Source of the DNA: Chondrosia reniformis
Taxonomy: Eukaryota; Porifera; Demospongiae; Chondrillida; Chondrillidae
Direction of reading: 5' to 3'
Length of the DNA: 64,000 nucleotides
Assembly: GCA_947172415.1 (NCBI GenBank)
Contig: OX359191.1
Coordinates: 8,293,130-8,357,129, forward strand
Part shown: piece after piece, positions 1 to 64,000 of the stretch
Position numbering within the stretch: position 1 is the first letter of the stretch
How the letters are laid out: each line of letters opens with the position of its first letter
Made by a program: the position numbers and the translations under genes
The notes under the pieces: model-generated
Seen by the model: the letters and a program-made list of their open reading frames with translations, nothing else
Databases searched by the model: none
What the model was told of the DNA's origin: nothing

Positions 1-69
1 TTCTAGACCCTAGCTTAGGTTACTACTAGGACATGTACATCTGAAATGTACTACTACACAGAAGCTAAC

Positions 70-2224
70 TTAGTATTGGAATGAGGTTAGTCTGCAGACT
101 CTCTCCAAACTCAATGATTCCCAGAGGAGCCATCATAATCATGACCTCTACAAGTGTGGCACATTCCTGAATATCATTTTGGGTTGCCAATACCACCAGT
201 TGCTCTGGCAATGACACCAACCAAGGCACCAAAAGATGGCCCAACATCACTGAACTACATCAAAGGAAACCACACTTATGTAAAGTACCTCGTAGTGACC
301 TCTCCCCCACTTCACGCAGACACTCACTCCCCTCACACACCCACCCTGTGTTCATCTGTCCACCAAATGAAGCAGTCTCTGCTTCCAGTAACCTTCTGAA
401 GCACTTATCTAGAGATTTCCGTGATGGACCTCCACTAGGTATCTTTTGGTAAAATGTCCAAACTACCTTTATCAGTGTCTTCATCAAAGAGATGAACCAA
501 CCATTCTTCCTCAGGCTGCTATTGAGCTGCCCAATTAGGTTGAGGACGCGAACCAGAAAAGATGTGGTGACAGGAACCAAGCTAGGGGTGGATGGAATGT
601 TGGACATTCCTTCACTTAGGAAAGAAGAGATTGAATTAAGTATGCTTGACTGGCAAAAGAGAGATTGAAATACAAAAATTTCACAAAGTAGTATATCAAA
701 TGTTATCAGTGTTGCAGCAATATAATGTTTTTGTGAAGCTAGATTAGAAAAGGACTTGGAATAAGGGAAATGAACCAGTAAGTGCCTTGTAAGACCTGCA
801 CCATACGCCTTGGCTATTTCTGTAGGGAACTGCAAGTTTTCAGCTGAACCATTCCGTCCCCCAGCCTCACTGGAAAGAGTGCAAGCAGCTAACTGCAGTA
901 AAGCATTGACTATCTGCAAAATCTTCATCATCTCATTTAACTGCACTTCCGTATCTGCAGTGGAGCAGACCTTGAGAGCATCGGGAACTGATTCTATCCA
1001 ACACTCAATCAAAAGTGGAAATAAGGTGGAATACATCTGCTTAAGGTCCTTATGGTGAGGTCCACTGGAGGTCAGTTTATCTGTAGCTGCTGCCTTCTCC
1101 ATGGCCAGTCCAGCTGCCTGATGTCGCTCCATGATGGCCTCCTCCGTTGGGAACAAGCCAAACTGGTTGTGAAATGCAAGATGGCTGCCCTCTACACTAA
1201 GACAATAAAACTCTCTGCTCACTTCGACTACGGAGGCTCCGCAATCCTCAGTGCCACCAGTAGATATTAACTGAACTGTATCCTCTGAGAACTGCAGTGT
1301 AGCAGACCCTGACTGGCTTGGGAATTCTCTGGCAGGTCTTGACTGGATGATACAATGTAGAAATTTTAAGATGATTGAAAGTATTTCTAATCTTCCATTT
1401 CTTGCAGACAAATGTGGTGTCTTTGGAGATGCAGACTTGCTGCCACGAGCTCCTTTTGATGGTTCTTTGGAGAGGAGAGACGAGAGCATCTGGAGAAAGG
1501 AGAGTGACTTCTCTCCAAATATGGAAGGATGGTGGATGTAAAAGAGGTCAATGACCTTTACTGTATCCATCCTTATGCTCTCTGTGAGGTGAGTAAGACC
1601 ACATTGTAGACTTGCTAGAATGTGGTTGCGATAGGCTGGGAGCACGTCCCCTGGAACCAATGGTAGTAACCTCTTCATCATGAGAAGAAAGGAATGACGC
1701 ACCCGTGGTTCTGGATCTGTGTAGAGAGGCACTGAGTGTTCAATCAATGCTTGGAGGTGCTGCAGGACAACCTCGGTGTGGTTCACAAATATCTCCTTTA
1801 AGTTGTCCAAAGCTTCGCTACGTTTCTTCACATTGTGATGCCTCAGTTGCAATAATAACGCCTAAAAGAACAAAGTAAATCATATTCTGATTCATATCAA
1901 CTTTACCACAATTCAGATCCACTACAGTATACTAGATACACTTAAAATTATCAAATTGATTAATTTTCCTATACTAAAGATTACGTGATACTGATAGTTA
2001 CAATCACACATATGCATGGATCTGCCTACCTGCACCGTCTGTTTCCTAGCACTGGTCACACTGCTACCGGTTGTCTCGGAGAGTTGAACTGGTACAACTA
2101 TCTGACCCGTCTTAAATGCGACCTTGGTTGTGTTGCTCGGAGAAACCTTCGATTTGCCTACTTTCTGCTTCTTCTTAGGGAAGTCAGCAGGAGACTGCGC
2201 TTTCCTCTTTGCTTTGGGAGCCAT
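70..2224 (-). CDS. TEX10: TEX10/Ipi1-like protein, 3' end off the window
   Basis: Homolog of testis-expressed protein 10, the animal Ipi1 subunit of the PELP1-TEX10-WDR18 (Rix1) complex, which acts in nucleolar 60S subunit maturation. Exons read on the minus strand: 2030-2224 (65 codons, start MAPKAKRK), 345-1861, and 70 to about 266. The splice phases fit. The N-terminus is Lys-rich and probably a nuclear localisation signal. The second exon starts LLLQLRHHN and continues as an ARM/HEAT-like helical region containing LTHLTESIRMDTVKVIDL and LFPLLIECWIESVPDAL, which match human TEX10 at the corresponding places. The last visible exon (MLGHLLVPWLVSLPEQL) aligns with the middle of the human protein, and a donor GTTAGC lies at 64-69, so the remaining C-terminal exons lie beyond base 1. 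The gene is divergent from the lipocalin gene, 170 bp between start codons. Confidence 0.9.
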
Positions 2225-2394
2225 TATACTATCATTGCACAACCATGTTGAATAATAAAATGGCGGCTCGGCAGAACGGCTCATGCATTTATGCATATGC
2301 ATTGCATTCGGCTATGGTAACTGACCTCTTTGTTCTATTTAGATCAAAATTGACCTTTCAGTGAGCAAGCAACTTTTTGCGTATTTACTACAGA
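2225..2394. promoter_or_regulatory. Shared divergent promoter, TEX10/lipocalin
   Basis: These 170 bp separate the two start codons and must hold both transcription starts and both 5' leaders. No TATA box or named site is identifiable. The function is inferred from gene arrangement only. Confidence 0.5.
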
Positions 2395-3027
2395 ATGCGT
2401 CCTTCCAACTGTCTTTTGTGTCTTCTTTTCGGGTTTGCTAATTTTGCTTCCGGTGAATTCAACTATACTAAATGTCCTGCAGCGTGGGAGCTTCAGTCTG
2501 AAGTCGTGAGAAATAATTTTACTCTTAAGAAATTTGAAGGAACTTATTACGAATTAGCTCTTCATGACTACACCCAATATCCAATCTGTCCGAAGCCAGT
2601 TTGCATGAGGTCTCAGAAAGTGGTTGACTATAGATTAAAGCAAATTAACGACACCGCCGATTTAGAATGTTTTGGAAAGATCTATCATAATCATTTTCGC
2701 TTCAATCTAACATCAACTCCTGGATTCTTTCTCGGAACGTGGTACCTAATTCCCAGAGTAGTGTTTCCTGACACTATAGTGGATGTATATGAAAACTCGG
2801 ATGGAGTATATGAATGGGCAATTGAATTTCAATGTGTAGAGAAGTTGGACCACGTTTGGTTTGTAGGAATTAATTGGTACAGTCGTTTGAATTCCGTCAG
2901 TCAACAATATATTGATAATATGTTGACTGCAGCTAGGAAGAGAGGTCTTGGTGTTTACATGGATACTGGTGAAAAGGTGACACTTGTAGATCAGAAGAAT
3001 TGCTCCTATGTCAGCAGTCGCCCTTGA
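2395..3027 (+). CDS. Secreted lipocalin-like protein
   Basis: A single-exon gene for 210 residues. I use the ATG at 2395 (MRPSN); the open frame begins upstream at a TTG and that start is not needed. Residues 1-20 look like a signal peptide (hydrophobic run CLLCLLFGFANFASG). Mature features fit a lipocalin barrel: GTYYELALHDYTQYP near the start corresponds to the G-x-W lipocalin motif with Tyr for Trp, and FVGINWYSR lies on a late strand. There are several Cys and N-glycosylation sites (NYTK, NFTL, NDTA, NLTS, NCSY). Lipocalins bind small hydrophobic ligands outside the cell, and the ligand here cannot be told. It could equally be described as apolipoprotein-D-like or as related to the violaxanthin de-epoxidase lipocalin domain. 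It is intronless among intron-rich neighbours and convergent with PIGV (143 bp between stop codons). Confidence 0.65.
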   Translation: MRPSNCLLCLLFGFANFASGEFNYTKCPAAWELQSEVVRNNFTLKKFEGTYYELALHDYTQYPICPKPVCMRSQKVVDYRLKQINDTADLECFGKIYHNHFRFNLTSTPGFFLGTWYLIPRVVFPDTIVDVYENSDGVYEWAIEFQCVEKLDHVWFVGINWYSRLNSVSQQYIDNMLTAARKRGLGVYMDTGEKVTLVDQKNCSYVSSRP

Positions 3028-3171
3028 ATTCTTCTTATATTATATACATGTACATTATATTAATTATAATTTAATATATAGCTGGACAGGCAATATATAC
3101 TTTTTAAGTAGTATATTATTGTATATATATTATTATTAATTAAATTTCCAATATTATAAATATTGTTTACA

Positions 3172-5005
3172 TCATGTCCAAGGTAAGAAATTTGTGTGCA
3201 ACAATATTCCTAATAGTGAGTAACTTTCAAAAAATATTAAAATAAAAAGTGAACTAGTAAACATGTTATGCCTTGTTAAAACTGCTTTATTAACACTCCA
3301 CAAGGAGGGATATAATTCCTTTTCTTGTTCTTTGTAAACTGTTTTAAGTATGCAATCAGCTCCAAAGCAGTAAATCAGTGGAGAAGATGAGGCTATGAAT
3401 CTAGTTATCACCTGTAGTAATATCACAACGACATATGAATATATACGTGGATCAGTCAGTCAGTATCAAATGTTCTAAACAGGATTATCAGAATATATAG
3501 ATGAGGAAAAGTGGTTTACTTATTATATAGTAATTATACCAAATATACAGTAAAAATAATGTATATACATACGAAGCTCAAGAATTAGTCATACACAAAT
3601 AGTGTATACCTGTATGTGGATTGATGTTACTCCGAATGCTAACATGAAGCCAAGATGACACACATAAGGAGTCAAGTGGAACAGTCTACTTCGATCCTTA
3701 CAGTAAAACCAGAGTGTGGCAGTAGAAGTGATTATCATCGGTGCTGCTAGCAAAAAGTTTGGTATCTGCTTCAGTTCATAGTACTTTAAGAAGCCTGCAT
3801 TCCAATACCTGTCCTGCACATGCGAATAAGGGAAGGGGATAGTGCTGTTACACCAGGAGGGATTGCTGAGATCCCTAAGTTGTGGTGCACCTGAGACACT
3901 TCTTAACAATTTAGCTATCCAATCATGCTGGACATCTGGAATGCCACAATAAATAGCATATCCATACATTTGAAATAGTAGATAAGGCATGAGTACCAAT
4001 ATACTCTGCAAGACTATAGGTATTAGAGCAGAAAAAGCAGTCTTCATTCCTAGACCTTTCATTGCCATCTTTTCCAGATGGTACCATGCTATGTACATTA
4101 TGAGCAGTATCCCGTTTGACCTTGAGCTTCCAGCTAGCAGGAAGAGGCCGGTTGCAAGCCAAGAACAATGGCACTCCAGAGAAAGCATTCCTCCAAAGGA
4201 GAAGAAAGCAAAGAGAGTTTCACTGTAAACAGATGACATAAAGACATTTGCTGGATTGACGATAAAAAGAAGACAAGAAAGCATAGCTAATTTTCTGTTT
4301 CTTGTTATTTTAATAATCAGGTTGAACAGAATAACTGTAGTTATCGGAAAGAGGATATTATTAAAAAACCAGCCAATCACCAGAGCACGGCTCCTGGCTG
4401 ACAGTTGGAGTACACCTGCTAAACAGGAAGAGATTAAGTTTATTAGGGCAGGTAGCAGTGGAAAGAATGCCAGGGATTGCTCATATATGTATCCGTGTTC
4501 TGAGATCAAAATGAAATGTTCAGAATCCCAGTTTCCAAATCCACCAAATAGGAGTTGAACCATGTGTGGGTGCTTTGGAATACGCTTCTCTGGAAGATAC
4601 ACATCAGATTTAGACATCTCGTGATCCGGAAATAATCCAAATATTACCTAAAGACGTCAGACAAATGTGTGCTTTCAGAACATATATAGCACGTACAGTG
4701 ACCATATGTATAAATGCAATGTACTTTGCAACTTATATAGCTGATTACTGAATTCATACAGCCTAATACGTACTAATTAAAGCGAAGCAATTTAAACGAA
4801 ATATAAGCTAAGAATATGGTAAGGGGGTAGTTCTAGTTGCGTTCAAGGAATGAAGTTGGATTGCTCAAAATAAGAAACCAACCCGCAACTTTATCATACA
4901 AGCAGCTCATGATCAATATTCAATCATACTCTTGAGAGTTACCTGTAGAATCCATATCATTCCTCTAGAGGCTAGAGCAAGCCGAAACAAACTCGGTTGT
5001 TCCAT
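3172..5005 (-). CDS. PIGV: GPI mannosyltransferase 2 (PIG-V)
   Basis: ER membrane mannosyltransferase that adds the second mannose to the GPI anchor. Three exons: 4943-5005 (21 codons, MEQPSLFRLALASRG), 3610-4647 and 3172-3411. All phases are 0 and the total is 446 residues (human PIGV has 493). Diagnostic stretches matching human PIG-V are WDSEHFILISEHGYIYEQ (near residues 50-70, the luminal catalytic region), SRSNGILL, YWNAGFLKYYELKQIPNF, and the C-terminus LLGILLHTNFLPWT. Multiple hydrophobic segments fit a polytopic ER protein. The small first exon was found by matching the N-terminus of the human protein up to IFGLFPDHE. The stop is 292 bp before the stop of the NIDO/VWD gene read leftwards, and both genes are on the minus strand. 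Confidence 0.95.
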
Positions 5006-5296
5006 GGCTACTTGTATGCTACTTTAACGGTATTAATAGGTAGGGAAAGTACCTACCTCTACCTAGCGGACACGCGTTACGAGAGGTCCGGTCCGAAAAA
5101 ACAGGCAAAAATCCAACTCGATTACTTGTGAATATATTGCATAAAACTAAAGATATGTATTTAGTCAAAAAGTTTCTTCGTCGACGGTTACTGTTCCAAT
5201 ATCCAACTCTTCTATGCCTTCTCTGCATGTGTCTGCAGGACTTTGTTGAAACTCGCTAGCTTCAGTGAACACTAACAATTATAAATAGCAGAAAGT

Positions 5297-8200
5297 TCAA
5301 ATAACAGTATATACTATGCTGGTTACAAGTTTAACCAACAAATACTGGAGTGATAAATGTGGCCCTGATTGATTGGTTACATTCAAGCATTGCTTCAGCT
5401 GAGGACTACATTCACATGTAAAGGACATACCCAAATCTTTATCAATATGAGTTACTGAATTATGTTCTTTGCCTTTATTGCTACTCCTATGAAGCTGACA
5501 TCTATCACAAGAAAATAGCCAAACTCTAAAAGTTGATGAAACCTTCAGTGCATATTACAACATGCCAGAAAGGATCTACTATATATATATATGTACATAC
5601 ATATATACAGATATCAATCATTGTATACATATCTTGGCAATACTTACCTCCACATAGCAGCAACTAATACTATAATGAACACAATCATGATTAATACACC
5701 CACAGCAACAGGTACAGCAATGACAACAACTGATATTTCCATAGCAGTGGTGGGACCAGCAGATGGTTCTACAAAGTGGTATGTGTAACAAGTGGGGTTA
5801 ACAAACTTTGATACAGTTCTTAGAGCATGCATGAATGTGTATCTTCCATACCAGTTGAAACCTCAACAGTGGATTCTAAATTGGAAGTAGGAATGGAATC
5901 AAATCTCAGACATTCCTTACACTGTATATAGCAGGATTGCTCACCACAATAGGCACCACTATAGCCTGTGGTACACACACAGGTATAATTGTCCTGGCAG
6001 AGTCCTCCATTTTGACATAAAGATGCACATGATCCTATTTGGTATTTGTAACATATATGATGCTATACAAAAACAATTAATACTTCAAGAAGTTACCATA
6101 TCACACTAATACCCACTTGAAACACCATATTGCCTCAGTTCAGAATTAAAGGATCTGGTCACTTGCCACAGCTGTAGTGACTCCTGAACACTTGTGGTTG
6201 TGTTATCATCCAATAGACTTGGTCTTGTGACTATATAGTCAAATATACATTCTGGAAGGTCTCCACAGAGGGACGTTGCTAACTCCTTAGTCTTAGGGTT
6301 GAGGTTAGCACGCAACACAGGGTAAAATGAGGAATCATAAAAATCCGACCACTTTTGATTGGTAAGTACATATGAGAATAGGGAGTCTTCACTTCTGACA
6401 AACCCTAAGTTCAAAGGAAAATAGATAAGTCTAATAATACATGTAGATGTACTGGGGTGAAACTTACATGTTTTAGCAAATGTGCTGAAGATAGTTTCTG
6501 CAGAAGCTCCAACTGAAACAGATTTGTTTTCATACCTAGGTAGCAAGTCATCAATAGTAGTGTCACTATGCGTTCCCATTAGACCTCTTGTCCTTCCTTT
6601 CAGGCTCTCTGGTACAAACAACAGAACCACTGCGAGAAAACCGTGACTCTCTCTTACATCAATTATGGCTCCATTTGGAAATATTACTTTAGTTCTTGTA
6701 CCATCACCAATGACCCTAAGGTTTTCCCAGGCCCTCTCGTCTGCTAGTTCTCTATTTAAATTGACCATACATTTATATTCCAGTGTTACATTCACCATGA
6801 TCATATAGCAGGTAGACTCCACTAGAACTTCAAGTGTATTATTTAGTGAATAAAATTCCACTTTGGGGGACCCTTCTGATTTAACAACAAGTGCAGTCAT
6901 GACAGTAGCTGGAGCAGAGAGGATCTGTTCAAATCTACCCTGTAGAGTAAATGACTCGTCCTCAGTCTCCACAAGGTAGACCTCTCCTTTGAGGTTGACA
7001 GTATAGAAGAGGTGATCAAACGTCATTATATGTGGATCACCGTAGACAGCACCTACATGGAAGAGATGAAACAACAGTGTAAGTTTTGACCAAGAGGATA
7101 AAGACTGACACACTTGATACCTAAAGTATTTTCTTGAAGGAGGGCCTTGCTGTCGTATGCTTCACCATAATCAGGTGGGCGTAATAAGAAAAAGTTATCA
7201 CAGTGTCTTGTCTTACAGCAGAATATATAGGGCAGAACATCCTCAAGGAAATATGAGGTCAAGCTTTCTGTGAAGGGACCACCTGGAGGATACCGTATTA
7301 TTCTTCCAGATCCATCATGATTTCTGCTGGCAAGTAGCTTGCCAGTGTTGTCATAGCAACATACTTTCATATATCCCCTGTCAGGAAAAGTAAATATTAA
7401 GAACATGATTCCGCAATTGAGTTAAAAACTAACTCAGGAGTGAACATTCTTGATTGGTAACAATTGGAAGCACCAGGATAGAAATAAGCAATGTACTGGT
7501 CCTTGTATGTTCCAGCAGTCGCCATTTTATGGAGGACATACTGACTGTTAGCCAACAAAATATCACTTTCTTCCTTAGGACAATAAGGAGCTGAGTCTTT
7601 GATATGCTCCCCTATACTCCACTGAGCACATTGATCACTTAGCTTAAAATCATCTAGTGATGTATAGTAAGCAATTCCACTCCAGATTCTAGAATTAAGA
7701 TTTAGGTCTGGATTCAAATTTGGATGAATTTGAAATATAATTGGGAATATATCGCTTTTACTTCCCAAATCCACAGAAGTATTAACCATTCCACTATTTC
7801 CATAGCTATACCAGAGCACATGTTCGTCAGTAAGTTTCCCTAATGTGGAGTCAAAGGTCCATATCTCTACAGTTATGTCATAGGAACTGGGATCCCATAA
7901 TACAGATGGCAGGATCTCCTTGTTCCATAGCAGCTGAATGCTTTGGCCTTGTTTTATAAGTAGACCCCCCTCTTCAGTAACCATTTCAAAGTCAGAGGCT
8001 TCAAGAAATGGAACTAAAATAAAGATCAGAAAAGCAAAAAGAGGATAACATAACAAGTGAGTGTTTATCCTCAAGTAAGCCAAAAATACTGGAAGATCAT
8101 GCATGAATGTATCTTTGGGATGGTACATCCTTTGACTTTTTGAGTGTTGTCACTGAAGAAGATCCTCAGGGTCGAAACGTTTGACCAAGAAATGAAACCA

Positions 8201-10317
8201 AACTGCGTTTTTAAACGCTCAAAAAGTCAAAGGATGTACCATCCCAAAGATAAGTTTGACGTAGTTAGAAGGAATCCTTATTCTATTATTCTATCACGAA
8301 TGTATATGCTTATTATTTATATTAGGTAAATAGCAGAAGGAAAATAACACATATTTGCCATTCTTACCAGAGTAGAAGTCTTCTGTGAAAGACCATATTA
8401 TTGGACCTTCTTGAAACTGTACATTGATGGGAATATATCCTGCTCTGTTGAGTGAAGGCATTATTGCCAATATTGTGGTTGAACTGATGGGATACACTGA
8501 AGCCTCAATGTTATCAAATGTACAAGTAATATTAAAAGCTAACAAGTTGATATCATCGTCATTCAAGATCTCAACCGAAACAGATTGGCCTCCCAGCTGG
8601 TTCCCATAATTGGGAGTTAGACTCAGTTCTGTGGGCGTGGACAATGGGTGTAACACTAATGTATCAGCATTCCGTTATTACATAAAGAATACCTTTAACA
8701 GAAGTAAAGACCAAACTTCTTGACTTCTCTACTAATGTGATAGAAAAGAGATTCTGAAGCATTATTTGTAAAATAAATGTTAATTCTTTGAAATGAGAAC
8801 ATTACTACAGCTAGCTTACTGTAATTGTTAGTAACGTTTACACAGTGTGAGTTTCCAATATCAAATATCCATTGCCCTATAAGTCCTACATTGCTTGAGA
8901 TTTCAAAGTCAATGGTACTGATATTGTCTTTGCTAGACTCAGGGACCATATAGAAGTCTCTGCCATTCCCTACATCATATCCGACAACTGCAGCTCTTTC
9001 TCCTCCAAATCCTTCACTTCCACCATCAACATCCCCAACAACCCATTCAATACCACCACCTGGATAACTGTATATCACAGCTGCTTCACTTCCATTCGTA
9101 GCATAGACCATATGAAAAGAATTTACCTATTGATGATACAATAATAAGGGCTATTTTGAACTTTTCAGATGTGCTTCACCTAAAATGATATATCTATATA
9201 GTTTCCTTTATCATTACCAGTAGCTATGAATTGGATTATTTATGCCATAATATCTAGAGCATGACAGGTTTCTGGGAAAGTATTATCATCTCTATTCAAA
9301 GAAATATGTAGTAGAATGCTTTAAGTAATAAAATAATAATAATATAAACTACATATATACCTACCTATATTTTAAGGTAGCTATGACTTGACTTACCAGT
9401 TGTTCATTATTTTGACCTTTGAACCCAACTGCACTCCAGACAACAATAAGAGCATATGTAACACTAAAACTGACACCACTCGTACCAAACTCAGCAACAA
9501 ATTTCTCAATGTTTTGTAAGAGTAATAAATCTGAAATACCATTTTCCAAGGAGTTGGGTCGTGCATTCTCCATGACTGCAGTTGTTGCCACTTGTCGATA
9601 ATACACATTACCATAGTATGTACTGTCTGCATCTGCCCAGAAAGGTGCCAAGATGGCAGACCATGGGGAGGGTGGGGTAATAGGAAGCTGGTCAACACTC
9701 CAGGGTAATGGGTACTGGGTAGGTGTCTCCTTAAGAGTTACAAACCCATTTGTACTTATCTAGGAAAGAATGGAGAGGAATACGAAACTCTCATTATCTA
9801 CTATTTATTTCTGTCCCTGATTTATGTAGTTAGTTTTCTAATTATACTTATTCTAAATCGCCTTTTATTTTGACCCTGACCATTATATAGTTACATATAT
9901 ACTACTATGATTCATATATACAACATCCGCGGTGCTGACATCTCTACTCAATTAACAAGGCAGTTTCATTTCTTTGTATCTGCAGTTCATGTAGATTTCG
10001 GTAAGTTTCTTGTATATATGCACGGATTTCCAATCCTCATACAACTTACAAGAAACCAACTACTTCCTGGCATAGACAGCGTGTTAAATCCTTAATCTTA
10101 TTCTTACTTCAATATAGTTGAAGAGCTTGCATTTGAAAGGAATTCCAAAGGGCATCTTCAAAGTCTTAGTGACATCGTCTCCTTTCGGAAGAGACGGATC
10201 AGAATTAAAGGGGAAGCCGAGTAGCTCCTCGATTTCAAGTCCCTTCGCAAAAATCATAGATTTGTCAACGTCTAGTAGCAACAGGAGGATCGAAATTCCT
10301 AGCACGCTGCGTCTCAT
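5297..10317 (-). CDS. NIDO-AMOP-VWD-EGF type I membrane protein (MUC4/SUSD2-like)
   Basis: Eleven exons sum to exactly 1,137 codons (1,136 residues): 10108-10317, 9397-9759, 8820-9126, 8368-8655, 7434-8013, 7121-7377, 6468-7052, 6117-6404, 5852-6034, 5648-5768 and 5297-5525. Order of parts: signal peptide (1-20), NIDO domain (about 30-260; GDDVTKTL, ISTNGFVTL, VYATNGSEAAVIYSYPGG), a TIG-like stretch (about 300-390; LSLTPNYGNQLGGQS), AMOP domain (about 518-660; CAQW, CPKE, YPGASNC, CCYD), VWD domain (about 669-875; GDPHIMTFD, GLMGTHSD), one EGF module (about 962-985), a transmembrane helix (about 1033-1058) and a cytoplasmic tail of about 75 residues. This is the membrane-proximal architecture of MUC4 and resembles SUSD2 and mesh. 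In MUC4 and other mucins the GDPH site is cleaved autocatalytically; the same tetrapeptide is present here. A role in adhesion or epithelial surfaces is inferred. No mucin-type repeats are seen. Confidence 0.85.
8110..8252. repeat. Foldback element with 35-bp perfect inverted arms and hammerhead-like core
   Basis: Arms 8110-8144 and 8218-8252 are exact reverse complements. The 73-bp loop carries CTGAAGA at 8152-8158, then a possible 5-bp stem (GATCC/GGGTC), then GAAAC. This is one base off the hammerhead ribozyme core CTGATGA-stem II-GAAA. The element lies in an intron of the NIDO/AMOP gene and has no coding capacity. It could be a MITE-like foldback element or a retrozyme/Penelope-type remnant. 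Confidence 0.75.
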
Positions 10318-10562
10318 CTTGCAAATAATAGTACTCCGCCCTTTTGATCAGCAGCCACGCCCGATGTAGGCTTAGAGTTACGTCATTCATGGACACAAAA
10401 ATGGCACTCTTTCCGCGAGCTTTTAAAAAGTTATTCAAAGAAATGTGATCAAATTTATTATACAAAGTTTATTCAACTAAAACTAAATACCAAACCTTAA
10501 GAAAAGTTCACAAAATGCAAGATGCCATAAATAAATGTACTCATACACACACTGTCCAATGA
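10318..10562. other. Gap between NIDO gene start and PI3K stop
   Basis: 245 bp holding the promoter of the NIDO/VWD gene and the 3' end of PI3K. Both genes run on the minus strand. No open frame here resembles a known protein. Confidence 0.5.
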
Positions 10563-19760
<9,198 letters not shown>

Positions 19761-20113
19761 TTCTATATAGCACAGTCTGGGCGGTGGAATTAATTCAGAC
19801 CCTTCGAGGCGTCCATTTCCTCGTGTGCAATCTACTAACCGCCTCCAATGGAAGATATTATCCGCTACAAATTATGCGGGTAGTTGGACTTTGGCCGGTC
19901 AAAAATTAGAACTTTACGACATATTTGTAACGAGCAACGGCTGTGGTCTATAATTAGATTGTACACTACTTACGCTTATGTTTTATGAAGTAATGGACTC
20001 GCTGTTACGTTAATTTCCTTAGCCATTATATGTATTATACACTTCAATTAACACTAATGACACACTAAGTTATTCGTATCACAACTAATAAGTTTATCAA
20101 GCGGATAAGCAGA
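19761..20113. promoter_or_regulatory. Divergent intergenic region, PI3K/CYP
   Basis: 353 bp between the start codons of PI3K (minus) and the P450 gene (plus). It must contain both promoters. No gene or repeat is recognised in it. Confidence 0.5.
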
Positions 20114-23100
20114 ATGCTTATATATACGCTTCTTTTGCTGGCTGTTCTGCTGATCTTCAGCTGGTACAGGTAAGCTCATATATACGTATTATAGCCAAGC
20201 ACTTCTGGTGTAAAGCAAGAAAACTAAATGTCTACCCATCCACGATCAAAGTTTTAGCTGTGTCGTATATCTATGGTGCCACTATATGACCTATAATACA
20301 GCTAGGCACTAAGGAAGTTATAAAGTTTCTGTATTGTATTTAGATTTATATATAGACCGATGCAGTACTTTCGAAGACAAGGAATCCCTGGACCAAAACC
20401 AAATCTTCTATTTGGAAATTTAGACATTGTTAAAAAATACAAGGTTATACATTCATTCGTATTTATAATAAAATTGTTTATGTACCTTACTTTTAGTAGT
20501 TTGGTATAAAGTTATCTATAAATGCATTATAGAACATGTATCCACTGATGCACCAAGACTTGTGTAAGGAGTATGGCTCAGTGTGTGGGTACGTTATCTG
20601 TACAATGTAATAAGGTACACATGCAGTCTGTCAGGTGAGTGATGATTTGTCTGCTGTCTCTTTAGGTTTTTCTATGGCAGAACACCAGCCCTTATTGTTG
20701 CTGATCCTGAGATTATCAAACATGTTACTATTAAGCAGTTTGAGACATTTGCAGACAGAACTGTAAGTTGGTAGGAATTATTTCTGCCATGAATTAAGTA
20801 GTACAATTATCACTTGGATGCACTAATATTTAATTATTTATGATTATTTAGTTAGCAAGGCAGTTTTCTCAGCTAAATGTCAGAGTAAATGGAGACATAT
20901 TTAGTGGTATGTTCTTTCAACAAGGGGAAGAATGGAGAAACACAAGACACTTGCTCACTCCGTCCTTTAGTGCACATAAAACTAGAATGGTAAGGACACT
21001 GAATAGCCTATATACCCTTGCTCTATGTAATATATAGGTCAATAAGTGCTGCATTTAATTACTCGCATCCATTCCTATGTTGTACTCAGATGGAACCACT
21101 GGTTGAGATAAGCATATTGAAATTAAAAAACAAGTGGAAAGAATTTTCCAAAAATGGCAAAACAATAGATGTAACAGAGTGAGTGTTTGCTACTTCTGCA
21201 GTCACGAGACATGCATGTACTATATACATACTACACCTAATATATGCATAATATTCACATAATATGTTATGTCCACTGAAGGTATTTTAGTCGCATGAGT
21301 ATGGAAATCATTTTGGCTACTGCTTTTGGACGAGCTGTGGATGTTCAAAATGGCAAGGGAGGCGATCTCTATCAAGCTGCCATAGAGATGATCACAGGCG
21401 TAGACACAGAATCAAGTGGGCTCATCAAGTATGCCTACCTCTTAGTAGGTAAGAGAGGAGGAGTATAAACACAACATACGTAGTACATATGTACTATATA
21501 TATAGTAGCATAGGAGGTTTTGAACTGATATAGGCTATATATACAGTATATAAGTGACTTTATATAAACAAGTTTAGTATTTAATTTACAGTTATAATAG
21601 AGATTAAGGTGCTGATTATGGAGGTTACTTCAAGCAATGATCATAATTAAATTGTGAATTCCAACTGTTCCACTACAATGCAAATAGACTACGTATTTTG
21701 TTCACTTCACTGCTGAAGCAATGAGCCTTTTTGATCATATATTGTTACTGTATTATATAGAAAGCTATCCGTTCTTATACCCTTTGGTTGAAAAGCTTGT
21801 TCACTGGACTGATATGAAGAAGACTCAAGAGGTTCTTGTTGAGATAGCTCATTCACTGGTTATCAATAGACAGAAACAAGACAGAAGTAGTTGTGTAGGT
21901 CTCTAAACACACTTAATTACCATATACATACATTATATACGTATATGTGGTAGGTACATATATACGTATTATGTATATTGTCTTCATTGAAAATTTAATG
22001 CCAGTAAAATATATAGAATTTGAACATAAATGTAACATTAAAAATTGATAAACAATGTACTTACGTATATACTTTTTGTTTGGTTTTATACATATAGCCA
22101 AATGATTTACTCCAGTCTATGATAGATGCAAGTAGAAATAACAAAGTGGTTTTGGAGGATGGGATTATGGTAGCTCAGTGTGTAATGTTCCTTCTTGCTG
22201 GCTACGAGACTTCCAGTAGCACTTTGGCGTTCATCACACATCTGCTAGCGACACACCCCAGTATTCAGACAAGATTGGCAAGAGATATACAAATCCATAT
22301 GAGCAAGAATCCAGTGAGAACTGTATACATATTTTGTGTACTTCTATTGCTATAAATCTACTTTAGAGTAAAAGGTCTATAGGGAACTAAATCTATGAGA
22401 GCTTTGGATGAGGATACAAGAGGTTTCTCCTTTTACTTTTCTTCTTCTCTACTGGGCCGTCCTTTTACTCCTCTCTACTGGGTCAGAAAGCTGTTTCTGG
22501 AAATTCCTCGGCATGCACATTTTATCTTTAGTTGTTATAGGCTAGTAAATGATGGCGACAGCTACATATACCTATATATATAGCCAGGTATATGAAAAAT
22601 CTAATACACCATTTTCCTACATGCTATGCCTACCCTGCCTATGCCTATAGGGTACTAAACCTGGAGAGAGCTCTTTGGATGAAATACACAGGATTGAGTG
22701 GATATACTTTCCCAATAATAGTCATGCACATATATACATATCTATAGATATATACCACATATCTATGCACCATTAATCCACCTACGTACGTATACTGTGA
22801 AGCTAATTTGTATTTTTATATGCATTAGTTTTCCATCTTTTTCCCCACAAAATGCCCATACTTCAGTCACCATTAGGCATGTGTATGCTAAACCCTAACC
22901 CACTGTTTATATAATAATCAAGGTGTGGACAATGGTAGAAAGCTTTCAAATGCCTTCTTTGTATTACATATAGACACAACAGATTAGTGAAGTGGCACAG
23001 AGTGTAGAATATCTTGATATGGTTGTTCAAGAGAGCTTGAGGCTGTTTCCACCTGGTGCAATGTAAGTATAAACATGTTCTGACTTCGAATATGTAACCA

Positions 23101-24050
23101 CAATGTTCTAAGTACGTATGTATCTTGCAACATTAATGTGGTTCTTTGTTAGTCAGATGTGCCTGTATGTATGTGGTACAAGTAAAATACTTCATAAATA
23201 GAAAATAGAAGTAAGGATACGGCAGTGCTTTTGCAAAAGTGACTAGTACATCTGGAAAATGAAACAAAACAAGACAGGTATCATGCATGTGATAAGGCTA
23301 ACCATAGCCATGCACATCGATCACTTCTATGTTCAGGCACATTATCACAGCTCAAAATGGGGGTGTGGCAATTGTAGCTCATGCAGTGGTGGAGCATTGG
23401 CAGTCATAACTAGCTGTCTTGTGATTCCTAGCAATCCCTTCTTTTGCCTTATACTTAATGATGTTAAAGACATGTGCATCTCTTACAGGTTACAGAGAAT
23501 GTGTAAGGAGTCTTGTATTGTCAATGGTATACAAATGAAGAGAGGATTAGCAGTAATTATACCAGTTTATCATCTTCATCGAAATGAAGAATTGTGGGAA
23601 AACCCCCACAAGTTTGACCCTGACAGGTACATATACATACATACGTAGCACGGATCAACTATGCCTGTACCATGAAATAGTAGAGACTGCTCATGTTAAT
23701 ATATATAATTTCCAAATAGATTCAAAGAAAGTGAGAAATCAAAAAGACACTCCTGTGCATATATACCCTTTGGGACAGGCCCCCGGTGTTGTATAGGCAC
23801 CAGGTTGGCCCTGATGGAGATTAAAATGGCTCTGGTGGTTCTAATGACTACATACAACATCATGCAGTGCCCGGAGACTGAGGCAAGTCTACCACAAAAC
23901 ACTATATAAACATCCATGCAATACTTTATACCAGCATTACTGTACTCGTCACAACCAATCCTGTAGATTCCACTACAGCTTAAAGTAGGACTAACGATAG
24001 CTGCAAAGAATGGAGTCAAGATTGTCCTAGCACCAAGGGAAAGCATTTAG
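20114..24050 (+). CDS. Cytochrome P450, CYP3/CYP5 clan
   Basis: Haem mono-oxygenase, probably ER-anchored by the N-terminal helix MLIYTLLLLAVLLIFSWY. Thirteen exons sum to 505 codons (504 residues, normal for the family): 20114-20169, 20344-20443, 20533-20588, 20666-20762, 20852-20989, 21090-21178, 21282-21448, 21761-21894, 22098-22313, 22974-23062, 23489-23626, 23720-23882 and 23979-24050. Landmarks: GIPGPKPNLLFGN (proline hinge), EEWRNTRHLLTPSFS (helix C), FLLAGYETSSSTL (helix I oxygen-binding AGxET), ESLR (ExxR), FDPDRF, and the haem loop FGTGPRCCIG with the ligand Cys. This order and the helix C sequence fit CYP3A/thromboxane-synthase-like proteins. Intron 12 starts with GC (GAG|GCAAGT), a GC-AG intron. 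Intron 9 holds two copies of a dispersed repeat. The substrate cannot be inferred. Confidence 0.93.
22345..22560. repeat. Dispersed repeat R1, copy B
   Basis: Contains the R1 blocks ctatagggaactaaat, gagagctttggatga, gatacaaga, tttctccttttactt, and further along ctgtttctgg.aattcc, as in copy A at 24595-24800. The hammerhead-like core is not preserved here. Lies in P450 intron 9. Confidence 0.75.
22590..22710. repeat. Dispersed repeat R1, copy C (partial)
   Basis: Starts with atctaatacaccattttcct and acatgctatgcc, continues ctatagggtactaaacctgg, ends within ctttggatgaaatacacagg. It follows copy B in the same intron and orientation. Confidence 0.75.
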
Positions 24051-25105
24051 GAAGATGTACATGTGTATATCAAACATGCTGTAATATTTTACAATGTAAG
24101 TACATACAGTGGAAACTATATATAAAGGAAAACCTTTCTATAGGATGGTAACTTGCTTATAACACGAGTTGCATGTTATGTCAAAATTACCAAAATTATG
24201 TTTATTTATTTATTTGGGGTCACCCATCTAATGCAGCAAGAAAATTATGTCCCACATAAGTGACTGGACCAGACAAGCTCCACTGTATGAAATGAAAGTG
24301 CTAAATTTGGAAATAGTCTAGAATGACACAGTGAAAAAAGTACAAAAATATGAAAAAAGTAACAACGAGAACACAATAGAATTCAAGTCACACACAGTAC
24401 TTAAAGCATATTACAAGATTGATGTACGTATGTAGAGAGTACAAAGTCTTTATACTTAACCAGTTCATGCACTCTACAGTCTTGTATCCTAGGTACTTCA
24501 AAGTGATGACCTGACAGTCATTTGCGAGCAATCAATATATCTACCATAAGAAGAGTACCTTCACAAGATGGTCCATTGTACTACAATGCATATACTACAT
24601 ATGTACAATCTAACACACCATTTTTCTTACATGCTACATCTGATAAAGGCACTAAACCTAGTGAGAGCTTTGGATAAGGATACAAGAATTTTCTCCTTTT
24701 ACTTCTGTTTTCTCCACTGGGCCTGACAGTTGTTTCTGGGAATTCCACCCTTCATCAGTAGCCCTTGGGAATCTTTGTCTTCTTGTTGATCTTTTGTGGG
24801 TCCTTGACATGCATATTAAGTCATAAGTCTTACATTTCCAAAGATGTTTCAAGTGTATATCAACTCTTCTCTGAAGAGCACTTTGGCATTGATTGCTTCA
24901 AATTACATCCAAACATTCATAATGTACATTAATCTATTTTCATTAAACAAATTGATCTCTACATAATATAATCTAAAAACTTCAAATTAAATTTAAACAA
25001 AAAGTATGCATTTACCATCAACTAATATTGTTGAGTATATAATCTTCAATCTATGTCTATAATGATATTTATCTAGGCTAATATATAGTAACTGAATAGT
25101 ATAGG
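24051..25105. other. Convergent gap between CYP and ACSL, with repeat R1
   Basis: About 1.05 kb. No credible gene; the longest open frames show no recognisable domain. It holds R1 copy A (24595-24800) and AT-rich sequence, plus the 3' ends of both flanking genes. Confidence 0.6.
24595..24800 (-). repeat. Dispersed repeat R1, copy A, with hammerhead-like motif
   Basis: Shares blocks with copies at 22345, 22590 and 58385 (acaccatttt.ct.acatgct, cactaaacct, gagagctttggat). Its distal part, read on the minus strand, has CTGATGA at 24752-24758 and GAAAC at 24732-24736 with a GGG/CCC stem between them. A mini stem ACA-AC-TGT plus C follows (24725-24733), and GGGCTA (24759-24764) can pair with AGGCCC (24719-24724). 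This is the layout of a type I hammerhead: stems I, II and III around the core. One mismatch sits at the base of stem I and one at the base of stem II. Confidence 0.7.
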
Positions 25106-28100
25106 TTATGGCAGTGAAGCATACATTTGATCAATCTCTTCTCTGAACTTCTTAACGATCTTGTGCCTGACGAGCTTTTGGGTAGGAGTCAAGCACTCAT
25201 TCTCCACTGAGAAGAGCTCAGAAGAGAGATGAATGGCTTTCACCTTTTAAGGAAAAAGAATACTTTTAATATATGTACATTAACATTAATAATTATACAA
25301 CATAACCAGTGGACAAGAAAATATAAACAGTATCAACGTAAGTAGCCATGTTAAATTGCTACATAGTAGAGGTATATTCAACAATTACTAAAATTGCAAG
25401 TTTAATTAAAGTATACGTATGTACGTACTTGCTCAAAAGATTTCAAACCTTCTTCCACTCCAAATCTTGTCATGTCCTCCAATATCATCTTAATCAAATC
25501 CTACACGCATGCAAAAACAACGTATATATCACCATTCTGCTGATATACACGATGTACGTATACATTCCTAATATCAGTTGACTAACTTTATTTTGACAAA
25601 GAGTTTTGAAATCTTCAGCCAGGTTTCTCTGTGAGGCCCATTGCATCAGATACTCTTCATCTGGCACAATAATGGCAACCACATTGCTCTAAATATGAAT
25701 GGATAGTGAATGTCACATATGTATGTATATAGGATATAGGTATGTAAAATACATCAAGTACATAAATAAGATTCAATCAATTTTAGTAAGATAAAATAGT
25801 CTTTCTTCCACGATGCTGACCCTGTACAGTGCTAATAGATAAAGATTTCTTTTAACTGTGTCTAACTGTACAGTGCTTATAATAATAGCCATTAGGTTTT
25901 GAAAGGACACATCTCCAAATGAGCTCAATTTTGTGCTTTTTTGCTCGGAAATTGGCTGACAACTGACTGTTATTTTTAAGTACTGCTATATGTACGTAAG
26001 GACACCTCTTTAGGACCGTCACTTGTCCAAACCAACTGCTTCCATGAAGTCCCAAAATTTAATACTATGATATTTTAGATACACATTTAGACAGGTAATC
26101 CCTAATGAGATGGGTTACATATACACTTTAATATTGTTAGCTATATGTACCTAATGACATACTTTCAGACTGTCTCCATGAACACAGATTTGCTCAATGA
26201 ATAGAGAACGTCTGTAGACATTTTCCAACTTCTCAGGAGCAATGTATTCACCCTTTGCACAATCAGAACACAAGATTATGGTAATACTAAACAGTAGACA
26301 TGTACACAAACATATGCTAGTTGCAGTATATAGGATTAATAAAGCTTCCTACACAATTGAATCTCTGTATCTATTGGTTTCCCTACCAATGAAGTCTTAA
26401 AAATCTGCTTTTTGCGGTCTATAATCTTCAATGTCCCACTTGGCAGCCATTTTCCTACGTCTCCTGAGTGGGCCCATCCATCTTTATCAATAGTATCGTC
26501 AGTCTTCTCCTTATTCTTCCAATAACCTTTAAAAACTGAGGCACCTTTGAAGCATATCTAAAGAGCAAAGGAGGTTCACAGAAGATTGCTTATTTGAGAA
26601 TGTCTATAGCAATGACATATTTACATAACACAAGGTGGGTGACATTGAAAACTGAACAGTAGCTTCATATGGTAGTAATCTCTAAGTAGGGATGGCTGAA
26701 AAAAAAACATGGCTGCCCAATGTGCTGTCTATGTGGTAGGGTGAGTCAAAAAATGAAATATTTGTGCTATCAAATTTCACATACAAAACATGGAAAAGAT
26801 GTTTCTAGAGGCTGAGAGACATAGACTGATGACAGAGGAACTCCTCAAAACTTACCTCTCCCTCGTCTTTGGCACCAAAGTAGCCCAACTCTGGCACATC
26901 CACCAACTTGATCATGACACAGGGCAGAGGAGGACCAACTACGCCAGCATGAGTTTCTTCAAACACTGTAAAGGTGGCAGCTGCAGTGGTCTCTGTTTGG
27001 CCGTAGCCCTCCAGAAAGGGACACCCCAGGGCTATGCGGTAGAACCTCATGATGTCTTGAGCAAGGGGAGCAGAGCCGGACACAATTATACGAACCCTCC
27101 CTCCCAGCAGTTCCTGGATCTTCCCAAACACAACCTTGTCCCAGAGGCTGCCACGCTGATATACTCCTCTAAAGCAGAGAAGCGATAAGTAAACAAAGAG
27201 ATCCAAATTAAACTGAGGCAACTGCCCCCCCCCCCACCCTAGACTTTTGGGAACCCCCTAAACTGCTTTGACACCCTCATACCATTGTCCCCCTAAATTT
27301 TGAAAAATTTCAATTGCCCCCTCTGGCCCCAAACGCCCTGAAGTATATATACTGTTCTTACTTATCAACATTCCGTCCTTTCCAGTATATGGCTTGATTC
27401 ATAAGAAACCTCTTCAACATGGACCCAGACACACTGACCATCACCTAATGAGAAAAACTCTGGTTCATTCTGATATACAAGATGATGTCCAACTCACCTT
27501 ATCGTAAACCTTGTTGAAGAGACGAGGAACGGCAACAAACACAGTCGGCTTAAGAGCCTGTACATCCTCAACTAACAGTTTAGGGTCTCCTCGGAAAAAT
27601 CCGATACTCATTCCATAGCTTAGGAAATGAGCCTTACAAAAAATGAAGTGGCATTATTAAACATCAGATATATATGTATATTTCCAAGTACAATATATAT
27701 ACATAAAAAACGCATATGTAAAAAATATTTAGAATGGTTACATACACATTCTTTTAACCACATAAATTGCAATCTTTTCCCATCAAATTGTAGTACACAT
27801 ACGTATACACATATATACTGTATATATATACAAAACTACAATGTGCTAAACCTGTGTGATGGCGTGAGGACTACGCAAGTCAGGAGACACATTAGTGTTA
27901 TCAAATAGATAAATATAATGGCCTAGGAAGGTGGCCATTTATCACACAAAGTCTTAATTTGACAGTTAAGATAAAGTGAGACATATTCACACAACACAAT
28001 CTGCACACACAACCTCAGTATATACACATATCTCATCTTTGTATATACATATATCTCATCCTTGTATATTAACTGTACTTACCTCAACTGCTCTCTCCAT

Positions 28101-30646
28101 CATGTGCGCCAGTGGAAGGAAGGAGATGTGGACATCAGCAGGTGAGAGATGTATATGTTCTTGCTGCCAAGGAGGGAGAAGGCAAGACAGTCATAGCTAA
28201 ACATGCTGTAGGCCATATCACAGGCCTATCATAGTGACCTCAGAGCATTAATAGGTCATCCCATTATGGTAGGTGGGCCATAAAAACAATGTGATCATGG
28301 GCTGATATTTATCACTTTATGACACTAATCAAAATGTACAACATACTTACAGATAGACAGATTGAAAGTGAAAACACAATACTGAAGCACTTTAAGCACA
28401 AAAAACAAACAAAATGAAATTAACAAATCCATGTTTCCATTCAAGTTATATAACTCTTTGTCTTATTTTGCTACAAAAGGTAGCCATATTAGTCAAATTA
28501 GTGTTTATTGCAACACTCTACACAGTAAGTGATATGCATTGGCTTACTATATGTAAATGCATTCCACCACACATTGCTACAATGTTGCCATGGGTTACTA
28601 TAGCCCCCTTTGGCAAGCCTTTAGAAAGATGGAGAGAACAGATAAAGAGCAATGGACATACATCTCTTTTCGTGTCCCGTGCAAAGTGCATACCTGTGGT
28701 ACCGCTGGTGTAGCAAATGGTGCATATATCCTCTGGTTTTGGCGTTTGAGGCTCTGTAGGGTTTTCCTCACCTAGTTTCTGTTTCCAAGGCAACAAAATG
28801 AGTTAATAATGAGACAATTATAAAATCATGTGATGATTGACAACAGGGTAAGATGAACCACTTAGTTGACATTCACGTAGAATGTAAGCACGCACACATA
28901 CGTACGTACCTCAATATCTTCAAAGGAATGAAATCCAGCTCCTTGTCCTTCAACTTGTTTCTTGTTTTCCTCAGTGATACCGCCCGCCCAGGTGATGACG
29001 TGCTTCACATCCGAACAGTCTGGCAAGCACTGCAGGATAGTCTTGATGGTCTTCGGGTGGCACACTATCACAGACACATCAGCTGCGGGAAGCAGTGGAA
29101 CACAGTCAAAGTAGAGAACATATTGTGTGGCTTCACTAAATATATATATATAATATGTATATTAAAGCAGTTAAAGATTGACTGACTAAAATTTAAAAAT
29201 AGTAGTTGAGTGGTTATTGTGAGTTACTGAGCGTAATTGCAGCAACTGAAATAGCACAGTGAACAATTCAATTAATTTCCAGGATGTCTTATTCTATTTT
29301 ATTTCTATAAAAATACTATAAACTAACACAACTGGAAGAAACCTTACTAAAATAGGTGTGGGTGACAGTGGATGATGGGTGATGTCAGAATAAATTAGTA
29401 ATGTGAGAAGTGGAGTGGCTCTACAATTTGATTTGTAGTTTACAGATCCAATGCAGCCATATATATTAGGTACCATATGGTACCATACCATATATTAGGT
29501 ACTATAGGCTGGCTACACTGACATTTACATACAGGAAGTGCTGACCTTGACCAATGATGTGCTTGACTGCTTCCATCCCCAGGGTGTCATACAGGGGCAC
29601 TGTGACCCTGGAGAAGGCATCAGATGAGAGAGATGCCAGGATCCAGTTGATGCAGTTCTGTGAGGATATTCCTACATGGCCCTCCTGACCCGCTGGTATA
29701 CCCAGTTTTGTCAGGCCTGATCCAAAATTTTTGGCTCTCTTCAAAACTTGGCTGTACTTTAGAAACTCATACGGCCCTTGGCCCTTTTCACCAGTGCGTT
29801 CCCCGAGGCAGGGACCATCCTCTGCAGGAGACAAAAACAGATCATCAGAAGGAGCACTTGTATGTTCCTTGCCCTTTATACATTACTCAGGATGACCTGT
29901 GTATGGTGTTATAATTGAAAATATATGTTAGTGTCTCACTTCACCTCTAGCTGCCCAGCCTCAGTTGATTGCTCCTTAATGAACCAAGAACTAACATTTA
30001 AAATCTCAATAAATTGTAACAGGAAAATTTATTAAGTTACTGATCTACTAAGTTATCACTCAATAATTGATACATTAAATTATAGGTTCCTAAATTTAAT
30101 GTTGTGCAACAATCGCAACTAAGAACTCAGGTCTATATATACACTGATCACATATTTTCCTCTGCAGCTTATTGCAAAAACTATAGACAACGCGTCAATG
30201 GGATATTTGTAATTCTTGCTCAAGCGAAGCTAAAACACATTAACAGATGATTAAATCAATATAACCACGTATCGCCCAGCTAGCCCAGCTTAGCCACAAT
30301 TCAATCAAGGCGTCATGGTTGTCTGGTGCCGAGCACACAGTCGTACCATTATGCAGTCTATTTAGTATACTAACCACCAATCAAACTTACTGGATTCGTC
30401 GAGTCCGCGCAAAAACAATTCGTAGACCGTCCCCACGTTGTCAAATGCCCGCTCTATCAGCTTGCCTTCCGGGGATAGCTTCGATACGCGGATCCGCTCC
30501 TCTCCCTACACATGACGACACAAAGCGTACCAGTCACACTAAACTAGAGGACGGAACGCAATACAAGATATTTAATCGTATACTGATCTTACGGGAAGGA
30601 TCGCAGATTGCTGCTCGACCGCACTTGGTTCCGTGGCTTGGGCCAT
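25106..30646 (-). CDS. Long-chain acyl-CoA synthetase (ACSL1/5/6-like)
   Basis: Activates long-chain fatty acids to acyl-CoA with ATP, on ER or mitochondrial outer membranes. Start MAQATEPSAVEQQSAILP at 30593-30646. Later exons at about 30391-30505, 29543-29824, 28914-29083, 28691-28785, 28569-28627, 28083-28165, 27498-27633, 27360-27446, 26857-27173, 26390-26558, 26163-26253, 25586-25690, 25428-25493 and 25106-25243. Landmarks: DNVGTVYELFLRG, the ATP P-loop YTSGTTGLPKGA split between two exons, HISFLPLAHMMERA, EGYGQTET (adenylation motif), WAHSGDVGKW, IIDRKKQIFKTSLGEYIAPEKLE, and the C-terminal LTPTQKLVRHKIVKKFREEI. The motif set and the sequence around DRKK place it with ACSL1/5/6 rather than ACSL3/4. 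The gene is divergent from DNAJC21 (190 bp). Exon edges are by eye and some may be off by a few bases. Confidence 0.93.
27224..27330. repeat. C-rich intronic tract in ACSL
   Basis: A run of 11 C followed by C-rich sequence with several further runs of four to five C, in an ACSL intron. On the minus (transcribed-sense) strand these are G runs. Confidence 0.6.
29210..29345. repeat. Dispersed repeat, copy 2 (pair with 13452-13605)
   Basis: Collinear with 13452-13605 over about 130 bp with many substitutions; the segment acaattcaattaatttcc is the best kept. The core-like segment of copy 1 (gacgtttcgatcc) is not kept here. Lies in an ACSL intron. Confidence 0.6.
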
Positions 30647-30836
30647 TTTAAACAGAAGAGATCCGAAGGTGGTTGACTTGCAGACGAACGGGCGCTTATA
30701 ATAATGCTAATTGGGCTCTAAACGGATAGTGTTGAAATTGAAAAAAAATGGCGGAAAACCAGCCGGAGGAATATACATTAAAGTGATTACTTAGAAAACT
30801 TGTACATTTGTTGTTCTCGTTTCGTATTGTGTAAAT
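30647..30836. promoter_or_regulatory. Shared divergent promoter, ACSL/DNAJC21
   Basis: 190 bp between the two start codons. No specific element is named; the role is inferred from the divergent layout. Confidence 0.5.
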
Positions 30837-33800
30837 ATGCGTTGCTATTACGAAGTATTAGCAGTACCCAGAGATGCCACAGACGAAGAGATAAAAAAAT
30901 CTTACAGAAAACTCGCACTTAAGTATCATCCTGGTTAGTTTTCTGGCGCAATCATTCCTCCTAACTCTTCTTTTAGCTACATTTTAAGAGCTGGTAATTA
31001 AATTACTCATAAGTTATACAGAAAATTATATTATTACACCGACCCTCGTTGTACTTATTTGTCATTGTATTGTATCGTTTATTGATTTACAGTATGTGCA
31101 CCTTTTTGATGCACAGAATTGCTTTTATTGATATTTCAATGTTTAAAATAGCTAATGATACAGCTGCAATTATTTGTTTTTCACCTCATCTGCAGATAAA
31201 AATCCAGAACATTTGGAAGAATGTGTGGAGAAATTCAGGGAAGTCCAGTCAGCATATGATGTGTTAAGCGACCAACAGGAGAGAGCTTGGTAAAGTTGCC
31301 ATGGTTACTGTTGACTGCAGTTATGACACCCTATATGTTGTGTATGCCCAATGGTGAGCTTTACTATTTGAGACCTCCCATGAATCATATTCACGTCTGT
31401 ATCTTAGGAATGCCCTCTTTATGTACCTATTAAAATTGAGGAAATTCTAAACATTCTGTTCACCTACGTAAATATACATATGTACATGTCTTCTACTAGC
31501 TATACGTTGGATACATAATATACTGTAGGCATTTGTGTGTAATACAGCGCATGGTACTTATTAAGTGTGTTGATATTAAACAGTTTGTATGTTTTAGGTA
31601 TGATAAGAATAGGGACAGAATCCTAATGGGAGGTGGGTCTAATATGATAATCTTACAACCACAACTATTTAGATGCTAAAGCTAACTTGCTACAAGGATT
31701 TTATTATATTTAATTAATGCAGCCCACTTCTACAGCACCTATGTAACAATCATTCATGTCATGAGAATACAACTGAGCTTGTTTCATCCAATGAGTGCTT
31801 TTAGTCTACGCCATCATCCCTGTTCATTTAAATATGTTCCAAATAGCTGCACTACATACACAGAGATGATGTAACTGTTATTCTTCTGTAGTTGGTTCAG
31901 ACTTTACAGACGAGAGTATTGATGTAATGCCGTACTTCAATCCCTCCATGTACCGTGGGTTTGGAGATGATGCGCAGGTATGTACGTACTTGGCAGTGTA
32001 AGGGACAAATTTCCTCAATCAAGGGTGTAGAGTTTTATATCGCAATTTGATACCTGTCATGTCCTATCTTTCCTATCAATTTGATACATGTCATGTCCTA
32101 TCTTTCCTATCAATTTGATACCTGTCATGTCCTATCTTTCCTATCGATTTGATACCTGTCATGTCCTATTTTTCCTATCAATTTGATACATTTGATACAT
32201 GTACGTAATGATGAATGTGTAGGGTTTCTATGCCATATATGGAGATCTCTTTCAGAAGATCTCCACTGAAGACAAGAAGTACTTAGAACCAGAGGGAGAG
32301 GAGTATCCACAATTTGGTGAGAGCTCTGATTTAATCTTTCTTTTAATATGCACTTCACTAAAACTGCATAAATTGGATCGAAAAACCAATTTTAAGAGAT
32401 TTGTTTAATTCTATCTTCCTTTTTCGGTGTTTGAAAGTTTACTTTGTTTTATTGTTTAGTATTATGTTGAATTGTGTGAGTGAACACTGTTATTCTGCCA
32501 TTCTACTTCGTAGGCAACTCTAAGAGTGCTTATGATGAAGTAGTTCACTTATTTTATGGGTTTTGGCAGAGCTATTCCACACCTAAACCTTACTACTGGT
32601 TGGATAAGTATGACATTAAGGACGCCCCCAACAGGAAAGTTCAAAGAATGATGGAAAAGGAGAATAAAAAAATCAGAGAGGCAGCCAAGAAACAAAGAAA
32701 TGAGGTCATCCGAGTAAGCAGTTTGAAATTCTGGTTGAGAACCTAATGTTAGAAGTTTTTATGTGTATTATAGCAACTTTGTAAGTTTGTGAGGAAGAGA
32801 GACAAGCGTGTTCACGCTTACAAGGTGAGAATGGCCAATGAGCATGGCAATAGGCTTAAGTGGAATACTTATGAGAATCCTTATCTCTCTGCATGAATGT
32901 GCAAATCATGGTAGTTATGATACTTGTAATGTGATCTTCCTCTTAAGGAAGCACTGCAAGAGAAGGATAAAGAGAGAAAACATTTGGTGGAACAGAAGAG
33001 AAAGGAGGACCTGAAAAAGAGGGCCGAGTGGGTTCTGGCATATTTACTAGCTCCTATGTATGTAGCTAATCAGTTCCTGACCAGCTACGTATTTCTTGTT
33101 GTGCATGTTATATAGCTACATGTATGTGTATGTATATGTGAGATCAGTGGATTTCATATGAGCAATCCTTTTGCTGATGAAGACCTTTGTGGTTGAAACG
33201 TTCAATAATCTGTGTAAAATTACTGTTGCTGATGCTCATATGAAATCCACTGGTCATATTATGAAGGCAACAAACAAGCATTTCATATGTATGTGTGAAT
33301 ATTTAAACAATGTGGAAGGCTGTGTTGTATGATGTGGATAATCACTAGTGGTTCATGTATGGCATATGCAGAGCAATGGCCTGTTATCAGGAGCAAGAAT
33401 GGGAGAAGACAGAGGCACTTGAAAAAGTGGGGACAATTCTTACTTATTGACATGTGTTAGTAATTCAATATTTTCTGCATGCCATACCTTATAGGACTAC
33501 AATATGCTGGAGCAAGCCATTGATAGTGAATATGGGGAAGATCTCACTGATAATAGTGGTAAGATTTGTGGGCATTGGATAGGTACAACATACGTAGGTA
33601 CAGCATAGGTACAACATAGGTACAGCATAGGTACAACATAGGTACAGCATAGGTACAGCATAGGTACAACATAGGTACAGCATAGGTACAACATAGGTAC
33701 AGCATACGTAGGTACAGCATAGGTACAGCATAGGTACAGCATAGGTACAGCATAGGTACAGCATAGGTACAGCATAGGTACAGCATAGGTACAACATAGG

Positions 33801-34935
33801 TACAGCATAGGTACAGCATAGGTACAGCATAGGTACAACATAGGTACAGCATACGTAGGTACAACATAGGTACAGCATACGTAGGTACAGCATAGGTACA
33901 GCATAGGTACAGCATAGGTACAGCATAGGTACAGCATAGGTACAGCATAGGTACAGCATAGGTACAACATAGGTACAGCATAGGTACAGCATAGGTACAG
34001 CATAGGTACAGCATAGGTACAGCATAGGTACAACATAGGTACAGCATAGGTACAGCATAGGTACAGCATAGGTACAGCATAGGTACAACATAGGTACAGC
34101 ATAGGTACAGCATAGGTACAACATAGGTACAGCATAGGTACAACATAGGTACAACATAGGTACAACATAGGTACAACATAGGTACAGCATAGGTACAGCA
34201 TAGGTACAGCATACGTAGGTACAACATAGGTACAGCATAGGTACAGCATAGGTACAGCATAGGTACAGCATAGGTACAGCATAGGTACAACATAGGTACA
34301 GCATAGGTACAGCATAGGTACAGCCTACGTTAGCTCATGGTATGTTGTGAGTGTATAACAATGTACCTATTATTCTCGCCAATTTCAAAACTGTTGTTAA
34401 ATTAGGTAGAGAAGCGTTTCTATGTTCACTTTAATGCAGTACACTTGTTAGTTTATAGAACTGCTAGATTTACGTATATATGTATCTCTCATAACTGGAA
34501 TAGGAAGTGGACACTACTGTGAAGCTTGTAGCAAGTTCTTTAAGACAGAGAAATCGTGAGTTTAGAATGTGTTGTTGAAAATATTGACAAATACCTAAAT
34601 TTGACCAGTAGCCTAGCAACTGACAATCTACACATATTTTACAGCTCCAAACTTAACTCAAATCCCTTTAAACTTACCGATTGCTGAAGTATATACAAAT
34701 ATATACATGTCCTGAGTACATATGTGCAACATGTACGTATGTATGTAGGTATTTAAACCACACAAAATCAAAGAAACACAAGGAGAAGGAATATTACTTT
34801 CGATTGAGCCTACAAGAACTTACCAACCTTGAAGAGGACAGTTTTGATGCTCAAGATCTTATTGCAGAGAGAGATAAACAATCTTCTTCCAAAGTTGAGA
34901 GCATCCTAGAAGATAATGTAACTGACATCACATGA
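30837..34935 (+). CDS. DNAJC21: DnaJ co-chaperone DNAJC21 (Jjj1)
   Basis: J-domain protein that, with HSP70, helps cytoplasmic 60S maturation and export-factor recycling. About 12 exons. Exon 1 ([21 protein letters not shown]) ends inside the HPD motif, which is completed across the first intron (YHP|DKNPEH). Then [56 protein letters not shown], and [21 protein letters not shown] followed by a charged coiled-coil. One U1-like C2H2 zinc finger ([15 protein letters not shown]...NHTKSKKH) is encoded by the last two exons. All of these match human DNAJC21. The protein ends about 50 residues after this finger and lacks the long acidic region and second zinc finger of human DNAJC21 (531 residues). 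A missed 3' exon is possible, but the stop at 34933-34935 is in a well-formed last exon. Introns hold a 34-bp array, a foldback element and a large 11-bp minisatellite. Confidence 0.92.
32043..32195. repeat. 34-bp tandem repeat, 4.5 copies
   Basis: Unit starts at 32043, 32077, 32111, 32145 and 32179 (caatttgatacctgtcatgt then cctatctttcctat), nearly identical. Intron of DNAJC21. Confidence 0.95.
33145..33252 (+). repeat. Foldback element with hammerhead-type core
   Basis: Perfect 20-bp arms at 33145-33164 and 33233-33252 (cagtggatttcatatgagca and its reverse complement), extended to 23 bp with one mismatch. At the apex is CTGATGA (33174-33180), a short hairpin (GACC...GGTT) and GAAAC (33195-33199), then GTTC. 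This matches the strictly conserved hammerhead core. It lies in a DNAJC21 intron, in the sense orientation. Confidence 0.75.
33582..34329. repeat. 11-bp minisatellite, about 66 copies
   Basis: About 750 bp of ggtacagcata and ggtacaacata units, with a few 15-bp units carrying an extra cgta. It lies in the DNAJC21 intron before the zinc-finger exons. The minus strand has no stops in any frame through the array, giving three spurious long frames. Confidence 0.95.
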
Positions 34936-35448
34936 TTGTTCTCTGCCCTGTTGTATGATCATAGTGAACCTCTCTATCCATACATTGGATTCTTAGATGT
35001 TTTTTTTGGTTTGTATATTCATGATTAATCTAAATATGGGTAATCGTTTTCCTACACGGTTAGCAAGCATGGAAGGCCAAGAAAACTGAGAATATAATAG
35101 ACTAAGACCTACGAGTATGAGACTTAAGGGCAGCCTATTATTAGTATGTGATGTTAGGTATGTATATTGTATATGTGTATCTACGGATTTATACTGTTAC
35201 TATATATATGTAATATTTATATAATATTTATGTAGCTTTCTACTATCAACCTGGATGGTGATACCAGTAGATGAATTCCTCAATGATAAATTTTTATTAT
35301 CAAAAGTACTTAAGCTTGGAAGGGCTTGTTTGCTTTGAATTATCAATCTATGTCTCTGTGTAGCTAATTATTTAATAAATTATGTCTACGTACATATGTA
35401 ATTTATATACACAATTGACCAAACAGATATTAATACTAATTAAGTCAA
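34936..35448. other. Convergent gap, DNAJC21/CYB5D1
   Basis: About 510 bp holding both 3' ends. AATAAA lies near 35374 and its reverse complement near 35292. No gene is seen. Confidence 0.55.
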
Positions 35449-37136
35449 TCAAGCCTCAGTTAAATCATCATTAAAGTAAATTTCAACAACAGGGAGATGG
35501 TCTTCGCGGTTCATTTTCAACTCATAAAGAATGTTATCTTCATCAACTATGCCATTTTCTGCAAGTGTCTTGTTCATATCCAAACAATTACCTGCAGACG
35601 CAGGAAGAAGGAATGGGTCACCAAATATTAACAGTATCTATGGCATGTATGCACATCTCACTATCTATATACGTATATCACTTGATTGCATAATCATGGC
35701 AGACTCTTGAGACACTTCCACTCTGTTAAACAAGCAGAACTTACCACTGTACTTCCACGTGTAACTCTTGGCATGACTGTTTGTAGGAAGATATCTTTGC
35801 AAAATTTCATTCATAGTCTCCTCACTACACACCTGAACACCACAAACAGTCACATTTAAAGGTTGTGTTCCAAATGTGACCCAATAACTGAATCAGTTTA
35901 CTGTAAGGAACCTGAATCTAACCTCTATAATTTTATCTTGCAGCAGGAGCATGTTGACAATTTTTATTTGACGTTTCTTTGATGTCAGAGTTCCTATGCA
36001 ATACTTCACATCCTGCCACCAAGGCTTCCCAAAGTTGTTGGCCCAGTCAGATCGGGGGAAGGGCGGAGGAACGTGCAGAAACTGGCCCATGGGCACGTAT
36101 GGTGCCACGCACTTGGTAATGGGATGGATTCGAGTCTTTATCTAAGAAGGATGCAAAGCTTCTGCAGAGTATTCTAGCACAAATGAGTGCAGTACAGACA
36201 TCAACTAGTTAGACAGGGGGATAACCCTGCCTATAGGAGACATAATTGGGTCTTATATATTATATATATTCTATTTGACTGCTGATATACAAATACAATA
36301 AATATATATACAGTTTTATATACATACATTGGTTGATTATAGACATCAAATAGTCAATTAGACACAGTTCCATGAAACTAAAGGAAACACATGAATTGAG
36401 TAGACTAGAACACCACTTTCCTAGAATTGTGACTTGGGAAAGCCATGTTTACATTAATGGGACATTGTGAGTTGACGGATGCATTATGCACTTACATCTC
36501 CCGTCTCTGCATTAAACCAGTGAGATATGTCTTTTCCAGCTGCGGCAATTATTGGCTTCAAAAGTACATTACCTACGTAGGTAGGTACAAAGTGCACAAT
36601 AATGTGAGCTGCAATAGCCTCATTCATACCTAGGTAGGTAGTCCTATTATGTTTATCTGGTACCCAACCACAAGTTTTCTTATCTACCTAAGGATGTTAC
36701 AATCTCATGAGATTGCATAACAAGATCAAATGGATAGTCTTTTTGTCACTAAAACCATATTCTTATAGATAGATAGATTAGTCATCAGGATCTTATGGGT
36801 TTGTGTGTCTAAGTGTGAGATCATATAAATGGTGTCTGCAGTCAGGTTGCTAGGCACTAGGTTGCCATGGTTACATTTGACAAGGGACCAGCTATGTAAC
36901 CTGATGCTCAATAGTGAATACACAAACAAGTACATCAATCTGCCTCTGTTTAGATTATAAGATAAAAATGATTAGAAAAATAAGAAATATTTGATGCTTA
37001 ATTTGAGGTAACTGAACTAACCCGCATGCTTCTCGCAGAGTTCTGTCAAGTTGTATACCTTTCCCAAGTAGGAGACCCAGCAATCTGAAGGAGAATTGTG
37101 AAAGCTGACTTCAGCAGGAGTATAGTAGGAAGACAT
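35449..37136 (-). CDS. CYB5D1: Cytochrome b5 domain-containing protein 1
   Basis: Homolog of CYB5D1, a conserved protein with a cytochrome b5-like fold linked to cilia in animals. Five exons: 37022-37136 ([20 protein letters not shown]), about 36484-36568 ([17 protein letters not shown]), about 35924-36141 ([23 protein letters not shown]), about 35745-35832 ([19 protein letters not shown]) and 35449 to about 35592 ([12 protein letters not shown], stop). Each block has a direct counterpart in human CYB5D1, including the ending FNDDLTE. The classical b5 haem motif HPGG is absent, as in the human protein. The start codon is 75 bp from that of PLEKHM2 on the other strand. Confidence 0.93.
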
Positions 37137-37211
37137 CTTGAGGTGTTGCTACAGTTACCTATTCGTTTCAGGGTAAGTCTTATACGTTACTCTCCGTTTT
37201 AGCAGGGAAAA
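37137..37211. promoter_or_regulatory. 75-bp shared divergent promoter, CYB5D1/PLEKHM2
   Basis: Only 75 bp lie between the two ATGs, so the core promoters and 5' leaders must overlap or be very short. The role is inferred from arrangement. Confidence 0.55.
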
Positions 37212-40200
37212 ATGGCTACCTATGCGGAAAAGTCTGCTGATGATTTGCTGCAATGTTTGAGCAAGGACATAAAGACAGTAAGCACGACGTGCTGGGACGA
37301 TACCTACCACAAGCAACAACCAACCTTTAAGTTACCTGATATAAGTGTAGATAGGACTGAGATATAGACGGCCAATTTGTTAGTCCGTCACTTGACGGAT
37401 CCGTACTACGTACATCGAGATTACTTGTATACACCGAGTACTGTGACAACTAGATACAAGTTGGCGCGTTCCAGTTGACATGGTAGTCTCCCATCCTTGA
37501 AAGTTTTATGATATTCCTAAGACTCACCTTTCTATTGGACAAGCACGACTTTCACCCGCTATTCACTATTGTTTATAGACCTTCTCAACTCTACCTCTTA
37601 CAGCTTCAAAATGAACAGTGTGACGAGTCTGTCTATGCTGGAGAGGTGAACCAGACCAACAAGACGGCCTCGAGCCTCTTGGAACATCTTCATGAAATCC
37701 TCTCTCACAGGTACACCTCGCAGTACATGTCTTTTATCATACGGTAGCATCATTAATGAGCTAACAAAGTAATGTTCTGTTCAAAAGTGCCTTGTATTAT
37801 CTCCATAATATGTATGTACACTCCTGATACAGTGAGTGACAGCATGTATATAGGTAATGGCCCTTACAGAATGACCAACTTCAGGATTTCCCTGGATTAG
37901 ATTAGCAGTATTAGAAACTGTATATTTACTAAACTTGGCTTATTATATAATAACTACGTATGTAACCACTGGTCTCTCAGAGAGCTAGCCAATCATGCTG
38001 AGAGCTGCACTTATTATATAATAACTACGTATGTAACCACTGGTCTCTCAGAGAGCTAGCCAATCATGCTGAGAGCTGCACGCCAATATAATAATGATAA
38101 TGATAAAGTGGTGAGAATGTGTTTGTGTTGATTATCTGTAGACTGCAGTCACCAGTGGACAGCTATTGGAACTTTGTAAAGCATTTCACCAGCAAGTCCA
38201 TCATGAATGATTTAAACTACCTCAACACAGACTATGACAGAAGTGTGTATATACGTATATATATATTGGTGAATCTCCTCAAACTGTTACACATATTAGA
38301 TAAGAGTAGAACCATTCACTGAGTTACAAACAAAATGGCACTCTACATTCACTGAGTTACAGTATACCACGTATGTGTATACAGGTTGGGCGTGGCTTGC
38401 TATTGCCCTAAACGAACAGTTGCTAGAAAGCTACTTTAGAAACTTCAAAGAAAATGCAAAAATTAGTGGACGCTATTATTTTAGGTACTGTTTGTTTGTT
38501 TTACAACCTGTTACCATAGTTACAGTATGTAAACATGAATCAAATGTAATTTATCTTATTTGCTTCGCATAGTGATGCATTTGTCCGCAACAGGGAGGTG
38601 AGTTTTATGTACTGAGGCGTATGTGCATATACGTATTCCAGTTGCATTGTCTCTACTACAGAAACTGGTGCTTCTACAAACTTTGCTGTCCGGGCTGGAT
38701 TTTATTGTATTTAACATGTCTCCAGTGAGCTATTCATATCATGCAAACATGCCACATGTACTTTATCATTTCACCTTCATTGTGTCATTATTCCCCTCCA
38801 CTCTCGTGGCCTTTCCTTGAAGTTTTACTACTGCAAGCCTTTCAATTATTAGTGCTTGATGCTAAACTTATACATACATTATATCTACATACATGCACTA
38901 TAACTACATACATTTTATGGGCCACTTGCAGGATATGTCAAAGTCTAGCTCCTCCTCTGCAGAATTGAATACTGACAAATCTGGTAAGACACTGAAACAC
39001 AGAGTTACGTATGTATATATATGCTAATAGTACGCTACAGAGAACTGTAGCCTATGTACGTATGTACGTAATAGTTAATTGAAATTTACTTTATGCTGTG
39101 ACTGCATTAAGTTTCAAAGCAACTTTGATTTACACCATTTAGAGAAACCTGCATTGACCTCTTCACTTGATCTTCCTATGCCGGCCTCACATGCTGAAGG
39201 AGACAGTAAGGCTGCAAACAGTGATAGCCTCAGTCGCTCCCTGGAAAACACTTCGGCAAGCTGGAAGATTCGGAAGAAGGAGCGTGGACCAGATGCCCTG
39301 TTATTAGCCGGAAAGGAGCACCTAGACTTGGGAGGCACAGCTGGTGATTCCTTCAAAGTTGTCAGCATCCGAGGAGTTAAGTCTAAGACTAAGGGAAGAG
39401 GGAAGAAGAAGTCTTCATCTGGTGAGGCCTGCTTCTCTGTGGTGTGGTGTGAACCCACCACAACTCACATTCCATTCTCTCATTTCATCCATCTCTTCCT
39501 TCTCCTTCTCTCCCTCCTCCTTTTAAGGGTCTTTAGCACCAGCTCCAATAAGAGAACCTCTTAAACATCCACAGGTACCCACAGAGAAGGAGGAAATAGA
39601 TGCACCGGTAGTTGAGGGTCATGTGTCTTCACAGACCTCTCATAAATCAAGTGATGACTTATCAGTGGTTCCGTCTTTCCAGCCTGATGAGATAGCTGAA
39701 GCCTCAAGATTAGAAGTAGTGACTTCATCCAAACCCAAAGAACTTGAATCTAAAATGGAAATGGATCTAGTAACCCTAGAAGGTCTCAAAGAGACTATCC
39801 GCAAAGGGGAGGGATCTCTAATGGAAGAAGATGTGAAGCAAACTGAGGACACTGCACTTCTTTTTGATGATTCAGGAGAAGCAGAACCTAAAGATACATT
39901 CCCTGATCATTTAGGAGGTGCCTCTCCTCGGACAGAAAAGGAGAGGAGTACAGCTAGATCTGATTCTTCTGAAGCTGTCACTTCACCAGATGAGCTCAGC
40001 GGAAACTCTTGTGAGCTGCACTGTTCTGTGTATGCACACTGTATATATGTGTTAACGTGACATTCATCTTGTATATCACAGGTGATACAATGCTGATAAA
40101 TTTACCAAAAAGACCGGTAGAAATCACGTCTTCTGATAAATATGCTACAGAAGTTAGGTCAGTGCCTTTGGTGTATATGTGCTTGTAGTGCGTAGACAAC

Positions 40201-43200
40201 TTGGGACTTTTCTTCCATCCAGTATTAGTCAAAATAACAAGTTGTTGATATCGCTGAATGTGTGTTTTGATACAAGTGAAGAACTCCACAAGGTATTGCC
40301 CTGACCAGCCTCTTCAGTGTAAAGAGGTTGTAGGAATTAAATGGTTGTGGTTTGATTATCTCAACCTTATTAAATGTCTACACTCGATCCTTGTGATTAG
40401 CTGATCCAGGTGTACAGATATTCAGGGAGGGCACAGCTGCAAGTCTGCTATCTTCTCCTGACAGACAATACAGTGTACCTCCTAGAAAACAGTAAGTGTA
40501 TTTCAACATTGAAATACTTGTGGTTACAAAACACAGTGATAAGAGAATAGCGTTAATCATTGACTATAAACGTTGTGTTTGCAGTACCCATTTTCTTAAT
40601 TCTGAGTGCAGTGAATTTATTATGTACATCTATTTCAATGTACTACATATTCTCGTTTTCCTTTGCAAGGTGAGCGTGAAGCAGGTTATTCAAGATTGAC
40701 TGGCATACGATATTCAGATTTAGAAGTAGTAAAGGTGTGTATAATGTCTGGGCTGTACATGCATGTCTCAGGCTGTATATACGTATTCTGGAACTTAGAT
40801 TGGGCTGAATTGGCAATGGATGACATTTATTCACAGGAGGACACAAGAGAAAGTGAAGATTGTAACATGTGATGAAGCCATTTCAAGGTACTGTTCAGTG
40901 CATTATTAAAGATACGAGTGATAAAATATATTAAACAGGTGCTCTTTAAGTGATGTCCTGTCCCACTACAGTTTGTAGACTTAGTCCAATGATCATGTAT
41001 ACTTTCTTGTGAAGTGGTTCCATTCAAGTGGAAGGCCTAATTCTCTGTCTGTTCTGTGCAGAGGAATAGTGGATGCTGTTACTGAGTTGACTACAGGACA
41101 CCCAACATTGCAGAAATGTGTCTCCTTGAGTAAAGAAGAGGAATCTGAATACAAACAGTTGAAGCAGTACATTTTGTTAACAGTATGCCACACCATTCCA
41201 CAACAGTGGTGTTTACCTCATGTTTGTTTAATAACCTTGGGTTTCTGTAGGAGAATGAGGAGATCCCTCACTACTGTATAGCCTACTGGGAGCAGCAAGA
41301 GGGAAGAGCACCTCGATGTAGGTCCCCGCCAGCCAATAAGACTGGTACGTAGGTTGGGGTACTTGTAGCAACCATTGCTAAGATACCTATTGCTGGCAGT
41401 TATTGTTTAAAGGGGACAATCAGAATCTGTTTTATTTCTCTAGTTTTCAACTAATTTACGTCTTTAGAAGGCTTTATTTACATTACTATATCTGTATTTC
41501 TATGTACATAGGTACTTCAAGTTTACATTTATATATTTGTCATTTTGTAGCATCAACAGAACTGGATGAGCTTCCAATTTTAAAAGGTTCTTTACAGCTA
41601 AAGACTATAAAATTAGGAATGCTTTTCTGGAAACCAGTCTATCTGGTATTAAAGTACGTGTCGTGTGTGTCTCTTTCTGTGTGTTAGCTGCTCTTGTGGT
41701 AAGTCATAGCTTGTGTCCTCTCTCTCCTCAGACACGACTTACTGCTGCAGTACAACAGTGAAGTAAGGGGTTGTATTGATAGGGTATTGTATAACTCTTC
41801 TATTGGCACACCTACCTGTGTATTATGAGTACTTGATAAGGCAACCAACTTTTAAACAAGAAAGCTGGACTCTAAATATTTCTCTAACATTGAATTATGT
41901 CCACTGACCTGTAGTTGTTGCCTTGGTTACATAAGCATGTACGTATAGTGTTTGCATTTATGCACATAGTGTATGTTAGTTACACAGCTGTCTTTGGCTA
42001 TTGTAGACAGACACAGTTGTAAGAGCAAGATATCCCGTGCAGTAAGTACAGCAACGTTTATCATGTGAATAGGACTGTATGGATAATAAACTTAAAATTG
42101 CTTTTTACTGATTTTTATGCAACATTGAATATAGGAAACGCCGTTATAAATAGCTGTCAGATGTTTAGTGCTCCATCAGTATAATTCTGCTTCTCCTCTT
42201 AGCATATCTACATTTGGTGGGTGTAAGAGACTGCCCAGGGAAAACCGTCCCAATACCTTTATGGTAGGTATTGGTGTATAGCCCGGTTTAGGAAGTACAG
42301 CCTCATTGAATGCATGCCATATGTTGGTTTACGCTGAAGGTAAGCTTGTCTCGAACGGAGTTGGTGTTTTCAGCTAAATCAGAATCCGATGCCACTCAAT
42401 GGATCCAAGCAATCTTGGAAGCTACGACTTTCAAAGTAAGAAGTCTTTTATTTTGTTTGCCTTATTAACTTGAACGTGTCAGCTATCAGTGGTTGCAGTG
42501 ATGTTCTTCCTATGCTCTAGATCACTGGTAGGGTCACTCATGGAGGAAGATATGGAATTGTAGTCTCATCTGAAAAGGTTTGTGAGTAATTCTTCATCCA
42601 TGTTTGTTTTCATATGGCCATATTTCTATGTGTAAACCTATACTACATATATAAAGAATGGAGTACATTTACTGTGTATGTATGCGGTACATGATTGATA
42701 TTCTAACATAGACTACATATCTTTCATTTTTAAAGATTTGTATTCTTCAAGAGGATGGTCGAATGGATAATTTTGAGGAACTCTGCTCTTGTAAGTTGGA
42801 TGACATTGTAAGTGTTGGTTGGGATCAAGATTTGCCAGAATATTGCATTGTGGTAAGAACTTTATACCACACGACGGCATTCCTAATGAATTGTAGCACA
42901 TTTCACTATTTGCAGAAATATGATGATACAGAGAGTGCTGAAGGAGGATCTGGTTCATGGCTTTTCTGTTTCTCTTCTTCCTATGAGCTTGGGAAATTTG
43001 AAACAATACTGGCCCGGCTTTGGAAAGACACAATGCATGTACGCTAATCTCCTGACTGTAATACATACGAAGCTGTTTATTATGAGCATAATTTTGTGTT
43101 GTCTCTGCAGGTGGACTTGGAGTTTAATGTTATTTCTAATGCCTCTGTAAGGAAGAAGGCAAGAGATGCTATAGAACTTCTTCAAGCTAGCAGGCAGAGG

Positions 43201-43248
43201 AGTGACAGTGTAATAAAGGGAAGATCTTTTATAAAACAGGATAGTTAA
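37212..43248 (+). CDS. PLEKHM2: PLEKHM2/SKIP-like RUN and PH domain protein
   Basis: In mammals PLEKHM2 (SKIP) links lysosomal ARL8 to kinesin-1. Many exons: start MATYAEKSADDLLQCLSKDI (37212), then a RUN domain assembled from exons at about 37603-37712, 38143-38243, 38384-38484 and 38573-38727 (SPVDSYWNFVKHF, GRGLLAIALNEQLLESYFRNF, DAFVRNREKLVLLQTL, GLDFIVFNM). A long acidic, Ser-rich middle follows (about 39140-40015). The C-terminal part matches human PLEKHM2: NNKLLISLNVCFDTSEEL, CYLLLTDNTVYLLEN, GSLQLKTIKLGMLFWKPVYLVL (PH-like) and VRKKARDAIELLQASRQRSD at the end. Exons between 40,900 and 42,600 are small and only partly resolved. A poly(A) signal AATAAA lies at 43375-43380. Several small repeats sit in introns. 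Confidence 0.88.
37939..38080. repeat. 71-bp perfect tandem duplication
   Basis: 37939-38009 and 38010-38080 appear identical. They lie in a PLEKHM2 intron and contain the short palindrome tctctcagagaga-like segment. Identity implies a recent event. Confidence 0.95.
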
Positions 43249-43462
43249 ATTTTGCATTATAAATTCCTCCAATCAATGACAGATAATAATGGTTGATTTT
43301 TCCACTATTAATATTTTCCACCTTGTAAATATAACATGTACAGTATATAAAGCTGCTAATTTTTATTTTCAATGAATAAATCTTTTGAATTTCATACATT
43401 GAACTTCATGACAATGTGTAGTAATGTTGTTGGAATATTATTGTAGTTGTGTTACCCTAATC

Positions 43463-45863
43463 CTAGTCATCATGATAATCCTGGTGGTCGTGGTCATCAT
43501 GATCATGGTCATCATAGTCATCATGATCATGGTCATCATAGTCATCATGATCGTGGTCATCATAGTCATCATGATCGTGGTCATCATAGTCATCATGATC
43601 ATGTTCATCGTGATCACTGTAGTCCTCATCATGATAATCATGATCATCGTGATCACTGTAGTCCTCATCATGATAATCATGATCATCGTGGCTATCATCT
43701 TCATCATCGTGGCTGTCATCTTCATCGTCATGGCTGTCATCTTCATCGTCATGGCTGTCATCTTCATCATCATGGCTGTCGTCTTCATCGTCATGGCTGT
43801 CGTCTTCATCGTCATGGCTATCATCTTCATCATCATGGCTGTCATCTTCATCGTCATGGCTGTCATCTTCATCGTCATGGCTGTCGTCTTCATCGTCATG
43901 GCTATCATCATCGTCATGGCTATCATCATCGTCATGGCTATCGTCATCATCGTCATGGCTATCATCATTATCGTGGCTGTCGTCTTCATCATCATGGCTA
44001 TCATTTTCATCATGGTGACTATTTGTTTCCAAAGATTCATTACTACTGGCATACTCTGCTGGATCCTCATAAATGTGGTCACTACTGTGATTGCTTCCAT
44101 CAATTTCATCATAAATGTCTTCCAACAATTCTGCTGGATCATCATAAATATGCTCATCATCTATCTCATCATACAAGTCACTACAATCTTCAAAAGAGTC
44201 AAAGCTCCCATCATCACCGTCACTGTGATGGCTCCCATCATCATTGTCACTGTGATGGCTATCATGATCATTGTCACTGTGATGGCTGTGATGGCTATCA
44301 TGATCGCTGTGATGGCTATCATGATCACTGTTATGGCTGTGATGGCTATCATGATCACTGTTATGGCTGTGATGGCTATCATGATCGCTGTGATGGCTGT
44401 GATGGCTATCATGATCGCTGTGATGACTGTGATGGCTATCATGATCGCTGTGATGGCTGTGATGGTTATCATGATCGCTGTGATGGTCACTGTGATGGTC
44501 CTGGTCGTTACCTTGATGGCTACCAGTTCTCTCCATATTTGCACTTTCAGTCTGATTTATACCACTTCTTCCTCTTCCTCCACTGCTGGTGCCTGTTCTT
44601 CCTCCTCTTCCTCCACTGCTGGTGCCTGTTCTTCCTCCTCTTCCTCCACTGCTGATATCAGTTCTTCCTCTGCTTCCATTAGAAGGACTACTTCTGTGGT
44701 GTCTATTATGGCTCATTCTATTAAGATTCCTTGTTTTTGGAGGAGCACTTTGTCCTGGTGGAGGTCGTCTTCTCCTATTTTGCCTTTGACCCCCTGGTTC
44801 TGGTATAGGATAGTTGTGTGCTCTGACTGGCCTTGTTTGTCTTTCCTTAGGAGGTCTAGATCTGGCATTACCCTTAAAGTGGGAGATTGGTTGATTTTCA
44901 TAATTTTTACTTGTTTCCCTCTGTGCAGTTTGTCTCTGCAATGTCTGTGTTTCTTTTTTCCTTTTTGTGTGAGTAAACACTTTTGGTTCCTTTTGTCTGA
45001 TTGAATGTTGGTGGTTGGGCTCTACTGCAAAACTAATGGGGACACCTCTACCTGATGAGGAACCTTTGTGGACTCTCTCTGATCTTCTTTCTGTTGTAGA
45101 AACTTTGGATTTTGAATTTTTATCCAGAGTTTCAAAGAGTATGTCTCTAGGCTCTGTAAATAGAATGATGGAATTTATAGGTTTGAAGGCAACTTCATAT
45201 ATATATATACAATTCTCACTTTGTATATGTGTATTTTTATTCAATTAATTTTCCAAGCTAATTAATCATATACTCACTTATGTTTAGTCTCTGCATAACC
45301 TCTTGTGGAGATTGGTTGGGTGCATAGTCTCGTCGCATTGAGCTGTGATAGAAGTGCTGCCACAGCAAAGCTTGCTCCGCAAGGTCACTTGAGCTAGTGT
45401 TGCACTTAACGCCATGCGAACATATAGCAATGAGCAATCCGGCGGCGAGAGCAGATACAAGGGGCTTTTTTAAATCGTCCCATGATACCTTTGTCCAATT
45501 AAGTTTGAAGGAACGATAAATTTTAACGAAATATTCTTGTAATTCCGGATGCGCATAAATATCTTGTGTATCCAAGAAACCAGCTCTTGTTAGCCTCCAA
45601 ACTCCTCCCTCGGGTCTCGTGCCTTCTGACTTCGGATAAGACGCTTCAAACAGAGCCGCCCTCTTCAGTAAACCCGGATGGAGACGAGGAAACACTCTTG
45701 CTCGACGGATATAGTCACATATCTTTTCAACTACTTCAGAGCTCCTCTTAGAACCACTTTTGGAATCATTCCCAGTCGAAAGTTTATTCTTTTTTCTGCT
45801 ATTCTTAGAGTTATGTTTCTCTGGTTTCCTCCGAGAGCCAACAGTGCCACTCTTTTCCATCAT
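43463..45863 (-). CDS. His/Asp/Ser-rich low-complexity protein with N-terminal globular domain
   Basis: Two exons (45278-45863 and 43463-45153) join in frame to 758 residues. Residues 1-45 are basic and polar with no signal peptide. Residues 45-195 look globular (LFEASYPKSEG, GGVWRLTRAGFLDTQ, NWTKVSWDDLKKPLVSALAAGL). I recall similar GxWxxxxxGFxDTQ and WxDLxxPLxSGLAA patterns in lysozyme-like or transglycosylase-like proteins, which would make Glu-73 a candidate catalytic residue; this is weakly held. Then a basic Arg/Gly-rich linker with repeated RTGTSSGGRGG, a DHDSHHSHHS repeat region, a less repetitive acidic stretch with two HIYxDPAE motifs, a DDSHDDE repeat region and a DHDDYDDH repeat end. 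Such His/Asp arrays can bind divalent metals or mineral. The antisense strand is also open because of the repeats. Codon repeats such as GATGATGAA suggest ongoing slippage. Confidence 0.7.
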
Positions 45864-46241
45864 TAATTCTATTTTTATTGAGGTCCTCTTTTAAATCTGC
45901 GGTTTCCATGGCGCACGCAGCTGAATGAATAATCTATGAACCATTTTTTTCAACCTACATAGTCTACCGTATCATACGGTTGGAACTTATATAGCAAACT
46001 AGTTTTGCATACCCCAATGATTTCTGCCTGGTTTTTATATATAATATGCAGGTTCTTCCTACAAGATGAGCTTAATTTTCCTAGCTATGCATGTAGATAG
46101 CAATTGAATTTGAATTATCCGACACATATCTATAGGACACCATATAGGCATAGCCTATATAAGCCAAGCCGAGATACTACAAATTATAGCGAATATAGCT
46201 AGCAATCACATCTGGTGGACATCTGGTGGATAGATTCATTC
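45864..46241. promoter_or_regulatory. Divergent intergenic region, His/Asp-rich gene and unknown gene
   Basis: 378 bp between the two start codons. AT-rich, with no repeat or gene recognised; presumed to hold both promoters. Confidence 0.5.
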
Positions 46242-47602
46242 ATGGCTGAGGAAACTGCAACAGCGAAGACCATAGAGGACATTGCCACTCTTCCGAATGG
46301 TACTCTTGTCACACTCGCCAAACATGGCTCGACTGAGGTGGTACAGGCGATTGTTATTAGAGCTGATAGCGATGGACCAACCCGCCTGGCTGTAGCAGAA
46401 AGGGACGAGGGCTCTAGATCTTCCACGTATCGATTTCGTATGCGAGACGGAGGAGCATTGTTGTATTATGGGGAATACGATGTTATTACATGTCGCTTTC
46501 CAACCCAATCCAGAGATATTGTAGAGGCAAAGCCAAGAAGTTTCGGTTCTGTATTAGGAGCAATAGATAAAGTGATATCAGTCCTTAAGAGGGATGATGT
46601 CCAGGAGTTAATTAAGAAGTTTTATCAATCCTGTTCCAAAATATTCCACAATATAAAAGATTATTTTTCACGCAATTCCCGTGATGCCGTTGTGTCTGCC
46701 GGTTTGCAAGACGCTGTCGAAGTTACCATTCCTCAACGTTTACTGCAAAAGAAACGTGTCGTTAGGTAAGTTAGTATAATAAGCCACACATGTACATATG
46801 TATATATGAAGCTGTCTATACAACTATAATATGTACAGCCCAGAGAGGCAGAGGTTGCTTGATACACTTGACAGTGGTGACTTTCTCCTACTGGCATATG
46901 GTGAAGAAAAGTCATTCACTGATTGTGGTATAATTTTTAAGGATGATTCTCTTCTTCATCCTTGTATATGGAAATTACACAATGAATCAGCAGGAAGTAA
47001 GTCATTAATATTTATTCCGAGTCATTAATATTTATTCCGAGTCACTAAAGCTGGAGATATAGATTGCTATATACAGTATAAGTACATTGCTTTACCAATG
47101 GATAGCTGTTGCTATAAATTAATACTGCACGTATACATAGAGTACATACATAGAACCATATACATATGAAGTATCAGAGAGTATATGGTATATAGTACTC
47201 TCTAAGTAGGATGGCCTATAAACATAAACATAAAACATGGCTGCCCTATTCATATCCTGTGTAGATTTCAGGGATATTGATAGTGGAAGATTTGGAGAAG
47301 GACCTATGCTTGTGCCAATCAACTTTTTTGTATCTGTTGCTCCTGTTTCCCTTCTTGCTGTACGTCAATTAAGAGAGGAGCATCGTGAAGTTGTCTCAAC
47401 TGTTATGGTGTTGCTGAGAGATGAGATAAGGGAAGGAACCTTGGGATGCAAGGACATGGCATGCCAAAGCCTTGATCTTGTAACAAGGATATACACAGAA
47501 GCTGATCTATTAGCCGATGATGACTTCACTCTTGATGCTTTCATTAGGGAGACTAGACACTCTGCAATCAACAACTTTCTTGAGCCAAGAAAGAATGCCT
47601 AA
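46242..47602 (+). CDS. Uncharacterised 339-residue protein
   Basis: Not recognised. Three exons (46242-46765, 46839-46996, 47265-47602) sum to exactly 340 codons with correct phases. The open frame begins at a GTG upstream, but MAEETATAKTIEDIATLPNG at 46242 is the first ATG. There is no signal peptide or membrane helix. The N-terminal third is beta-rich in appearance (LPNGTLVTLAKHGSTEVVQ, TYRFRMRDGGALLYYGEYDV), then a helical middle (VISVLKRDDVQELIKKF), then LLDTLDSGDFLLLAYGEEKS with an acidic strand-like region, and a helical C-terminus (LLAVRQLREEHREVVSTVMV). The overall composition looks like a soluble cytosolic protein. It is divergent from the His/Asp-rich gene, so the two may be co-regulated. 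Confidence 0.75.
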
Positions 47603-48785
47603 CTTAACAATTATAATTGTGCTGCAATAACAATAAGGATTATATACATAATATGCTACGTATAGCTAATTGAACTGAATTAACAGGTTTCTTTATATTG
47701 AGCACAATATAATGTATATCATATGTACTTGTTTATAATTATTTGAATGCTAACATTATATGTACGTACGTACATAATTGATATATAATGAAAAAATGTA
47801 ACGAAACAAAATTACAATGGGTTGGGAGTTGAACATAGTTTTATATTGTGCAAAAGGCAGATGTACATAATAAGCATATAATTATACATATATAGGTAAA
47901 CACCTCCATGATCTCTGCACATATATATGATGAATTCAAATGAGCTAGGTTTCATGAAGTACTATTTGATCTGAGAAAAATCCTGCTCAATCAACAAACT
48001 ACATGATGGCCAATTTGGAAGTATTGATATTATAATTATATAAACATTACCACCATATCCTTATTATAAACTTGTGAATATTCATTTCCCCTATCAATTC
48101 ATAATAGAGATTAGTAACAATGAGCTTAATGAAATACAATTTATCTATCAATAAAAGCTCTAGGAATTGACACTAGAAATTATCAAATTCAAAGGCAACA
48201 GTGTATGTGTGACTGCCTTTGTATCTGCAGCTCTAACAATTTATTTTCCGTGTATCACTGCAGCTGAATAAGATTATCCTCATCAGCTATTGTGCAGGTT
48301 AAAATATACTGTAGTAATCTAATGTAATGTAATGAAATAATTCATACAGCTCCTAGGAGGGTCATGTAAAATTTTGAACTTTTGATGACAAACAATATTT
48401 ACCCTATATATATATCTCACCAAATGTTCAGTTCATATGCTAGAATTTAATGTACATTTAGAGCTGCAACTCTACCAAATGAACTATAATCAAGCTATAC
48501 ATACAACTTGGTGACAGCATTCACAGACATCTTTAAAGTATGTAATATATACAATGGGTTTTTGAACATTTAAAGAGAGATTTAGTTGCGACAAGAGAGA
48601 AAAATGGGATATTTTTATCACAAGAAAACTATCAGTAGGTAATGACAAACAATACTAATATTTTAGCCAAATTAAAAATGACCAAATTTACAAAACTATT
48701 GTATAGAAATAGAAATAAATTCACATGATATAGGAATAATGTTAATATACATATGTACGTATGTACTTTTGAAGTAAAGAATGCG
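47603..48785. other. Convergent gap, unknown gene/tolloid-like gene
   Basis: About 1.2 kb, AT-rich. It holds the 3' ends of both genes. I see no coding exon, tRNA or tandem array. Confidence 0.6.
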
Positions 48786-51700
48786 TTAACCAGCCCTAGG
48801 CTGTTTACAGCACTTCAGTGGACAGTTATTACAGATGCAGTAGCAATGTTCAAAGTAAGGTACTTGTACATTTACTTCACAATATCCTTGGGCTTTAATT
48901 GCTCGACAAACCTTCTTTGTAAACACCAATGGTCTTGTGCAGTTCTCTACAGGAACAATACACCAGACATGTATTATAATCTATATAGTATCAGTTTGGG
49001 TTGATTTATCAAGCTGTACCTGGACAGGATTCTGATACTGCAACATTAGTGCCAGGTTGAGACGATGAAACTATTTCCCCTTCAGTTGGGCTGGTAGGGG
49101 AAGCAGAGGTTGGTACATCTGGAAACACAGAAATGTATTTTCACATACGTATATGGATAATAATATAGCTATACGTATATACACAATTGCTGTTACTCAA
49201 TTACATAAAGGTAAGTTGAATGGGAGGTATATTATAGTCTATATACATTATGACACATTAAATACATATAATTAGGTGTATGAAGTATGTATATATGAAA
49301 TATTTAGAGTTTCAGGTATTACTTCTAATTTTACAAGATTCAAAATTGTACCTTTACAAGTTCTGCCATCTTGACCTAACTCAAATCCATCTCTACAGGA
49401 GCAGGTATAAGATCCCAGACTATTGCTACAGCTATGTGCGCAGTTGTGAGTGCCAAGGGCACACTCATCTATATCTATATATAAAGAGAATATTGGAAAG
49501 CTGATGGATGTAAGAGTAGACATATGCAACAATCCTTACCTCGACATGTTTTCTGATCTTCATTTAACTCATAGCCCTGAAGACAGGCACACCTATAGCT
49601 TCCAATAGAATTAAGGCACTCAGCTTCACAGCCATGGTCCCCATTGCACTCATTTATATCTGTATACACACATTTGGCTGGTGAAGTAAAGCATCCCTAT
49701 ATAGAGCCATATGAAGTATATACATCGAACCTTGACATCCTCTCCCGTTGTTCCTCAGTTTGTATCCATCCCGACAGGAACAAGTAAAAGAACCAACTTT
49801 GTTATGACACATGTGCCGACAGTTGTCACTCTCCAAAGCACATTCATCTACATCTGTAGACATTTAGGGGTTCGTTGTTGTCATACCAGTGTCTCTTCAG
49901 CAACAGTAAATAAGTTAGTTAATATACCTTCACAAGTCTTGCCATCTGAATTCAACTGGTAGCCACTGCTACATCCACAATGATAACCTCCATTAGTATT
50001 GATACAATCCATTTGACATTCATGTCCATCTTGGCATTCATCAATATCTAATCAATTGAAAAGAACATCTGCAAGTTCTACGTTTTTAGAAAGAATAACT
50101 TAGTTAATTTAAGTTGGAGTGACCTACCTTTACAAGTTCTGCCATCTTGACCTAACTCAAATCCATCTCTACAGGAGCAGGTATAAGATCCCAGACTATT
50201 GCTACAGCTATGTGCGCAGTTGTGAGTGCCAAGGGCACACTCATCTATATCTATATATATAGAGAAGATTAGCAGTGTAGCCATGGCGACATGCTTACGT
50301 ATGTTAAAGATATATAAAGTAAATACAATATACATGGAATAAGAACTACCAAAGAAACTATATTACCTTGACAGGTTACTTTGTCTCTATTCAACCGATA
50401 TCCTCGAGAACATTCACATCGATGACTCCCAGGTGTATTGACACAGATGGAATTTTGACCACAATGATGGGCTCCACTTGTACATTCATTAATATCTTTG
50501 GAAGGGGAGACAGAGGCAAAGTAGGCACTTCAACTAGTTAGGTAGATAAGGACCTTTATAATATAAGTAAGTTCTTAATGCACTGACCAGAACAGGTTCG
50601 ACTGTTTGCATCCAATAGATAACCAGTTTTACAAGAGCAAGTAAACGTACTTCCTGAGGAAGTACAGTGATGGGCACAACCGGCTCGCTGACAGGCATCT
50701 ACATGTAGTATACAAGTCATCTACGGTACTACTATACGGTATAGTATTCCTGTACCATCTGTACAGGAATTGGGTAACTTACCAGTAACACATGTCTTTC
50801 CATTGGAGCTTAAAACCAGTCCATTTGGACACCGACACTTGTGAGATTGGTAGGTGTTAATACACTTGTGGGAGCACCCCCCATTGTCAGTCATACACTC
50901 GTTTACATCTGTTGAGAATGAAGAGACATTAGCACAACCATCAGACAAATGCAGGCTATTATGCATAGAACATATTCTAAACTGATACATTTGATTAATG
51001 AACTATATATAAGGTGTAGTAATCAGCTTGACCATACACTCCTCACTTTAATTGAAAAACAGCACATAAGATCTAGCAAAGTTACTGTTATGTCTGAAAC
51101 TACCATAAAAGACACTAAACTGAATCAACTAAAAGCTAAAACAAATCTCATAAGAGTTCCAAATCTATTCCCTTGTCACTCACTGAAACACACAAAGTGT
51201 ATTACAAGGCTGGTACCTGCACACACCTATGCATCTGTACTTCTTATGATCAGGATTATACAGACCAGCTGGACACATGCACTTGTAAGACCCAATGGTG
51301 TTGACACATCTTGCTGAGAATGCACAGAGGTAGCGTCCAAAAGAGGAGCGACACTCATCATTGTCTAAGATAAAGAAGAAAGATCTGTACCAGTATCATT
51401 ATTCACAATACATTATATGTATATGAATGGCTTTACCTTCTGCTGTAAATTGAGCTGTAAATCCACTTCCTCGTCCTTTAACATTGTCGGTAGTAAACTT
51501 TACATATCCAATTAGAGCATTAAATTTGTGAATATGATTGACCAATTCCCTTCCACAAATAGACTCTCTTAAGAAGAACTCTTCTGGTCGATTGAACAGT
51601 TCAATTTTATCACCACACCTGACAAGGTATAGGTACATATAAAAGTGTGCTACAAAATGTTACCTGACAAGGTACATTTATGACTGTGTAAGTTCTCCTT

Positions 51701-53653
51701 ATAATAACTTTCAAAATCAAATTACTAGAAGTGCCTGTTTCATATATATCAACATAGTCACATGTACTTACCCACTATCTAGACTGATCCTTTTGAATTT
51801 TAGGGAAATTCTGTATCCTTGTGGAACACTTATCAGCCAACCACAAGTATTGTTAATACCATAGTGATTTGGATAATTTGGAGAGTCAAAAGTTCCATTT
51901 AAGCCTTTCAAGTGGTAACCACAGGAACCAACATTATCAGGCAATTTGGCTGGCACATTGTCCACCCTTGGTGACACCATCTTAGGAGGGTCATTCATAG
52001 GATCTGTACAAATATATACATATAAGTATGAAATGATAGGGATTGTTTGTTGCGATCATTTTAAGATTTACATGAGCCACTTATTGCTCATAATCTCTAT
52101 ATTATCAAAATATTGCATATATTCATAACAACAGAAGAAAAAATATGCTTACTTTTCGGACAATTGTAAAGTTTTCTAATCTGCAGCACATCAATTGGGC
52201 TCAGCTCAACATTACTCAGAGGTATTCCATGCTTGGATTCAATGGTGTAGCCACGGCCATTGCTGAAGGAATTTTCTCTATAGTGCATAACACTAACAGC
52301 ATCATAAGGTGTAGACATTTCATTTAAGGAATTTGGAGAGAGCTTCTGAAACTGCTTTGTGGCATCAGTTCTAATGTTTTCATAATGAATGGTAACATGC
52401 TCGTCTCTGTCTGGACGACTCTGTTCGTGCCAGAATCCAACCACATGGCCTAACTCATGGACAACTGTTTCAAAGTTAACACAGGTACCACTTGAAAGTG
52501 ACAAATATTGTCTCCCTAACTGTCTCCCAACCGAAGAACAACAGCTGTAAAGAGAGATGTTGGTCAACATACGTACTTTACCAACTCAGAGTAGGCAATG
52601 TTATATAAAATGGCTCACCATCGCCCACTATATATGTAAATGTAAGAGTATTCTGTAGTCCTCTTCTTGAATCTTATACAAGTCTTCCTTTCAAAGTGCC
52701 TCATGGCATCCAGAATGACTTCCAACTGATAATCTTACAAATAAAATACAAATGCAAATGCAGACTCTGTAGAACTTCATATTTGACTTGAAGCCTGTCC
52801 ATTCACATAACACAGTGTAATAGTAAGGTTTGGCAGCCATATACAGCCTTAGAGTGCATAAATCAAAGAGATTAGTTCATATATACATAGCTAAAATCAT
52901 CCAACAATGATGATATATACCACACATTACATAGGTGTGCATCAGGTAAGTTGTTTTCACTCTATAAGGAAACCGCTCACTTAAATGAGATCACCTAACA
53001 AAGCTCACTAAAAAGACATCACCTAGCAACAGAGCTCACTAAAAAGACATCACCTAGCAACATGATCTATAGAGCTCATCTATAACCACCAAAAAGTTAA
53101 CCTGCCAACATGCAGAGCTCTCCTGTAAATGCTTGTATAGGCTCCTCAATTACAAAATTAATTTACAAGGGGTCACACTTACTCATGCACTTGCAATACT
53201 GTAGTATAATCAACTATAGACTATACATGAAATTAGTGTTTAATATTACATGGCATTGCATATGCGACTCACCTTGATAGTCACTCGGAGAGATGACATA
53301 AGGCACAACTCCGGAAGGCCACAGAGAATATCTTGATCTCACTGCTGCTCTTCTGTGACGGAGTTCGTCCACAGTGATGTTGGTGTCGTCGTCAAGGAAA
53401 GGAAATGGACCTCTCGTGTAGGAGTACTTGGGTATGTCTTTACTGTTGTCGACCAGGACCGGCCAAACGATGTCTGAACCGTCAGGATGCGCTACATTTC
53501 GAGACAACAACGAATACCTACCAAGCAGCTAGAATCTTAAATCGGAAACTTACCTAGAGGGTCACATATATCAACACGCTTCCATGATTCTGCAAATGCT
53601 GTACCACTTGCGGTGGACAAAGAAATCATTGTTATTATGGTAAGCCGATTCAT
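48786..53653 (-). CDS. Secreted astacin metalloprotease with CUB, nine EGF modules and Cys-rich tail
   Basis: Zinc protease of the astacin/tolloid family. Start [21 protein letters not shown] (signal peptide; exon 53554-53653), then 53273-53491 with propeptide and furin-like RHRR, then mature [15 protein letters not shown]. Further exons: 52619-52733; 52153-52544 with zinc site [19 protein letters not shown] and Met-turn SVMHY; a CUB domain in exons at about 51768-52006 and 51440-51616 ([33 protein letters not shown]); nine EGF modules, one per exon, near 51215-51365, 50782-50910, 50588-50700, 50366-50494, 50128-50252, 49928-50047, 49731-49853, 49541-49661 and 49352-49472, most with the calcium-binding D-x-D/N-E-C start; a Ser/Thr/Pro linker (49022-49112); and a Cys-rich end (about 48786-48942; 10 Cys in about 50 residues). 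BMP1/tolloid alternates several CUBs with two EGFs, so this is a different arrangement. Two EGF exons are identical. Confidence 0.9.
49349..49483 (-). repeat. Duplicated EGF exon, copy 2
   Basis: About 135 bp that appear identical to 50125-50259, covering the entire EGF exon ([19 protein letters not shown]...) and both intron edges. Three other EGF exons lie between the copies. Confidence 0.9.
50125..50259 (-). repeat. Duplicated EGF exon, copy 1
   Basis: Identical partner of 49349-49483. Because the surrounding exons are well diverged, this is a recent copy or a gene-conversion tract. Confidence 0.9.
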
Positions 53654-54129
53654 TTCGACGATTTACAACGGATCGGAGTATAGCGTTGCGTAAGACAAAC
53701 AAAATATATAAAGGTTGGCTGAAGCCATATCCAATAATAAATAGTAATGCAACATGAGGTAAGAGAAATGATGACATGCATTGTATATAGTTATACTGAA
53801 TAATGAGAACTTGACAACTTCTAGATGGCACCTGTGGTGGCTAATTGTGTTTCTATATTTATATCAGAGCTCCTGAATATATATATAAAATAGACTGTAA
53901 GTACAATTCCATTATAGGCAAATATGAAGCTACAAATTAGTGACTGCATTCTGTTAATGTTTTTGAAAATTTAAGGACAGGGCAAATATAAACGAATGTC
54001 AAAATTTACAAAACTCCTTGGATATATGCTATAATTATATTTGTGAATGTCATTTGATTAAGCTGCATATATGTTTGGTAGAATTGCAGCTCTAAATGTA
54101 TATTAAGCAAAACTGAAATGATAAAGTTT
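53654..54129. promoter_or_regulatory. Tolloid-like gene promoter region / DDX51 3' end
   Basis: 476 bp between the start of the tolloid-like gene and the stop of DDX51, both on the minus strand. An open frame at 53571-53831 partly overlaps the first exon but has no known domain. Nothing else is seen. Confidence 0.5.
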
Positions 54130-55991
54130 TTAATTTGTTAGGGAGAGCTTAAGTTTCTGAAGTGCTTCTTTATAGCAGTCCAACAAAGGGGCCAAAGAAT
54201 CTTTTTCAATCTTGACTTTTTGAAGTGGAGCATGTCCATTGGCCAAAAGGATGTCTCTAAATGGAGCTACCTAAAGAAGGGAAAGAAATTGTGATACATA
54301 CATAGCCACATATATGCATACACTACAATATAGTTGAATGGCATGTTAGCAAACTACATAACATTATACAGTGTGCAGTCTTCACATACCTGATGAGAGT
54401 GGCACAGGACAAAAGCTGTTCCTTTGGACCCAGCCCTTGCAGTGCGTCCAACTCGATGGATGTAGGAGCTGTAGTGTTCAGGAACGTCATAGCTTATAAC
54501 ACAGGACACCTACATGAACAACAGAGATCTCAAGGAGTAAATTACCAAAATAGGTCACCAAAATCCATCATTAGTACCACATTAACAACAGCATAAGAAG
54601 ACACAAATATTAACAACTGGACAGTTCACCATCTTTGTCTGCCTATAACATTAGTCTTCTGCACACACAAGGCATTAATGGTCAGGTGCATATTACACAT
54701 GTCCATTATATATATCAGTATACACCTTCAACAGATCCATGCCTCTTGCCATAGAATCTGAGCATACAATAATGTCTACTTTTCCAGCATTAAACTGGTG
54801 AACAATTTCACTTCTCTTTCCTCTGGATTGCTTTGCAGTGAATGTCCTAACGACCAGTTTATCATCAAAATAAGACAGCAACATTGCCAAACGTTCTGTA
54901 GCCTCCTTTGAACCTGTGAAGCAGAGCACTCTACAAAAACGTTTGTTTATCAAAAGGTGAAGAACCATCAGAGGCTTATCTTCAGCAGAACACACTATCA
55001 GGTTCTCCTCCAAAGTCTGAGGAAGAAGTACAGTTTGTCTCTTTCTCTCGGGTGATGAATCAGTTGCTTCTGCAGAAAACAGAAGTGGTTTATGCAAGTT
55101 AAGGCAAGCCAACATTTCAGGACTTTCTTTAAGTGTAGCAGAGAAAAGTAGCTTTTGCACGGGAATGTAATCTGTGAGAAGTTCCTCAGCTGTTTCAGCC
55201 TGCCTTGACGTTGGCCTCTCTGTGGATGGCGTGGCTATCTCTAATGTAGCACTGTAGCTCTGCATGGTCCTTTTAAACAGGTAACTGGTTGGGGATGGCA
55301 TCAGTTCTGAGACTATAGACTTGAGGGATTTGGGGGAAACCCCTTTCCTAGCCTCAAGGCACTGTGAAAGCTCATCAATCCAGTCCTTGAACTGAAAACC
55401 TACCAGCCGATCTACTTCATCAAACACAAGGAACCTGATTTGAGCCAAGAATGATTGATCTGCAGCTAATTGGTCCGTCAGGGCACCAGGAGTGCAAAGA
55501 AGTACAGATGTATGATTCCTTACTTGACTGGAAAGAACACTTACAGACACAGAAGTCCCTTTCGAAACTTTATAAAAGACTTCTGCAATTTGATCTACAA
55601 GATTCTGTGACGGGGCTACAACAAGGGCTCTGCTTGAGGAGGATGGGTGACGAGCTAATACTGCTACTACAGGTATGACATAGGCCAGTGTTTTACCACT
55701 GCCCGTCGGAGATGCAACACACACATCTCGAGGTATCGTACCGTTTGAAGGAAGAAGTAAGGGACCGCTGCAATTGGCAATGTGCGGAATTACTGCACAC
55801 TGGACAGGGAAAAGCGTAGATACTCCCATCTTTTTAAGGTTTCTTTCGATCTGCTCGTCAAAGTGAAACAAGGATAATGGCCTTGATTCTACTTCGATAT
55901 TTAAAGCTACAGGAATACATTCCTTCATCCATGTTGGAATCAAAGCACTTGTTTCAATTCTCCTAGGCCTTGCAGAAAAATCGGACGCCAT
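54130..55991 (-). CDS. DDX51: DEAD-box RNA helicase DDX51 (Dbp6)
   Basis: ATP-dependent RNA helicase for nucleolar 60S subunit assembly. Three exons (54726-55991, 54390-54509, 54130-54270), all phase 0, 508 residues; human DDX51 is longer at its N-terminus. Motifs in order: LFPVQ (Q-motif region), SPTGSGKT (motif I, about residue 93-100), CTPGA (Ib), DEVD in place of DEAD (motif II), SATLKES (III), [11 protein letters not shown] (IV), [11 protein letters not shown] (V) and [10 protein letters not shown] (VI). The DEVD and CTPGA variants and the large insert between motifs II and III (residues about 200-280) are as expected for DDX51/Dbp6 rather than generic DEAD-box proteins. The gene starts 37 bp from the ANGEL gene on the opposite strand. 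Confidence 0.93.
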
Positions 55992-56028
55992 ATTATAAGA
56001 TCTGGTTCTATTGTGAAATCATATCTTA
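55992..56028. promoter_or_regulatory. 37-bp shared divergent promoter, DDX51/ANGEL
   Basis: Only 37 bp separate the two ATGs. Transcription start sites probably lie inside the partner's leader, or leaders are nearly absent. Confidence 0.55.
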
Positions 56029-57537
56029 ATGAAAATGAAGGCAGTTGCATTATCTTCACAGAAACGGACCCAGCGACCTAGGAGGCCATGGATGCGTGAC
56101 TATACTTCTGATGAATGCCAGAACTCAAAGACAGTGACTTCGAATTCTCAGTTTACAGTAGTTACGTACAATCTCTTGGCCCAAAGTTTACTGAAGAGTA
56201 ACACAGTGTTATATAAGAAAACTCCAGAAGAATATCTTGATTGGAATTATAGGAAGAAATCGCTCTTAGAAGAAATTGTCTTTGAAGCGGAGGCAGACAT
56301 TTTCTGTTTTCAAGAGGTGGAAGATGAGGCCTACTTCACATGGTTTCAACCGAAACTGGAGAAGGAAGGATATCGAGGCATATTTAAGAAGCGCACTGGC
56401 TTGCAGAAAGATGGCTGCGCGCTATTCTTTAGAGAAGGCAAGTTTGAATTATTAGACTCTGAAAGGGTTGAATTCAGAAGGAATGGAGTGTCAGTGTTGG
56501 ACAGAGACAATGTGGGAGTGGTAGCTTTGCTGCGTCCAAAGGGAGTCACACCCTCAGCTCCAGTCTGCATTGCCACGACGCACTTGCTGTTCAATCCCAA
56601 GGCTGGAGAAATTAAAATTGCACAGCTAGCGGTCATTATAGCAGAGATTAAACGTATAGTGACAAAGCATTCTACGTTGGACCAATGTCCTGTTATTCTG
56701 TGTGGAGATTTTAATCTCCTTCCATTCAGTCCCCTTTATAACTTCCTCTTAAATGGATCTCTGGACTGCACTCGGCACGATGCCACTCAACTGTCTGGGT
56801 ATTCAAGGAGGCCGAGGAAAAGAAGAGTGCCTATGCCTCTCTTTCCAGACACATTTCCCATAGACAATAGTTGTAGTTATCAGAGAAGCGCTCAAAAGAC
56901 GGACTCTTTTAAGTCTCATGATGAACACTGTCCAACTGAAAGTGGTAGTGAAGACTCGAGTCCAAAGAAAAAGAAAACCAAAGTATGCAATGCTGAGTCA
57001 ACTCATTTGTTGGGGGACTCCCCTGAACATCTTTCTGAAGTGGGAAAGCAGGGTACAGGTGTTGCTGCTTGTTCAAAGAGTTCAAGATCTAAAGTGGGAT
57101 CTTCTAGTGCTGATCTCTCTGGTGTGATAGGTCGGGAACAAACATGTCACTCTCCATCAGCTTCTTTTAGCAACAATCATGCAGAATCCCTTGCTTCACA
57201 AAGGAAATTAGAAAAGTCAAAGTTATTGGATGGTGGTCATGACAACAGATTTATTACACATGACCTCAAGTTTAATTCTGTATATCCACATGGTCTCAGC
57301 AACACGGGGCTGCCATGTACTGTTACAACCTACCACTGCGACTGCTTTGAGACTGTGGACTACATATGCTATACTCCACTCAATATTGGTAGACCTGGCC
57401 GACCCGTCCTGAGGCTGGTGGAACACCTTGCATTGCCTAGCAACCGTACTCTAAGGGAGTTGGGTCCAATGCCAAATGTTTGTTATTCATCTGATCACCT
57501 CTTTCTGTCTGCAGTCTTCAGATTGGAGAACAGCTAG
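56029..57537 (+). CDS. ANGEL-type CCR4-family phosphatase/nuclease
   Basis: Intronless gene for 502 residues, homologous to ANGEL1/ANGEL2 of the endonuclease/exonuclease/phosphatase (CCR4) family; human ANGEL2 removes 2',3'-cyclic phosphates from RNA. Landmarks: FTVVTYNLLAQSLL (residues about 43-56), FCFQEVEDEAYFTWFQPKLE (catalytic Glu, about 93-112), RTGLQKDGCALFFR, RDNVGVVALLRP, ATTHLLFNPKAGEIKIAQL, CGDFNLLPFSPLYNFL (Asp/Asn), VDYICYTP and SSDHLFL near the C-terminus (catalytic Asp-His). A Ser-rich, poorly conserved insert of about 100 residues with KKKKTK precedes the last two motifs. Poly(A) signal at 57633-57638. It is convergent with XPA (120 bp between stops). ANGEL1 and ANGEL2 cannot be told apart by eye, so no symbol is given. 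Confidence 0.92.
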   Translation: MKMKAVALSSQKRTQRPRRPWMRDYTSDECQNSKTVTSNSQFTVVTYNLLAQSLLKSNTVLYKKTPEEYLDWNYRKKSLLEEIVFEAEADIFCFQEVEDEAYFTWFQPKLEKEGYRGIFKKRTGLQKDGCALFFREGKFELLDSERVEFRRNGVSVLDRDNVGVVALLRPKGVTPSAPVCIATTHLLFNPKAGEIKIAQLAVIIAEIKRIVTKHSTLDQCPVILCGDFNLLPFSPLYNFLLNGSLDCTRHDATQLSGYSRRPRKRRVPMPLFPDTFPIDNSCSYQRSAQKTDSFKSHDEHCPTESGSEDSSPKKKKTKVCNAESTHLLGDSPEHLSEVGKQGTGVAACSKSSRSKVGSSSADLSGVIGREQTCHSPSASFSNNHAESLASQRKLEKSKLLDGGHDNRFITHDLKFNSVYPHGLSNTGLPCTVTTYHCDCFETVDYICYTPLNIGRPGRPVLRLVEHLALPSNRTLRELGPMPNVCYSSDHLFLSAVFRLENS

Positions 57538-57603
57538 TGTGAACAACCAATGGTATTTACAGTGTCATACCTTTGGAGTGGGCAACAAACTGTATATCCT
57601 ATC

Positions 57604-57638
57604 TTTATTGAACAATAATTTTTCAAATATATAATAAA
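57604..57638. terminator. Crossed poly(A) signals of ANGEL and XPA
   Basis: AATAAA on plus at 57633-57638 (96 bp after the ANGEL stop) and AATAAA on minus at 57604-57609 (49 bp after the XPA stop). Each signal lies inside the other's 3' end, so the two transcripts overlap tail-to-tail. Confidence 0.65.
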
Positions 57639-57657
57639 AATATTTAAAATCAAAATA

Positions 57658-59458
57658 TTACATTTTTTCAAAATTGACTTGGTAGCCACATTCAGAACAA
57701 GTCTTTGTCCACAAGTCTGTTTCTTCATCATAAACTTCACTATCTTTAGGAAATGAGTGTTCGTGTGCTTCACTAAAGCTTTTCTTTTCTCCAATCTTTA
57801 TGGATGATCTTAGCTCTGGCAAGGTATAGAGGAGAGGAATAGCACAATTAAGTAATATAAAACACCATTTTCCTACACAATACAGCCCTTCTATAGACTA
57901 AACATGTCCTATGTTACCAGTCATCAGTAGAGACACAATTAATGCAAGTATTTTAACCTCTTACATTTTGCCAATAATCCTGTCTACATAGTTACCTATT
58001 TTCTCCGACATTTTTGATTAAATTGTCATAAACATACATACCTTTAATCTTTTTTTCATATTTTCTCTGCTTGCCCTTCTCCTTCACCTCAGCTCTTCGC
58101 TCCCTCTCCCCATCCAGACCCTCCCTACCATTCCAAACAGCAGCTGCCCTCTCCTCAACCTATACATCACATGACAGTCATGTGATAGTCATGTGACAGT
58201 CTTGAGTGGTGCAGTGACTGACTTGTAACACTAGGTAGAGCTTCATTGAGCCTCCATAAGGGTGATGAGGGTTCCTGCGTATTATGAATGGCAGTGGTGG
58301 TCCACACCTCTCCTCAAAGTCACAATCCTTCAAGCAATATGTCTGCAGTATAATATAGACTTATGTATATTATACATATATATACGTACATATGAAAATC
58401 TAAGATACCATTTTCCTACATGCTATGCCTATTCTGTAAAAGAGCCTATAGGGGAACTAAACCTGAAGAGAACTTTGGATGAAGATACAGGAGTCTTTTC
58501 TTCCTTCTTTTCCCTTCTACAAATACTAACCTGAGCCAAGTGATCTATACACTGATCTTGGTCAGGAGATTTAACTGTTATCACTGACAACCTCCCGGGA
58601 TATCATTCATGATGACAATTAAACATCAAAGAACCACAAAAAGTTATTTTACAATCTTCTCCAATAGTATACTAGAGAAGGATTTCTGAAAGTAAAAGAC
58701 TACATACTTGTTTAGCTTCTGTTTTAGCTATCAACTTGTACTTGTCATTGCCTCTGAAGAAATAGGTATACAAATACAGTACTGCACTGTGATATTATGG
58801 TATACAAATAAAGTACTGCACTGTGATATTATGGTATACAAATACAGTACTGCAATGTGATATTATGGTATACAAATACAGTACTGCAATGTGATATTAT
58901 GCTGTATGTGGTACAGAGTCACTTACCGGCAGACATCACACACTGAAACTTGATAGTTTGATTTCAAAAAGGAGACACCAAACTTCCTGCCACAATGTAT
59001 GCACACAACCTCTTCACCTGGTAAGGGCGGATCTACAGCAGATGTTGCGCAATCATAAACACTGCACCCACGTTATTAGACATACTAACTCAACCGAAGC
59101 TTCAAATCAGCATTTTCATGACAGCATTACATACTACACTGTAATGTATCTTGGTAGACGTACCCTCATCGTCCACCAATTTATATTTCGCAACCTTCGG
59201 TTCTTCCAGATCTACAATATAACCGCCCTTTGAGTCAAGAGCGACGTTCGAACTAGTGGACTTGCGATTGTTGAGGTTCTGTTTCACATCCACCTTATAG
59301 GGATGATGACTGACAAGCTTGGCGTGCTTCAGTGCCTTCGCTTTTAATTTGTTCCTTTCGATTCTTTCTTGTTGGGACTTTGTCAGCTTGAATAAAGAGG
59401 GAAACTCGTCATCATAACTTTCATTTTGCTGCAAACCGTCCATTTTTTGTTTAGTCAT
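57658..59458 (-). CDS. XPA: Nucleotide excision repair protein XPA
   Basis: DNA damage verification scaffold in nucleotide excision repair, binding ERCC1-XPF, RPA and DNA. Six exons (59164-59458, 58927-59032, 58708-58753, 58223-58342, 58042-58159, 57658-57815) sum to 281 codons, 280 residues (human 273). Order: basic N-terminus ([20 protein letters not shown]), [10 protein letters not shown] (equivalent of the human acidic region near the ERCC1-binding GGGF segment), a C4 zinc finger C-x2-C-x17-C-x2-C (CIHCGRKF...VCDVCR) with the same spacing as human, [32 protein letters not shown] (DNA-binding domain), a basic helix, and the tail [13 protein letters not shown], as in human ending YEKM. The human GGGF is GGYI here. 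Divergent partner starts 11 bp away. Confidence 0.96.
58385..58520. repeat. Dispersed repeat R1, copy D
   Basis: Blocks taccattttcctacatgcta, ctataggggaactaaacctg, gaactttggatgaagataca match the R1 copies at 22345, 22590 and 24595. Intron of XPA. The part that carries the hammerhead-like core in copy A is missing. A short further fragment may sit at 57863-57895. Confidence 0.75.
58765..58900. repeat. 34-bp tandem repeat, 4 copies
   Basis: Units start at 58765, 58799, 58833 and 58867 (ggtatacaaatacagtactg then ca.tgtgatattat), with single substitutions. Intron of XPA. Confidence 0.95.
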
Positions 59459-59469
59459 GTGACAGTCAG
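59459..59469. promoter_or_regulatory. 11-bp divergent spacer, XPA/unknown gene
   Basis: The XPA ATG (59456-59458, minus) and the ATG of the next gene (59470, plus) are 11 bp apart, or 32 bp if the second ATG at 59491 is used. The mRNAs must overlap at their 5' ends unless transcription starts right at the codons. Confidence 0.6.
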
Positions 59470-62400
59470 ATGATCAACTTGAAAGTAAGAATGACAGAAA
59501 ATACTGCAGATACACAGTCGACGAGAATCTTACCAGAAGTACCTTTAAAATGGTCTGATTTTAAGTGGTCTTTGGAGAAGCTAATTCACAAAGATTATGG
59601 CCCAAAGATGAATGAAAGGTACGTGAAGGTCAATAACTGTATATGCTGTAAGTTTAGGTGCACAGCAAATATATAAGATCTCTCTGTATGGAGGCAGGAA
59701 GTTTTGATATTGCTGCAAGTTACTCTGGCCTCTCCTCAAGAATATTGGAATGTACAATGTAGTGTGATATGGATATCATTAAATAATTATTTTTAATTTA
59801 ATATAATAATCCCTAAATCAGCTGATCCTGGTGTATACGTATAAGTTGACTCTTTCCTACATTAGAATAGATATACACTGTCTGTATGCAGCCTACCTAC
59901 ATTAGAATAGATATACACTGTCTGTATGCAGCCTACCTACATTAGAATAGATATACACTGTCTGTATGCAGCCTACCTACATTAGAATAGATATACACTG
60001 TCTGTATGCAGCCTACCTACATTAGAATAGATATACACTGTCTGTATGCAGCCTACCTACATTAGAATAGATATACACTGTCTGTATGCAGCCTACCTAC
60101 ATTAGAATAGATATACACTGTCTGTATGCAGCCTACCTACATTAGAATAGATATACACTGTCTGTACCTAGCTTAGCTACAATATAACATATATAGCCCT
60201 TCACCTGCTGTAGAGATTGGTTCAGGATCAACCCCCTTGAAGTGTTCCTTCTGGGGTGCAGGTCATTGTGTACTGGGGAGCCGGCTAGGAGAGATGTACG
60301 TAAGCTGTCATAGGATGTACATAGTATCACTTTCCTTTAAGTAATGTATATAACAGTTGTGGTTTCATTATCACTTGGAATACTCATGTCTGTACATTCA
60401 CATGTTCTGCAGCATGGCACATTAATGCTCACTATGGAGGATGTAACGCCATATATGGCAAGTCAGCTGAGATACTGGATAAGGATGCTGGAAATATTGC
60501 AGAATACACTTCACAACAAGAGTGTCTCCGCATTAATCAGACAAGTGAGACTTGGGAGGAATAAATGGATATGTATCTAATGAACTAATCTGTGTTGCAT
60601 CAGTTTATCCTAAGGGATATTTTAATGGATCTCTGGTAGCCAATGTAATCTATCTGATCCTGTAAATGTTAGCAGCCCTGGCCTGTTTATTGCAATTTAT
60701 TTGGAGTTCTGAAATAGAGATTTAATTTTATCATTCTGCAGAGGTGTTGTACCATCCTCCATGACCTTTGGGAGATGTTGAACAGCTGCCAGTAGTAAGT
60801 GTCATATCTGGCTAGCTGGGTCTCATAACTGCATGTTCATGTGCTGATCATTCCAATGTGAGTCAATTTCATCTTTAGCATTGGATGGATGTGTCATAAC
60901 TGGTGCATGGTTCATCTCAAGCCATCGCTGGATGGGTTGTCTAATGAAGTCATCTCAAATGATATTAGGTAGATAGACTGGCCAATATAATATGTATTTC
61001 ATAGTGCCTGTTAGTCATACGTTACTGGTAATATGTGGATATGTGAGGAGGTCAATTTAGTATAGAATTATTACACCAACAATGCGGCCAAGATCTTAGC
61101 TAAGGGAGGACATTTAAACATGTCTGTATATATTCTCGGGTCAATGGATGAGTATAAATATGAAGTATACTGGCAGCTCTCTGTGTTAATTATAGGCATA
61201 AGTGTGAATCTCTAACTGCACTGCTGTCAGCAAAGCACTTGGTGGTTCAGCAGTACATTAAAGATAGCATATCAGCCAGGATCAGTTTACCAGAAAGTGC
61301 TGACATGGAGTTGTCCGTGTTGGAAATTGCCATATTAAAGCCATTTCTGGAAGGAATGACTGAGGTTCTTAATGTTATATCTTTCTCCTTAACTAGTCCT
61401 TAGACTACGTATCTGCTTTCACAAATGTACTGATGGCAGTACAAAATGAAATGCTTGTGGTTAACCAACGTGATGTGATATAATTGTCCATCCATTATAG
61501 GTCAACTATCCGGTGGATCTGGTTACCAAGGTGAGTTGAATACTAGGCTGTGTATGTAGATTGAGTTTCCATATATCACTACTTTAACCTCATTAGTTGA
61601 GTTTAGCTCATGAGACCTTGAAGGTGTCCATTTTGAATGACGTTGTCAAGTTGTCTGAAGATACTGAAACAAATCCGTGAGACTTTCATGTAGATAATTC
61701 TGAAGTTCTTGACTTAGCAAGACTCCCATCACTTCTGTAGTGTAACTTCACTCCTTTCAGTTGTCATGGATACCTCCTCAGATGTGCTAGCAGCTGTATC
61801 CAAGACCGTTGACTTGATCATGGTAAATGCAATATCTACCAGGCAATACCTCTCTGATAGAGCAGTTGATACTTTAAATGCTACACAACTTAAATATATA
61901 TTAAATGTGTGCATATGTTTGTATATACTTATACATAAAAAGTATTATTTTATATGAAGACACATGTAATATATTACATATAATATACACGTACAGTATA
62001 CATACACTTAATGTACGTATACAGGCTGGGGTGGTTTCCCTTGGGTCCAAAGTTCCTGCTTCAGTCACCGCAGCTGAAGAGACTGACAGTTCATCTTCTC
62101 ATCCTCCTTTTGGAAACACTTCCAGTGCCTCAAACTTAGAAAAGCTCCAAGTGCACCAGTTTACAAATCTCCTTGAAAACCTCTGCTTGGCTATAAAGAA
62201 GGTTAACATGCCTCATCAGTACACTAGTGCCATTAGGCAAATATGTACAGTAGTTATGCTTATCAGTTGCGCAATTTGATTCAATGATTGCACAATGTAC
62301 ATGTCTCTCTTTTGATCATCTCTAGTGGTATACTATGGTAGACTGTGATAAGAGTAGTACAACATATTACCTTTTGGAGTTGGTCACAGTGACCCTGCAG

Positions 62401-63907
62401 TCCAGAGACATAAAGGAAGCTGTTGAGGAGTGTTCTCTCTTCTCCCAACAGCCATTAGAATGCTTGATGCAATATGCCTGTGAAGGTGTGTGGTATCTTA
62501 TAAATAGAGAAATGAAAGTGTCAGACTTACTCAACTGTTGTGAACTGCCCCCCCCCCCAGGCTATTTGTCTGACCGTCCTTGTGAGCTACTGTGTGCCCT
62601 CCTCCAGTTTGCCTCTTCAGTAGTGGAGAGTGGATCATCACTCAACTCTGTGCTGCTCCACTACCTGCCAAACCTCTTCGGTCCAAGTGAGTATACTCTA
62701 AACATGGAAGTTCAAGTAATACACCTGCTAGATTATACTAATTGAATATTCTGTAGTCTTTGGAGTAAGAAGACATGAAGTTACCCTTAAAGTGCTGGAG
62801 TACGGAGAGCTAGCCCTCCACTCAAGATTCCAGTAAGATGGCTGCCAGTTGTATATCCATGGTGTGTGTAGTGTTTGAATTACCACATTTTAGGGAACTA
62901 TTGCTAACTCAAGGGTTGCAAGACGTAGCCAAAGTCTACTCCCTATTCCAGCCAGCCATATTGAAGTAGTAAGTGTCAGCGTGTCAACATTGTTAAGTTA
63001 ACTCCATTATGTACCAGGTCCCCCATTTATACCAGCTTTGGGCTGAAGGGGTAACCTTAGTAATAACAATAACAATGTACCTTTATACAGTATATAATAC
63101 CTTATAGTAGATAAGTGATGAATGGGTTTATTACACACAACTCTGGTATATGTCCTTACCTCACAGTGCCACTGAAAGATCTATAGCAGAGAAATGTGAA
63201 GCTGTGGCAGCTGCTATCGCTGTCATTAAGGAGGTCCTGCAGCGTGTCTCCTCATCAGTAGGTGATGTGGACAATGGTGAGGCGCAGAGTGAGTCTCTCT
63301 TGTCAGTTGACCCTCCTTCTCTGAGTGACCCGGAGACAACTGCTTCAGTAATAGCAGCAGATGGGGATTTCCCTTCAGAACCAACTTCAGAGGATGTGGA
63401 ACAGGATAAAGCAATGAGACATGATATTCTCTTGAAACTTCTCCAGTTGGCTTGCTCAATGGTAAGAGCCTGGTATCTTCAGTGATGGTAGCCATTTTAA
63501 GTATATGGATGCATATACAGTACTTGAAGTTGTGATCAAGTATCAAGTATTAGATATCTTAGTATGTTTGTTCTCTACATGACAGATAAAGAATGGCGAT
63601 GACATTAAGTTTATCTTCAAGAGTGAGCTACCTAAACTGTTTTATCAGAGCTACTCGCTGTCACACCTTTACAGACAATCAGACATTCAAAGGTAATCTT
63701 TACTGAATTGTGTATCTGTATTTGTATACGTGTATATCTGTATCTAAGAAATAAGTATTTTTATGCAGATTTTGTAAGAATAAATTGTTAATTCCCTATT
63801 GCCTGTTCTAACTGTCTTCACTATAGGTTTGTGGCAGCCCCACCCAGCCCCCCCGGGAATGCTTTAGCTCTGAATGTAGACAAACGGAAGGTGTGTCGTA
63901 CATACAG

Positions 63908-63941
<34 letters not shown>

Positions 63942-64000
63942 CGTAATGAGGAGTTTGTTCTTATGTTTATATAGTTTGCTGAGAGTGTTCTTCAAGTTGC
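59470..64000 (+). CDS. Unrecognised large helical protein, 3' end off the window
   Basis: I cannot name it. Exons seen: 59470-59618 (MTENTADTQ, WSDFKWSLEKLIHKDYGPKMN), about 60210-60294 (DWFRINPLEVFLLGCRSL), 60413-60544, 60742-60797, 60878-60970, 61198-61361, 61500-61530, 61598-61678, 61760-61823, 62025-62215, 62325-62683 (LLELVTVTLQSRDIKEAVEECSLF, RPCELLCALLQFASSVVESG), 62757-62832, 62894-62968, 63168-63461 (acidic linker in the second half), 63586-63691, 63826-63891 and 63975 onward. Leu-rich amphipathic helices throughout suggest an ARM/HEAT-type solenoid. There is no signal peptide or membrane segment. It is at least 700 residues and continues past the right edge. Exon edges are approximate. 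The divergent overlap with XPA suggests an ordinary housekeeping gene. Confidence 0.65.
59853..60172. repeat. 40-bp minisatellite, 8 copies
   Basis: Eight nearly identical copies of a 40-bp unit (core attagaatagatatacactg, then tctgtatgcagcctacctac) in the first intron of the unknown gene, ending about 40 bp before the next exon. Each unit contains a ctgtatgcag acceptor-like string. The near-perfect identity indicates recent expansion. Confidence 0.95.
63909..63940. repeat. (TA)n microsatellite
   Basis: About 16 uninterrupted TA repeats in an intron of the unknown gene. Confidence 0.95.

Follow-up and report, generated by a model that had tools for sequence, protein, structure and literature searches.

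Minimal type I hammerhead ribozymes without helix III are known from the pLTRs of Penelope-like elements (PLEs) and may cleave as dimers; we follow here two reviews (PMC7761336, PMC6155905), through which we also refer to the original work by Cervera and De la Pena 2014 and Lunse et al. 2017. For the Penelope elements of Adineta vaga, PMC3846280 describes inverted pLTRs, one of which bears a 31-bp tail. In Poseidon of Anolis carolinensis (PAc), the tail is the stretch between two reverse transcription (RT) start sites, and the protein cuts and extends both DNA strands. Cleavage by the Anolis ribozyme was seen only in the presence of PLE protein, and insertion in vitro was unchanged when the ribozyme had been mutated (PMC11167929).

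We analysed a 64,000-nt stretch of DNA from Chondrosia reniformis (contig OX359191.1; hereafter, the window) in the context of the genome, comprising 117,379,552 bases on 15 contigs. An insertion of ~145 bp within an intron very probably represents a 5'-truncated, two-ended PLE pLTR insertion. With equally high confidence, we read it as two inverted pLTR pieces of an endonuclease-containing PLE, namely a longer one in sense orientation, which carries a minimal type I hammerhead, and a short inverted one from the same pLTR end. The element is of a known kind and a new member in the sponge C. reniformis. It shares with the PLE motifs covered in the two reviews (PMC7761336, PMC6155905) the succession of CTGATGA, helix II and GAAAC, the lack of helix III, the many dispersed copies and the location in a pLTR, and differs from them in its sponge host and in being a solitary copy. 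A literature search, partial in coverage, returned no title on PLE hammerheads in sponges.

The intronic insertion and its hammerhead core

Pfam matched two of the four host frames submitted, one to DnaJ (30795-30938, E 3.6e-13) and one to the ZUO1-like ZHD (32480-32746, E 1.6e-12); the frame adjoining the element (32930-33115) gave no Pfam match. This DnaJ/zuotin-type gene lies on the same strand as the hammerhead. The earlier note on this DNA had placed the motif in the sense strand of a DNAJC21 intron. The strand assignment holds and the intron is placed by eye; the gene may be DNAJC21/JJJ1, a name that fits its DnaJ and zuotin-homology domains.

Read directly, the plus strand at 33174-33202 is CTGATGA-A-GACC-TTTGT-GGTT-GAAACGTT. 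The core strand CTGATGA (33174-33180) is followed by an extra A (33181), as is usual for PLE hammerhead motifs ahead of helix II. Helix II and its loop comprise GACC (33182-33185), TTTGT (33186-33190) and GGTT (33191-33194); the helix is 4 bp long, with a G-U as the first pair in this copy, and its assignment draws on covariation in sets of 26 and 50 distinct genomic sequences. The closing segment GAAACGTT (33195-33202) consists of the core GAAA and a self-complementary ACGT in the place of helix III. A model built from the 26 sequences, none of which has the loop of the window subfamily (model R1), matches 33174-33201 with 38.7 bits (E 2.5e-7). On the 5' side of the core, TTG (33171-33173) can pair with CAA (33203-33205) as helix I. 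This helix is continuous over only 3 bp and varies among copies: its first pair, G-C here, is C-G in a PLE copy of locus L043 and missing from the inverted copy that lies upstream in L038.

GAAAC runs directly into GTT, leaving no room for helix III. Where the earlier note saw a very short stem III, this helix is absent rather than short, and the motif is a type I hammerhead of the minimal kind, lacking helix III. The ACGT could form such a helix only between two copies. By the NUH rule for hammerheads, cleavage is predicted after position 33202.

The core lies, just as the earlier note described it (CTGATGA, a short hairpin and GAAAC), inside inverted arms that are perfectly complementary over 20 bp (33145-33164 and 33233-33252). 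An inverted-repeat search extends them to 33142-33164 and 33233-33255 (23 nt, 96%).

Sibling copies, the link to Penelope-like elements and the two ends

A 201-base query had at least 59 matching stretches in the genome, counting the query itself and inverted pieces; of 228 candidates, 40 were scored. The earlier note had pointed to sibling copies as a check on the core, and they speak for it: both CTGATGA and GAAA are kept in the element core of 12 of the 20 fetched siblings (L009-L028), and the independently built model R1 matches the core in 19 of them at E ≤ 0.01. GAAA is changed in seven siblings, for instance within GTCAAAA or GTCGAAG, and the core of L024, the one copy missed by R1, is cut. 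Two longer siblings, L011 and L015, carry upstream pLTR sequence with a TATA-like box in place of the left arm, the box of L015 standing 42 nt before the core.

Of 38 GIY-YIG matches in the genome, we examined the ten readable loci (L037-L046). Four of them (L038, L040, L041 and L044) show an R1 match at E<0.01 on the same strand, located 93-249 nt downstream of the frame or the GIY-YIG match; in L044 it covers model positions 7-27 only. A weak downstream match was found in L045 (E 0.034) and a decayed downstream remnant, by eye only, in L043 and L046; the remaining three loci (L037, L039 and L042) have no downstream hammerhead. An inverted hammerhead, whole or in part, precedes the frame in four of the ten (L038, L043, L044 and L046). 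The single frame of L046 encodes RVT_1 (E 1.2e-6; 28.8 bits against a curated cut-off of 29.6) followed by GIY-YIG (25.2 bits, cut-off 22.6), and the other three GIY-YIG-locus frames scanned matched GIY-YIG only.

In L041, the core follows the GIY-YIG match by 228 nt, with a TATA-like box 38 nt before the core and the end region GAACGCAACAAAAACCCTTATCACTTTATA after it. The pLTRs of L015 and L041 are colinear from the TATA-like box through the hammerhead to the tail (alignment score 154 versus 43.0 for shuffled sequences, sd 6.3, z 17.6), and L015 likewise aligns with L038 (119 versus 41.0, sd 6.0). TATA-like box and core are thus common to the longer siblings and the PLE loci L038 and L041, and the end region is found in L041 as well. 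The window copy is truncated just upstream of the core and has neither promoter nor frame. A full-length parent of exactly this subfamily was not recovered, the GIY-YIG elements found being relatives.

Two pLTR pieces account for the insertion. The left arm is a short piece from the 3' end of the pLTR in inverted orientation (33142-33164, minus strand, reference positions 91-68); its outer edge lies near a proximal site, A. A sense, 5'-truncated pLTR follows (33166-33286, plus strand; reference positions 3-122, where it is 92.5% identical to copy L003), with its right edge near a distal site, B. This sense piece contains the right arm (33233-33255), complementary to the left one. Beyond the right arm, and at the right end only, lies the AC-rich stretch between sites A and B (33256-33286, GCAACAAACAAGC), which we delimited by edge mapping and which corresponds to the PLE tail described in PMC11167929 and PMC3846280. 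The insertion is flanked by a possible target-site duplication, ATGTATATGTGA (33130-33141) on the left and ATGTATGTGTGA (33287-33298) on the right, which agree at 11 of 12 positions in low-complexity, TATG-rich sequence. Over 14 copies, the own flanks of each insertion matched with a total of 104 versus a permuted mean of 81.6 (0 of 10000 permutations), local composition also being shared within a locus.

To compare ends, we used one natural copy, L003, as a ruler. Outer edges cluster in two ranges, A at 85-102 and B at 122-133; site A is centred on ...CTGATCTTAT at ruler position 94 and site B on ...CATTTCAT at 127, the least clear A edge being the left one of L025 (102). Thirteen copies were scored: B right with A left in seven, A right with B left in four, A/A in two and B/B in none (Fisher p 0.021; the classes were defined after the data had been seen, and the p values are descriptive). 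The window copy, with its left edge in the A range and its right edge in the B range, has the A/B configuration seen in 11 of the 13. The count left out L022, L023 and L028, as duplicates of the L018 locus; L010, L011, L015, the first copy of L021, and L058, in which no left arm was found; and L014, whose left arm was not found by BLAST and which reads B/A by eye. Likewise excluded were L053, which reads B/B with a tail at both ends (p 0.091 when included), and L027, where the outer edge of the inverted piece lies at 59, at neither site. Four further suggested A/B pairs (C10:617 kb, C4:6597 kb, C5:1100 kb and C4:6675 kb) were not counted.

The earlier note had taken the locus for a foldback element. 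Spelled out, a transposase would mobilise a nonautonomous, MITE-like DNA element through its terminal inverted repeats, represented by the 20-bp arms, and the core would sit at the apex, as the perfect arms around the core and a second foldback in the window (8110-8252, with 39-nt arms) might suggest. We consider this very improbable. Arm length and position differ between copies, as do the inner junctions; the left arm is absent in some, with upstream pLTR sequence in its place in L011 and L015; the outer edges fall on different places of the sequence in 11 of the 13 scored copies; and the longer sibling is homologous to PLE pLTRs. Going by these junctions, the arms represent an inverted piece of the pLTR, as is typical when PLEs insert, and not the fixed ends of a foldback transposon. 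What looks like a ribozyme at the tip of a foldback is an ordinary scar of PLE insertion.

A two-ended PLE insertion could have arisen as follows. The RNA of a parent PLE would be transcribed from the TATA-like box in the pLTR and copied by the PLE protein at an AT-rich target. Reverse transcription would start at internal RNA sites on both target strands and run a short way, and joining of the two cDNA ends would yield an inverted repeat that bears a tail on one side. The window copy would be such a short product, left without promoter or frame. The hammerhead would belong to the parent, in which helix III of a double hammerhead could form by ACGU/ACGU pairing between two tandem pLTRs.

Several features of this arrangement have counterparts in Adineta vaga. 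According to PMC3846280, its Penelope elements also have an inverted pLTR at the 5' side that is shorter than the direct one, a tail on one inverted pLTR, a pLTR with a TATA box, solo pLTRs and, as is possible for the window copy, short target duplications; they differ from the present case, where only frameless pLTR pieces are seen and the parent subfamily was not found whole. PAc resembles the sponge copies in its AC-rich RT start region and in having the tail between two RT start sites (PMC11167929). RT starts 111-118 bp into the frame of PAc, and site B lies ~116 nt from the ATG of CTGATGA, a putative start (ruler 12 and 127). PAc, unlike the sponge copies, has been characterised biochemically (PMC11167929).

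The edge clustering invites a rule that we put forward as a long shot: each PLE insertion would use site A on one target strand and site B, separated from A by ~33 nt of the RNA, on the other. Just as speculatively, the two polymerases of a dimer can be pictured as starting next to each other, either on a single RNA or on a pair of RNAs joined by the ACGU kissing helix of their hammerheads. We rate the odds low because L053, as a B/B copy, raises the Fisher p from 0.021 to 0.091 and because the L027 edge lies at neither site. If the rule were true, the hammerhead dimer would serve less to cleave RNA than to help prepare two-ended integration. This sponge set of very short insertions, with both ends readable, should be useful for testing PLE integration, and for asking why PLEs keep a hammerhead seemingly unable to work alone.

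Predicted activity of the lone hammerhead and its relation to canonical hammerheads

Could the intronic copy have been put to use by its host? Its arms would then clamp the sides of helix I, and the lone copy would cleave and regulate the DNAJC21-like transcript in cis. The sense orientation and the intact core letters fit such a role, as do the strongly folding arms: the RNA fold of 33142-33255 is better than that of shuffled sequences (z -6.7, 0 of 200), the arms being the main source of this stability. The same minimum-energy fold, however, ties the GA of CTGATGA to upstream letters, and ACGT gives no helix III within one copy. Moreover, siblings look free to decay, the core being no longer intact in eight of 20. 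Co-option thus strikes us as highly unlikely. We favour a PLE-derived passenger: the hammerhead of the lone intronic copy most likely undergoes little or no cis cleavage, strong self-cleavage being improbable because helix III is lacking, as judged from the literature. The earlier note had envisaged a mobile element that self-cleaves and spreads; a copy that is 5'-truncated, frameless and devoid of helix III does not look able to spread alone. For the role of the hammerhead in the parent PLE, the Anolis ribozyme offers a comparison: it cleaved only with PLE protein, and its mutation left insertion in vitro unaffected.

The covariance check suggested in the earlier note came back empty with the published families. 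No Rfam 15 hammerhead family matched the whole window at the gathering score or the interval 32900-33500 at E ≤ 10, so the window copy does not reach the covariance cut-off of canonical hammerheads (RF00163 and kin), likely because no helix III follows GAAAC. Seven weak Rfam matches to microRNA and snoRNA models lay far under their own cut-offs and were set aside as noise. On contig C1, none of the five listed RF00163 matches coincides with the 79 listed motif places. Rfam hammerhead models can thus miss this class, as they missed the window copy and as the disjoint places listed for contig C1 illustrate.

A pattern search gave a different picture. The expression CTGATGAAGN{8,16}GAAACGT matched 874 places in the 117-Mb genome (441+433 on the two strands) versus 1 (0+1) for the backwards control pattern, and a narrower version matched 174+169 versus 0+0. 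Helix II covaries across these places. We collected the 50 distinct sequences among the first 100 of the 874 motif places; a subset of 26 of them, none with the loop of the window subfamily, served for model R1 and for the covariation test. In the 50 sequences, the four helix II positions are paired in 49, 47, 41 and 44 cases, summing to 181 versus 169.5 when shuffled (0 of 5000), whereas the register without the extra A pairs in only 27, 47, 6 and 43. In the 26 sequences, three of five measures exceeded all 500 shuffles: the share of paired cells (88.5% versus 79.6%, 0/500), the cells changed on both sides (12 versus 4.0, 0/500) and the covariation score (0.464 versus 0.296, 0/500), and this signal disappears when the pairing partner is slid. 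The other two did not, namely pairs with a double change (2 versus 1.9, reached by 417 of 500 shuffles) and further pair types (7 versus 5.8, reached by 60 of 500).

The earlier note had also named retrozymes among the hosts of such cores. A retrozyme would be a canonical type I hammerhead retroelement spreading through circular RNA. The window copy has a type I core and is noncoding, and canonical RF00163 hammerheads are present in the genome, with four direct pairs 352-355 nt apart among the listed matches. Of 11921 RF00163 candidates in the genome, 73 were scored, and 51 of the 65 listed matches exceeded the cut-off; none of these matches is the window copy. It has neither helix III nor a tandem partner within the stretch read, and no tandem array with a canonical helix III appeared in the loci fetched. 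Conversely, model R1 scores only 15-18 bits at the core of five of eight fetched RF00163 loci (L029, L030, L033, L034 and L035), compared to 38.7 for the window copy, and has no core match at E ≤ 1 in the other three. Metazoan retrozymes, as presented in PMC7229834, share the type I architecture and, unlike the window copy, have helix III and reach the covariance cut-off. With the canonical hammerheads forming a separate family in this genome, we give the retrozyme reading of the window copy hardly any weight.

A random occurrence of CTGATGA...GAAAC in the AT-rich intron, inside a foldback that is noise and unrelated to it, would agree with the missing Rfam hammerhead match at E ≤ 10, and is the least credible of all given at least 59 matching stretches (the query itself included), 874 motif copies versus one for the control, helix II covariation and PLE linkage. 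The same counts, covariation and linkage bear out the core of the earlier proposal, a type I hammerhead like those of Penelope elements, borne by a noncoding, dispersed copy of a retroelement.

Further elements in the window and the genome

Positions 8110-8252 of the window hold a second two-ended PLE pLTR insertion, whose 39-nt arms show 97% identity. It contains a decayed core at 8153 (CTGAAGA), which R1 scores at 30.3 bits, and in its 3' part it matches what follows the RT/GIY-YIG frame in L046 (z 19). On the minus strand at 13532-13552, a partial minimal-hammerhead remnant scores 19.5 bits over model positions 7-27; no long arms were found there.

A search with the upstream segment led to large elements at L047-L057 that have captured this PLE pLTR, now decayed; most of these loci hold an old fragment of it with a decayed core. 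Pfam detected Helitron_like_N in L049 (E 2.4e-26) and DUF6570 in both L049 and L054. These elements, with a Helitron-type frame where checked (L049), are not the parent.

The RF00163 matches, including the fetched loci L029-L036, make up a canonical type I family, with one of its four direct pairs below the cut-off. Its members read GAAAC-AGCT-GTC with a palindromic loop, similar to the amphibian motifs in PMC7229834, and the family looks like sponge retrozymes.

On contig C6, at about 1052-1125 kb, four similar copies (L018, L022, L023 and L028) are spaced 23-25 kb apart and have flanks in common; by eye, a segment with one PLE insertion in it has been duplicated in tandem. In the window copy, the reading frame containing the ATG of CTGATGA stays open over 33162-33332 (56 aa); we make no claim of a coding role for it, and by eye the matching frame of L041 stops early. 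Downstream of the insertion, three overlapping minus-strand frames of one repeat span 33489-34334, by eye a simple tandem repeat.
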